Shown: positions 1 to 64,000 of the stretch, one piece after another
Numbering within the stretch: position 1 is the first letter of the stretch
Layout of the letters: the number at the start of each line of letters is the position of its first letter
NCBI GenBank assembly: GCA_029582165.1
Contig: CM055874.1
Coordinates: 46,871,769 to 46,935,768 of the forward strand
Length of the DNA: 64,000 nt
Origin: Portulaca oleracea
Lineage: Eukaryota > Streptophyta > Magnoliopsida > Caryophyllales > Portulacaceae
Direction: 5' to 3'
Notes under the pieces: generated by a model
What the model was told of the DNA's origin: nothing
Seen by the model: only the letters and a program-made list of their open reading frames with translations
Databases searched by the model: none
Translations under genes and position numbers: made by a program

Positions 1-283
1 TTAGATTTAATTTATAAGCTTCAGCTACATACTCCAATGCTTTTCCCATTGAATATTCAACAGATCAAAGACGTACTGAATCCTTCATAAGTCTTGCTTC
101 CCCTGACTTGGCCTCAAAGAGATACACAACTATCAGCGTTGGCATCTCATTTCAGTGAGCGGATATCAAAACTCAATGAAATCAAAAAGGAAAAATGGAA
201 TAATTCAGTCCAGAGACACCCCCTCTCCTCCCAACCAAAAAAAAAAAAAAAAAATAAAACAAAAAAACAAAAACATAGCATAC

Positions 284-852
284 CTTGTCTTCACTAGCAC
301 AATATTGCAGGTGGGACAGTCTGTCCAGAAAAACCCCAGTATACTCTCTGACTCTGGCCTACACTTGTAAGTAAAGGTCCTCCCTGTCTCCTTGTTCCAA
401 AACTGAATTTCATGGGCAGAACGCTGTATGGCCAAAATTTTTGCATCAAGAGAGTATCTAACAGACAAGACGGGTCCGTCGCTTATTGAATCAGATGCAG
501 GCTCAGCAGAAGGATCAAAAGGTGAAACCCTCCACGAAAAAACCTAGAATCATTGTCAGATTATGTTTTCAGTTCATAAGGAAAGCATAATCTACATTAT
601 ATCTTCTGATAATGCAAGATGGAAGTTATGGTTTCAACACTATCACAGTATCACCTATATGGCTACATCACTGTGCATTATTACCTGATCAGATGTTGGA
701 GATAGCAGTAACTTATTCCCATCATCATAGAACAGGCCTTTAGACCCAGCGACGCTGCATCTCATTGGGGGATATTGAATATAAACATGTGATAGAGCAC
801 CTGATCCACTAAAGCCAATGTTGGGCTGGGAACTTGATGCTCTGCTGTCCAT
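284..852 (-). CDS. RMC1/Mic1-like protein, first two coding exons (partial)
   Basis: This is the N-terminal part of a homolog of RMC1 (C18orf8, colon cancer-associated Mic1-like), a subunit that in animals supports the MON1-CCZ1 exchange factor for Rab7 on late endosomes. Exon 1 runs 852 to 685 and starts at the ATG at 852 (M-D-S-R-A-S-S-S-Q-P). It carries the segments SGSGALSHVYIQYPP and FYDDGNKLLLSPTSDQ and ends at CAG|GTAATA. Exon 2 runs 543 to 284, starts after a TCTAG acceptor with V-F-S-W-R and contains YSLDAKILAIQRS, EIQFWNKETG and SILGFFWTDCPTC, then ends at ACAAG|GTATGC. The phases join cleanly. Family identity comes from my memory of plant Mic1-like proteins. The rest of the protein lies beyond the left edge; I could not place exon 3 with confidence in 1-283. 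A 5'UTR exon at 4725-4870 probably belongs to this gene. Confidence 0.72.
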
Positions 853-1682
853 GATTCTCTGTCCTAAAGCTGACAAAGAAGCCTAAAGCACACCTGTGAA
901 CTCCAATGGCTGAGAAAGAAAGTGCATGTGAATCAAGAGGATGAAGGCAATAGAACAACAACAAAATAAATGTCATCCTCGCCTCCCCTAGCCCCCTTCT
1001 GAGAAAAGGGAATCCCCCCTCACCAAGGTTAGAGGAACTCCAAATACAGGTAGCCTTACCTTGAGAAAAGAGAGAAAAAATGCGATGAAACAAATATTCT
1101 GAGTAAGAGAGTTTTGTATCCCCCCCCCCCCCCCTCCCAAAAAAAAAAAAAAAGAAAATAATAATAACAGCAAAAAAGGCAGAAATTAACAAGTTGGACA
1201 AATGAACTGGATAACATTAGCTAGAACAGAGAAGCAGTAAACAAAACCGATAATTATACATACAAGTCAAACTCTGTTAAGGTTTATACATTCTACGTCT
1301 CAAACATTATAAGTAAATAAGTAATCAAAGCCTATGAAATAAAGAGAGAACACAGGTAGTGGATTTTTGTCTGTAAGCGGGGAAACATGCCAAAAGAAAC
1401 TTCATTGCATTTTATACTACAGGAACATATCTTTACGAAAACATTTGCTATTTCCAAAATTTATCATAAAAAAGCGATAATCCATGATTACCTCAGCCTA
1501 ATTGAAAAGATAAACAGCCATTCATCCTTTTGAGTTCAACTTCTATATGATTGTAGTAGGTATTCAACATACGTCTTGAGGGTGCAAGCATGGCCAAGCT
1601 ATGCCTTACATTTGAGCTAAAAGAAAATCAGCTACATTAGATGAAAGCGCAAAAAACTAAAAGGCAAAAAAAAGAAACGGCT
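853..1682. other. Intron or upstream DNA of the RMC1-like gene
   Basis: There is no further coding sequence that I can support here. The stretch holds a poly-C run at about 1121-1134 followed by poly-A (1139-1153), a 5'UTR piece and a likely acceptor just upstream of the ATG at 852. In the minus orientation it reads as intron DNA. Confidence 0.5.
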
Positions 1683-1817
1683 TTATCTATGTTTATCAAA
1701 GCTGCAAAATAGTACCACGCTTTTCATGCAGCTGTTCAGAGCACAAAATTCTTTTAAACACATATCCCGCTCAACTTCTGGAATCTTTGAAGCAACACAG
1801 ATCCCGTAGTTTTTTGC
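1683..1817 (-). CDS. Exon of a small twin-CX9C (NDUFAF8-like) protein
   Basis: On the minus strand a pyrimidine-rich stretch and GGATTCAG acceptor precede an open segment reading AKNYGICVASKIPEVERDMC then LKEFCALNSCMKS, with a stop at 1683. The second half gives Cys-x9-Cys (MC to SC). The cysteine in YGIC would be the second cysteine of a first Cys-x9-Cys whose partner lies in the preceding exon. This is the layout of small mitochondrial intermembrane-space proteins such as the complex I assembly factor NDUFAF8. I recognise the wording from plant homologs of that family. I could not find the first exon. The exon lies inside what looks like the first intron of the RMC1-like gene, so it may be a separate gene using the 4.8-kb promoter, a nested gene, or a remnant. 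Confidence 0.5.
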   Translation of the reverse strand, partial: AKNYGICVASKIPEVERDMCLKEFCALNSCMKSVVLFCSFDKHR

Positions 1818-2529
1818 CTGAATCCATAGAGACCATAATGCAGAATAAAAAAGCAAAAGAGTCATAGCAGGAAATGGTTATAAGAAACTGTATTTCTAGG
1901 ATGAACTAAGAACTTATGATGGTGAGACACTCCAGGTATCTAATGACAAGATGATACAGGACACAAAATTGTGATCTGAATTTAAGACCCAAGATATACC
2001 CATATAACTGCAACGGTTTGAGCTTGTAGCCAATGAGGTTGTGATGGCAATTATTTCACCATCAGCACATGAGTACACAATTCAAAGATACTTAGCTAAG
2101 ACAATATGTGTCATACAGTTTAAAAATAAATAAATAAATAAAATGAAATGAAAGGAGCAAGCATGGTAACTTGGCAAACAAGCTTATGTATTGGTTGAAC
2201 AATATTTGACAATACAGGACTACCAGGCCTCCACCAGAGGTTAAATGAACAAAGACAATGATAAGTCAATTTCGGTGTATACGAGCTGCAAATCACCCTG
2301 ATAACTACTATCAGATCGAAAATTTATCTCCTGATGGTTTCTGGCACTATAAACCCCCTCTGAAATGGTTCAAAACAACAAGCTACAAAAGTTCTGCATT
2401 TACAATTACGAGTACTCCCCCAGAATATAACCACTGGTTAGAAGTGTGCAGCAGTTCTCAATTGTCATTCAAATTTTACTAGAAAGTACCAAAACCACTT
2501 AACATCAAATACAGCTACAGAGCAGAATC

Positions 2530-3284
2530 CTGTGGATGATGCTTTCCCTTATAAGATTGTTTGGAACTCTTATAATTTTTGTTTGGGAAGCATGTCGCAG
2601 AAGCATTTTGACAGTTGCTTCTTGTGCAAAAGGGAAGTGGAATCCCCTGATCATTTGTTGCAAAGTCCCTTTGGGATCTAGCATGTGGCAGCCTAGGTAT
2701 CTCTTGGGTGTCTTCTAATTTGATACGATATTAGGATCCATCTTGCTTGGGAAAGGTTTCTATGGAAGGAAACCAAAGAAGAGTCATTATTCATGTGATC
2801 TTTTGGGTTCTTTGTCGAGAGAGGAAGTGCTACTGATGGTGTTGAAATTCCTCTTGAGCACTTGAAAGAGATTTTTGTACACTTTAGTTTTGGGATCATG
2901 GGAAGTATAGCTCTTCCTGCTTTGCAGTGTCCAACTTTGTTAGTATGCTGATAGTCTTCATTTCGGTTGTACCCATCTTCTATAAGATACTGGTTGTGTT
3001 TTGTTTCCTCGTGCCATCTTTTGGGCAGCTTGGCATGAGATATAAGAGCCTTTTGCGAGTGTGGAGCTGCCTCCACGGCGTTTTGAGGATAATTGCTTTG
3101 CTTTTGGAACAAAGGGAAGTTTTGTCAATATCTTATCTTCATCTTTTTAGATTTTGCGGATAGTCTTCTATAGGGAAGGATATAATCTTTTGTAGAATGC
3201 TATTTTTGCATTCATCACCCTGAATTTGGAGTTCAATATATTCTTTCTTCTTTCCTTTATTTAAAATTAAAAAAAAAAAAAAAG
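2530..3284 (+). mobile_element. 5'-truncated LINE 3' end with poly(A) tail
   Basis: In one frame the start reads FPYKIVWNSYNF, then SCFLCKREVESPDHLL, the Cys-x2-Cys plus His pattern of the zf-RVT domain that follows reverse transcriptase in plant L1-type LINEs. Further on, WERFLWKETKEE and GVEIPLEHLKEIFVHF match the C-terminal tail of the same ORF2 proteins. Frames are broken by stops and shifts. The element ends in an untranslated 3' part and a 15-base poly(A) at about 3270-3284. It lies antisense within the presumed first intron of the minus-strand gene. I could not find a convincing target duplication, so the left limit is approximate. Confidence 0.75.
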
Positions 3285-3299
3285 ATGACTGCGCAGCGG

Positions 3300-4724
3300 A
3301 AAGGATTTTTTTGGGAGATACACAAAAACCAAGCATCAAATTAGATCAAATCAGTAACTCATAACAATAAAGGATTCACCACCATAAAATAGCATTGCAC
3401 AGTGTATTCATTATCACCAAATGATTAGCTAGCAACCATCAAGCATTTTAAAAAGGTTACAATGAAGCTAATTGACACCTGTTCTCCACAATTTACTAAG
3501 ATCCGCTGCAATATTGAAGTAGTCTTCTTCTCCTTCATGAGCACATATGAGAAAAGATATTATCTGCAGATAAAAGATCTGAAGAAAGTATTGAATTACT
3601 ATATAAGCTACAAAGAAGGGGGGAGGGCAAAACAAAATACAATCATATTACAGAGTAATAATCATTACAGAGTAAACAGAACAACGTGCAAGCTATTGTC
3701 TTTTCTTCGCTGGAAACATTTCTTTGTTCGAAGAGTCCAAGTCATGGCATCTAGTCAAAGAAATTATTTTTTGTATAGGTTAAAAGGTGCACACACAATA
3801 GTGAACAAAGACATACCATTTTCCATTCTTCTAAAGCTAAAACTCATGTCATTTCACTCTTTCCCATTCCCAACCTATTTTTGCATTAGATGTAATCCCT
3901 TACATATGACTTTGGCAACCTCATTAGCTATTGTTCCTAGCTAGTCCTCGCTTTTTTGAAGGCTGTAGACTTCACGAAGGAGGTTACATTGGTCAGTGGA
4001 AAAAGTGAAGAAATGAGGTGTAATACAACTAGGAAACCAACATAGCAACTTCTAGTTCTCCCACCAAGTGAATACCCTTCACAAGTTCTTCACTGGTTGC
4101 TATATCTTACTTCCATTTCTTGCAATAGAATTGCAATCACCACACTTCGCTCATAATGAAATTTGAAGCATAGCCAAATGTGATTGTAGATTTTTGAAAA
4201 AGCTAAATCGAAGTTTTGCAATAGAACTATAAAACCAGAACCATTGTAGCTAAGGATCCCAAAAAAATGAAGCTAAACGATGATTAAATACATTATCCGA
4301 ACAGAAAAAGGAAGCTAAATGAAGCTGTAACAAGCTCTATTACTTCCATTTCTTCAATCGTCACAAATGTAAAAGGATGTTTATAAAGCACAACTGCGAA
4401 AATGCAGAATTAGACATAATCTTTTGTCATACATTAAATACATCAATAAGTAGATAGCTTAAAACTAGCCTAAAACAATCATGACAGGTACGAGCTGAAC
4501 AAAAAGAAAACTACAAAGTACTCAGCAGAATGTTGGACACAGAAGAAGAAAAGCACATCAATTACTTAACACCGCCACCGTGAACTGATTATACAAATAC
4601 CGGTAATCCGGAAATCAAATCGAATCAAATCAAATGCAACCCTAATTTGACGCTTCTAGAGGTGAAATCAATTAATCAATCATTGAGGAACACAATCGAA
4701 TGATCAGAGAAGAAGATTGAATAC
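3300..4724. other. Intron-like AT-rich DNA, no recognised gene
   Basis: A 160-codon open frame on the plus strand here (3462-3944) has no recognisable domain and looks accidental. On the minus strand a short segment after a TTTGACTAG acceptor near 3755 reads CHDLDSSNKEMFPAKKRQ and stops. It could be a terminal exon of an unknown small gene, but I cannot connect it to other exons. Confidence 0.4.
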
Positions 4725-4870
4725 CTTGAATTGAGGAAAACCCTAGGAGAGAGAGAAAGATAGCGGGAGAATGAAACAGATGTTCATCAACTTCTAGTCT
4801 TCCTTTCTAGAGAGAGAAACTAATTCGAGAGGGAATCCAACTTCCTAACAGTCTACACAGGGAACAGAAT
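4725..4870 (-). other. Probable 5'UTR exon and promoter side of a minus-strand gene
   Basis: On the minus strand this stretch is rich in CTCTCT and contains CCTAGGGTTTTCCTC, typical of plant 5' leaders, and ends in TTCAAG|GTATTC, a good splice donor at 4725/4724. It has only a short upstream ORF. The two candidate owners are the RMC1-like gene (its ATG exon at 852 is preceded by a TTTCTTTCTCAG acceptor) and the twin-CX9C exon at 1683-1817. The exon limits on the promoter side are estimated. Confidence 0.45.
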
Positions 4871-5372
4871 TTGACGAACAAGTGCGCTATTGGACTCTTT
4901 TTTTTTTCAAACTCATAAGCCCAATTGTGTTAAACAAAAACAAGAAGCCCATTAACGTTAAACAAGAAGCCCAATCTGGAGGGTGGTAGTTTTTCCTGCA
5001 ACTTATTAGGAACACCCGGAACATGTATTTCAGATATTACAATTGTTCACCAACATTTATTAGGTTGTTCGCCCACATATATTAAGTTATTCACTTGTAT
5101 TATCATGATCGTTCACTCGCAAATATTTGAGGCACATACTCCGGAGCATGTAATATATATTGCTATATAAATATAATCATTACCATTCACTTTTTTGGTT
5201 ATAGTTTAGATATAATAAATTGTTTTCCTTTTATGAAAAAGCCTATCACATTAACAAGATTAAAATATAAATATACATAATGCTAAAGCACGAAGGGTAG
5301 TACGAAAGGACCCAAGCAAAACCCAATACCTAAGACCAAAATAATACCTAGCCATAGGAAACTTCCGCCAAC

Positions 5373-5935
5373 AAAATGGTGAATTTTATGTTGTCTAACC
5401 CAGGTTTAAGTAATGGATTTTGGGGTGAAGCTATTTTAACGGCTTGTTATATTTTAAATAGAGTTCCAATAAAAGGGAATTCATGTATCCCATATGAGTT
5501 ATGAAACAAAAGGAAACCAAATGTAAAGTATTTTAGGATTTGGGGTTGTATGGTCATTGTAAGGGTCCCTGAACCTAAGAAAAGAAAATTATGTAAAAGA
5601 GGAATTGAATGCATCTTTATAGGCTATGCTCAAAATAGCAAAACTTATAGGTTTTTGGTAGTTGAACCAAATTAGTACATATCGGTTAACACTATTATAG
5701 AATCCATAGATGCAATTTTTTATGAGACTAGGTTCTCTTCAACTCCTAGGCCTAAGGATATAATTCAAGATGTTGTTTTTCAAGTTGAGACTTATGATGT
5801 AAATCATGAGGGTATATCTATACAAGACGATCTTTTGAATCATGATGTTATTCATGATGAAGAAGATAAAAGTGTTGAATTAAAGAGTAAAGAGCAAGGA
5901 AACCAACGGATTTTGGTGAGGACTTCTATGTATAT
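5373..5935 (+). pseudogene. Copia integrase C-terminal part, broken
   Basis: The frame reads MLSNPGLSNGFWGEAI, then ILNRVPIKG, FRIWGCMVIVRVPEP and FIGYAQNSKTYRF, the usual integrase C-terminal and linker wording of copia polyproteins. Internal stops follow PYEL and VVEPN. A short stretch after QQNG appears to be missing, so the frame changes there. The following acidic linker (DDLLNHDVIHDEEDK) leads to the reverse transcriptase. Confidence 0.8.
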
Positions 5936-6020
5936 TTAGTAGAAACTCCAAGGGACTCGGTTAAAAGGGAGACTCTATGTATGTACAACATAGACAAAGA
6001 TCCAAAGACTTTTAAATAAG

Positions 6021-7086
6021 CTATGAAATCTGATGATTCTCCTTTGTGGAAGGAAGCGGTACAAGATGTATTGATTCTACTAAGGAAAACAATGTTTGGA
6101 TATTGGTTGATCTTCCTCCGGTAGTAAACAAATTACCTCTAAATGGATCTTTAAAAGGAAAAAGAGAGTAGATGGTACCATTGAGAGATATAAAGCTCGG
6201 TTGGTTGTAAGGGGCTTTACTCAAAAATACGGTATTGACTACTTTTATACATATGCACCAGTAGCTAGAATAGCTTCAATACGTGTATTGTTGGTTTTAG
6301 CTACTAGTATTCCATCAAATGGATGCCAAGACGACATGCTTAAATGGTAAACTAGAAGAAGAGGTGTATATGGAACAACTCGAAGGGTTTGTTGTTGAAG
6401 GTCAAGAGAAGAAAGTATGTAAACTTATAAGGTCCTTATATGGACTTAAGCAAGCACCTAAGCAATGGCATCAAAAGTTTGATGAAGTAGTGCATTCAAG
6501 TGGGTATAAAATCAATGAATCAGATAAGTGCATATACTATAAGTTTGAGAATGGAAAAAGGGTGATCATTTGCCTATACGTTGATGATATGTTGATCTTT
6601 AGGACCGACATGGAACAAGTTAATAAGACCCAAGAATTTCTATCATTTAAGTTCTCTATGAAGGACATGAGTGAAGCAGGTGTAATTCTTGGTATTAAGA
6701 TCAATAGAAATAATGATGAAATAAGTTTAGGTCAAGAACATTACATTGAGAAAATTTTAGATAAGTTCGGAGGTAAGAATATAGCTCGGATAAGCACACC
6801 TTATGATTTAAGTAAGAAATTGGAGAAAAACACGAGTTCTCCGATTGATCAACTTGAATATGCTAAGGTAATAGGAAGTCTCATATATGCTATGACAAGT
6901 ACAACGTCAGACATTGCATATGCAAATGGTAAGTTAAGTAGATATACAAGTAATCTGGACAACATGCATTGGTATATTGTTCGGGGAATATTAAAGTATC
7001 TAGCCGGTACTAAAAGTTACCAACTTACTTATAAAAGTGATCCTTCGAACATTAGAAGGTTACTCGGATGCAAATTGGATAAGTGA
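6021..7086 (+). pseudogene. Copia reverse transcriptase, broken
   Basis: An N-terminal part at about 6025-6318 (WKEAVQD, NKWIFKRKR-like, YKARLVVRGFTQKYGIDY, YAPVARIASIRVLL) is out of frame with the longest open part at 6319-7086. That part reads MDAKTTCLNGKLEEEVYMEQ, RSLYGLKQAPKQWHQKFDE, CLYVDDMLIF (catalytic Y-V-D-D at 6577-6588) and LGIKINRN, then the connection SPIDQLEYAKVIGSLIYAM. It ends in a frameshift at the start of RNase H. Confidence 0.88.
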
Positions 7087-7590
7087 TAAGGAATATAATT
7101 TTTCTACTACCAGATATGTGTTTATGTTAGGAGGTGGAGTGATTTTTTGGGGATCAAAGAAACAAGCTAGTATAGCAGACTCCACTATAGCTTCGGAACT
7201 AATAACATTATATGTTGCATGTAAAGAAGCGAAATGGTTAAGGAATCTATTATTGGAAATACTCTTTGGTATAAACCAATGGCACTTATCACTATTCATT
7301 GTGATAGTACGTCTACTCTTGATGTTATGTATAGTCATGTTTACAATGGCAAGCCAAGGTACATTAGTTTGAGACATGTCTATATTCATCAATTAATCAA
7401 AGATGGAGTAGTGACTTCAAGGTTTATCAAGTCAAAAGATAATTTAGCGGATCCTTTAACTAAAGGGTTACTTAAACAATTGATAATAAATACGTCAATG
7501 GGGATGAGTTTTAGTATAGCTCAAGTGCTACTAATTACAACAAAGACTCAACTTTACAAATTGCTGCAACACGAATCTCTGAAGTTCAAA
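7037..7590 (+). pseudogene. Copia RNase H, broken
   Basis: LEGYSDANWISDKEYNFST, VIFWGSKKQASIADSTIASE and ACKEAKWLRNLL are followed, in another frame, by IHCDSTSTLDVM, RYISLRHVYIHQLIKDG and SKDNLADPLTKGL. These are the standard blocks of copia RNase H, including the DAN and DPLTKGL signatures. At least one frameshift near 7250 separates the halves. Confidence 0.85.
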
Positions 7591-8131
7591 TGAGTCTGGA
7601 GTTGTCAAAGTAGTAGAAAACATCAATCTTTAAAATCTCAAAGTCAAGTGATGTTTAGAATCTGTAATGATAAGAGGTTGAGTAATGATACTTTTAATGG
7701 ACTTTGTGGAAACCTAATTATAGGGGTGGTAAATTACAAAGTCTACCTATGTAAGTGTTATGTATGGCCGCATAAAGGAACTTTGGGCTAGAATTCTGAA
7801 ACACTCACGAAGGATAAGGACACAAGGTCGGATAATAGTGTTAGGTATTAACACTTAAGAATAAAGTTGTATATGTGTTGTGAGCATGGTTGATCAATAT
7901 GAACACAAAGTTCAAAGACATGTCTACTTTGTGATTTAGGTGAATTATAGCGTATATACACTAATAGAAAGTTCAAAGAGTAATCCACTTTCAATAGGCA
8001 TATGCTTTGTGTGTGTCCTCGAGTTATTACAAGTCAAAGTATTTCTCAAATGACGGGGGTGTTAACTTCTTAAGTAATAATTCATGCTTATTTCAAGGGT
8101 ATTTTTCCATATGTTTGAAATGACAGGGGAT

Positions 8132-8790
8132 TGTTGGGATTATTTCAAGAGTATTGATTATCCAGCATTTGAAATCATGTGGTACAAGTATAAGGTCATA
8201 TATAAGATAAACATAAGTTATATGATCAACACGGGTCAATATAAGACCAACACGGGTCGTGCTGATCTCCAGGATGTTAAACTAAGTATTTTGGTCTCAA
8301 CACGGACTGCAGTGTACCTACCACGAACCGTGTTAAGACCCAGAACCAATATGATGCTCAATGACTATATGATCTTCACCATTAAGTTATAATCTCGTTT
8401 TAATATCATATTTAAAGTCCCAATAGTTATATTATCTTTATACCACATGGGCAATAGACTTAGTCAAGATACTAATTAAGGACCTTAATTAAGTCGTTTG
8501 ACCAAGGGTATAAAGATGGTGAGAAGTTTCTATAAATAGGAGACATTCTCTAGCCATTTGAGCACGCCATCCTATAATCACATCCTATTATTATTGTCTA
8601 GACTGCAACTATACTAGAGTGTTTTAAGTGAGAAACAATATCCTTGAGGGTGTTAAGTGCTAAGTTTTATCTCTTTGAATATTTATGGCATAGTAATAAG
8701 TTCTTAAGGAAAGTGAGTTCGTCCACGACTCTTAGCGATATCCTAAGTGAGATACAATTGAAATCTATACCATACTCCTTTCATCCAACA
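8132..8790 (+). repeat. 3' LTR of the truncated copia element
   Basis: The LTR starts TGTTGGGATT and ends TTTCATCCAACA, giving the expected TGTTGG/CCAACA ends, and is preceded by a short purine tract (GACAGGGGA). A promoter-like CTATAAATAGG lies at about 8530. A stretch around 8090-8130 resembles the first 50 bases of the LTR, so the polypurine-tract side may be partly duplicated. Confidence 0.75.
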
Positions 8791-9097
8791 AGTTCTGTCA
8801 AGGACTCTAACTTGGACTGAATTTTTGAATTTCACTTCAAAAGCTCATTGAACCTGCCTATCATATTTAACCTGCCAAGCAAACTAAAGGGTTTAGTACA
8901 TAAAACCTATAGCAATATGGTCCAAATTAACAACAAAACAAAGTCTTTGGCTGCTAATTGAGTTTCCTCGTCAACCATTTAGCCAACTATTGTTGTTGAT
9001 GCTCCTATCAAACATGGCAAGTATCATAACATGTATCCCTCAAGCACCCTACAATGACATAATCTATATCTTCTTTGACTTCGGTGTTTGTCCTTCA

Positions 9098-9640
9098 ATT
9101 CTAAATAAAATTTCACTATGAAAGTATTAATGCACGCCAGCCACTATTCGAAAAAAAAGTATAAATGCACGCACATTCTATGATAATTACGCGCCTCAAT
9201 CTACCATCATTATAAAATTTCTACAATATTATAATACTATATATGTATAGCAAGTAGTAACATACAGTAACTTGTTTCAATTCCTCATAAATGCAGTTAA
9301 GTAAATTCAAATTCAAAATTAATTTACAAACAAAAAAACACAAGAAAATAAATAAGCATCCGGCAATGGTGCAATATCTTCTCTTAGACTGCAGTTTGTT
9401 TATCATATTAAATAAAATTTCGTAGAATTTCACTGTAAAATAAACATGTACACACATTTAATGTGATGATCACACGACTCAATTTATCATTGTAAAAGAA
9501 ATTACAAACATTGTCATACTGTATATGTATAATTAGTAAGTGGTAACTAACGGTAACTTGTATCTTTCCTCATAAATGGGATTAAAACAAATTCAAATTC
9601 AAAATGAAATCTTACAAACAAAATTACACCGGAATATGTG
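9098..9640. repeat. Diverged tandem duplication, unit about 300 bp
   Basis: Two copies of one sequence lie head to tail: about 9098-9335 and 9405-9640. Shared blocks include AAATAAAATTTC, GTATATGTATA, AGTAACTTG or GGTAACTTG, and TTCCTCATAAATG followed by AAATTCAAATTCAAAAT. No protein is recognisable. Flanking DNA 8791-9097 and 9641-10559 shows no gene that I can support. Confidence 0.6.
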
Positions 9641-10559
9641 TCTGTGTGTAAAATTCTAGAAATAAAAACAATCCAGAGATTAATTCAAAGCTACAACATG
9701 ATGATGTGAAAGTCTCCATACAAAGAGGGGCCATTCAAAGATACCAAATAAAGATTGAAAGCTCTATCCTTTAATTTTGTTTTTTTAAGTTTATTTTTGC
9801 GGTAAATGCTCTTCAGAACTGAAAAGGAAGTGAACACTAAACGTATAAAAGCTAGGCTCACCTCATGTGGTTTGGCTTGGTCGAATTAATCATGAAAGCA
9901 TATCAAAGTTGGAGTTTCAAATGGGGCATTCAAAAGAAGAAAGGTTGCTCTCAAAGAGTATAGCTAGGTTATCAACTATTTATTAGTGATATTGATTTGT
10001 AGAAAGCGACAATTCTAGAGAAATTTTGTATAGATGTATTCAAAATTTTGAAATTTTGTAGTATTTGTGAGTTCTAAGACTATTGGTCTATTTTATGACT
10101 TGGTTCTTTATGAGAATTTGAGTAAACTTAATTTAAGAATAAGATCCAAAGCATTCCCTTCAATTGAAAATTTGGAATGTATGGTTGGAGAGATTTAGAA
10201 TGCATCATTGACAATCTTTTTCAGCTTTTTTTTTTGTATTTATTTTAATTAATAATTACTTTTTTTATTTGCGAAATGAAAGATTGTCATGACAAATAAT
10301 CTTTGGAGGTGTATCTAAGTTTTTTTCTTTTTTTGTTTGGGGGGATATAAGTTAGTAATATATGTATTATGAGTAGGGATAAAATGAATTTTAGAAAAGG
10401 ATAGAAAATATGATGATTTGGAAAGATAGGCCTTCACTTAAAATTCAAAGTAATTACGAAACTATATCTATTATTATCTTGGGAAAGAAATAAGATGGAA
10501 AATAGGTAATAGGAAGAAAGTGCATTAATTGCATTTTTTATAGATAACTAGGTAAATAA

Positions 10560-11750
10560 AATTTCTATTAAGCAAAGTTGATGCTTGGGGATTATCAAAT
10601 TGTTGATCAAGATCTAAAAGTTACTAACTTTATCTCTATAAGGTGATATCCTGAGGATTGCCCAGGTGTTGAATAATCATGAGTTAGTAAACAAAATCAA
10701 AGGAATATCCTTGGTAGTAAAGATATACTGTTGCGGTGCCAAGTACAAGCCACTTATATACTAAATCAACTACTAGATTATCAAGAAGTATCAAAGAAAT
10801 CAATAACAAATGGCAATATCAATGGATAAGGAAATTGAATATAACGCTCAAGATTAAAATATTTGTTTGGCGGCTATGTCGTCATAGCGTCATTTGTGTG
10901 GAACCTCTTGGGAAGAGGTAGGAATATTGATCCCATATGTCCTTGTTGTCAACAAGAAATTGAATCTATAGTCAATGTCTATTCTGGGAATGCGATATCA
11001 TACATAAACTTTGGGCTCTAACCCAAAATAATAAATGGATTAATCCTGCAAAATTTTAAGAAGAACAATAATCCACGTGAAATAAAGAAAATAGTTATCG
11101 TCTTTGGACGATTTAATTGTATTGAAGTTATGATTGATAATACAATCTTCAACCCTTTGTTAACTATTATTAAGGTAAAAAGGGTATTTGTCCAATGGAA
11201 TAGCCAAACTCTTATGTTGGTTGACCTTTCCCATAGGGCGAGCTCTTTCAATCGTTTCGCCTGAATTTCCATTAGAACACTCTCCCGCAAGGTTTTATCA
11301 AAATCAACTTTGATAGTTCCCTGCTCCACAAAGCTCTTCTATTCCTACAAATTTAGCGGCTGAAGGAATGGTTATGCGTAATTGGACGGGTAACCTAATC
11401 AATACACAAACTTTCAATTCTAGAGATTCATTAATTTTAGAAGCTAAGAGAAAGTAGCAAGATTGTTATAGAGAGTGGTTTTGACAAAATTATAATTGAA
11501 GTACATAATCTTAAGGTCATCAAAGCATACAAGGAGTTCTGTCCATCCCGTGGAAGGAGTTCGATCCATCTCGTGGAATATTTTGTACATTATTCAAGAT
11601 ACCAAGCAATTAATTTTGCAGTGTGAAGTAGTTATTTTCAACCATATCACGAAGAAGAAAATTTAGCAACATATTGGATAGCGAAGATATATCATACTAT
11701 AATTGAAAACAAGTTGTGGTTCCCCAAGGAGTCTAAATGATTTTATAATA
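10560..11750 (+). mobile_element. LINE remnant: zf-RVT and RNase H end of ORF2
   Basis: The plus strand reads LKIKIFVWRLCRHS, then DPICPCCQQEIES and, after a frameshift, FWECDIIHKLWAL, the zf-RVT block. Further on, NLAAEGMVMRNWTGNLI, SLILEAKRK and HLVEYFVHYS with KLWFPKESK-like wording match the RNase H domain and tail found in one branch of plant LINEs. Stops and shifts are frequent. The left limit is a guess, and I saw neither a poly(A) tail nor target duplications. Confidence 0.65.
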
Positions 11751-12764
11751 ATTTTTAAAAATGATATTATCTTGTGAAAAGAGGAACCTAACATCTCAAC
11801 CCAGGTATATTATAAAAAAATATCTATGAGTCGTGAATGCTCTAAGACAAACAATATATAGTCATATCTTATAGGCTAATAGATGGCTCAAAAAGGCTTC
11901 AGGCCAACTTTTTAAAGCCAAAAAAAAAAAAAGAAGAAGAAGAGAGAACCAGATCTCATACAAATGCAACTTAACAACGAGGGTGGGATCCGCTAGATGA
12001 ACACTGAGTTATGCAACTCATAGCTAAATACACTTATATCACTCTCAATCCACCTATAATGGTTGTAAAGAAGGAAAAGATTGTGACTCATCTTGTGTCA
12101 AGGCTTTATATGGTAATATATGTGATAACAACTTGACAAAACAATAGCAAGTATGCCTTCAGGATACTTGCTCCGCTGTTTTATATTACTAGTCTGACTA
12201 GTACGTGGTTTGCCTGACAATTATATGTATGAAATTTAATGAAATAGTAAATAAAAAATTTATATATTACATAAAAAATTAAATTTAACCCAAATTGATT
12301 AGTCAATTATTTGGTTATGGAAAAAATACAATGCATATCTTCTAAATTATAAATCACATGATTCACGTGTAGAAACTAAATATTTAGTTTGAAATTTTCT
12401 ATATCTACTGAAAAATGTATGATATAAATAGAAATCATAAATAGAGAGCATTGTTGATTAGGAACTACTGATTTATGAGGCACATTAAAATTATGTTGGC
12501 AATGGTCTAACTGTAATAATAAAATAAAAACATATCCAGGTATAATGCTACTAACACAAGGTTTGAGGAGATCTAAATATAGTCAATCTTCTGCCCATGC
12601 ACATGCATGTATGAAGAAACTGATTTTGGGAGACCCAAAAAGCATATTTTAGAAAAAGAAAAGAAAAAAAAAAGGAAAAAAAATGCTCAGAAACCAAAGG
12701 AACAAGAGAAGTCGGGTGAAAGAAATTTCATGCTTGCGTGTGTTACGTAATTTAAGCTAGGACC
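11751..12764. other. AT-rich DNA with a partial MITE end
   Basis: No gene is recognisable. About 12025-12110 resembles the right end of the MITE at 12765-13152 (TAAATACACTTA, then TGTGACTCATCTTGTGTCAAG), so it is probably a truncated relative. Confidence 0.4.
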
Positions 12765-13152
12765 ATGATAACCATCTTGACTCAATATGGTTCTTAACCA
12801 TCTTGAATTATTCATTATTTTATATTTTTGTAACTTTTATTAATATTTTCTTTAATAATTATATATATTTATTAATTATAATAATATAAAACTTATTAGG
12901 TAGGTGAAAAAATATAATAATAGCCTAATTTTATCAATCATAGTAGAAAATCCACATTTTATACATAGTTTTATATTTACAAAATAAATATAAATAAATA
13001 ATTATTTTTAACTTGTTTATAAGTTGTAGTAAACTTGAAAATGATGAAACATACCTTTAGAATGATTTAAATACACTTACATTTCACTCTATTAGTGATT
13101 TTGAAGAAATGTAAGATGGTTAAGAGTCATCCTGTGTCAAGATGTTTATCAT
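12765..13152. mobile_element. MITE with about 38-bp terminal inverted repeats (copy 1)
   Basis: The left end ATGATAACCATCTTGACTC mirrors the right end ending GTGTCAAGATGTTTATCAT, and both are followed inward by a second AAGATGGTTAAGA-type block. The AT-rich core matches the reverse complement of the element at 39160-39504 over more than 200 bases, which supports one mobile family present twice here. The superfamily is not clear. Confidence 0.7.
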
Positions 13153-13206
13153 TTTCGTTTAAGCTAATACGTCAAACTAGCCTAATAAGCTCAAACACAT
13201 GCATAT

Positions 13207-13218
13207 ACAAAGAGAGCA
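13207..13218 (+). repeat. Left 12-bp target duplication of the RRM-type LINE
   Basis: ACAAAGAGAGCA is repeated exactly at 16376-16387, directly after the poly(A) of the LINE. Confidence 0.85.
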
Positions 13219-16200
13219 ATCGGCGTGTCTTCTTTCAGTTGTGTAATTGCTTAGTACTATGACGACTCTAACACTCTCTCTCATTTTCGGGGACGGAAGG
13301 ATGGACAAAACCCTAACCGTGCTTGTCAGGTCGTCGGCGCCTCAAGTCTGCTACTGAACCACCGCGATCTCCGCCACTATCAACGCCGTACACGGTTAGG
13401 CATCTCTCTTCTGTGTTGTTCTCCAACTTTCAATTCCCAATACATTCGGTTCCTCTCGTCAGGTGAAATTCGAATCAATGAGAGAAAGTGAGAAGAGTGG
13501 CAGATGGAGAAGAAGGGAAGATGGAGGTTCTTCAACGATATTTGTTGGAAACATTCCGAAAAACTTGATTAATTTGGGTTAGGAGGTATCTTCAGGAGAT
13601 TTAGAGCAGTTAAGACCACCACAATTATCAATAGGAGGTTTGCGGATTTGAATTTTGGTTTCGTAGAACTCTAGAGGCGCCATGAAGCTTTGAGGTGTAT
13701 TCACCATCTCAATGGATCAGTAGTCATAGGAAATACAATCAGAGTGGATTAGGCTAAGAAGAATTCCATAGAGAAGAAGAGAAAAATGGTTTGGATTCCA
13801 AAAGCACCTATTGTCAACCAAAAGGGAAATCAAGAACTCAGGGTAAAAAGCGAGATTAACGAGGATTTCATGGAATGGCTCGCACGAAGCTTGGTATGCA
13901 CTTCAGCCGCTCCTAGGGACCTTGATGCATTGGCGTATCTGATCAAAGACAACTATGGCCCTTTTGAGAAGATTTCTGCGCTCAGTGGTGTCAAATACAT
14001 CCTCACATTTGCTACGCTGCAAGAAATGAAGGATGCTTTGGCGAATCCAATGAAATTGCTTGATTGGTTCTCTGAGATCAAGCCTTGGTAAGTTTATGAG
14101 ACCTCAGAATCAAGAAGAGTGTGGGTGGATATAATTGGAGTTCCTCCTCATGGATGGGCGTGGGAGAACTTTGAAAGATGTGCTAACCCGTGAGGCAGAT
14201 TATTATCTCTAGCTAGATGTATCTCATCGACCAACCAATTCGAAACCATGAGAGCTTTAATCCATACTGATGTGTCAAAAGAATTGAGGGTGAATTAGTG
14301 CTAGACATTCAAAATTGTGCATTCAAAGTCTTTATTAGGGAAGTGAGCTCACATCTCATCCCTCCCTCAATAATTCATGAGCATAATTCTGATGGTGCTG
14401 GGTTGAATTATTCAAGTGAAAGTAATTGCAGCGAAGAAGATGATGATGATGAAGGTCATCATGGAAGCAATGGCCAGATTCCAGACGTTCCAGATCCCTC
14501 ATTAAGTCCTGCAAGTCCAATTCGTAATCAGATAGATCTTCAAGAGGAGGAGGTGAATAGATAAGAAACAGTTATGGATTCTGAAGAGGCCATCAATTTG
14601 TCCCTAGCCGTTGTGCCAGTTACCAATGATGAGCAGCTAATAAATGTGACAGCTGCATTGGGAGGCAACGCTGCAATTGGGTTGGAAAAATCAGTTGAAA
14701 TTTTAAATGAACCCATTCAACATCTGGAAATTGAAGCAGCGTCTCATCATAATCGAGATAATCTTCCCAATGATCAAGCTTCTGATGATAAAATCTCACT
14801 CTCTTCTAACAGTGATTCTATTATGAATGCTAGAATTCTCATTGCTGAGAAAACAATTGAATTTGGAATGATGAGTGGTTTTATGCGTGCAAATAAAAAT
14901 ACCGATCCCAAAAAGCATTTTGAAAAGAAGCTCTCTGTAAGAAGAAGGGAGAAGAGGGAAAAGTCAAAAGAAAGTGAAAGGAGGAAAAGGAGAGTTGCAG
15001 TTTCTTTAACTACACCTTCTACTGAAAGTGAGTCTTTTTGATTTTGTGGATTGGTATGAGGATTGTGAGGGGTATAGGCGATATGGGGAAGAAGAAGTCT
15101 GTTAGAAAGAGATCTTCGTTTTTTATGCAAAATAATGTTTTTTAATTGGCAACACTGGGTTTTGGGTTCTGTAGTGATTCACTCTGATGTTGAAGCTGCT
15201 GTTATGGTTGTTGTTCGGTATCTGCTTTGTGGCTCCTCTGTTTGCAGTATGGGTGTTGTTTCCCTCTCTTTTATGGGATGTGCTCCATTTGGGAAAATCT
15301 TGCTCTTCACATGTTTGAAATCTTGGTTTGGAGTGTTGTTCTTGGGAGATTGAACAATCAATACATGCTTCAAGGATTAGGGATCTTGCAATCTTTCTCC
15401 AACATTTGTCCACTGTGTGATTTGAATGGGTGGGCCAACAGGTGCAGTAGCAACATTCTTTACGAGATCTGTTTGAAAGTTGGGTGCAATTCAAATTCCA
15501 AATCAAGATGAAAACATCCTTCTGGCTTGCTTCTTTAGCTGTGATGTGGTCAATTTGATGTCAGTGAAATGCAATGACTTTGTTCAAATGGGATAAAGCA
15601 GGGTTCTGGTGTTGCATAATGTCATATGGTGGGTTTTCCTTTGGTCTACTGGCTGAAAAGAATTTCAAAACTACTCAAAGTCACAAATTGGCTATCCATT
15701 TCAATCAAATGTCTTCATCTTTCAGTGAGGTCCTGATGTATCGCTTGGGTGCTTCTGTCATGATTACTATATTTGTCGTCCTAATCTGTCTCAGCTGAGT
15801 GTTTAGGGTGCCCAGGTTACTGTATCTTTGTGCATTGACTTCCATTGTCTTCTTTTGCAGTAGTTTGCAATGGTTTGCTTTATAAATGGGGTTGCTCTTT
15901 TGGTCTGGAATCTTGCAAAGGGTGAGCTTTTCAGAGTAGCAGTGTCACATAAATATCAATAAGTGCTTCGTTGATAGATGGATGCAACTTCACTGGTGGG
16001 CTCTTTGTCATATGTTCTACAAATTATTGATGTGGTTATTCAGATAAGTTGGTCGAGTTATTATGATTTGCTATGGTGTTTGACGTATGTGAATTGCTAT
16101 GGCATTGGACAATCAAGAAAGAGGCACAAAGTTGGAATGAGTAAGTGTGGATTGATGGGTTTCATTATCATCTTTTGGTTGGGTGGGTTTCAATGCTATT

Positions 16201-16375
16201 TTATGCTGCCTGTAATGTCTCTCAGCAGTGAATTATTATTACTTAGGGTCTGCTTGTACCCCTCAAATGTGGATTTGTTGCTCAAGTTGTGCTTTGGTGC
16301 TTTGGGTGGTGCTTTTTGGCTCCCAATTATCTTTTGAATAAAAGCGCTTATTAGCCGCTACTTATCAAAAAAAAA
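13219..16375 (+). mobile_element. LINE with RRM-type ORF1, no reverse transcriptase seen
   Basis: A non-LTR element bounded by perfect 12-bp target duplications (ACAAAGAGAGCA) and ending in AATAAAAGCGC, then a poly(A) run at about 16367-16375. The first half encodes a decayed ORF1 with an RNA recognition motif. Plant LINEs with an RRM in ORF1 are known (for example BNR elements of beet). The 1.3 kb after ORF1 (15042-16375) contains no reverse transcriptase, endonuclease or RNase H blocks that I can read in any frame. It resembles a long 3' region with TTTGCAATGGTTTGCTTT-type wording. The intact ends and target duplication suggest that it inserted in roughly this form, by help from another LINE. 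Confidence 0.85.
13500..15041 (+). pseudogene. LINE ORF1: RRM plus DUF4283-like domain, broken
   Basis: ORF1 proteins of LINEs bind the element RNA. The RRM is visible as SSTIFVGNIPKNLINLG (RNP2-like IFVGNI at 13538-13555) and FADLNFGFVEL (RNP1-like NFGFVEL near 13651) with RCIHHLNGSVVIGNTIRVD. Several stops interrupt it. The longest open part at 13786-14091 follows in frame (KMVWIPKAPIVNQKG to WFSEIKPW). Next comes VWVDIIGVPPHGWAWENFE and LLSLARCISSTN, the DUF4283-like block common to plant LINE ORF1. The C-terminal part is acidic (SEEDDDDEGHH, 14298-14564) and then, after a stop, ends in a basic segment RRREKREKSKESERRKRRV at 14574-15041. The domain names come from family knowledge. Confidence 0.75.
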
Positions 16376-16387
16376 ACAAAGAGAGCA
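16376..16387 (+). repeat. Right 12-bp target duplication of the RRM-type LINE
   Basis: ACAAAGAGAGCA is identical to 13207-13218 and immediately follows the poly(A) tail. Confidence 0.85.
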
Positions 16388-17113
16388 CAGGAAACACAAA
16401 GTAAAGCCAAATCAGGGCATCCTAATGGCACCATCACACCCTCTCATCCAACTAATTGATCCTAACCCACCAAAGACCTAGCACACTTCGTTCCTAATCT
16501 TATCCAACTTGATAAACCCAAAAATACAATGAACCAATCTCGTTTATTTCACATTCAATATTTGACAATGCGACCTTTTCGTAGCTAGCGCTATGAACCA
16601 TATAGCGTTGATGGTCTGATTACAACACGAAGTTTAAGCTATATCATCTTATCAAACAACACTTGTGAATTCGACTATCATTTGCGCCAACCTTTCTTTA
16701 GTCAATGCATTACATTATCGTTAATATCCACATCACTTTCCACAATACATCCCAATCACTTTCTACAATACATCCCAAATACTGACCTTACCCTAGCTTG
16801 GTATAACTTCCCCTCCAAAGCTTGATTGTTGTCTTCTCGATCACACCCACTGAAATGACAATTCATATACTCTGTTGTGGACCTAATCAATCTAAAACTC
16901 TTAGACTCCAAGGTATCATGTCAAATTCTACCTTATTCTATCTCTCATTCCACACATCAAAACAAAACTATATCATTCACAAAAAAACCTCATTGCATGA
17001 GAAAGTCCTACTTTCAAAATTACTTTAAAAATTGAATAACTATGCTTGCTCGAAATGTTCTAAGTCACTTGTAGATTGCAGATGAAAGTAAAAAAAATGA
17101 AAAAGAAAAAGTC

Positions 17114-17154
<41 letters not shown>

Positions 17155-17837
17155 AATTGATACGTGGATAACAATTATCAAGATGAAAAAGAGAATGTCC
17201 TTGAAACTAGAAATGTCTATTTTCCAATGACTAAAGAGTCAATAGTACAAGCATCCATTGTGAAAATAAAAACATGTTGTTGACAATCAAATTATAAAAT
17301 TCTCAGTCTGCATGTTTTATTCAGATAAAAATGGGGATGAGGGAATAAAACTATCAATCTTGATTGTTGCTAAATTTTTTTATTAATAATTTTGTTGTTT
17401 GGACTTATAATCACTCTTTGGAACAATCCTTAATTATGTATGAGAACAATTCAAATAAAAGTATTGATACAAGGGTCTCTTAGATTACAATGTACAACTT
17501 TTTGCCAAAGTTTAAAAAAACACCATGAAATTGTGGTGCTAAGGTCAGATTTGCCAACAAATGCTCCATCTGTTCTACAATAATTGTCACTTTTAATTTT
17601 TTATGGTCTCCAATACATCACTTTAACTTTCAATTTCTAACCTTGTACTTTTAAAGAAATTACGTTACTATATTCATATGAAAACACGACAAATCTATGA
17701 TGTTAACTTTATATTTTAAATCAATTTAGATGTCCAATAACTACTGGTCAAATTTTATAAATGCTAATTGTACGTAATCCATATCGACTAATCTACAATT
17801 ATAAAAAGCAAATATATTATTATTATTATTATTATTA

Positions 17838-17876
<39 letters not shown>

Positions 17877-17892
17877 CCGATTGATTGATTGA
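16388..17892. other. AT-rich intergenic DNA with microsatellites
   Basis: No gene is recognisable. It contains a (TA)n run at about 17116-17152, a (TTA)n run at about 17816-17841 and a (GATT)n run at about 17842-17896, the last directly abutting the RTE reverse-transcriptase fragment. Confidence 0.7.
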
Positions 17893-18163
17893 TTGAGTAG
17901 GTCGAAGACGGAGTATATTAGGTGTTCGTTTAGCGGGGTTGATTGGGAAGACAACACTGAAGCTATTACAATTGGTGACCGCACGCTATATATTAAGGAT
18001 AAAATTTATGAGAACAAATATAAATGGTTTGGTTGTATATGCTACAAGAGTATGTGTGGATGCATCCATAAGGAGATGTGAAAAAGTTACGTTATCACCA
18101 TTTCGTCATGGGTGTAGGAAGCCTAAGAAATATATGAAGAAGGTGATTGGAGTTGATTTGAAG
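17893..18163 (+). pseudogene. RTE-type LINE reverse transcriptase C-terminus, 5' piece
   Basis: The frame reads LSRSKTEYIRCSFSG, then DKIYENKYKWFGCI. A shifted frame continues CVDASIRRCEKVTLSPFRHG and RKPKKYMKKVIGVDLK. This is the well-known end of RTE-clade reverse transcriptases in plants (LSRSKTEYM, then KMRENRLRWFGHV, then RRGRGRPKKYWGEVI). A block of the fingers and thumb between GDRT and YIKDKIYENK is missing. The sequence is cut after DLK by the inverted-repeat element at 18164-19500 and resumes at 19501. Confidence 0.72.
18155..18163 (+). repeat. Left 9-bp target duplication of the long-TIR element
   Basis: GATTTGAAG here and AATTTGAAG at 19501-19509 differ at one base. A 9-bp duplication is characteristic of Mutator-like transposition. 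Confidence 0.75.
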
Positions 18164-19500
18164 CCAAAAATTGGTGGGAGGTGCCACACATTTCTAACAA
18201 CTGACTAGAAGGGGATCACTTTTTTTTAATGCACACGAAGGGGACCACATCTTCAAAGAACTGGCTGCTGGGTGATTTTCCGACCATTTTGACTGAATGT
18301 CGGCGATGTATATATGAAAAGATAGAAATACCCCTATGTTTTATCAAACAATTGCTGGGAAGTGTGATATATTTCTAAAACTGACTGAACGGTGACCACT
18401 TTTTTCACACCTCTTCTCTGCACTCTTTCCTCCCCCAAATATCAATACAACTCCACCCATCAAAACCATAAACAAAACCATCGTCTTCTTCTTCTTCTTC
18501 ATTCTTCCACCACCCGACCACCACCACAACCACCAATCCAACCGCCAACAACACCACCATCACTCAATTCGGCACTCAGCCACCACCGAGAACCACCACA
18601 GCGATTTTTAAATCAAACCACAATCTAAGTTTGACACAACCAAGCACAAATCCTTCTCCTCATTCCATCAACATGTAAATTTCTCAAACTATTTTTTGTT
18701 TTTGGATCTTAACCCAACCCATCAAGACCTAATATCAAGCATGCAAGGAGAGAGAAGGAGAAACGGCGTCAGGTGCGGCATTTGATTGTCGTGGGTTTGG
18801 GCGTCGGTCAACATAGGTCGTTGGTAGCGGCCTTAGCGGCAGCTGCGGGTCTAGTCGCGTGAAATAGAGGATAAACGGGATGGTTCAAGATTGAGCTCGG
18901 GTGGTTATGGGGTTTTTAGGTAGCTGGAGTGGCTTTTTCTGGCGATAATTGGGTTGCAAAAATGGAGTCTAATTGTTGGTTATGGTATGGGTGTTGAATT
19001 CAGTTTGAATCAGGGAATGTGAAGATGGATTTGTGCTTGGTTGTGTCCAACTTAGATTGTGATTTGATTAAAATGGCCATCGTGTTCTCAGTGGTGGCTG
19101 AGCGTTGAGTGGTGGTGTTGGTTGGACTGGTGGTAGTGGTAGTGGTGGTGGTCGGGTGGTGGATGAATGAAGAAGAAGATGGGTTTGTTTATGGTTTTGA
19201 TGGATGGAGTTGTATTTGATATTTGGGGAGGAGAGAGTGCAGAGAAGAGGTGTAAAAAGAGTGGTCCTCGTCTAGTCAGTTTTTAGAAATATATAGCACC
19301 TCCTAGTAATTGTTTGATAAAACATAGGGATATTTCTGTCTTTTCATATATATATATATCGCCGGAATTCAGTGAAAACGATCGAAAAATCATCCATCAG
19401 CCAGTTCTTTGAAGATGTGGTCCCCTGCGAGTACATTAGAAAAAGTAGTCCCCTTTTAATCAGTTATCAGAAATGTGTGACACCTTCCAACAATTTTTTG
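18164..19500. mobile_element. Mutator-like non-coding element with about 480-bp inverted repeats
   Basis: Left arm about 18164-18660 and right arm about 19010-19500 are inverted copies. The outer ends are CAAAAATTGGTGGGAGGTG and its partner CACCTTCCAACAATTTTTTG. The middle of each arm holds the CTCTGCACTCT, CATCAAAACCATAAACAAA and CCACCACCCGACCACC blocks, and the inner end holds GACACAACCAAGCACAAAT. A loop of about 350 bp (18665-19010) is GC-richer but has no recognised ORF. The flanks are a 9-bp near-perfect direct repeat, and removing the element rejoins an RTE reading frame. I saw no transposase. Confidence 0.82.
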
Positions 19501-19580
19501 AATTTGAAGCATATAGGCTTATTAAAGGACATAGCATTTGACAAGAGTTTGATTAGGCATACTTTCAATCATCCAATCCA
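19501..19580 (+). pseudogene. RTE reverse transcriptase, 3' piece after the insertion
   Basis: Starting at the target duplication the plus strand reads DLKHIGLLKDIAFDKSLIRH, which continues the RTE C-terminus (family wording DLKLLGLTEDMALDRNLW) exactly where the upstream piece stops at VIGVDLK. The downstream stretch 19581-20116 shows no further recognisable sequence. Confidence 0.7.
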
Positions 19581-20116
19581 TTATTGCATGATGTGCAACT
19601 ACCTGTACCATCTGCGACCAATTTGATCTTCAAACATTGAACCAAATTAACGAAAAGGAAGGTAGAGATCACACCTTTACTCAGCCATAAATACTGTGAA
19701 ATGCAATAACTAATGAGTTCAAGTTCTCACTAGCTAGTGTCCTTCAAATCTAACTTGCAAGTAGTCTAACACCAAAATTAGTTATGGGTCATTTTAAAAA
19801 TTAAATAGCTTTCATTTTTGCAAAATTTCATTCGTACCATTAAGCTATAGTGTTTTTGCAACTATCTTTTTATAATCAACAAGACAAATTCAAGATTAGA
19901 ATATGAGTACAATAAAATTGTTATTATAGGTTTTTCTTTCTTATAAAAGAAGAAATATTCATAAGCGAAAAGTCATTACAACATCAACGATAGAAATAAT
20001 CCAACAAACATAAATTTAGGGTTTGGGCTTCAAATAATTCATGCTATTAGCATTGTGACCGAAAATAATTTAAACTAACTTTTCAGCTACCAGTAGGTAT
20101 TTTTAAATCATTTAAT

Positions 20117-20297
20117 AATTTAGCTTGCCCTTTATCTAGTCCAAGTTCCCCACATCCTTCTCCATGTACTTGATTAATTGTATTTTATTTACAAATGAAA
20201 AAACTCTTTTCATTGACATGTTGTGCACATATATATTACTCATTTGTTATACATGGCTAGTGAAACATTATATGGGTAAGTCATTTGATAATTTAAC
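20117..20297 (+). repeat. Tandem duplicate left of the LTR element
   Basis: AGCTTGCCCTTTATCTAG through GTTATACATGGCTAG is repeated, with differences, at 23997-24150 on the other side of the LTR element. The LTR element went in at the junction between the two units. The right-hand copy runs directly into the Harbinger transposase fragment. Confidence 0.65.
20293..20297 (+). repeat. Target duplication TTAAC, left copy
   Basis: TTAAC immediately precedes TGTTGATG and is repeated exactly at 23993-23997 after the other LTR. Confidence 0.85.
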
Positions 20298-20912
20298 TGT
20301 TGATGTAAAATCGGTGTAGGATGGGAATTACTTAGATAAGCAAGAGAGTCGTAGGCGTACCCACTCTCCTTTGACTTATATACCAACCGTATATAGTCGC
20401 AGGATATAACTCTTGTCTTATAGGGAGGAAACTTATCAAACTCTCTTACCAAACTTAAGGAGTGTTGCAATCACAATATAAGAAAGGGTGCTTAAGGAGG
20501 AATGAATCTCCCATGAAAGAGGCAAATGACACCCTATTTATAATGCAAGAAATGCACTCTTGGATAGGGTGGATAAGAGGATGACTAATATGGATAAGGT
20601 AGTTAGAATATCCAACCAACCCTAACTACCCTTATCAACATAAGTAATATGTGTTAAAACAATTGTAAACATGTGAAAGACATGAGAAACAAGCTCTCTG
20701 CACATAATTTGATCTTGCCGAGGCTTGGCACGCCCGTGTCTAACCCGACACTCCCGTGCCAAGCACTCTTCACCCAAATTCAGGCCTTTTAGACCCGTGA
20801 AGTCATTAAATGACTTCCTTAGATCTCCTTAGCTTGTCTTACATACTTATACTTAGTTTTCCATGCCTTTTAAATTTACAAGACACACACATACACTTGA
20901 AAAACCTCAACA
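20298..20912 (-). repeat. 3' LTR of the non-coding LTR element
   Basis: The LTR begins TGTTGATGTAAAATCGG and ends AAAACCTCAACA. On the minus strand it contains TATAAATAGGG (plus-strand positions about 20525-20540). The adjacent internal sequence on the minus strand is a purine tract AATGGCGGAGGAT, which marks this as the 3' LTR of a minus-strand element. Confidence 0.9.
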
Positions 20913-21766
20913 ATCCTCCGCCATTTCGAGTGTATGGAATTCTTAACTTATATTCCAAAGACACCTTTGCCAATAAAACATGTTAAAACACACAACTCAA
21001 ACACACAAGAGAGTAAGGATCAGTTATCCATCATAGATAGTTTCTTGCGAATTGAACTTCTATGTAGTGAACATAATTACAAACGTCTGAATGTGATAGT
21101 TGACAAAGCATTGAACTTCACATCCTTGTTGAACATTTGGATACATCACACTGACATAACTTAACCAAATAAGAAACCTCAAAACTTATGACACTATTAT
21201 TTGCCATGTGTCCCATATCCTCTCGTAAGCAAATTAGAGCCAAGCCCATTAGCTCCTTGAGGCGGCTACACCTCTTGCTCACATAGGTAGACTGAAACTT
21301 ATATGCTCCTGTAATCGAGCCCCCATCCTTAATCAGTCTATTAAGAGTAAACACTCAACCTCTAAACATTACAGCTTAAGCACAACTCTTAACCTTGGGA
21401 TAGTTTTAGAATTTTGTGCTATCACAAACACTATCTAATAGAGTCACACTCCTAGAGCTTGGCATCAAGCCAAGTATCTAAAAGAGGCACTATTATTAGT
21501 GTTAGTTAAAATTGGGCTTATTCCTATCCCCCCTGATAATATAAAATTATCAAGTCCTTGTTTAGTCCTTTAACTAAAGGATTAAACCGAGGTCTTACTT
21601 AAATAACTTGAAGATCTCGAAAACAGTGACCTACTTCATTATTGACCAATAAGGATCACTAGATAAAACCATATCTTTCTATGATCATTATTAAACTTTG
21701 AAGGTAGTCATACTTAATAACACTTGTAACTTAAACTTGAATACTTATAATACATCGACTCTATAC

Positions 21767-22476
21767 ATACAACTAAACCATTGTATTATAGTTCAATACC
21801 GAAATCCATACAACTATACCGTTGTATTACTTCTCGATACTGAAAAAGAACTTAACTTTTGCAATCAATATAATTAAACCATCATATTATAAGCAATGAA
21901 TTTGAATACTTAAACTTTACTTGCAATCAATATGACTTAAATTTTCATATTGTAGGCTTATAGCAATCAATATTGTAGGTCTTAGCAATCAATATGATTA
22001 AACTATCATATTGTAAGCTCTTGACAATCAATATTGTAGGCTCCATAGCAATCAATATTGTAGATTATCTAGCAATCAATATGATTAAACTATCATATTG
22101 TAGGCTAGTATAATAATCAATATTGTAGGCTACTTAAGAATAACCTCACATTAAACCATGTACTTAAAGGAACCATAATCAACTTGTAAGTTTAATCTCG
22201 ACATGTAATTAAACCATTACATCTTAAACTAAGTATGTAATTAAACCATTACAACTTGCACTTAATATAAACTTTATTAAGTTGTCATGGAGAATAAATT
22301 CCTTACTTATACACTTATAGAATTTAAAACTCCATCTCATATATGTAATTAAACTATTACATATTGGACATTTGCTACAAAATATGTAACTAAAATTAAT
22401 TACATTTTACTTTATTTGGCCATATCATCTTATAGAGAATACTACTTAACTTATAATGTGAATAAACCTTCACATT
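21767..22476 (-). repeat. Array of about 13 mini-hairpins with a shared A-rich loop
   Basis: On the plus strand many perfect or near-perfect short stems flank loops of the form TAAACC or TAAACT. Examples: ATACAA/TTGTAT (21767-21786), ATACAAC/GTTGTAT (21808-21827), CAATATGA/TCATATTG (21928-21952, 21990-22013, 22077-22100), ACAT/ATGT (22148-22161), ATGTAAT/ATTACAT (22203-22222), TGTAAT/ATTACA (22236-22253), ACTTAATA/TATTAAGT (22260-22282), ATATGTAAT/ATTACATAT (22341-22364), ATGTAA/TTACAT (22384-22405) and AATGTGAA/TTCACATT (22455-22476). The stem sequence changes from unit to unit but stays self-complementary. Between them lie shorter CAATATTG units followed by TAGGC. In the element's own RNA (minus strand) the loop reads GGUUUA or AGUUUA. 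The function is unknown. Confidence 0.8.
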
Positions 22477-23372
22477 TACTTATGAAATATTCTCTTCATG
22501 ACTATATCCAAAATAAATAACCATGGATCTAAAATCGTACACTTGGCCAATTTAAACTTAATTAAATCCATCTATAATAACATAGTCATGGACTTATAAT
22601 CTTTTCAAATGTACATAAAATATACATTTCTTTTCTTGTAGCAAAACTTATACTTGAACATGCATACTTGAACAATACATATATCACTTAAATAATTCAT
22701 AGACTAACACTTATGACATGATCATCTTGTACTCAAATAAAACAATATTTTACATATTGTCAACTTATCTCATGATCAAAAAAAATTAGTCTACATAACT
22801 TAACATATGTATTAATAAAATCATGCAACGTCATAAATTATACCATGGATGTGACATGTCTAAAATAAATCATACAACTTAAACTTGATAATCACATATC
22901 CAAAAATTTATGATTTAATAAACTTGCCAATCAAGATTAACATCATTATTGACATGTCACATCCTGTATATTCATTGCCCATTATCGAAGCAGTCAAGGA
23001 TAAAACCAAGTGGTTGATGGTAGTTATTCAAATAACACATCATGCCTGGATAATCATGTACACACATAGCAAATCAACCATACAAAGATCTCATCATACA
23101 TGCTCCAAGATAATATAATCACGAAATAACCATCCGCATGTCAGCCAAGAATATCAATTATTAATCTTGCAAGTACACACCAAACAAGAGATCGAGCATA
23201 TTTGTTGTACGCAACCATTAATCATGGATTAAAAATTACTTATCTCATGATTGTGACTTAATCGGCCAAACTTGTAACCATCAAATTCATCCATGAATAT
23301 CTCTTTACTTGATCTTGATCTTGATCTTGTCATGCTTCGACTCAAAAACCCGATCATATATAAGTCGAAGAC

Positions 23373-23992
23373 TGTTGATGTAAAATCGGTGTAGGATGAG
23401 AATTTACTCGGGTATTCAAGTGAGTCGAAGGCATACCTTCTCTCCTTCGACTTATATAACTGCCGTATATAGTCTGCAGGATAAAACACTCTTGTCTTAT
23501 AGGGAGGAAACTTATCAAACTCTCTTACCAAACTTAAGGAGTGTTGCAATCACAATATAAGAAAGGGTGCTTAAGGAGGAATGAATCTCCCATGAAGGAG
23601 GCAAATGACACCCTATTTATAATGCAAGAAATGCACTCTTGGATAGGGTGGATAAGAGGATGACTAATATGGATAAGGTAGTTAGAATATCCAACCAACC
23701 CTAACTACCCATATCAACATAAGCAATATGTGTTAAAACAATTGTAAACATGTGAAAGACATGAGAAACAAGCTCTCTGCACATAATTTGATCTTGTCGA
23801 GGCTTGGCACGCCTGTGTCTAACCCGACACTCCCGTGCCAAGCACTCTTCACCCAAATTCAGGCCTTTTAGACCCGTGAAGTCATTAAATGACTTCCTTA
23901 GATCTCCTTAGCTTGTCTTACATACTTATACTTAAGTTTTCCATGCCTTTTAAATTTACAAGACACACACATACACTTGAAAAACCTCAACA
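23373..23992 (-). repeat. 5' LTR of the non-coding LTR element
   Basis: Same ends as the partner LTR. About 480 bp of the two LTRs differ at only a handful of positions. By contrast, the first roughly 130 bp on the plus strand (the U5 side) differ at many positions, including small insertions. Confidence 0.9.
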
Positions 23993-23997
23993 TTAAC
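23993..23997 (+). repeat. Target duplication TTAAC, right copy
   Basis: Identical to 20293-20297. Confidence 0.85.
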
Positions 23998-24144
23998 TTG
24001 CCCTTTATTTAATCGAAGTTCCCACATCCTTATCTAGGTACTCAATTAATAGTATTTTATTTACAAATGAAAAAAATTGTGTTCATTGAAGTGTTGTCTA
24101 TATATATATTATACATTTGTTATACATGGCTAGGAAAATACTAT

Positions 24145-24480
24145 ATGGTCGATTTTGGATACCCTTGTACAACTAGATATATGGCGCGCATCGTATAAAG
24201 ATAAGAGTGTTCGATATCATATTCCAAAATTCAAAAGAGGTTGTAAAAGAGGTTGTCTGCCACAAGGGATTAAAAAAGTTTAACTATCATCATTCTTCTT
24301 TAAGAACGTCAATGGAACAAACATTTGAAGTTGTAAAAGCAACATGGAAGACATTGGATGATAGGATGTCTTAATGAAATTGGAGCAACAAGTTGAAATT
24401 ATTATTGCATAATGTTCGTTGCACGGTTTTAGTCATCTTTATCAAAAAGGTATTCAATGTCACACCAATACAACCTACTA
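24145..24480 (+). pseudogene. PIF/Harbinger transposase fragment, broken
   Basis: Across shifted frames the plus strand reads VDFGYPCTTRYMA, RYHIPKFKRGCKRG, PQGIKKV, NYHHSSLRTSMEQTFEVVKA and TWKTLDDRMS. This matches the C-terminal DDE nuclease of plant Harbinger transposases (VDSGYP..., then RHSSLRNVIERTFGVLKARF). Stops and frameshifts are present, and a MITE interrupts the sequence just downstream. The N-terminal part is not visible. Confidence 0.7.
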
Positions 24481-24504
24481 CCCAAGGAAGACTTGGAGTT
24501 ACAT

Positions 24505-24766
24505 CCATGTTCTTTTATACGGCTGGCTGGCTGCGGCGCCACAACACATCGCACTTTATCAGAACCCACTACAACATACCAATCCACCACAATTTACCAC
24601 AACCCACCACAATCAACTTTTTCACATTTACCAATACAATTTACATTTATAAAAAACAAAACCCACCACAGTTTACCAATAACCCACCACAATTCCACAA
24701 CACCCGCCACAATTCTACCACACCGCACCGCGTCATACCGCAACCAGCCGTATAAAAAAACAGTGG
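24505..24766. mobile_element. MITE with TIR beginning TTCTTTTATACGGCTGG
   Basis: The left end CCATGTTCTTTTATACGGC mirrors the right end GCCGTATAAAAAAACAGTGG. The core is rich in CCACAA and CCACCACAAT repeats. It resembles in outline the elements at 38866 and 47872 (GTTCTTTT near the end), but I cannot prove one family. No clear target duplication. Confidence 0.5.
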
Positions 24767-24788
24767 TAGACAAACTAGACATGGGATG

Positions 24789-25147
24789 AAAGTGTTTAGA
24801 TATGGAATAACATACAATATAAATTAATCTCATTTCGAATTACAGTTATCAAAACCTTTATAACTTTGGTCGTATTAATTTTTTTTTTTTTTGTTGGTGA
24901 CTCAGATGTATCAAAAAATTTATATTTTAGTTAACTCTTAGTTATAGTTTTGATTATCCTTTTAGTTTTAAAGTGTTTAGATATGGAATAACATACAATA
25001 TAAATTAATCTCATTTCGAATTATAGTTATCAAAACCTTTATAACTTTGGTCGTATTATTTTTTTTTTGTTGGTGACTCAGATGTATCAAAAAATTTATA
25101 TTTTAGTTAACTCTTAGTTATAGTTTTGATTATCCTTTTAGTTTTAA
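24789..25147 (+). repeat. Nearly perfect tandem duplication, unit 182 bp
   Basis: The unit AAGTGTTTAGATATGG to CCTTTTAGTTTTA occurs at 24789-24970 and again at 24971-25147. Apart from the length of a poly-T run and one or two bases, the copies agree, so the duplication is recent. No coding potential is evident. Confidence 0.9.
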
Positions 25148-25912
25148 ATTAGTTTTACTTGCATTTCACTTTTAATTTTAACTTTTACTTTTACTTTTAA
25201 TGTACAAGAAAAATACAAGAAAAAACACTTTATATATCAACTAAAACAAATTATATATCTAAGAAAACAAATTCAAACTCTTTTTAATTCTTTCCAACAG
25301 TTTTGACTACTTCCATCTCTTTCAAATTTCTTCCAATTCTTGCCAACTTTAACAAACTCATTCTAGCCAACTTTTACAAACTCATTCCAACTCTTTTCAG
25401 CTTTGACCAACTACTTTCCACTCTCTATTCTATTCATCCAATCCAAACGAACAAACACTAGAAAAAATAATTTGTAAGTCGTCAATTTATTCATAAATGA
25501 ATTATTGTTTATAATCCTAAACATAACGAATTATTATTGTTCTTTGGATTGGTTGGAATCACTTTTGGATGGAATGGATTGAATTGGATAAGTTGTGATG
25601 TTTTTTTAGGGAATTATGTAAAATTTGAATTGGATTGGATTAGATTGAATTGGAAAATATTACCAATCCAAAAAGAATAGGGCTGCCGAGTCAACTTCTA
25701 AAATGACACAAATTAATAAATTTAGCTAAAATCACATTTAATTGTAGGCCACTAGCTAGTCCGTATTATGGGGACTCCTTCAATTCCCTTATCATAATGA
25801 CGGCTAGTAAGCTCGATCAATTGATCTAACCAACCAATATAAATAAATATAGTCCCTACACTTGGTTGTGATCCTATGAATTTAGGTGTAACCATCATCA
25901 TATATATCTAGC
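25148..25912. other. AT-rich DNA, possible small MITE at 25550-25677
   Basis: TTCTTTGGATTGG at 25550 mirrors CCAATCCAAAAAGAA ending at 25677, suggesting a small inverted-repeat element without a proven target duplication. The rest shows no gene. Confidence 0.35.
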
Positions 25913-26488
25913 TAAATATTGGGTTATTTGCATTTTAGACCCTAAAGTATAGGGTAATTTATTTTTTAGACCTTTATCTTTCATTGTTTATTTTTTGGAC
26001 CCTAAAGTTTATGGGTTGAATAAAAATTGATCTTAAAGTTTGTAGGTTAAAAAAATGGTCCGTGTACTGTTTTTTTATTTTCTTCTCATGTTTGAATTTA
26101 TCTTTCGATTAGTGTCAAATTTCAGGACTAAGGTTAAAACTAATATTAAAGTTATAATACACCTCTCTTATTCATGTTGGAACTACTTAGTCCCTGGGTG
26201 CTTTAGGGTTTAGTTAGTTTCGACATGAATAAAAGAGATGTATTATAGCTTCAATATCAGTTTTAACCTTACTCCTGAAGTTTGACGCTAATTGGGAGAT
26301 AAATTCAAACATGGAAAGAAAAAAAAATAGTACACAAGCCTTTTTTTTCAACCTGCAAACTTTAAGGTTTTTTTTATTCAACCCATAAACTTTAGGTTCC
26401 AAAAAATAAATAATTAAGACCAAGGGTCTAAAAAATAAATTACTCAATATTTCAGGGTTCAAAATACAAAAAATACGATAAATATTGG
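25913..26488. mobile_element. Mutator-like foldback MITE with 10-bp target duplication
   Basis: TAAATATTGG at 25913-25922 is repeated exactly at 26479-26488. Between them, two arms of about 250 bp are inverted copies (GCATTTTAGACCCTAAAG, TAATTTATTTTTTAGACC and others) around a short centre near 26195-26215. There is no coding capacity. The 9-10-bp duplication and long arms fit a Mutator-like MITE. Confidence 0.82.
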
Positions 26489-26925
26489 TTCCCGAATTTC
26501 AATGTTCAAACACTCAAATTTGGTTAATAAATAATGATTAGAAAGATGACCTAAATCAACGGAAGTAGACATATGGTTTATACTCGTGTCTCCTATCAAA
26601 ATTTAATGACATACACATACATAAATAAATTTGATGATGGGTGCCACTAAATTTAAAAGTTTTCAGATGGAATTTAAATTCAAGTCATGAAAATATTTAT
26701 GGTCCCCTAGAAACTCATCCCTAGTTTCTTTGTTGAGAGTGACTCCAATGGTAAAGAAAGTGTTTGCATGAATGAAAGGTTAATGTTGTGAGTTGTCTTC
26801 TGTAAGCCTAGCTACGACATGTTGGTAGACCCCACGTTTTAGAGGTGATGAGGTGGGTATATAACGTATTTGAGGGGATCATTAGGTTTATAAAAAAAAA
26901 TTTAAAAAAAACAAAACTTAGTTAT

Positions 26926-27371
26926 TAGACTTGTTCAACGGGTCAGGGACCCGCCTGACCCGAAAGATGCGGGTCAAGGTCACAATTATAGAAAGTGGTT
27001 GGGCCCGGCCCGAAAGATGCGGGTTAAGGTCACAATTTTAGAAAGTGGTTGGGCCCGGCCCGGCCCGTCGGTGACCCTGGCCAAGGCTGACAACCCTACT
27101 AATACAAATTTTTTAAAAAAAATCTTAGATTAAGTTTTAGTTTTTTGTGACATGACCCGGCCCGACCCGACGACCGGATTAAATACATAAATAAAATGCA
27201 TAAATTTTTAGGCTTTTTTAATAAAATAATCCACTTTATATATTTGTCGGCCCGTTGACCTGGCCCGTGGCCCGTACGGTCAGGGCTCGAGTCGAAGATA
27301 CCTGGCACGAAGGTTGGGCCGATAAGTTAAAAACTTCCGACCCGACCCGGCCCGACCTTTGAACAGGTCTG
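26926..27371. mobile_element. hAT-like MITE rich in GGCCCGGCCCG (copy 1)
   Basis: Ends TAGACTTGTTCAA and TTTGAACAGGTCTG are inverted copies. The flanks TTAGTTAT (26918-26925) and GTAGTTAT (27372-27379) form an 8-bp duplication with one mismatch, as expected for hAT. The body matches the element at 58104-58530, including AATCTTAGATTAAGTTTTAG. Both inner arms are dominated by CCCGACCCG-type words. Confidence 0.8.
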
Positions 27372-27379
27372 GTAGTTAT

Positions 27380-28555
27380 AGATGTCAATTATATAAATTA
27401 TTTATAATTTAATATGCAAATATTTAGACTTTATATAAAGGCAAAACATTTAAAATGTGTGTTGCCCCAAGACTTTTATCATTTTCGAAAAATACATTGT
27501 CCACAAAATCTATTACATCCAAACAACATGAGCTAAACTTCTAATTATTGGGCAAAGTTGTCTTTCAATCTCTGAACGGAGATTATAACCCCCTCAAAAA
27601 TCATTTGGTTCATTTTTTTGCAGATAATTCAAAAAAATCAAACAAGATATAACTGAGGTTTTCTTCTACAAATTAAGATATCAACTATTAAAGTTTTTAA
27701 TATAAAAACTTAATTAGGTGAGAGTTGGAAAAAGGGAGTATAACTATAAAGTGTTATTGTAATCTAGTGATCATCTAATATTTTTTTTAAAAATATATTA
27801 TTTTTAAAAAAAATGAAACTTTTATTTCCTTTTTCTCAACACAAGGGAGTTCAGTTCGAGAAAACTTGACATGAGTGTGTTTGGTAGGGGGAAAATACGT
27901 TCTTGGAAAATGTTTTCCCAATTTTTTAGTGTTAGGTACAAAAAAAGTTTGGAAAATCATTTTCAAAGAAAATCATTTTCCTTTAAAGGAAGGAAATTGA
28001 CTTCCTTAATTCAACCTAGAAAAAATATTTTTCATCATTAATTGTTGGATCGAACTCTAACTAAAATTTGAGTGCCTAATTTGTGGATTCAATTTGATTG
28101 GGCTCGTTTAAATATTTTAGATAGAGAGTAAGTTATATTTCATGATATGAATAAATTTTACAGTTGTTTAGATGTCCAAATTTAATAGTTAAATTACACA
28201 AACTTCAAGCACTGCCGTTTAAATTTCGTACAGTTACACCCTTATTGTGAAAAATTGTTTTATATTTTCTAAATAAATTACATAAATATCTACAATTTTA
28301 CTTGATTTTTACTTTGAACTTCGAATATTTTAAATTAAAAATATAGTAAAAAAAAACAAGCCCAAATTGAGTTCTAGCCAAAGAATATGAATCGAGCTCA
28401 ACCCTAGGGTTTGCGGGCTTGATAAACTTCGGGTATGTTTGGTTGAAAGGAAAATGATTTCAGAGGAAATCCTTTTCTAGGAGAAATGATTTTCCAAGGA
28501 AAATGGTTTTCCTTGTCTTGTTTGGTAGGAGATAAACCGTTTTCCAAAAAATCAC
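27380..28555. other. AT-rich DNA, no recognised gene
   Basis: Two stretches near 27878 and 28430 start TGTTTGGT and contain GGAAAATGATTTTCC-type inverted words. This looks like decayed DNA-transposon ends, but I could not define borders. Confidence 0.3.
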
Positions 28556-28559
28556 CACG

Positions 28560-28985
28560 TATGTCGACATAAGTAGCGATATATGTTACAAATGAAAATA
28601 TTTGGAGCTCAAACTTCATATTTGAGCTTTTTTTAATCATTTCTATCGTATTGTAAAATTTCGAGACACACCGATGAAATTAAATTTTGCTCTTAAATTT
28701 CCGTCATATTTAACAACAAAAAAATGTCGATAAAAGTGGTAATATATGTTACAAATGAAAATATTTGGAACTCAAAATTCATGTTTGAGCTTAAGTCCAT
28801 ACTATCAAATCATAAAGTTTCGATTCAAACAGTTAAGTTTGAATTTTTCAAAGTTTAAGTTAGTTTTTGCAGCAAAACATTCTGATCTGGTGTATGCTGC
28901 GATAAATATTATCAGATAAAAATATTTTGAGCTAAAAATTTATATTTGAGCTCTTTCTAATCAATTATATCGGATGTGCTTTGAC
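28560..28985 (+). repeat. Degenerate tandem repeat, unit about 165 bp, about 2.5 copies
   Basis: ATGTCGACATAAGTAGCG, then TATATGTTACAAATGAAAA and TTGGAGCTCAAACTTCAT, recurs from about 28726, and a weaker third copy starts near 28894. No coding capacity. Confidence 0.6.
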
Positions 28986-29604
28986 CGAACCGAACACTAG
29001 CTGGTAACATTCATTTATAGCCCTATGCAACGTGGTAGCGCCCACAAAATTTGTGCTGATAAAAATATGATGGTGCATTTAGTAGTTTCCAATAAAGATT
29101 TTGTATGGGGAAAACTTTTTCAAGAAAGACTTTCCTTATGGCCTCTTTGATAAACTGTTTAGTGCATTTAAAAGCGAAATAATGAGTCTCATATTAAAAC
29201 TGTCATATTCATTTACCACAATCAAACATGAAAAAAGTTTACTGATTTAAAACTTTTTGAAAAAGTTTTAGAACAAAATGCTTCGTGAGACCATCTACTA
29301 TAGAATGTCAATTTTAATCTTTACTTATATCTAAGGAAGTAATTCAGTGGCAGATCCAGACCATTAACTCAGAGGTGTTCAATATACTTATTATTACATA
29401 AGCGATTTTGAAAAATAAAATAATAAAATTTAAATAAATGACAATAAAAATAAATATTAAATAACATATTCACAAGGTTAACAAAATTTCACATCATCTA
29501 TATAAATATGTCCACCAAATAAATTGAAATTTCACATTAACTATATATTTATATTATAAACTTATACTAATAACCAATTACCTCAATTCATTGACTATTT
29601 GGTA

Positions 29605-29860
29605 CTCCCTCCGTCCTAATTATTTATCTAGTTTATTTTTTCACGGTCTTCGATATAATAGTTTGACTATTAATTTCAGGTTTTATCTTATTAGCAAGAC
29701 TAATAATATTGTATTTAGGTAATAATATTTTTCATCACAAATATATATAATAGTGGTAGTCTTGTAATAACTCAACATATAATTTGATAAATTAACGGTC
29801 AAAATTTAAAAATTTTAACCTAATTAGTCGACATAGACAATTTATTTGGGACAGAGGGGG
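29605..29860. mobile_element. Stowaway-like MITE (CTCCCTCCGTCC)
   Basis: It starts CTCCCTCCGTCCTAATTA and ends GGGACAGAGGGGG, flanked by TA on both sides. These are the signature ends of Stowaway (Tc1/mariner-type) MITEs in plants. Confidence 0.85.
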
Positions 29861-30578
29861 TAATATTTTAGGATTTTTGGGTTGTTGCTAAATTAGACAC
29901 CCTTTTATATTTTTTAGGAATTTTCCTTACGGTGCTCACTTGCTCCAATTAATAAATTTTTTTCCAAATAATATTAGAGAATCACGAATTTTTCTTTAGT
30001 TAAGGGTATCCGTGAACATCCCTACCCTAGCTACATATCCGTCCATGGAGTAGTTGACACTTAGAATACCTTGGGGAGAGTCACCAATGGTCCTATAGGC
30101 CAATTTTCAATCCCAAATCTATATCTATTTAATAATATATAATGACAAAGTTGTGGGTCACCCCCAAATATTGAAAGTAGAGTGATTATAGGTATATCGA
30201 CCAATCAGAATACACATAATTTATTTTTTTTGGTAAATAAAAATTCAGATAAATAATATACACAGATCATAATTCCACATTATTTGCCCATTGTGTTAAA
30301 CTTGATTTTAATTTATCTCTTTTCTTTTGAAATAATGCATCTCTCCTCCATCCCTTTCTTCACTAAAAATTTTGAATCCACATTAACTCTCTCTCTCCTC
30401 AAAATTCAACTGCTCTTCAATGTTCAATTGAATTGGTGAGTTTTCATTTTTCAATTAGGGTTTTTTTTTTATAGAAGGTTTGTATTTCAATTACTTGATT
30501 CTAATTTTTTAAGGGAAAATTCATCCCATTCATTTTAGATTGGATTTACATAGGTAATCACATGAAAATATATGTCAA

Positions 30579-31205
30579 AATTTTAAGGGGAGATTCATTA
30601 TATTAGGATAGAATATTTTTTTGGTTGATAAATTTTAATAATTCATTAATTTATAAAATTTAAATTTTAATTAAAAAAGATATTCATGATATATGATCGA
30701 ATATCCAACAATATGACACAATTTGTAGTCACACATAAATATATATAAAGTTTGCTAAAATTTAATTATCATTTATATGAATTTGTATAAAGTTGGACTA
30801 GGATGAATATATGCAAAAATATTTATCTTTGTAATTTTAAGGGGAGGAATCATTAGATTATGATAAAATATTTTTTTTAGGTGATAATATTGTGATTGTC
30901 GCCCATAATATCATGAATATCTTTTTTAATTAAAATTAAAATTTGATAGAATACATAACGATATGATACAATTTGTATGCACACTGTCACACATAAATAT
31001 ATACACAGTTGGCTAAAATTAAATTATCTTTTAAATCGATTTATACAAAGTTGGACTAGGATGAATATATGTTTGGATATTTATCTTTCTAATTTAACGG
31101 AATGAATTATTAGATTATCAAAGAATATTGTTTTAGATGATAATATTGCGATTGTTGCCCATAATATATATCATGAATATCTTTTTTCATTAAAATTTAA
31201 ATTTT
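30579..31205 (+). repeat. Tandem repeat, unit about 260 bp, about 2.4 copies
   Basis: The unit AATTTTAAGGGGAGATTCAT ... GTTGGACTAGGATGAATATATG occurs from about 30579, again from about 30836, and partly from about 31090. Internal blocks such as GATATTCATGATAT and CACACATAAATATATA are shared. The surrounding DNA 29863-30578 contains no recognised gene. Confidence 0.7.
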
Positions 31206-31373
31206 ACAATAATTAAATTTCTGATCCAGGTTTGAGTTTTCCGGGTTTAGACCCAACCAGCCCGGAACCAGAAAAATGAAAAGACTTGGAACGAAGACCG
31301 GAATGATTACCATTTCGTCCGAGTTTTCGGTCCAATCTTTTTGGGTCAGCCGGTTCAAACCAAAATAATACAT

Positions 31374-31374
31374 A

Positions 31375-31412
<38 letters not shown>
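31374..31412 (+). repeat. (AAT)n microsatellite
   Basis: Thirteen uninterrupted AAT units. Confidence 0.95.
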
Positions 31413-31413
<1 letters not shown>

Positions 31414-32040
31414 TTCAAAAGTAATTAATTTAATTCATTCGGTGCATGAGGTGACGCCTAGCGTGAGTTTAAAAGCGAGCGTGTCCATCTTCATTCGTGA
31501 GTGAAAATAAATAATAATGCAAGTGGCAAATTATAGTATTTCATTCCACAAATCTCTTGCCTCTCTCCTATTTGATGAATGAAAATTCCTAGCATACAAA
31601 CACCTAGTAAATTAAAATAATTATTTTATTTTGATATCTAATAAAGTATTAGTTTAGTTAAAAAATAATTAAGATATGTGCTACAATGCAAATTTGTTTA
31701 AACTAAATTATTCATTAATAATTTATATTAAAATAGTATATTAATGATAAAAAATAAATTGAAACATAATTAAGATAATTTGATGTAGACTCATTTAAGT
31801 TAAGATAATTTGACACACAATTACATTAAATTAATCCTACAACTATAATGATATAATGATATAAAAGTGTTAAAAGAATAAGGTATTTAGTTAGGATTAT
31901 TAAACTTAATTATTATATTAATTATAGTTCTCTTAGTAATAGTAACAAATACGGTATAAATTTAATTAGGGTTATCATATTTAATTATTAAATTTATAGT
32001 AACTAAATTAGCTATTACAAACTAATTTATACTGTAATAG

Positions 32041-32888
32041 AGTTTTTGGATGCTAATATACTGAACTTTTTGGGTATTGGACAATATTGCACTGAACTTT
32101 GGTCTTGGACAATAATACACTGTACTTTGGGGGGTGTTGAACAATAATGCACTTAGAATGATTTTGGCTGTGATTGATTTGTATCAATCCTACTAGCGCT
32201 GGCAAAATTTCGTCCGACCCGAATTACCCGAATTGTCCGACCCGGAAAAACCGGGTTTAGACATAGATTTTTCGTCCGAATTTTGATATTGACCGAATTG
32301 ACCGAATATTCAGACATAAAATTTCTCTATATTTTTCTATTGTCCGAACCCGATTTTTGCTTCGTCCGAATTGTCTGACCCGGTTCGACCCGAAATAAAA
32401 CCGGGTCCGGACATGAAATTCTCATCCGAATTTTGACATTGTCCGAATTTACCCGGACCCGAATTTTTGCCAGCGCTAAATCCTATGTAGCATGTAGAGG
32501 AGATGAGTTGATCCAAAAATATTTAAATTTATGACATGTTAGCTAATGCACACGTATGCAAAGAGAATCAACTTTGAAAAGAGTAAAAGAACGTAAAATC
32601 ACATTTGTTTAAATGTGTTTCCCCTGAGAAATTGTTTTTGTAGTTGTATAAAATCACTTTTGTTTGTGTAAATTTGCTGACATGTCATAAATTTAGATAT
32701 TATTTAGCCTATTCATTTTCTCGGTCTGCCACATAAGATCGCCACCAAGTCAGCCACTGTTGAAATTGTTTTAGGTGCATTATTGTCTAACACCCTTCAA
32801 AGTTCAATGCATTATTGTCCAAGGTCAAAGTTCAGTGCATTATTGTCCAATACCCCAAAAGTTCAATATATTAGCGTTCAAAAATCCT
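32041..32888. mobile_element. Mutator-like MITE, 130-bp TIRs, carrying a nested hAT MITE
   Basis: Left arm about 32041-32150 (TTGGATGCTAATATACTGAAC, GGGTATTGGACAATA) is the inverted copy of right arm about 32765-32888 (GTTCAATATATTAGCG). Both contain repeated words of the form TGCACTGAACTTTGG. The element at 33824-34211 has related ends. A complete hAT MITE sits inside at 32194-32478. The target duplication is unclear. Confidence 0.65.
32194..32478. mobile_element. hAT-like MITE, TAGCGCTGGCAAAA ends (copy 1)
   Basis: Ends TAGCGCTGGCAAAA and TTTTTGCCAGCGCTA are inverted copies. The flanks AATCCTAC (32186-32193) and AATCCTAT (32479-32486) differ at one base, an 8-bp hAT duplication. The body is made of CCGAATTGTCCGACCCGG-type words in both orientations. 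Confidence 0.85.
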
Positions 32889-33823
32889 TTATAATAAGAT
32901 CAAAAAATAATATATATTAAAAATAAATGTTTTATAATTATCGTAGGATGCATTCGTCGTGTTGAAGATCTCGATTTTATTATGAGAATGTCTATTAATT
33001 ATATTTAAATTTTTAATTATTAATTCGGATAATATGGAGTTAACAAGATTAAAGTGAGAGTATTCTCATGGTGAATGGCTTGGAGAATAACTGGAGAAAT
33101 TGTGAAGATGTGACATCTAGTAGTACTTGACATGTTATGTGGCACATGCTCATTAGTTCAACATTTGGTGATTGACACTGTGTACTTTTTTTTAGCTAGG
33201 GCCAATGGTAAATTTACAAGGTGAATTTTTTTTTCAAATGAAAATAATAATTCCATGGATGCATGAGTACTTTCTTGTTGTGCACACTGCATATATTGTT
33301 TCGGTTATTATTATATGTGTTCACTGAAATTTGTTCAGGACGAAAGTCTAACACAAACAATAATAATATATTAGATATGCATAATATATAAATAATAATA
33401 TATATATGATATTAATGTAATATCATGCTTATAGAATTTAATTAAGATAGATAAATTTTATTATATAATAAATTAGGTATCATGTCACAAAATTCATATC
33501 ATATTGTACATATGCAATGAAGTGCTTAAACATAAAAACATTTGATATCAAAATCAACCAAAAGACTAAGGTTTGTAAAATTTATTAATAAACAAATGGT
33601 ACGATAATTCTTAAAACCTCCGTTTAAATTGTTTGACTCCCTTGTACAAGATTGATATTATTCTTTTCGAATTCAAACAAATTAATAATCAATTAATGAC
33701 TATCTAAATCACAACGTAACACCAAATTAATCCAAGAATTAGAAGGGAAGAAGAAATTAAGAAGGAAAGGGACAAGTCCATGGAGAAGGGCAAAATCAAA
33801 CTCCAAAAAGAGGGATATATCAT

Positions 33824-34211
33824 AGGATTATTGGACGATAATACTGCGAAGCTTTTAAGGTCTTGGACTCTAATACAATCTGAACTTTGAGGGTATTGAA
33901 TGATAATGTCTCAGATTCAATGGTGGTTGACGGTGGTTGTTCCACTTTAGGTATCGTTTTCATTTTTTCCAAAAAATTATTAGTCATCCTGCTTATGTGT
34001 ACTTTCTTACACGACAAAAGTTTTTTCTGAAAAAAATAGAAAAACGACACGTCAAAATAGGACAGCCACCACGTCAACCACCAGCTGAATTGGTCTGAGT
34101 ACGTTATTGTCCAATACCCTCAAAGTTCAGTGTATTAGAGTCCAAGAAAAAAGTTCAGTGCATTATTGTCCAATACCCCTAAAGTTCAGTGTATTATTAT
34201 CCAATAATCCT
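33824..34211. mobile_element. Mutator-like MITE, AGGATTATTGG ends
   Basis: AGGATTATTGGACGATAAT at the left mirrors TATTATCCAATAATCCT at the right. Both arms carry tandem words around AAAGTTCAGTGCATTATTG, related to the arms of 32041-32888. The flanking ATATATCAT/ATATCATAT is too repetitive to call a target duplication. Confidence 0.65.
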
Positions 34212-34379
34212 ATATCATATATATATATATATATATGTATGTATAAATATAAATGTATGATGAAAGAGATGGGGCTGATCAAATGCAGTTGGGTGAAAAG
34301 GAATAATCACATAACAAAGTTATGGATGTCACATGTATTCCTCTTTCTTCATCTCTGTCTCACTCAAATTATATGCCTG

Positions 34380-35090
34380 CAAATTCAAAAAAAGCATCCC
34401 TACATACCGAAACCTTCAAGTGTACCTCCCCTAGAATAATGGATCATTAAAATTGCTATTTTTAGTTAAAATTCTTTAATGTTAGGGGAAAATGAAATAT
34501 TATTATAATTAAATCAATGAAAAAGTAAACATGAGAAAATTAAAATTAGTAGTAAATAATAACACACATATATATTAATTAAGTTATCATCAATTCAAGC
34601 TAATTATGTATTGTGCTACATTTTGAAAAAATAAATTACGGAATATAACTAGATAAATAGTTTTTAAAATAAGTCAATGTATGAATTATTGAATTAAATA
34701 TATTTTTGGATGAGTTATATGAAATTTAATAATTAGCAATTAAAAAATAAATCAATGTTAATTATTACGCCGCAAAAAGACATGAATAATAGAATAGTAG
34801 TTTTAATATGAATCCCGCGTTTATAGAAAGTTTTTAAATATTTATATATAAACAATCTTATCTTGGTAAGTACTAGTTTTTGTTTAGAGACACATTATTT
34901 TAATATACCTACTAAAGAAATATTTTGAGAAAACTACTTCAATACAAATATAAATTAATGAATAAACAATGTAGGTATTACAACACACACATCAAAAGAG
35001 CATTCCTAAGCAGCAGAATTTTCAAATGCACCTAAAAAAGTGCCCTAAAAATGGATTGTTAAAATTGCTGTTTTTAGTTAAAATCCATAA
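34380..35090 (+). repeat. Direct repeat of about 90 bp, 600 bp apart
   Basis: The stretch around 34385-34475 (AAAAGCATCCCTACA, TAATGGATCATTAAAATTGCT, TTTTTAGTTAAAAT) reappears around 34995-35085 with substitutions. No gene is visible in 34212-35520; a (TA)n run lies near 35178-35203. Confidence 0.5.
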
Positions 35091-35176
35091 ACAATTATTA
35101 CTATATTGTAAGGGTCTGAAAATTACTCCATACTATATATACATAGTATTTGTTACTAGATAACTATAACTATAAC

Positions 35177-35208
<32 letters not shown>

Positions 35209-35522
35209 CATACATGCATGGATGCATGGAACTAGAAACCCTAGAAAATCTACCTCATTTAATTACTTGCTACCACAATTTCCTTAAAAAAGAAAAATTG
35301 ATTAAAATTAAAGCGCATTATTGTTAGACTATCACTTTCAGTATACTGCTTTTAGTTGTAGAGTAGTTAACAAACTTTCATAAAAACAAATTAAAGATGT
35401 TAGTGGAATCCATAGACATAAATTCATGATCAAATGTAGGTCTCTTCAATTCACAAAGAATGTAGTTATGATTAATTGATTATAGTAGAGATTAATTAAA
35501 TTGCCATTATTGGTGTTGACTA

Positions 35523-35758
35523 CTCCCTCCGTTTTTATTTATCTGTCGCCTAGGAAATTGTGTTAAAAACTTTGACTGTCAATATCTTAATTTATATAAT
35601 GATTCATCATACAAAAGTGATATCATTAAATTCGTTATAAAAATTACTATTAGAAAAGTATAATACCATATTTTCTTGTAAAAGTTTTATATTGGAAATT
35701 ATTGTTTAAAAATTGACACTGAAAACCGTAAATGACATATAAAAAAGAACAGAGGTAG
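35523..35758. mobile_element. Stowaway-like MITE
   Basis: It starts CTCCCTCCGTTTTTAT and ends AGAACAGAGGTAG, with TA on both sides. The core has GACTGTCAATATCTTAATT-type words also seen in the copy at 39933. Confidence 0.75.
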
Positions 35759-35812
35759 TAATTTATGCATGCATGTGATTGAAGGTTTAAAGCTATTGAA
35801 AGCTCATAATTA

Positions 35813-36076
35813 CTCCCTCCGTGTCATATTAATTGTCATAATTTAAATTTTCACGGTCTCTAATGTCATTATTTAATTGATTATTTCTTATATAAATATG
35901 TTATTAACAATTGCAATATATATTGTACTTTTATGATAATATTTTTGGTTATGAATCAGACGGTGGTAATTTTATATAGCAACTCATTTTATATTAAGAA
36001 ATTTATGATCAAAAATTTTGAAATTTGACTGCACGTGCAATTTTCAAAAATGACAATTAGTATGGAAGGGAGGGAG
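35813..36076. mobile_element. Stowaway-like MITE
   Basis: It starts CTCCCTCCGTGTCATATTAA and ends ATGGAAGGGAGGGAG, flanked by TA. It lies only 54 bp from the previous copy. The inner arms AATTGTCATAATTT and AAATGACAATTAGTA are also inverted. Confidence 0.82.
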
Positions 36077-36078
36077 TA

Positions 36079-37660
36079 ACCAAAAATTTGCTCTGAATGA
36101 GAAGGCAATGAGAAATATGTGATGAGTATGTACTTAATTTGTTAATTCACTTTAATTTTTGGAGCATTTAATTAGAAAATGGTAGTATATTAATAAGGCA
36201 ATTCTAGCTACTTCTCTCTTGTCCTTGTTGGTGCATGAATTTCGATTAAATTTCTCAAGGACCACTCTTGTACTATATATAACATTAGTATTCACTGTGT
36301 GCTAAGATATGATGTACGTATGTAAAAAACAAGCAACAACTACATAAATAATTAAAACAACTGACACCAACCTATGCTGGCTCTCTTCATCAAACACAGC
36401 CGAAAATCGACCCGAACTTATCTGAAAGTTTAAAGTTAGTCCGAAATTTTCAAACTTAAAATATAAATAAACCCGAAACTGGTACGTTTCGAACCCGATC
36501 CGCCCGTCCGAATTGACATGTTACACCATGATGATGATGATGATGATGGGTATTTGATCAAATTGACTGTGTGCTAAGATGTACCATCAATGGAGTATAT
36601 ATTAGTGGCAGGGTCAGGAGAGATTGCCTTATATATACATACTGTGTTTAGTTGAAAACTTTTTAAAGATTGATGATTATGTGTGAAGCTACATCTTCTA
36701 ATCTTCTTTTGATATATAGAATTGAATGATATTTCTAAAATAATTATAAAATTTACAAAGTAGGTATCCTAAAAGTTGGATCAATACTCAGATCCAAAAA
36801 AAAAAAAAAAAAGAGAGAGAGAAAGGCACATCATTAGATAACAGTTTAAATATAATATTAATCCATCGATCACACATATTTGAATATAGCATATTAGCAT
36901 ATGATCCATAGTAACTTAGTAACACTTTAGGGACAATTTACACAACAACGTACTAAATAAGTAAATTAAACTAAATGATTAATTGCTTTAGTAGTCAAAA
37001 TAAGATAAGCTTCTAATTACATGTGTCATTATGCACTTTATTTTTTACTCTAATATATTTGGGAGACTCATTTATATCACACTATTATTATTCATCTTTT
37101 AAGAAAAATGGAGGAATCTTCACTTCTACGACTTCTGCTATATTCTATATAATATATTGTATTTATATATTTAACATATTTTCTTTTTTTTTTTACCATA
37201 TGTCTATATATATTGTCCACTCATAATATGGAAAAAGAGTGTAACCTTAAGCAGCGAGTCAAATTTAAACTCATGGTATAAGATGAAAACAGAATGAGAT
37301 TTATAAACATTCCAATGGTGAGAATGAGACTCAATTCGTAGATGGCGATAATGTCACGGGACGAATTTAATGGTGAGTTTATCACACAAATATTTTAATT
37401 AATAATTTTTTTCTCTCTTCATCTACTTCATTTTTAATCAATATACCCAAATTAATTATCTCAATGAAAAACCCACTTACTTTTTTTTAATTAATATGAG
37501 TTAAATTCATGTTCAACATTATATATCTAGTGAAATAAAAAGAGCGATTTTGACTCTCTTGATAGAAGTCCATAAATTCAAACTCATCCCATAAACCAAA
37601 CTCAAAGTTACTGTTACAAGTCCTCAAACGCGTCTTAAAAATGGAGAAGACTTATCTATA
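36079..37660. other. AT-rich upstream region of the zinc-finger gene
   Basis: No gene is visible. There is a (GAT)n run at about 36527-36545, a poly(A)/GAGA stretch near 36797-36823, and a short piece at 36395-36520 with CCGAACCCGATCC-type words like the inner arms of the hAT MITEs. About 37400-37660 may carry the promoter of the gene below. Confidence 0.5.
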
Positions 37661-37679
37661 TCTGCCATGGACCATAAGT

Positions 37680-37916
37680 CACTTTCTAGTTCATACTTCA
37701 TAACTTTGTATCCCCCCTCCTCCATTAATTTGCTTCACTTTCATCTCCCAAGGCTCCAACCTCTTCTTTGTATCCCCACTATAACATCTCCCCATCTCCC
37801 CAATACACACACCCACCCCAAAAATAAAAAGAGGAAAGCAAACATCAACAAAACCTAAAAATCATCCATATATATATATATTAACATCATACCATAAATT
37901 AAGATTTATAGCTTCA
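37680..37916 (+). promoter_or_regulatory. Probable 5'UTR of the zinc-finger gene
   Basis: A pyrimidine-rich stretch (TCACTTTCATCTCCC, CATCTCCCCATCTCCCC) then an A-rich stretch with (AT)n leads directly to the ATG. The transcription start cannot be fixed from sequence; a weak TATA-like ATCTATATC lies near 37654. Confidence 0.45.
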
Positions 37917-38723
37917 ATGGAAAAAGAAAACACAAGTCCTCCTTGTAAAGATCCCCAAACACACGATTTCATGAACGTCGACTCCTTCTCTCAACTCCCC
38001 TTCCTCCGCCCCACCACCACCACCACCACCAAATCCTCCGCCGCCACCACCACCACCGCCGCCCCCGTCCGCCTCTTTGGCATTGACTTCTCCTCCTCTT
38101 CCGACGAAAGCACTGCCGACAACCACCACGAGGGCGGCAGCACCGACCCTTCCGCCACCACCCCCGGCGGCATCAGCGGCGGAGGAGGGGCGGAAGGTGG
38201 CAGCCGGAAGTTCGAGTGCCACTACTGCTGCCGGAACTTCCCGACCTCCCAAGCCCTCGGCGGCCACCAGAACGCCCACAAGCGAGAGCGGCAGCACGCC
38301 AAGAGATCCCACCACGCCGCCGTCATCTCCGCCGGAGAACACCACTTCTACGGCTACCCCCACCACCGCTTCTCCTCCACCACCTCGTCTTACTACTCCC
38401 ACCGGTTCTCCGGCAGCGGCCACCACCACGCGCCGCCCACCATCGACGGGAGCCCGCTGGCGGCGTGGAGGATTCCGGCGACCGGCATGCAGCCACGGGA
38501 CCAGTTGAATGGGGTTTATCATCGTGACCGTTCGATGTTACTGCAACGACACGCTGTGCCTATGTATTCCGGGTCGTCAGGTCCGTTTTCGGGTCCGAAA
38601 ATAATGATGGGTCGGATTGAGAATTCGGGTCAAGTTATAGGGTTTGATCATCATCGTACCGGACACCAGTTCAACCGCCAAGCAACTACCCATGAGAATG
38701 TGAGTTTGGATCTACGTTTGTAA
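37917..38723 (+). CDS. Single C2H2 zinc-finger transcription factor, ZFP8/GIS2-like
   Basis: A complete intronless 268-codon gene. Near the N-terminus THDFMNVDSFSQLPFLRP (about residues 16-32) and VRLFGIDFSS (51-60) are hallmark segments of the ZFP8/GIS/ZFP5 group. The zinc finger follows with Cys101, Cys104, His117 and His121 and the plant QALGGH motif at 112-117. The C-terminus ends LDLRL, an EAR-type repression motif. Between them are Thr-, Gly- and His/Tyr-rich linkers. In Arabidopsis, members of this group act in the nucleus in gibberellin and cytokinin control of trichome development; the role here is inferred. The ATG at 37917 follows a CT-rich leader with many ACACCC and CATCAAC words. 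The gene is far richer in GC than its surroundings, with poly-(ACC) tracts at the start. Confidence 0.93.
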   Translation: MEKENTSPPCKDPQTHDFMNVDSFSQLPFLRPTTTTTTKSSAATTTTAAPVRLFGIDFSSSSDESTADNHHEGGSTDPSATTPGGISGGGGAEGGSRKFECHYCCRNFPTSQALGGHQNAHKRERQHAKRSHHAAVISAGEHHFYGYPHHRFSSTTSSYYSHRFSGSGHHHAPPTIDGSPLAAWRIPATGMQPRDQLNGVYHRDRSMLLQRHAVPMYSGSSGPFSGPKIMMGRIENSGQVIGFDHHRTGHQFNRQATTHENVSLDLRL

Positions 38724-38865
38724 TAAAAGTTTTAGTACTCGGGAATGTTATGTTACATACTTACATTTGTATTTTATCTTAAATTTAGATTTTATTATTT
38801 TTTTTGAGGCTAAATTTAGATTTTGTTTTACACATAATTATGGTTTGAAAATTGGTTCTAAATTA
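38724..38865 (+). terminator. 3'UTR with overlapping AATAAA signal
   Basis: The stop codon region itself reads TTTGTAATAAAAG, placing an AATAAA hexamer right at the stop. T-rich DNA follows. The Tourist-like MITE at 38866 lies directly downstream and could fall within the 3'UTR. Confidence 0.4.
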
Positions 38866-39005
38866 GGCACCGTTCTTTTGTGCGTTGCGTGACGTTACGT
38901 TACGTTTAGTTGCGTTGGAAATAGTTAAAAAATAATGATAATTTGCGTTATGTTGCGTTACGTTACGTTATGTTTGGGTGCGTTAACGCATAAAAGAACG
39001 GTGCC
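38866..39005. mobile_element. Tourist-like MITE, GGCACCGTTCTTTTG ends (copy 1)
   Basis: Ends GGCACCGTTCTTTTGTGCG and CGCATAAAAGAACGGTGCC are inverted copies. The body consists of GTTACGTTACG and TTGCGTT words. The flanks are TTA and ATA (one mismatch from a 3-bp duplication). It is the same family as 47872-48054. Confidence 0.8.
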
Positions 39006-39159
39006 ATAGTTCAACTAGCTAGTTGAGCTAGCTCTCTCATGTCAAATTCTCAAACACTTGAGAATTATATATTCTCTCAATTTTAAAATGAGAGTCCATC
39101 TTTCTTTTACTGCAGTTCCAAAATAGCTAAATTTCATCTCTTATCTGAAAGCAATTAAA

Positions 39160-39504
39160 ATGATAAGCATCTTGAATCAAGATGATTATTAACTATACTA
39201 AATTTCATATATACCACTCTTATATTTCATTACTTTAAGGATTATTATGATTTATAAGCTATACAAATATTTATTTATATTTTTCATAAATATAAAACTA
39301 TGCATAAAATGTGCATTATCTAGTATGGTTGATAAAATAATTAAGGCTATTATTTATGTGTTGACCTAATTAATAAGTATTATACTATTATAATTGATAA
39401 ATATGTATAATCACCAGACAAAATATCAATAAAAATTACAAAAAATATAAATTATGAAAAATTCAAAATATTTATTAGTTATCTCGATGCAAGACTTGTA
39501 TCAT
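39160..39504. mobile_element. MITE, reverse-oriented copy of the 12.8-kb family (copy 2)
   Basis: Ends ATGATAAGCATCTTG and CAAGACTTGTATCAT are inverted copies. The core TATAAAACTATGCATAAAATG and GATAAAATAATTAAGGCTAT matches the reverse complement of the core at 12765-13152. Confidence 0.75.
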
Positions 39505-39932
39505 TGTCCATAATTAAAACTGCTTTCAATTGATGGAAGTTAGCATATATGATTATGTTGATAGGGAAACTCATCTAATAATATATTTGAATTAATCCTT
39601 AAAGAATTATTTTTTTGTAGAAAAAAGAATTTATACATTCAAATTTTAACAGAGGTATGGGTTGATGTGACTAGCTAGCCAATTAGGTATTCTGGAAATG
39701 ACCTATACATATTACATAGTCATCAGTTATTGTGAGAAGTATTTGAATGGTTACTCCAAAATTGGATTTGAGGAGAAATAAGTTTAAAATAAGAACGTCA
39801 AACAACAGATAAATGGTGACAAAATTGAAGAATGAAAGAGTATTTTCGAAATAGGAGCTCTATAGCCTTCAAAAGCATAATACCTGTGAAACATATTAAT
39901 ATACACGTGTGGGCCTGCAAATTTAGTTAACA

Positions 39933-40150
39933 CTCCCTCCCTCTTTAGATACGTACTAATTTGAGTAAATTTTGACTGTTGATTAAATTACTCATATATT
40001 ATAATGAGCTACAATATAAAATTTACACTATTGTAATTTTTAGTACAATATCTTTCTAACGGTGCTAATTTCATATTACAACTCATTGTAATTTGTGAGT
40101 AATCAACGGTCAAAATTTTAGTCAAATTGACACCGAAAATAGTACTAATA
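39933..40150. mobile_element. Decayed Stowaway-like MITE
   Basis: It starts CTCCCTCCCTCTTTAG. The inner arms GAGTAAATTTTGACTGTTG and CAACGGTCAAAATTTTAGTC are inverted. The right end no longer shows GAGGGAG. Confidence 0.55.
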
Positions 40151-40188
40151 TATGTAGAATAGAGATGCAAATTGGCATGCATAAATAA

Positions 40189-40192
<4 letters not shown>

Positions 40193-40283
<91 letters not shown>

Positions 40284-40287
40284 TGTA
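40193..40287 (+). repeat. Compound (AT)n(GT)n microsatellite
   Basis: About 60 bp of AT repeats is followed by about 36 bp of GT repeats with an interruption. The DNA from 40290 to 42043 contains no recognised gene. Confidence 0.95.
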
Positions 40288-42043
40288 TAACATGATCTTG
40301 TTGCTTATAAATATTGGTACAAATTGAAATGGTTGTATTTTTGAAATGGCTATATAGAGCAAGGCTGCATATTTCTGGATCACTCCAAACTTTGTAAAAA
40401 TGGATTTGCTGAGAGTAGTTGTTGTAAAATTATAATCGGTTTTTAATAGATTAAAAGAATATGCGGTGGAAAAAAATTACTCTTCTCTTGTTTTTGATAT
40501 AGATAAAATTCACCATTTATGAGTCAAGTAATATAGTTCAATCCACTACAAAGTAACCTGAATTTTCTTTATGTTGCTACAAATTTTCTTAGGTATAATT
40601 TGCTACAAATTTCACCATTTATTAGTTGGTATAGAATATACTCCTAATTAAGGGAGGAGGAATTAGTGGTCGGGACCGGGCCACATCCCTAACCAATTTG
40701 TCACGGTATAGTAAATTACATAAAATTCAGTTAAATTTTAAAACTATAATCTTCATAAAACATTGAATCTAATATACAACCCTCGAAATTAAATTATTTC
40801 TAATGACGTTGAGCCTGTAATCATATCATTGTCTCATATATATCATACATATCATCACATCATAACATAAAGACATGATATAACTGATAGTACACACTAC
40901 TAGTCAAGTACGTGAGTGTAACATATAATTGTCAATAGTAAAATAAACATATGAGTAAAACGATTTCATATTTAAGTAAGACAAAGTGGGAAATTATTAA
41001 ATGGGATCATGAAGATCTAGAGATAGATTCAGTATAAGATATTTGGGACCTTCAAAGATATAAAGTTAAGACACTCCTAACTAGCTACTACTTTGTTGCT
41101 AATAAGCAAAGCTTTCTTTTTTTTTTTTTTGTTGAAGAAATAAATTATAAAGCTGAGATGAGATAGGCAAAAGGGATAGACACTGTTTTTTAGTAAGATC
41201 AAGTCGAGCACTCCCTATATTCAACCAAAATAAAATTCATGGGGGGAAAAATCAAAAATAGTGAGAGAATACTCATTTTGCTGATAATAATGCTCCTAAA
41301 AAAACATTGATCACATTTTGAGAAACAATCACCCATTTACTTTACTATTGATAAATTGTTGAACTTTAATTCGAATCAAACTCTGAACAATCGGGAAAAA
41401 AAAAAAAACTTATCTCTTTCAGTACGTAGTACCTGAATATTAGCAAAGCAGTAAATTCAGAGAACCATATCAGCCCTCTTAAAATTACAGTCCAGGATTT
41501 TGTCTTAAACTTTTTTGTGGATTGTTCTACCTTTTTAATTTCTCTTTATTTTCAATATTTGAAAACAAATGTCTATAAAACTTTTTAAAAAAAAAAAATA
41601 AGTCAGAATATGTTGTCTTCAATTTACCAAAGTAATTTATTGTTGAATAGTGCTAAATGTTGATCATAGACCCTAGAAATATTATTGAGAGTTTATGAGT
41701 TGATGAGCATGTGCTGATAAATGGTGAAGAAGTGTTAGATAATTTTTATAATCATTAATCAACGTTAATTAATATTAATAATCAATGCTGATAGATCTTA
41801 CGTTCATAAAAAAAATATATTTATGATACATTTAAAAGACAAAACCTCAATAGCATCTAAAACAAACCAAGACACCCTAGCTTTGCACCCAATCATACCC
41901 AGCAACTAAGTTGTTCACTTACAAGTACATGGAGCATATACTCCAAGTGTATGTAATATGTGTTGTCTAACAATATCACAAAATTTGAAAAGAATTTCCT
42001 AAAAAATTTGCAATGAATCATGTACTTCATTTTTTTTAATTAG

Positions 42044-42876
42044 TGTTGGGATTAAGGTCAAGGACATCATTACCTCAGCATTCACCATGTACCTCAGACG
42101 GAGCTTTGACAAGGACCTCAGACGGAGTTTTGATATGAAAAGCAAAATTACAAAAGCAATCAAGAGAAGTTTACGTGGTGCCATATCTTTCATATTTGAT
42201 TCCTATTTGATATTTTGGAAACGTAACTGGCTACTTTTGTTATCTATGCAGATTTAGGAAAGCAATCAAAAAGGATGCTTAAGGAAAGAAAATCAAGAAT
42301 AAAGACAAATCAAATCAAGCATATTAAAGACAGAGTTATCTGAGGGAAGGAATCATTGATTGAAGAGCAAGAAACCGTTAATGACCAAAGCTTCATGAAA
42401 TCTCCAAAAAAATCAAGTAGCCGTTGAAGAAGCCCAAGGTTATAAATTACCCCATTGTGTTATGGAGCATTCATTGGATTCCATGTGAAGAAATCAAGAG
42501 AAAAGTGTTGTAGGAAATCAATGAGTAATTTCCGAGTGCGCAATTGATTGGTGAGTGTGTAACTATTAAAGGACCTGGTAGAGTGTAACAGAAACTATGT
42601 GTTGTAACTTCTGTGAGTGAGTAGTCAACGTGGTTGGTGAGAGTAACCTTGTAACAAAGGTTTATTTTTAATTCTCTGTGAGTGAGATAACACCAACGTA
42701 GTTGGTGGAAATCTGTTGTAATCGCCTCTTGGCCAACATAGTTGGTAAAATCATTCTGCTATAGTTGTTCCGAGGACATCCAACTTGGACAATGAAACCA
42801 TTCTTCTATAGTTGTCCCAGGGACATTATCTCCTGGACAGTGAGACCACCAGTAACCTCCTTTGTGTAATATTTTC
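42044..42876 (+). repeat. Possible truncated copia-type LTR
   Basis: It starts TGTTGGGATTAAGG, contains GTTATAAATTACC (TATA-like, about 42441) and then several hundred bases of U5-like text with repeated CAACGTAGTTGGTG and GGACAT words. It is cut at 42876, where another LTR begins. No matching second copy is in the window, so the call rests on style only. Confidence 0.35.
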
Positions 42877-43505
42877 TGTTGGGTTAATTGTGTGGCGCCC
42901 AAATTATTATTTTGGTGGGATGAATTTTAGAAAGCCAAAATTATGCTTGGTGGGCAAATTTCATATAATATTGAAGATCTTCCACGATTGTGTTATTTAA
43001 GGAAAGATATTATATATAGTGGAAAATATTATATTTGTTACCAAACTGTGATGGGGCAATCACATGGAAATATAATATTACTTTGGAATATAGTATCAAA
43101 TTATTAGGAAACACATGTTTTTGGAAAGTTAATATTATTATTAACCACAATATTATGTTGTAGTCTTGACTATAAATAGGACCTAGGTGTTAGGTTTATT
43201 TGTATAACAATTGAGAGTTTTCATCTTATACCACAAGAGATTGACCTGTAATCTCTGTGTTCCTGAGGGAGTTGTGTGAGGCTCATCTGTGAGTGTTGAG
43301 TTCTCAGGTTGTAACTCTAGGGAGGTTGTGAGAGATTGTGGAGGTTTGGGAATCTCTAAAACACTGTTGTAATCCTCTGATAGTGCATCGTTCGTGGTTT
43401 TTTCCCAGTTTGGGTTTTTCCACGTTAATTCCTTGTGTTGAATCTTTATTTATTTTTCGCCCTTATTATTGTTTGTCTGCTAACTACGTCATGAGAATCC
43501 TAACA
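42877..43505 (+). repeat. 5' LTR of the gag-only copia element
   Basis: It starts TGTTGGGTTAATTG and ends GAGAATCCTAACA. TATA box in GACTATAAATAGGACC at about 43160. Its first 250 bp match the truncated 3' LTR at 45101-45350. Confidence 0.92.
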
Positions 43506-43507
43506 AG

Positions 43508-43519
43508 TGGTATCAGAGC
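43508..43519 (+). promoter_or_regulatory. Primer-binding site, initiator Met-tRNA
   Basis: TGGTATCAGAGC, complementary to the 3' end of plant initiator methionine tRNA, two bases after the LTR. Confidence 0.92.
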
Positions 43520-43557
43520 TTTGGTTGGAGCGTGGTTGATCTGCAGATTGAGAAGCA

Positions 43558-44330
43558 ATGGCGGGCGCTATTGTGAAGATTCCGGAATTCGATGGGAAAG
43601 ACTACGCATGGTGGAGGATGCGCGTTGAGGATGTGCTTCGCCAGCAAAAGTTGCATCTTGCGATGGGTGATAAGCCAAATGAGATGGAACAGAAGGATTG
43701 GGAAGAGCTTCATGGTCAGGCATTCAGTACGGTCAGGCTGACGCTAGCTCGGAACGTGGCTTTCAACGTCAAAGATCAGAAAACGACGAAAGACCTGCTC
43801 GAGGCCTTGCAAAACACATATGAGAAACCTTCGGCGGTGAACAAGGTATATGTGTTACGTCGTTTGTTTGAATTTAAGATGCAAGAGTCTGGTGATATGC
43901 ATGATAGTATGAATGAGTTGAATATAATACTATCAAAGTTAACCTCTGTGGGATTTAATTTCGACGATGAGATGAACACTAACATACTATTGGCCGCCCT
44001 ACCTAAGTCTTGGGAAAATTTCGTGACTTCTGTAACTTCTTCAACTAAGAAGGATGAGAAATTGAAGTTTGGGGAAATTAGAGACTTTGTCCTGAATGAA
44101 AGTATTCGCAGGAAAGATTCCGATGTGTCTGGGTCTTCGGGGGATGCTTTGACTGTCAGGGGTAGGAGAAATAGTGGGAGTTCGGGTCGGGGTCGATCAA
44201 AATCTAGAGGTCGAAACATGGAGCAAGTGTTGTGTTGGGCTGTGATAGAGGTCATTTCGTAGGGATTGTCCCAAACCCAAGAAGAGCGACCATAATGACC
44301 AGGACTCGGTATATTCTGTGAGGATTTTGG
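43558..44330 (+). pseudogene. Copia gag (UBN2-type), open but frameshifted at the zinc knuckle
   Basis: The open frame from the ATG at 43558 to 44262 begins MAGAIVKIPEFDGKDYAWW and contains MRVEDVLRQQKL, QAFSTVRLTLARNVA and LLEALQNTYEKPSAVNKVYV. Further on are LFEFKMQESGDMHDSMNEL, ILSKLTSVGFNFDDEM, LLAALPKSWENFV and a basic RGRSKSRGR tail. This is the usual copia capsid protein that packages element RNA. The zinc knuckle is visible only after a frameshift (LCWGCDR, then GHFVRDCPKPKK across frames, about 44230-44285), so the nucleocapsid part is not translated from the main frame. Confidence 0.85.
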
Positions 44331-44340
44331 TGATGCCCTA

Positions 44341-45012
44341 ATGTTAGTGTTGAGAAGTCGGAGGAGTTGGGTGATAGATTCGGGTGCTTCGTTTCACTCC
44401 TCGTCTAGTAGAGAGGCCTTTAGCAATTTTGTGAGTGGGAGGTTTGGCAGGGTTAAGCTTGCAAACGGTCACAACCTAAAGGTGCTAGGAAGAGGTGATG
44501 TGAACATTAAAACTTCTAAGGGTGGAACTTGGAGGTTGAAGAATGTTCGGTATGTCCCGGGTCTGACCAAGAACCTTGTATCTGTGAGTCAACTGGATGA
44601 GGAGGGGTTCACGACGAGATTTGAAGATGGTCATTGGAGGGTAACGAAAGGATCTCTGATAATTGCAAATGGCTGGAAAAAGGGGAAGCTATATTCTGTA
44701 ATTGATAACTCTAACATGCCGGTTCATGCTCGTCAAAGGCGTGTTAGCTTCTCTGATGAGAGAAGGGTACCAGAAACGAGGAGGTTTCCGGTCGAGGATA
44801 CGGGAACGGATGGTCAGCCGAGGAACGCATCTAACCTGCACGAGAATTCAACAAGTTCAACACGAGGTAAAGTCCCAATCCAAAATTCCCCTAAGTTGTT
44901 GACGATGATGCGTATGTCGAAGTTGCAGGGGCGTGATCAGTTCAAGTGGGAGCCTGTTGCAAAAAGAGGAGTTGATGGGAGGTCAACTGGAACCTCTGTT
45001 GATCTTTGCTGA
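44341..45012 (+). pseudogene. Copia protease fused to the pol C-terminal linker (deletion join)
   Basis: From the ATG at 44341 the frame reads WVIDSGASFHSSSSREAFSN, with the catalytic Asp-Ser-Gly of a retroviral-type aspartic protease. It continues KLANGHNLKVLGRGDVNIKT, LKNVRYVPGLTKNLVSVSQL and GSLIIANGWKKGKLYSV. After about residue 120 the text changes to HARQRRVSFSDERRVPETRR, the kind of linker found after integrase. The join marks loss of integrase, while RT and RNase H are missing further on. The frame stays open for 223 codons across the join. Confidence 0.8.
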
Positions 45013-45100
45013 ACAAGATCGAGATGAATGTACTAGAGGATTCCAAGACGAGTGGTGGTGGTGATGAACGACAAAGGCTACAATTTTCCAAGTGGGAGAT

Positions 45101-45350
45101 TGTTGGGTTAATTGTATGGAGCCCAAATTATTATTTTGGTAGGATGAATTTTGGAAAGCCAAAATTATGCTTGGTGGACAAATTTCATATAATATTGAAG
45201 ATCTTCCACGATTGTGTTATTTAAGGAAAGATATTATATAAAGTGGAAAATATTATATTTGTTACCAAACTGTGATGGGGCAATCACATGGAAATATAAT
45301 ATTACTTTGGAATATAGTATCAAATTATTAGGAAACACATGTTTTTGGAA
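45101..45350 (+). repeat. Truncated 3' LTR of the gag-only copia element
   Basis: It starts TGTTGGGTTAATTGTATGG after the purine tract and follows the 5' LTR closely through GTTTTTGGAA, then stops; about 380 bp are missing. The next DNA (45351-45958) has a short direct repeat ACTATTGATCTTTTA and no gene. Confidence 0.9.
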
Positions 45351-45967
45351 CCAAAACTATTGATCTTTTAAGATGATTATGAATCACACTATTGATCTTT
45401 TAGGTATTCTTTAAGAACCAAAACTGTGGAAGAGTCAAAACCCATAATAATTGAGATCTAGGTGTGTAGCTAGTTAGATGCATGACTAGGGTACGTAGCT
45501 AATAAGATTGCTTCAAATTAAAGTACACCAATTGACTATTTCTCCAATAGATGCTCACGTCTCATTCTATGAATTTATTGATATATCACCCAATTGATTT
45601 TATATGTACTACATGGGACCCTAATTCATGGGCCCCTTATAATAGGCCATATGGGAGTTCAATTAATGTCAATTAAGTAGGTGTCATTATCTTTCAATGA
45701 GGTTACTCAATTAATTGTGTTTGTATCAATGGGAATCTGGAACTAAATAATGTTAACAAGCCTTAAATAGTCAAATCAAATCAACCTTAAATCAAATCAA
45801 ATCTATTACTAAATTATTGTAGAATTAGGGCAACCTTATTTGGCTTGAGCAAAGTAACTAGATTTATTTTCAAGTATTTTGGGGGTAAAAAAAATCAAGT
45901 AATATAATAAAGATGGGTATATCCAATCAAGTTCATTCAAAATCCGTTCTTTAGGGTTTAGAATAAT

Positions 45968-46598
45968 CGGTTTTGCTAAACGTCGCCCTGGGGGCGATGG
46001 TTAAGAGAGAATCTAAATTATTTTTTTTATTTGTAAAACCCTATATAATCTAATATATGTGATAAAAGATTACCTTTTTAATAAAATATACCTTATTATT
46101 TAATCAAATCTAGATAAATCTTATCATTACTTTATTAGCATTTTCTAATTATTTTCAATCTCGTAACCTATATCTTCCTTGATCCTATCAAGTTTTTTGT
46201 CTGATATTTACAAAGCGGAAGAGCATGGCAACTTTTATTTAATAAAAGAGTAAGTTAGTTAATTAATCAGTAATTATTTATCTCCAGCATTAATCGTACG
46301 TACTTGTGTTTCATGGGGTTGATTATAAGTATTACAGACGGTATTGTCTGAAATTAAAGGTGAATTTTGGGAAGGAAGAAAGGAGATTTTTTTTGAGGGA
46401 AATTTTTTGAAGGAAGAAAGGGAAATTGCTAATAAGGTAATGATAAGATTTATGTAGATTTGATTAGATAATAAGGTATATTTTATTAAAAAGATAATCT
46501 TTTATCACATATATTAGATTATATAGGGTTTTACAATTAAAAAAATAATTTAGATTATCTCTTAACCATCGCCCCCAGGGCGACGTTTAGCAAAACCG
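45968..46598. mobile_element. Mutator-like MITE with about 195-bp TIRs
   Basis: CGGTTTTGCTAAACGTCGCC at the left mirrors GGCGACGTTTAGCAAAACCG at the right, and both arms run about 195 bp (TAGATTATATAGGGTTTTAC and so on). The flanks TAGAATAAT (45959-45967) and TTAAATAAT (46599-46607) agree at 7 of 9 positions. The centre shows no transposase. Confidence 0.78.
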
Positions 46599-46964
46599 TT
46601 AAATAATAATGTATAAACCTAAACTAAATTGAGATTTGATTTTTGGTAGAAAATAAGGGGGCATCTATTTGAATATTATACGTGTAGAAATATATTACTT
46701 TCGATTACTATTTAAATTTTTGTCTAGAATAAATTTTAGGTGAGACTATTAGAATGACTTTTATAAAAAGACAGACTGTTTTATGAATCAATTTTTAAAA
46801 ATTTGATAGGATTATTGTACAATTAAAAACTCACATAAAATTTACAAATTATTTTAGTGTTTAACCAACCCTTAAATGGTACGTCCAAAATATGATTACA
46901 GTGATATGTGATGTTTCTTAAATCTCCCAAATTTCTACTCCAAAGTAGCTAGGATATTGTTACA

Positions 46965-47548
46965 TAGGGCTAGCAATGAGCCAAGCCGGCTCGTGAGCCC
47001 TCGCGAGTCAACTCGGCGGGAAGCTCGACAAGCTCGGCTTGCAATAAGCTCGAGGCGGCTCGGGCTCGAGCTCGTCACATAAACAAGCCAAGCCGAGCCC
47101 AAGGAAGCTCGGCTCGTGAAGCTCGTAAGGTTCGTGAAAATGGAAAATTGGACGAAATATGTTCTGTTTGATAATACAATTTCTAAAATAAAATTACCTT
47201 ATTCACATGAATTGAAACTTGTGCTTTTGATACATTTTTTTTTATACAATCATAAATTATTTTCATTATCGTTAAAAGATTACTTTATTTTATATCCTAT
47301 AATTGTTATTTTGAATTAATTAATTTTCAATCTTATATTGTTATAAGCGCTTTTCTTTTTACTATTTTCTATTTTAAAAGAGTCACTCTTTATTATCACT
47401 TTATAGGCCAACAAAATGACTAACAATGAACAAATATGGTCTCATTAAAGCTCGCGAGCCTTGGCGAGTCAAGCCGCGAGCCTAACTTTTCATGCTCGTC
47501 AAGCTCGCGAGCCAAGCTCGGGCTCGGCTCGACTTATTGCCAGCCCTA
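46965..47548. mobile_element. hAT-like MITE, TAGGGCTGGCAAT ends, AGCTCG-rich
   Basis: Ends TAGGGCTAGCAAT and ATTGCCAGCCCTA are inverted. Flanks TTGTTACA (46957-46964) and CTGTTACA (47549-47556) give an 8-bp duplication with one mismatch. Both arms are filled with GCTCGGCTCG and GCGAGCC words around an AT-rich centre, a layout shared by the other hAT MITEs here. Confidence 0.85.
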
Positions 47549-47871
47549 CTGTTACATATATCCTCTTAGGTCTTGATTGGGACATAAAGATGAATAGTTA
47601 GTTAGCCACTACTAGAGATCCTTTGTCGGTGTCGGGCAGTGTAAACTCATTGCCAAACATTGAAATTTACCACTAATTTGTACTATAAATATGAACAATA
47701 TTTCAGTGGAACAACCTTCTTCGTGCCAGCTCCTAGTGAAACAACTTTAAAAAATACTGTATTCAAGTGTCACATCATTATTTTCATTACCAAGATCAAT
47801 AATGTCGATAATAAAAGTTGCAGTCTTCTTTCCCCTGGATTTTGGTGAACAATCACTAGAAATATGGTTAA

Positions 47872-48054
47872 GGCTCCGTTTTTTTTACGTTGCGTTTGTG
47901 TTGCGTTGCAGTTCTTTTCAGATGCGTTGCGATTAGTTGCGGTATATAGCGGTAAGTTGCGGTGGAAATAGTAAAAAGGTAACGATAATTTGCGGTAGAT
48001 TGCGGTAGGTTGCGGTAACTTGTCAGTTGCATTAACGCACAAAAGAACGGTGCC
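47872..48054. mobile_element. Tourist-like MITE, GGCACCGTTCTTTTG family (copy 2)
   Basis: Left end GGCTCCGTTTTTTTTACG and right end CGCACAAAAGAACGGTGCC are inverted; the flanks are TAA on both sides, the 3-bp duplication expected for PIF/Harbinger-type MITEs. The body has tandem TTGCGGTA words. Confidence 0.85.
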
Positions 48055-49123
48055 TAAATAAGTGTCTATAAAGATGTTCTTCAAAAGCATGAGAGAGATA
48101 AGTTTGAAAACTAGAACGATGAAATGAAGTTATTTAATAAGAATGTTTATTTATATGAGTAGTAGTCCGAGCTAATTGCTAAATTATGGAACTACCTCAT
48201 TCAAAAATTTAAGATAATGGTTAAAGGTCTAATAATTATTTTATAGTAGTCTAACATATTAACACACCCCTTCACATTAATACATCTTTTGTTTGGAATA
48301 TAGATGCTACAAAGACACCTTAATATTGTGTAAATAAACATGTTGCTAACTTCAATTCAGCCAATCAACTTCAAGCAATTAGTGCAATGTATTAGTACCC
48401 CTTGTGTCCTTACTATTTAAGGTAAATTACATTAAGAGGGTGTTTGGCTATCAATTTTTTGATATAGTTTTTAATTTTTTTTTTTTGGATACATGGTAAC
48501 TTTTTTTATCAAAGTGTTTGATAAGTTGCTTTTTATCTAAGTTTTCAAGATCCAATAAGCCAGTTTTCAAAAAATTATTTGAAGAAATTTTTTGAGTTAG
48601 CTTTTCACAAATAACTATTTTACCAAATACTTTTTCTACAATCAGTTAATTCAAATAGTTAAAATCAAATAGTTAATCTAAACACTTAACAACTACTAAT
48701 TGATTGCCAAATAAGGCCATAATATACATTCGGTATCCTATGGAGTTGCATTATTTGTAGCGTTGAGGATGTGTACAGGTAGGAGATGGATGATGGTTGA
48801 AAATTAGGACAGCCAACGCAGGATGCCCTAATACAAAGGTACACACACTGACACACACTCTGACTCAACAAGACAAAAGAATTTAAAGAAATCCGGACAT
48901 GTACACACCTACCTTTCAATTTTACATCAAATCTTAGGCCCATTCTTGGTTAAATTCCGATCATTCAATCAAATTGTTTGACATATGAATGAGGTAAAAC
49001 TCCAATTATTTCATTTGAAAAGACTTCAAACCAAACGCAACTAATATATTTCATCAATCTGAAACTGAAAGTAGCTAGCTAGGACCCTTTTGCCAACTTT
49101 TGTAGTATATTATGGATTGTTTG
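48055..49123. other. Intergenic DNA, possible MITE at 48436-48719
   Basis: GGGTGTTTGGCTATCAATT near 48438 mirrors AATTGATTGCCAAATAAGGCC ending 48719, but no target duplication is visible. No gene. Confidence 0.35.
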
Positions 49124-49719
49124 TGTTAGGATTATATTCAGATCTGTTGCCAGTTGTTAGTCACTTGTTAGGGTGTAAAATAGAACAATATATACAGCGA
49201 AAGGAATTTAGGATGATTATGGAAATCGAGGATAATAATAGAAAGACAAGATCAAAGATATATGAGTGAGATAGTAATTTTACGTGGAAACCCAAATCGG
49301 GAAAAACCCACGGGCCTAAACCAATATCCACTAGTAAAAAGGAGATATTACAAGAGGTGAAATTTAATATCTCGTACACTCTCACAACCTAGGGATGAGT
49401 AGGGTGAAAATGTGGAAATAACACCGTACCTCCCTCACGGGGAGTTTTGAAGGCTCTCACATCGGCTACGTCTGCCACATATCACAAGGTGAATAAAGAC
49501 CTCTATTTATAGGGGTAAAAAAATCCTATAGATCTGGCTAGACTTCCACTCCAAATACAATTAGGTTTTAGCTAGGATGCTATTACAATTAGGAATATCA
49601 CCTAAATATAATTAGGAAATAAAATAATTTCCTAATAGCAACCAATAACTTGGAGTTCAAACTGGTTTAGGAAACTTACCAAATAATGAGTCCAGAGAAT
49701 TTGGGCCATTAACCCAACA
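49124..49719 (-). mobile_element. Solo copia-type LTR with perfect target duplication
   Basis: On the plus strand it starts TGTTAGGATTATATTC and ends TTAACCCAACA. The flanks are GTTTG at 49119-49123 and 49720-49724. On the minus strand it contains CCTATAAATAGAGG (about 49500-49515), giving the orientation. No internal region is left, so it arose by recombination between the two LTRs of a former element. Confidence 0.88.
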
Positions 49720-50547
49720 GTTTGTTATTTTCAATTTACTATAGCTTATATCTATCTAGTCAATGTTGATAAGTGGTAGTCAATCTAGATGAATAATATA
49801 AGTATTGATGAGTACTTATTAATTTAATTATAAAAAATAGATGGTATTTCCAGGAGTATAATCCATACTCATATTATTCAATTCGTTAGATTACTCTCCT
49901 ATAGTCTCAGAATGATTCACAATTAACATTGATAATTATTGATCCATACTCATATTATTCAATTAGTTGGATTATACTCCTTGGAATATCATGCTCCTAT
50001 AGTCTTGAAATGAGTTTTATGAGTATACATTTATAATTTTATGAGCATGTATGTATAAATTTATAAGCATATAATTTTTCGCTCTTTGATCATATACATG
50101 CATGTTTACAATTTGAGTTCAAAATTTATACGTAACCATACATATATAACTTTATGAGTTTACAATTTTTATTTTCTGAACATGTGTATACTTGTTAATG
50201 TTATGAGCGAGTATACTCATAAATTTATATATATGTACTCATAAAGTTATGAATACATGTTCATAAAATTATGCACTGAGAATACAGGAACATGGTACTC
50301 CCAAGAGTAGGATCCGAGTTCAGTGTTAATTAGAGTCGAAGCATATGAGTTTTTGGTAAGAGTTGAGTGATAATAACTATTTATGGTAGTTGCCCAAGAC
50401 CTTGTAGCTCAAGCAACATGAGAGAAGTGAGTTTATCCTCTCCGTTAAGGATTGAATTCTAGTAGCCACAGTTTTAAGGTGGGATTTCTTGGTACTCCTA
50501 AAGGTTTTTTGTGAGCCTTATGCTAAGCTTTAGGCCTAGTTTAATTT
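49720..50547. other. AT-rich intergenic DNA, no recognised gene
   Basis: Several ATACTCATATTATTCAATT and TTTATGAGTATA words recur between 49855 and 50290 in both orientations. No coding sequence is supported. Confidence 0.5.
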
Positions 50548-50819
50548 TGTAACACCCCGGATATATGGTTAAAATGTGTCTTAAAGGGATTGAAATAACA
50601 ACTTATATCACCAAGGTGTACCTTTTTTTATGGTAGTTCATCCGTTGGAAACTCAGTTAAGCGTGTTTGGATGAGAGTAGTTTCCGCCGCAAAGTTTTCC
50701 AGAGGCGGCGTGGCGACGATGACGCTGGAAAAGCTCGCGTGGTGGTTTGTAGGGCCAGTCAGCGATCCTTGAAGCAGTCATCGGTAATATCCGCGGTCGA
50801 GAGAGGCTGGGGCGTTACA
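50548..50819 (+). mobile_element. Cassandra TRIM solo LTR with 5S rRNA-like segment (copy 1)
   Basis: It starts TGTAACACCCCGG and ends GGGGCGTTACA, the ends of Cassandra LTRs. At about 50639-50680 the text CATCCGTTGGAAACTCAGTT, then AAGCGTGTTTGGATGAGAGT, matches the middle of plant 5S rRNA (CATC..GAACTC..GTTAAGCGTGCTTGGGCGAGAGTAG), which contains the RNA polymerase III internal promoter. Cassandra is known to carry this in its LTR. No second LTR of the same copy is adjacent. Confidence 0.85.
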
Positions 50820-52862
50820 ATTGTTACCTTCCCTTCTCGTGTCTGCTATATGTCTTACTAGGTTTACGCCTTATAAGGGGGCACGGTAGATGAGAAACGT
50901 ACCATTATAAGCAAAAATAAAAATAAAAAAGCATTTATAGTAAGTTGTAGAAAGTAAATCTTAACTACTGTTGGATTTCATTCAATTCCATTTATTAATA
51001 TTAGTTCAATATTTTTTTAACTAACTAGTGAAATAGTTGAATATGGTGGCAACCTTCTTAGATTTTAGTTGAAGTAATAAATAGTTCGAGACCTAAATAC
51101 CAACTTACTTGCCGGGACGAATATTAACACACATAGACGATACTATATATGTGGTGTGTTTGTTGACAACAAAAGGACGTACAAAGACATGATAGATAGG
51201 GAGAGGACATCATCATTTTTTCGAAGGACCACTTCTGAATGAAAACTCAAAGACATGCTATAGAATTTAAGGAAGATTGTCCCACAACCCTATAAAGTTG
51301 CTAACGAGGTTGACACATTATTTATAATGCTTCCCTTCTTTTTAGATGCTAACTTACGCCTTAGCTGAGGTTGCTACAACATCAACATCATTCTTTATAA
51401 CCCCAAACACCCCTTTAAATTTTGCCTTGTTCATTGTCAATTTCTTGTGTAAGTTTGTTAAGTTTGGCTTGCATTGATTCATTCAATAAATGCCACCAAA
51501 TTTATAGACTCGTTCCCATGTTGTTGTTGGATCCATTTATGGGTCCATCTTGGGTGACTAATTCTTACTGTAATTTTTGTTGTCTTTGTATATTGAGTAT
51601 CTACAACAATAACAACAATAATCTCCAATATAGTCATGGTATATAATGTGAGGTCTTGAAGATGTAGACATACACGGAAGTGTATGAATATCTTGATTCT
51701 CTCTCTCACATTAATTTTTGTGTGAATCTCAATACTGAAGAGGAGTTAGCATAAGTAAAGGTTTGATATATTCTAATGAGGAACAAAGCTTGGACCCTAC
51801 GGGAAAAGGGAAAAGAAAAACTTTGTTTTGCGTTGTGCTCTGGAAGCCTATGTCTGAATTTTGAGTGTTATACATATTGTTTGCTTAACTTGTTCACATT
51901 TATCACGTATGCTCAAATAGAAACATGCATGGAAATTTAGGATTAGGTCTCTTTTACTCTTAGATAGTGAAGAAAAGTTAGAATGAGTGATTGGAATGAG
52001 GCTTGATCCATTGAGATAGAACTTTCAGTCTTTATGCAAGACACTTAGAAATAGAAACTTTGTGAATTAGATAAGAAACTTTGAAATAAAAAACCTAGTG
52101 GATCATTTTATTTACCCTTATTTTAAAATTAAAATATGTTTGAACCTAGATGTGGTATTCATTTTATGATGGATTCCTCTCAAGTAGAAATATCTTAAAG
52201 TTGTACTCCTACTACACAATTTCCTCTTCTCAAGTCAAAATAATTGGGTTTACCATTGCTGGATCAATTCGCATTGGTAGTGATGACCATTATTGAATTA
52301 AGGTCACTCTCAAGTCAAAATAATTGGGTTTCCCAATGCTTACTTCTTCATGACTCGTCTTAGGACTTGTTATTTTCATATTCTCTTTTCATAATAAACT
52401 TGGATAATTAAGTTCCATTGAAAAAAATTCAATCAATAAATTTACATAATTTCAGTTCAAATTAAGTTCAGTTAAAATAAGCTGAAAAGAAGGTTAACCT
52501 TCATCTTTTAAGGGAAAAAGAATAAAACAAAAATTACGATAAAAATTGATCTATATAGAAATTGAAACGAAATTTGCAATACCAAAACACAAAGACTTTC
52601 CTCATCATACCCAAAAAAAATGTCGGTTTTGTTGATCAATCATACACATACATACATACCTACTAGGAAGGACCACAAACATGTAAGACACAAGTTTTGG
52701 CAAGACAAAAGCAAAGCAATGGTGACACATCTTACCATTCAAGTCCACACACTATCCTCATCTATTTAAGTCTTTGGACTATCATGAACCACTACACTAC
52801 AGATTGTGACTGATGGTATCATATGTATCCATCAATTTGGAATTGATCACCCACACATTTAC
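50820..52862. other. Intergenic DNA between the two Cassandra LTRs
   Basis: No gene is recognised. A block CAAGTCAAAATAATTGGGTTT occurs twice near 52230 and 52312. Confidence 0.5.
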
Positions 52863-53145
52863 TGTAACACATCGGGTATATGGTTAAGTGTAGTTTAAAG
52901 GAATTGAAAAGACTATTTATATCATCAAGGTACACATTCTTTTAAGATAAATTTCATCCGTCAAGACTCGCCGATTAAGCGTCTTGGTGGGAGTAATCTG
53001 AATGGATGACTCTCCTAAAGAATTTTTCCGCGCGTGTGAACGCGACGAAACACGTCTTGGAACGACATGATCTTTGTGGGGATAACAAGAATCCTTTAAG
53101 TGGTTATTGGTAATGTCCAAACCTGGGAGGGGCTGGGGCGTTACA
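52863..53145 (+). mobile_element. Cassandra TRIM solo LTR with 5S rRNA-like segment (copy 2)
   Basis: It starts TGTAACACATCGG and ends GGGGCGTTACA. The 5S-like part at about 52947-53022 reads CATCCGTCAAGACTCGCC, ATTAAGCGTCTTGGTGGGAG and then AATGGATGACTCTCCT, so it also keeps the segment corresponding to GGATGGGTGACCTCCT of 5S rRNA that copy 1 has largely lost. Confidence 0.82.
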
Positions 53146-53729
53146 GTTGAAAACCTCAAAACCCCTTTCTCCAACTAGATATCATATCATGTTTTAGGGA
53201 AATGATGAGGCTTTCCATGTTTATCTAAACACTACCTAACCAAACTGTAACATCCATCCTAATTACTAACTGATGGGGATTGATCGAGCAATCAAAGACC
53301 CAACAATCGTTCGCTTGGACCACGTACTGAGTGTGTCAAGAAATTGTAGTCACACCAGAAGATCTTAAATTGAAGATTTATTCAAGTTGGTTAATGCTGA
53401 AAGGAGATTATGACTTTTAAACAACCCGTAACAAGGATGTACGTCGAAGTATCCATATCAAGATCAGTATTAATCAGCTTCAACATCACACTTTACGTAT
53501 TGGTTTTGGAAATTGGCATAAATATGGTTTCAGACGAAGAGAATTTTGCTTATGGCAAAGATTGCTTTTGAACAAGAATACTAAGTGAGGAAGAAAATGA
53601 AACCAGTAAAAATTTGTTCTCAGTTTGGTCCTTTAAAATAAGATTGAAAGAAAAATTATTGATTAGGCCCAATTTTTGGGTTCTAAGGCCACAAGGTCCT
53701 TGTATGTGACCCTTTTCAGCCCATTCAGC

Positions 53730-54125
53730 TAGCGGTGGCAAAAAATCGAGTTCGGGTCAAACCGGGTTCACACAATTCGGACATTCGGACAAAATCCCCA
53801 AATCCGAACCTTTTTTTGGGTGTCCGAACCCGAATTGTCCGGATTTGTCCGAATATAACCAACCCGAATTTACACTAAATATATACATAATTCCAATATT
53901 TTGTTCGAATTCTAGTGTTTGGACACTGTCCGAATTTGTCCGAACCCGAATTTGACACAAAATCGGGCGTCCGAATTTCTTCTCCCAAACCCGAACCCGA
54001 CCCGATTTTAGAATCGGACATGACTAAATTGTCCGAATTTAAAATTCGGACAAAAAAATTGATGACCAAACCCGGTTTTATTCGGGTCAGACAAATACGG
54101 GTCGGACGAATTTTTGCCAGTGCTA
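53730..54125. mobile_element. hAT-like MITE, TAGCGCTGGCAAAA family (copy 2)
   Basis: Ends TAGCGGTGGCAAAAAATCG and TTTTTGCCAGTGCTA are inverted. Flanks CATTCAGC (53722-53729) and CATTCTGC (54126-54133) give an 8-bp duplication with one mismatch. The body consists of TGTCCGAACCCGAATT-type words, as in 32194-32478. Confidence 0.82.
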
Positions 54126-54200
54126 CATTCTGCTCTGAATAACAAAGAAAAACAAATTTTTTAAAAAAATGGCTTAGGTTTCTTTACTTGGTTTTTTAAA

Positions 54201-54573
54201 AGGAAAATTGGAAAAAAAAATAGTCCATATTTTGGAAGTATTGGAAAAATAAAACTGAGCTTATAATTTTGTTGTGGGTGAGTTGAACTTTGACCCTCAT
54301 TATTTTTTAGGTTCACCACTTACTTTAACTCTTCGGAAAAAATGACATGGCGATAGCGATATTACATATGGAGCATAGTTTTAACTTTTTTAACGTGCAA
54401 AAAAGTTCAATATGTAATAATGTCACCGTCGCACCACTTTTCCAACAAGTTCAACTAGGTGATGGATACTAAAATTAATAGGATCAAAGTTTAGCTCGTT
54501 CATAACAAAGTTATTAATTCAAGTTATATTTTTTCTAATGCCCCAAACTATAGATTATTTTATCCAATTTTCC
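54201..54573. mobile_element. MITE with about 95-bp TIRs, AGGAAAATTGGA ends
   Basis: AGGAAAATTGGAAAAAAAAAT at the left mirrors TTTATCCAATTTTCCT at the right, and the arms extend to GAACTTTGACCC and GGATCAAAGTTTAGCTC. The centre again holds inverted words (TTACATATGGAGC, ATATGTAATAATG). The target duplication is not clear. Confidence 0.6.
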
Positions 54574-55560
54574 TTTCAAAAAGTGAACGACGAAGAATTA
54601 GGAATTAGGCTGAATTTGTGACCAACATATTTTTCTCCAAATTTGAGAGGAAAGTGATGGGAAAATATGACGGGCTAGCTCAAGTGTTAGAATTTGAAAA
54701 AGGAGAAAGTCAAGGGAGATATTAGGGGAGATAATGGAACTTTTGTACTAGATTAGTGAAGAGAAATAAAAACTTTTATTCTTTCTTGGGCCACCATCTT
54801 TGGGCCTCATTTCATTTTTTTTTTCATTTGTTTTGGTTGGTTAGTCATATTATATGATTTTTTTTTTTTTTGCCAATGGAGATAACACAACAAACAAACA
54901 TACAACATTGCAAGTTAGTAGCAACAACTAAGTTCTCGTTTATATGTCGGGATGGCACACCTAGCCACGCCTTGACATTCTCGTGGCGGCTTCCAGACTA
55001 CTCTCAGGTCACCCTGAGTTGAGATGTTTTTCAATTGAACATAAGTTGCCCAGGTAAACTTTCTTCCTGAAGCTTTCTCTTGATACTTGCAAAACAACCC
55101 TCTTGATACCTATAAGTGAATAGCCTACCGCCTACCCTTACATACTCGAAGGTGCCTCCTAGGTTTGTTGTTTCTTCCTTGAGAAGTTGCAAACTTACAG
55201 AGACCGTCCCTTTGTTGTGAATCTATGATTGGTGGGGTGCTTGTACAAACTGATCTTGCACCTCTGATACATGATCCACTGACTGGCTAACTGTATCTCC
55301 CGTTATGTTAGATTTTAATCCCAGAGACATTGAGTGGACTTTATCCACTATCATGTCCTTCACACTTTTGCAACTATTGGCTATAACTCTCACCATCATA
55401 AAACTCATACTCCTTGGGTCATAGAATGTCACAATTTTCTTTTGCAGAACGTCAGAACCTCCTCGTAAGTGTTATTTGAGATGGACAAAGTATCCGCCCG
55501 GACTCTTTTTTCAAAAAAAAAAAAAATTGAAAAGATTTAGCATCTACTTGTCCGTTCTAA
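54574..55560. other. Unidentified region, weak minus-strand open frames
   Basis: Two minus-strand open stretches (55432-55223, including TVSQSVDHVSEVQDQFVQAP, and 55097-54915, including GRKFTWATYVQLKNISTQGD and LRVVWKPP) read like protein text but match nothing I know. They may be remnants of a transposon or gene. Confidence 0.3.
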
Positions 55561-55599
55561 CTGGATTGAAAGCCTGAGATTGTGTAGAACTTGGGTTAG

Positions 55600-55860
55600 C
55601 CCTATACTCCCCGCGTAGTTGAAGCGTATCAGGATGGGCCCGCGAAATCCAAATTTTCAAAAAATCCAAATTTTCAAAAACTCGCCTCCCCAAGGCTCAA
55701 AAGGAATAGACGGGTCAAGAACGGGCGTGGGAAGGACTTCAAGTAGGATCTCAAACCAAGGGATGGAGCTTGGAGTCCTTGACGGGGCCATTCTCGAGCT
55801 CCTAATACTATCGAGGCTTCATCCACGTAAATTAGGCAACGAAGTCACGTTTGACTTCCT
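55600..55860 (+). repeat. Fragment related to the internal region of the 58.5-62.1-kb LTR element
   Basis: GAAGCGTATCAGGATGGGCC, AATCCAAATTTTCAAAAACTC, AAGGAATAGACGGGTCAAG and GAGGCTTCATCCACG correspond in order to 60915-61110 (GAAGCGTATTGGAATAGGGC and so on). It is a second, diverged partial copy. Confidence 0.65.
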
Positions 55861-56826
55861 TTTGAGCTCCAAACATGGGCGAATCTACATGTACACCAAG
55901 GGTGTCCATGTACGACCTTAACTTCAAAAAATTTGGAAGAAAATAATTTCAAAGGAATTTGATATTAATAGTATGATTGGTTACCCTATATAATAGGCCA
56001 ATAAATCATGGACACCTCTCCAATTTAGAAGGTACCCCTTAATTTCAATTTTTCCATAAAAAATATAGTGATAGGTTAAATAGTTTAAAGGCTAAATATT
56101 TTTGTTTTTGTATGCAACTCTATTTTCTAAATCAAGGGTTTGTCAACCTTGTGTGTAACGTAAGTTCATAAAGTTAATTTTTTGTAAATTTCTGTTAGTT
56201 TGAGTAAGGGGTGAATTTGGATAAATTTAATAAAGGTAGGTATTGATAAAAATTTAGACAAGTTTGGTTATATGTAGATTAATATATGTAATTTTCACAT
56301 ACTCACAACATACACTAATTGATAGATCGGAAGTCTTGTTTTTTAAAAGTCTTGACATTAAAAGAATGTCATCTTATATTCAAAGAAGAAAACTTTGAAT
56401 AATGTCTATGATGTTAATGACAAAGGGCGATTCAAAAGGGCAAACTAATTAGGGAAAAAAGAGTCATTTTAATATGGGGAACTTAAATTCATGTTAACTA
56501 TGAGTATTATTCTAGCTTTTAAAAGTTAATATTGTTATTTATGTAAAATTATGGACGATTTACAATATTTGCTTGATGTTTGTCATTCTTAGAGTCTTGT
56601 ACTCATTCAAATTTAGACAAAAATTTGGTTCTTTAATTGAATCTACCCTGAATTCTTACAAGATATTATGATATTTATTTTTGAATTTACCTTTTAAATT
56701 AACTTTTTAAGCTAGTTTGACGCTATTGTTTCCTTTTTTAATTTGGTATTTTTTCTTTTTTTTTGGGTCTAACTTATTAATTTTGTCAACCAATCGAAAA
56801 CAAATCAAATAATTGTGAATATATAA
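55861..56826. other. AT-rich intergenic DNA, no recognised gene
   Basis: No coding sequence or repeat structure that I can support. Confidence 0.5.
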
Positions 56827-56835
56827 TTAAATGAT

Positions 56836-56976
56836 GGGAAATTGGATTTTAATAATACAAACTTTTAGCGTATTAGTGAATAATGCTGTGGCGAGTTAAG
56901 TTAACTAGCTGGCGACAGATAACGTGGCGGCGGAGAGATGTCACAATCAGCTTTATTTTGTCCACATCAGTCTCTT

Positions 56977-57010
<34 letters not shown>

Positions 57011-57973
57011 TCCTCTTTGTCATTCCCCCATTCTTTTTCCAGCTCCCCTTCTTCTTCTTCTTGTCGACCATTACGACAACCCTTCAACGTGGGTTTCTTT
57101 GATAAGGAAGACCCGGATGTGGGAACGGGTCTGGTCGGAGCTCCGGCTAGTGGGGATGTCATGAAGCTCCAAATTAAGGTTTGTGAAAAGACCAGTAAAA
57201 TTGCCGATGCTCATTTCAAGACCTTCGGTTGTGGTTCCGCCATCGCTTCTTCTTTTGTTGGTAAACATTTTGAATTTATTGAGATTTTGTGTTTTATGAT
57301 GATGGTTTTATTTATTTCCGGTTTGATTATGTTGTTTGAGATGTTAGTTATGAAGGTTTCATTTATTATGTTGGTCGTTCGAGTATTTTGGTGGATTTTT
57401 TTATGTTTGGTTGATTAGATGGATGGGTAGTTGTCATTTGTCAACATGAGGTTTGGTGGAACTTGGAATTGCTAATTAATCTAAGAAATGTTTTGCTTCT
57501 TGTGGCTCAATTGTTTGCTGGCTTGTTTAGTGAGGAGTAGTATCTGGTGTTTTCTCATATTGATGTCATTGGGTGTCAATTGACTAGTTAGTAAAATATG
57601 TAGCGGACGGACCTCATTTGTCATTAGACGGTATGGTTGTTCTTGTTCATTGGATTTAAAGATGTTTTCTTATTCAGATTCAACTTGAGCCATTGCCAAT
57701 GGGAAAGGGGAGCTGGAAAAAGAATGGGGAATGACGAAGAGGAAGTGAGAGAGAGAGGAGAGAGAATGAGGCCGATGTGGACAAAATAAAGCTGACTGGG
57801 ACATCCCTCCACCACCACATCATCTTGCCACCAAGTTATGTTCAACTTAACTCGGTGGCGTACTATTCAGACTAACATGGGCTAAAAGTTCGTATTAATT
57901 AGAATCAAATCAAAAATTCATATTATTTAATCTACTATGGCCAAAAGTTTGTATTATTAGAATCATATTTCCC
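56836..57973. mobile_element. Pack-MULE-like element with captured ISU gene fragment
   Basis: The arms 56836-57060 and 57690-57973 are inverted copies: GGGAAATTGGATTTTAATAAT at the left mirrors the right end ATTATTAGAATCATATTTCCC. Further in, CAGCTTTATTTTGTCCACATC and CATTCTTTTTCCAGCTCCCC are shared. The flanks TTAAATGAT (56827-56835) and TTAAATAAT (57974-57982) agree at 8 of 9 bases, the Mutator signature. The right arm has a duplicated outer segment. Between the arms lies part of a gene for an ISU-type scaffold protein with its following intron start. Capture of host gene pieces between Mutator TIRs defines Pack-MULEs. No transposase is present. Confidence 0.85.
57063..57260 (+). pseudogene. 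Captured fragment of an ISU1-type Fe-S cluster scaffold gene
   Basis: The text VDHYDNP, then (after a one-base loss) NVGFFDKEDPDVGTGLVGAP, SGDVMKLQIKV, IADAHFKTFGCGSAIASS matches the mitochondrial IscU/ISU scaffold on which iron-sulfur clusters are assembled. The fragment ends at TTTGTTG|GTAAAC, a splice donor with intron-like DNA behind it, so genomic DNA rather than mRNA was captured. The first conserved ligand cysteine (normally A-C-G-D) is serine here; the second, in FGCGSA, is kept. The N-terminal targeting part and the C-terminal exon with the third cysteine are absent. A plus-strand ATG at 56883 in the left arm opens a 93-codon frame that reaches VDHYDNP before going out of frame. Confidence 0.85.
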
Positions 57974-58103
57974 TTAAATAATACTACTCCTCGTTAGACA
58001 CCCTTAATAAAATTGTCCACATCTGCCACTGACTCCAAACATTCAAGAACATATCACAAGGGTATTTTGGGTATTTTCATACCAACGAGGGACCACCTGG
58101 GGT

Positions 58104-58530
58104 TAGACCTGTTCAACGGATCCGGCCTGACCCGACCCGGAAAATGTGGGTCAAGGTTACATTTTTAGAAGGTGATCTGACCTGGCCCGAAAAAGTCGAG
58201 GCCCCAAAGTATAGTCAGTCGGGCTTGGGCCAAGGGTCGGTGACCCAGCCCAGCCCAATGTCCCGACTAAATACAAATTTTTCTTTAAAAAATCTTAGAT
58301 TAAGTTTTAGTTTTTTGTGACCTAACCCGGCCCGGCCGGATGACCCAACTAAATACAAAAATAATATGTGTGAATTTTTAGGCTTTTTTGATTTAAAAAA
58401 ATCCATCTTATATAGTTATCGGCCCGTTGACCCGGCTCGTGACCCGTAAGGTCAGGGCTCGGGTCGATGGATCAAAAACTTTCGACCTGACTGACCCGGC
58501 CCGGCCCGGCCCGACATTTGAACAGATCTA
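58104..58530. mobile_element. hAT-like MITE, CAGACCTGTTCAA family (copy 2)
   Basis: Ends TAGACCTGTTCAACGG and TTTGAACAGATCTA are inverted. The flanks CCTGGGGT at 58096-58103 and 58531-58538 are identical 8-bp duplications. The body shares long blocks with 26926-27371. The insertion site overlaps the first bases of the LTR that starts at 58533. Confidence 0.92.
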
Positions 58531-58532
58531 CC

Positions 58533-59437
58533 TGGGGTATATTGTTCCTTGTTGTAACCAATGACATTATGGTCAACCCAGTCAAGCATGGGTCAGGTTG
58601 GAAGATCACACAAGGAAAAAGAAGAAAATTGGACAAAATTAGGCGAATGAGAAGAAAGATGGTTACTTTTTCCATCATAAATCCTTCAGTGGAGCTCTAA
58701 TGAACTTAAGATTCAGGTAGATTAATGTTCACGCCGCGAGCTTGCTGTGATATGTTATGAGGCCAAATCAGAGTTAGGATGAAGAAGTGACGCGTGTTTG
58801 AAATTCAACAGAAAAACTGCCCAACGGGAAGTCACGCCCATGACCATATATGTCACGCCCGTGACATCCCCCTGGCTCAATTTTTGCCAGTAAACAAGTT
58901 CACGATCGTGGCCCTAATGGGCACGTCCGTGACCTCGTGCGTCCACTCGTGACCCTCAATTAGCACCGGGTTTTCACCCCCCAGAAGAACAAGTCACGAC
59001 GATACCCTTAAGGGGTCACTCCCGTGACCTCTAGGGTCACGCCATTGACCGTTATATAGGTAATTCCCGTGACCAATCTGGGTTGGGATTTCTCTCGCGA
59101 CACCCCCTTTTTTGAAGTCCCCATCTTTTGTAATTTTCCCCTTTTGTCCCTCCTTGTTTTGTTGTAAGGCCTTCCAAGAGGGCATTTGATGTATTATTAG
59201 GGGACCTTTTGTAATTGTATCCTTCAAGTCCCTCTTCCAACTCAATATCCTATATATACAAGGCATTTGGGAGGAAGAGATGACATTGAATATTGATGAA
59301 TGAAAGGAAGAAGCTTTGCCTTTCTTCCTCTCTCTCAAATCTTATTTAATTTATCCATTAGTTGATTAATGGTGGTGTTGTAAATCTTCCATCTTCTCCA
59401 ACCCAATCAACATCAAATCCAACAACACCACGCTCTA
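58533..59437 (+). repeat. LTR A with palindromic GTCACG-type repeats
   Basis: It starts TGGGGTATATTGTTCC. It contains GTCACGCCCATGAC (58831), GTCACGCCCGTGAC (58852), CACGATCGTG (58901), GCACGTCCGTGAC (58921), GTCACTCCCGTGAC (59015) and GTCACGCCATTGAC (59036). A TATA-like CCTATATATACAAGG lies at about 59250. The 3' end is estimated from the primer site. Confidence 0.75.
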
Positions 59438-61125
59438 TTTGATATCAGAACCTCATGTTAGGGTTTGCTTGAGTTCTTGTTTTCTGAATTTCTAAATTAG
59501 GGTTTGATACCCATTGTTGTTATTGAGCAATTTGGGCATTCCTAACCCCTGTGTTTTTCAATTTGTTTTTTTTTTCTTATTGTGGTTAGCTACAAAGAAC
59601 CCTAGCCTAAACACATTATCCTAGCAACAAGAAAACCAAAACTCCCAAAAAAATTCCTAAAATCCAAAAACCGTCCCCCTACCCTTTTGAGATGGATAAA
59701 TTGGTGAGAAGATTTGATTCTTGTCAAGGCACTATCAATCGTATTGTTTACCAAGTTACCTTCAATCCATAGTCAATGAGTAATCAAAGGCAAGAAGAAG
59801 AAAGAAGCAAAAAAGGAGAAGTCTCGATCAAGTCACCATGACTGTTGCCTCCCTCTTTTCTCCTATATTTTGAGCTCCCTCGAGCTTGTTGAAGCTCCAG
59901 CTCCCACGGTTGTCCCTAAGGAAGACAAAGAAAAGAGCATTATCCTTCTCTTCTCGAAGGAGCTTCCAAAGGAGACCGCCAACCTTAAAGAGGCAACCGA
60001 GTCCAATGAGGAAGAAGGTTCGAAGGACAACTTAGTTGTCCTTATACCAATGAACGGGAGCCTCATGAACGCCTAATGATGGAGTTGGTGCAGATGTTTT
60101 CCATGAGGTGGATGAGGATACTCACTTCATTCTCCCACTTAATCATGATGAAGGGGATCAACGACAAGCTATGCTGATCATCCAGATGCCCTTGTTGAGG
60201 AGCCAAACAATCTGGAATATGGTTCCCTCACCATTCAAAACATTGCATGGCATCTATGATCTTATCTATGAGAAGAGTGAGGTAATCAAAGACTCCCCAA
60301 TGATATTTATTGAATTATATTTGGGTGATGGGTGTTGTCTTATGGAGTCTTTGAATTTGTCATATATGTTGTTTGGTCGACATTAGCTATTTGAGGAGTA
60401 GGAGTTTTTTGGGATGCTAATTAGGCGATTTCGGAAACAAGGCGCACCGCAGTTTTTATGTGATATGCTGAATGTGGAATGTAGGTGTGGCTTTGATTCC
60501 TTGAGTCCATCCAAACCATCATTGATCTCAAACCAAGTAAAAAAAAAGTCGGGAAGGGAAGCGAGTTGAGGAACCTCCTCCTAATGACCAAAACACGGGT
60601 TGAGCGTTCTCCTAGCAAGGAAGAGAAACCCATGGCTTTACCTTTGCTTCGAAGCGAGCCTAGTGAGGTTGAGCATTCCCAAACTCCTTACAAATTTCTC
60701 ATTCCCTCCCTGTGTCCCTTACCTTTGCATATCAAACTTTCTACTGGGTTCTACTTCAATTATGATGCATTCATTGTGGGGTTTTGAAGCTTGTTGGGTG
60801 TCTCATGTGCTTTATCGTGGAGATGGGGATATTGGGATCTCTATGGTGTCCGATCATAGTAGGCACCTTGCTCCTTACTCCTAAGAGTTGAACTATTTTT
60901 CAAGAAAGGAAATATGAAGCGTATTGGAATAGGGCTAGAGGAATCCAAATTTTGAAAGACTCACCTCCCCCAGGCGCCGAAGGAATGGACGATCCTTTCG
61001 TTCAAGAACGAGTCCGGGAAGCACTTGAAGAAGGATCCCGGACCAAGGTATGAAGCTTGGGGTCCTCAGAAGGACCATTCTCGAACCTCCTAAAGCTCCT
61101 GAGGCTTCATCGACACAAACAAGCT

Positions 61126-62130
61126 TGAGGTGTTTTGGTCCTTGTTACAACCAAGGGCATGATAGTCAACCTCGTCAAGCATATATGGGTTGGGTTGAAA
61201 GATCACACAATGGTAAATAAGAAAATTGGACAAAATTGCACGAAAGAAAAGATATATGGTCACTCTTTCCATCATAACTCCTTCAATAGAGCTCTGATGG
61301 ACTTAAAATTCAAGGAGATTAAAGTTCACACCGAAAAAATTTTGTCGATATTATTATGGTCCCGATTCCGAGTTCGGATGAAAAAATAAGCACATTTGAA
61401 GTTCAATAAAAAAAAAACTTCCCAGTGGATAGTCACGCTTGTGACAACATAGCTCACGCCCATGACTTCCCGCTGGTCCAATTTTTGGCAGAAAACAGGG
61501 TTACTACAGTGTGCCCTCATAGTCACGCCCATGACCTTCGTTGGCGCCAGGTTTTCAACCCCAAAATAACAATCATGACCGTGGCCCTTAAAAGTCACGC
61601 CCATAAACCTTATATACCCGTGATCCAATCTGGGTTGGAATTTTTCTCGCGACCCCCCCCCCCCCTTTTAGGTCCTCTTGTTTTGTAATTTTCCCTTTTG
61701 CTCCTCCTTATTTTGTTGTAAAGCCTTCCAAGAGGACATTTGATGTATTGTTAGGAGACCTTTTTATAATTGTATCCCTTAAGACCCTCTTCCAATTCAA
61801 TGCCCTATAAGTACAAGGCATTTGGAAGGAAGAGATGACACTGAATATTGATGAATGAAAAGAAGAAGCTTTGACTTTCTCCCTCTCTCTCAAATATTGT
61901 TTACTTTATCCATTAGTTGTTTAATGATTGTATTGCAAATCTTCTCTTTCTAGGATTTGTAGTGGCTTAGCCTTTAACAAATTTTTGGTGGCTTGCAGTT
62001 CTTGGGTGGTGGTTCAACCTTTATCCCAAGTTCGTATCCGGGTGTTTGTTGTGTTTGTTGAATTTCGGGTTTGAAATCATTCATCTCCATCTTCTTTAAC
62101 TCAAGCAACATGGAATTCCACCGTGCCACG
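61126..62130 (+). repeat. LTR B with palindromic GTCACG-type repeats and a small insertion
   Basis: It starts TGAGGTGTTTTGGTCC and follows LTR A to about 61953. It then has about 130 bp of new sequence and resumes with CCATCTTCTTTAACTC and CCACGCTC. The GTCACGCCCATGAC words recur at about 61431-61600. A run of 14 C at about 61656-61669 is absent from LTR A. Confidence 0.7.
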
Positions 62131-62134
62131 CTCC

Positions 62135-62875
62135 AGTAGCATTGAAGTTAAATTAGGGGAAATAGATGAACTTCGCTCAGACTTCTCCTCATTTCCTTTG
62201 CCTTGGACCTTAGAGTAGTCATCTGTTGCTCTTATTTCCTTGACTATTTTCTGCCTTTTGAACCGAAGACTTGGCAAGTCAGTTCCCAACCCTTGCACCT
62301 TGTTCGGACAGGTTTTGAATCGCTTCGCAATCATATTCTACTCAATGGTCCCACATCTGTATCCTTTTCCGATATTGGAGTCGTCTTTCTTAACTGTATA
62401 GAAGCATTAACTCACTCTAGCACTCTCTTTGCCTCCAAGTTCAATGGATTAATCTCAAGAGCCCTAGTAAGTGCTTCCCTATCTTCATCAAAGCAATCTA
62501 ACTTAGTCTGAGCAACACCACTACGGTATAATGCATTGATATTATTTGGGTCAAAACTTAACACAAAACCAAAAACTTGAACGACCTTCGAATATACCAT
62601 CCCAATTCTAATTCCTAGGCAGCAAGATTGAGATTAAGTAACACAGTCAAGTTCCACAATAGCAAGTAATCTAATTTAGACATTGGTTCACTAATATATA
62701 CAAATTGTAGTGATTTTTCATACAAACTAACAGCACATTTATACTGACCTTTCCTGAACAGCTTGTTACCTTCTTCTTTGAACTTTTTTGCTTTAAGAAT
62801 TGTCCGACTCGAGTGATCCACCTATCCCAAAAGGTTAATCACTTCCTAGTAAAATTCATTCTCCCAAGATTCCAT
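62135..62875 (-). pseudogene. Intronless TPR co-chaperone-like pseudogene
   Basis: From an ATG at 62875 one minus-strand frame reads MESWENEFY, stop, EVINLLG, stop, VDHSSRTILKAKKFKEEGNK, then LFRKGQYKCAVSLYEKSLQF and LLLWNLTVLLNLNLAA. After a shift it reads VLSFDPNNINALYRSGVAQT and FDEDREALTRALEINPLN, then, after a stop, PNKVQGLGTDLPSLRFKRQK. The repeats fit tetratricopeptide (TPR) motifs of the Hsp90/Hsp70-binding type (FKEEGN, LNLNLA and NALYR resemble the carboxylate clamp). In-frame stops and shifts make it non-functional. The gene of origin is unknown to me. Lack of introns plus a leader-like stretch upstream suggests a retrocopy. Confidence 0.7.
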
Positions 62876-63187
62876 AATTTCAAGGCAAGGAGTATTCTCT
62901 CCCAAACTAAAGAGCCAAGACGTCGCTAGTACTTGCTACAACACTCAGATAACCCAAATATTAGGGGCCTCAAACTCGGTCAAACTAGCACAATTTACCA
63001 AGAGTTGACCTTAGGCACCACCTCAACCAACTTCCAACCTTCAAGAATCCAGAAGAAAACACTACCAGATTACACCAACTACCACAATAAACTTGAAGAA
63101 AAGGACTTTTAACTAACTTTAGAAAACTAAAAGAGGGAGCAATGTGTCCTCTCTCTCTCTTTAATTCCCCAACTACCATAGCACTGT

Positions 63188-64000
63188 ATTAATTAGCTGT
63201 CGTTGGTCCGGTGACGGCCGGCTGGAGGCCGCTATGGCCGAAGGTAGGCTGCCGCCGGCACCACCGCCCTCCGATATGTTCATCCTCGTTCTTCTCTTTC
63301 CTTGTTACCCGGTCTTTAGTGTGTTTTTAGGTTGTTTCTTTAGTGCGATTCGGGGTGGTTTTTTTAGTGCGTTTGGTGTGTGTGGGGAGTCTTCAGAGCA
63401 GTCGGGAGCGGGTTTCTCCGTTCAAAGTTCTGCCGGCGAAGGTGCGCTGCTGTGCCACCGGGGCCGATCTGTTTTTCGGTTCTGGTGAGTCGGGGTCGGT
63501 GGCTTTCCGGTGAAGTTCAGTTTTGCAAGTTAGGGGTTGCTGTTGTTTAGTTTTGTTCGGTGTTTGGTATTAGTTGTATTTTTCGGGTAGTTTGCTCGGC
63601 TGGTGGGAGGTGTGTCTGGCGTTTTGAGGCGTCTCTGACGTTTCTCGCTGGTGTCTGAAGGCAGGGGTAGGTACTGAAGGGCTTTGTCGGAATTGGTTTG
63701 TTCAGACCTGTTTCCGTCGAAGCCGGATCTGCAATTGTCGGGGTGCTATTGTTCAGTTGTTCGGGGTTTGGTATCAAGTGCTTTTTGTGTATTGTTTGTT
63801 AGTGTTTAGAGTTGGTAGTGTATTCCTTTGGTAAGTCTTCTGGTTGGTTTCTGGTGGAATTTTGGTCCTTGTTGGTTGGGTGAGTAATCCCGCTCTTCTG
63901 TAAAATGGGCGTGAGGTTGGACAAGAGGGTATGGAGTGTTGGGAGGGTGAAGTGGATAGTATTTGTCTGAATTTTTGCAGCAGATGAAGCACCCTAGGCA
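63188..64000 (+). other. GC-rich unidentified region with a leader-like start
   Basis: The composition changes at about 63188 (GTGACGGCCGGCTGG). A plus-strand ATG at 63234 opens an 84-codon frame beginning MAEGRLPPAPPPSDMF. After 63490 the text is GT-rich with many TTGTTCGG and GGTTTGGTAT words, and the window ends in TTTTTGCAGCAGATG, which could be an intron acceptor and start. It may be the 5' end of a gene or of a LINE; I recognise no domain. Confidence 0.3.

What the first reader, a model, noticed from the sequence alone, without database searches (positions are those of the whole stretch)
21767..22476. Array of mini-hairpins with changing stems and a constant TAAACC/T loop inside a non-coding LTR element
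About 13 short inverted repeats lie within 710 bp. The loop is nearly constant (TAAACC, TAAACT or a close variant), while the stems differ (ATACAA, CAATATGA, ATGTAAT, AATGTGAA, ACTTAATA, ATATGTAAT and others) and each keeps its own complement. Simple tandem repetition would copy the stem together with the loop. Here both stem arms change together, which looks like selection for structure or a hairpin-copying mechanism. In the element's transcript (minus strand) the loops would read GGUUUA or AGUUUA. Possible roles (packaging, dimerisation, protein binding, small-RNA production) are inference. I know of no described system with this layout.
Basis: partly seen in the sequence, partly recalled or inferred. 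Interest (0 to 1): 0.85.

Follow-up and report, generated by a model that had tools for sequence, protein, structure and literature searches.

The report
Hairpin array in coding-less retrotransposon family
A plant jumping element that codes for no protein carries about a dozen small RNA hairpins with different stems but nearly the same loop, a pattern kept in its other genome copies and perhaps used to be recognised and packaged by another element's proteins.

Summary
Inside a non-coding LTR element (20298-23992, TSD TTAAC, transcript probably minus strand), 12 non-overlapping perfect hairpins lie in 710 bp (shuffle mean 2.5, maximum 8). Of 18 TAAACC/T sites in the internal region 6 sit on stems of 5 bp or more, against 0 of 76 with even 4 bp outside the element. 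Part is tandem duplication, so the 13 hairpins reduce to about six stem designs. The 1.13 Gb genome holds at least 40 copies; eight taken with flanks have LTR pairs 94-99.7% identical and no long frame. Across 40 copies, private changes break pairs at least as often as they keep them. Inherited changes tend to keep pairing in the minus-strand RNA (tree 20:8 against 57:71, p=0.012; once per state 10:8 against 19:41, one-sided p=0.06), not in a plus-strand RNA. One pair shows A-U, G-U and G-C states. Hairpins have relatively fewer inherited changes than linkers (p=0.015) but not than flanks (p=0.50). Best reading: a cis-acting RNA array, perhaps multivalent packaging sites for a helper Gag; the partner is inferred.

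The parts
20298..23992 (-). non-coding LTR retrotransposon (non-autonomous), 3.7 kb
   Evidence: LTR pair 96% identical, TSD TTAAC on both sides, longest stop-to-stop frame touching the internal region 106 aa, partly in an LTR, ten frames without a Pfam match above cut-off
23373..23992 (-). 5' LTR (transcript orientation); its U5 end resembles type B
20298..20912 (-). 3' LTR; its U5 end is of type A
20293..20297 (.). target-site duplication TTAAC
   Evidence: direct reading
23993..23997 (.). target-site duplication TTAAC
   Evidence: direct reading
23613..23621 (-). TATA-box-like TATAAATAG in 5' LTR
   Evidence: direct reading, (the 3' LTR copy is printed); motif recalled
20913..20926 (-). polypurine-tract-like AAATGGCGGAGGAT before the 3' LTR
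   Evidence: direct reading; motif recalled
21767..22476 (-). hairpin array
   Evidence: present in 40 genome copies
21767..21786 (-). H1, loop GGUUUA on the transcript, 7 bp with one G-U
21808..21827 (-). H2, loop GGUAUA here, GGUUUA in 26 of 40 copies
21866..21889 (-). H3, 9 bp with two G-U on the transcript in this copy
21928..21952 (-). H4, 8 bp, 9-nt loop (exception)
21990..22013 (-). H5, loop AGUUUA, 9 bp
22077..22100 (-). H6, same stem as H5
22147..22162 (-). Hx, weak hairpin, loop GGUUUA; innermost pair is T-T, not paired, in 28 of 40 copies
22203..22222 (-). H7, loop GGUUUA, 7 bp
22236..22253 (-). H8, loop GGUUUA, 6 bp
22260..22282 (-). H9, 8 bp, 7-nt loop AAGUUUA
22341..22364 (-). 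H10, loop AGUUUA, 9 bp
22384..22405 (-). H11, loop AAUUUU (exception), 8 bp on the transcript with one G-U
22455..22476 (-). H12, loop GGUUUA; pair 22458/22473 is A-T in 16, G-C in 15, A.C (G-U on minus RNA) in 8 of 40 copies, gap in 1
21968..21975 (.). palindrome CAATATTG (unit without hairpin tip)
22029..22036 (.). palindrome CAATATTG
22053..22060 (.). palindrome CAATATTG, can pair with 22118-22125 around H6
22118..22125 (.). palindrome CAATATTG

Best explanation
The array is a cis-acting RNA structure of a coding-less LTR retrotransposon family. In the minus-strand transcript it folds into about a dozen short hairpins that show the loop RGUUUA (R = A or G) on stems whose sequence hardly matters. 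Lineages that kept moving tended to keep the pairing (shown, moderately); the likely reason is that the loops are repeated binding sites for one protein, most plausibly the Gag/nucleocapsid of an autonomous helper, so that the element's RNA is packaged and reverse transcribed in the helper's particles (inferred). The array grew by tandem duplication of hairpin units, after which stems drifted apart, mostly by single changes through G-U intermediates (shown in part).
For: Hairpin excess and loop constancy. In the strand-symmetric scan, allowing G-U of a minus RNA lengthens stems at 21774 (0 to 7), 21875 (2 to 9), 22152 (4 to 5) and 22225 (1 to 2); G-U of a plus RNA lengthens only 21583 (0 to 1). 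Pair probabilities with span 600: the pairs of all 13 hairpins lie at 0.33-1.0 on minus, and H1, H3, H4, Hx, H7 and H8 are lower on plus. Covariation among ten units of the element: cells paired 88.9%, score 0.597 against shuffle mean 0.199, 0 of 500 shuffles (rows were chosen as hairpins, so this is inflated, and 33 of 500 shuffles reach the number of pairs with both sides changed). Between 40 copies, strand-neutral set of 99 pairs: tree events keep:break 20:8 on internal and 57:71 on terminal branches for a minus RNA (p=0.012), 4:24 and 39:89 for a plus RNA (p=0.10, in the other direction). Stem plus loop have shared:private changes 28:83 against 90:140 in linkers, p=0.015 (28:88 against 91:140, p=0.0057, with palindromes and the earlier stem set). 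H12 pair shows A-T, G-C and A.C in 16, 15 and 8 of 40 copies. Family recently mobile and coding-less: LTR identities 94-99.7% in eight copies, matching 5-bp TSDs in three of these and in the window.
Against: No protein partner or helper was identified. Copy-level tests are moderate and not independent: counting each state once gives one-sided p=0.06 (shared by 3 or more copies) or 0.04 (4 or more), and repeated changes at one site inflate the tree count. The shared:private ratio of hairpins does not differ from that of the flanking internal sequence (28:88 against 195:516, p=0.50; stems alone p=0.59); flank private changes may be inflated because copies were chosen by array similarity, but that was not tested. 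Inherited breaks exist in H6, Hx, H8, H9 and H11. Fold z-scores are strong on both strands in 40 of 40 copies and do not favour minus (mean -6.4 minus, -7.5 plus). With span 100, H3, H4 and Hx hardly form on minus (0.15, 0.14, 0) and Hx forms better on plus; H9 is more probable on plus with either span. H4 and H11 lack the loop. In yeast Ty1 the packaging region lies within 580 nt of the RNA 5' end (PMC4974528); here the array begins about 900 nt downstream of the 5' LTR.
Confidence: 0.4

Rival explanations
1. Neutral origin: tandem duplication of a few hairpin units, plus polymerase template switching that re-copies one arm from the other, makes and keeps palindromes without any function.
For: Part of the array is a tandem repeat of period 61/87 and 24; palindromes CAATATTG look like units that lost the hairpin tip. 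Template switching is known to homogenise inverted-repeat arms (PMC8604942, passages read). In the pair of composite units around H5 and H6 the two linker arms differ together in sequence and length. Hairpins are no poorer in inherited changes than the flanks, relative to private ones.
Against: Reading the pair table of 40 copies, changes inside stems are nearly all single substitutions; no whole-arm conversion was seen. The bias of inherited changes holds for a minus RNA and not for a plus RNA, which a DNA mechanism would not give. Loops are never inverted on a stem, though this is weak: PMC8604942 saw spacer inversions only with arms above 9 bp, and the arms here are 6-9 bp.
Confidence: 0.29
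2. Hairpins act as double-stranded RNA: a source of, or a shield from, small RNAs that silence the element.
For: A composite structure of 27 pairs with internal loops around H6, nearly always kept between copies.
Against: Most hairpins are 6-9 bp, shorter than plant small RNAs (recalled); dsRNA function needs no constant loop. No small-RNA data here.
Confidence: 0.1
3. DNA-level inverted repeats: paired half-sites for a dimeric DNA-binding protein or cruciform formation.
For: Arms are exact inverted repeats in most units; both strands fold well.
Against: Half-site sequences vary while the spacer is constant, the reverse of what a dimeric binding site would show; G-U tolerance favours one strand.
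Confidence: 0.08
4. A structural RNA role other than packaging: stability, nuclear export or dimerisation through a host RNA-binding protein or the four palindromes.
For: Same structural evidence as for the best reading; palindromes are proposed to mediate Ty1 RNA dimers (PMC4974528 section 7).
Against: No partner known either; not separable from packaging with sequence alone.
Confidence: 0.13

Closest known systems
Dispersed packaging-signal stem-loops with a shared loop motif (hepatitis B virus -RGAG-, satellite tobacco necrosis virus AxxA)
   Same: Several short stem-loops in one RNA with a shared loop motif (PMC7612645 and PMC6475782, passages read).
   Different: There they are dispersed in a coding viral genome and tied to a capsid protein in vitro; here they form a dense array in a coding-less plant retrotransposon and no binding protein is known. 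For STNV-1 the authors of PMC6475782 weigh against a role in vivo.
Non-autonomous plant LTR retrotransposons (TRIM, LARD, BARE-2)
   Same: LTRs, TSD, no gag-pol found, many copies, recent movement.
   Different: The passages read name no hairpin array (PMC6696364); at 3.7 kb it falls in the TRIM size range given there (up to 4 kb), below LARD (above 4 kb).
Ty1/Ty3 cis-acting packaging region
   Same: Structured RNA in the transcript of an LTR retrotransposon, recognised by Gag (PMC4974528, abstract and section 7).
   Different: Ty1 signals sit in the first 580 nt; Gag binds a pseudoknot there, whose role in packaging could not be shown. No constant-loop array is mentioned in that section.

Membership tests
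Non-autonomous LTR retrotransposon (TRIM/LARD kind) | two LTRs with TG...CA ends and a short target-site duplication | tested here: met
   LTRs start TGTTGATG and end CTCAACA on +, TSD TTAAC; TSDs also in L075, L078, L081
Non-autonomous LTR retrotransposon (TRIM/LARD kind) | no gag-pol coding | tested here: met
   no frame above 174 aa in eight 7.7-8.0 kb stretches holding copies, flanks included
Non-autonomous LTR retrotransposon (TRIM/LARD kind) | polypurine tract before the 3' LTR | tested here: met
   AAATGGCGGAGGAT on the minus strand next to the LTR; judged by eye
Non-autonomous LTR retrotransposon (TRIM/LARD kind) | tRNA primer-binding site after the 5' LTR | tested here: not met
   no TGGTATCAGAG-like site read just after the 5' LTR on the minus strand (motif recalled, other tRNAs not tried)
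Copia superfamily | related gag-pol proteins or an identified autonomous partner | tested here: inconclusive
   copia-like frames of the window give no significant tblastn match in the element (best E 0.10); partner not found, because the genome search answered only once
Packaging-signal-mediated assembly | multiple stem-loops sharing a loop motif in one RNA | tested here: met
   (predicted folds, no RNA probed)
Packaging-signal-mediated assembly | loops bind the capsid or Gag protein and loop loss impairs assembly | not testable with these tools
   no helper protein known
Ordinary tandem repeat | all units derive from one period with stem and loop copied together | tested here: not met
   true for H3-H6 with palindromes; H1/H2, H7/H8/H10, H9 and H12 have other stems with the same loop

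The most novel reading that the evidence does not exclude
A protein-less LTR retrotransposon hijacks a helper by carrying a dense, multivalent array of about a dozen hairpins that nearly all present the same hexaloop RGUUUA, with stems free to drift by compensatory change: a concentrated packaging-signal array in a plant retroelement.
Probability: 0.3. Interest if true: 0.75.

Novelty: new variant of a known kind. Interest (0 to 1): 0.5.

Why it matters
How coding-less LTR elements get their RNA chosen by a helper's particles is little known (my view), and the sites of Gag binding are not precisely defined even in yeast Ty elements (PMC4974528 section 7). A repeated loop with free stems, present in at least 40 copies in one genome, names one short motif that can be tested directly.

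Tried and rejected
Relatives outside the genome: none in plasmids or phages, none in viral or prokaryote contigs with four element patterns; a loose palindrome pattern gave 34 stretches with one match each (L001-L034), taken as chance and not used. Rfam: three weak matches, all below the families' gathering scores, rejected. Pfam: only matches below cut-off, rejected. A frame of the LTR found no homologue. No tRNA genes in the window. A paper on plant LTR families with atypical ends (PMC5659011, abstract and passages) was looked at because of the TGTT/AACA ends; it has no hit for hairpin or stem-loop and was set aside.

The idea that the fold z-score shows the strand: rejected, both strands fold far better than shuffles in 40 of 40 copies (12 shuffles each). 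Composite structure around H5 (palindromes pairing across): linkers not kept between copies (GT 7, TG 7, AA 6, CA 8 of 40); around H6 nearly always kept (CT 6 of 40 is the main break).

The first counts of pair-keeping changes (on 30 copies; on 40) used pairs defined on the window copy with minus-strand G-U allowed, which favours the minus strand (21:5 against 65:65, p=0.0046; 10:6 against 19:39, one-sided p=0.03). They were redone with a strand-neutral rule, and those weaker figures are the ones to use. One alignment left out copies on the other strand and was replaced. One partition-function run timed out and was redone on a shorter stretch.

Full report
What is there. The finding lies inside an LTR element at 20298-23992. 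Its LTRs (20298-20912 and 23373-23992) are 96% identical, begin TGTTGATG and end CTCAACA on the + strand, and are flanked by TTAAC on both sides. On the minus strand a polypurine-like AAATGGCGGAGGAT precedes the LTR that ends at 20912, and each LTR holds TATAAATAG (motifs recalled), so the transcript most likely runs on the minus strand. No long reading frame is present, Pfam gives nothing above cut-off for ten frames, and copia-like frames of the window do not match it significantly. No tRNA primer site of the common Met type was read after the 5' LTR.

The hairpins are real. Counts, shuffles and the loop test are given in the observation check. The loops on stems all face one way; the consensus on the transcript is RGUUUA (one search shows the ten rows; one has GGUAUA). 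By sharing of sequence the units fall into H1/H2 (a 41-bp tandem pair), H3-H6 with four tip-less palindromes CAATATTG (tandem units), H7/H8/H10 (nearly the same stem), and H9, H12 and the weak Hx: about six stem designs, with H11 close to the third group. This grouping is my reading of the repeats. Among ten units aligned by the loop, the covariation score and the cells changed on both sides exceed all 500 shuffles, while the number of pairs changed on both sides is reached by 33-34 of 500. These rows were picked because they are hairpins, so only the 18-site test is free of that choice.

Other copies. The genome search answered once: 1,134,683,706 bases in 63 contigs, 206 candidates of which 40 were scored, all 40 matching at 88-100% identity, the window itself included. 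I used all 40 (L035-L064 and, L065-L074). Eight were taken with longer flanks: LTR pairs are 94.4-99.7% identical (for L076, L080 and L082 over 300-414 bp only); TSDs match in L075, L078 and L081, match at 4 of 5 bases in L077 and L079, and were not resolved in L076, L080 and L082. Six of the eight have another LTR type (about 660 bp where the whole pair aligned) that shares with the window's LTR about 127 bp at the U5 end and about 22 bp at the other end, yet the core with the array is common to both types at 86-95%. Hairpins with TAAAC-type loops recur in all eight, with single hairpins lost here and there.

Do the copies show selection on structure? Changes private to one copy should be mostly neutral mutations after insertion; changes shared by several copies passed through transposition. 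With a strand-neutral set of 99 pairs: private states keep:break 19:41, states shared by 3 or more copies 10:8 (one-sided p=0.06; 10:7 and p=0.04 for 4 or more) for a minus-strand RNA; for a plus-strand RNA 22:38 and 5:13 (p=0.84). States seen in exactly two copies were left out. Events on a tree built without stem columns (L068 and L073 sit on long branches): internal branches 20:8, terminal 57:71 (p=0.012) for minus; 4:24 and 39:89 for plus. Repeated changes at the same site, perhaps by recombination between copies, inflate the tree count. Stems and loops have fewer shared changes per private change than linkers (28:83 against 90:140, p=0.015), but not fewer than the flanking internal sequence (28:88 with palindromes against 195:516, p=0.50). 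Per site, hairpins are lower than flanks in both shared and private changes, which may reflect the choice of copies by array similarity. Against the reading there are shared breaks in H6, Hx, H8, H9 (two pairs, one an added outermost pair) and H11 (two pairs). In favour, the H12 pair 22458/22473 is A-T in 16, G-C in 15 and A.C in 8 copies, one gap; the A.C state is a G-U pair in the minus RNA only.

How it most likely works. Shown: many hairpins, nearly one loop, one orientation, family-wide presence, recent mobility of a coding-less element (from LTR identity), and a moderate, strand-specific bias to keep pairs. Inferred: that the loops bind a protein, and that this is a helper's Gag/nucleocapsid which packages the RNA. 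Packaging is preferred over other RNA roles because a coding-less LTR element must be packaged by a helper and because shared loop motifs on different stem-loops are what dispersed packaging signals look like (HBV -RGAG-, PMC7612645, passages; STNV AxxA, PMC6475782, passages, whose authors doubt the role in vivo). It may work like such signals; it cannot be filed as one, since binding is untested.

Is it in print? Seven searches of the open-access library for LTR elements with hairpin arrays, palindromes, secondary structure, template switching or packaging listed nothing whose title or abstract start describes such an array in an LTR retrotransposon; two more served for comparison. Only listings and the named abstracts, sections and passages were read, and most subscription papers are not held.

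Verdict. A real, unusual and testable feature; the functional claim rests on moderate statistics from 40 copies of one genome.

Noticed in passing
23373-23491 and 20298-20423: The two LTRs of this element differ at 26 aligned places, 20 of them in the first 111 bp. The U5 end of the 5' LTR is 98-99% identical to type-B LTRs (printed for L075 and L078), that of the 3' LTR only 81-84%, so the element looks like a hybrid of two subfamilies.
   Followed up: partly
20723-20764 and 23802-23843: A GC-rich hairpin in both LTRs, upstream of the TATA-like site (loop TAACCC on +, GGGUUA on the transcript; coordinates read); 150-nt stretches over it have fold z -5.8 and -7.7 on minus. Type-B LTRs have 8-bp hairpins with loops such as TAACTT and ATACCC.
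   Followed up: partly
22914-23314: Most of the stretch between the core and the 5' LTR finds no match in other copies; the gap there is about 540 bp in L081 against 400 here.
   Followed up: no
18221-19444: Large inverted repeat with arms 83-90% complementary in several pieces, perhaps a foldback element.
   Followed up: no
45968-46598: Large inverted repeat, arms 92-95% complementary.
   Followed up: no
42877-45350: Direct repeats of 250 bp (98%) around frames that look to me like copia gag and protease (not searched); a possible deleted copia element.
   Followed up: no
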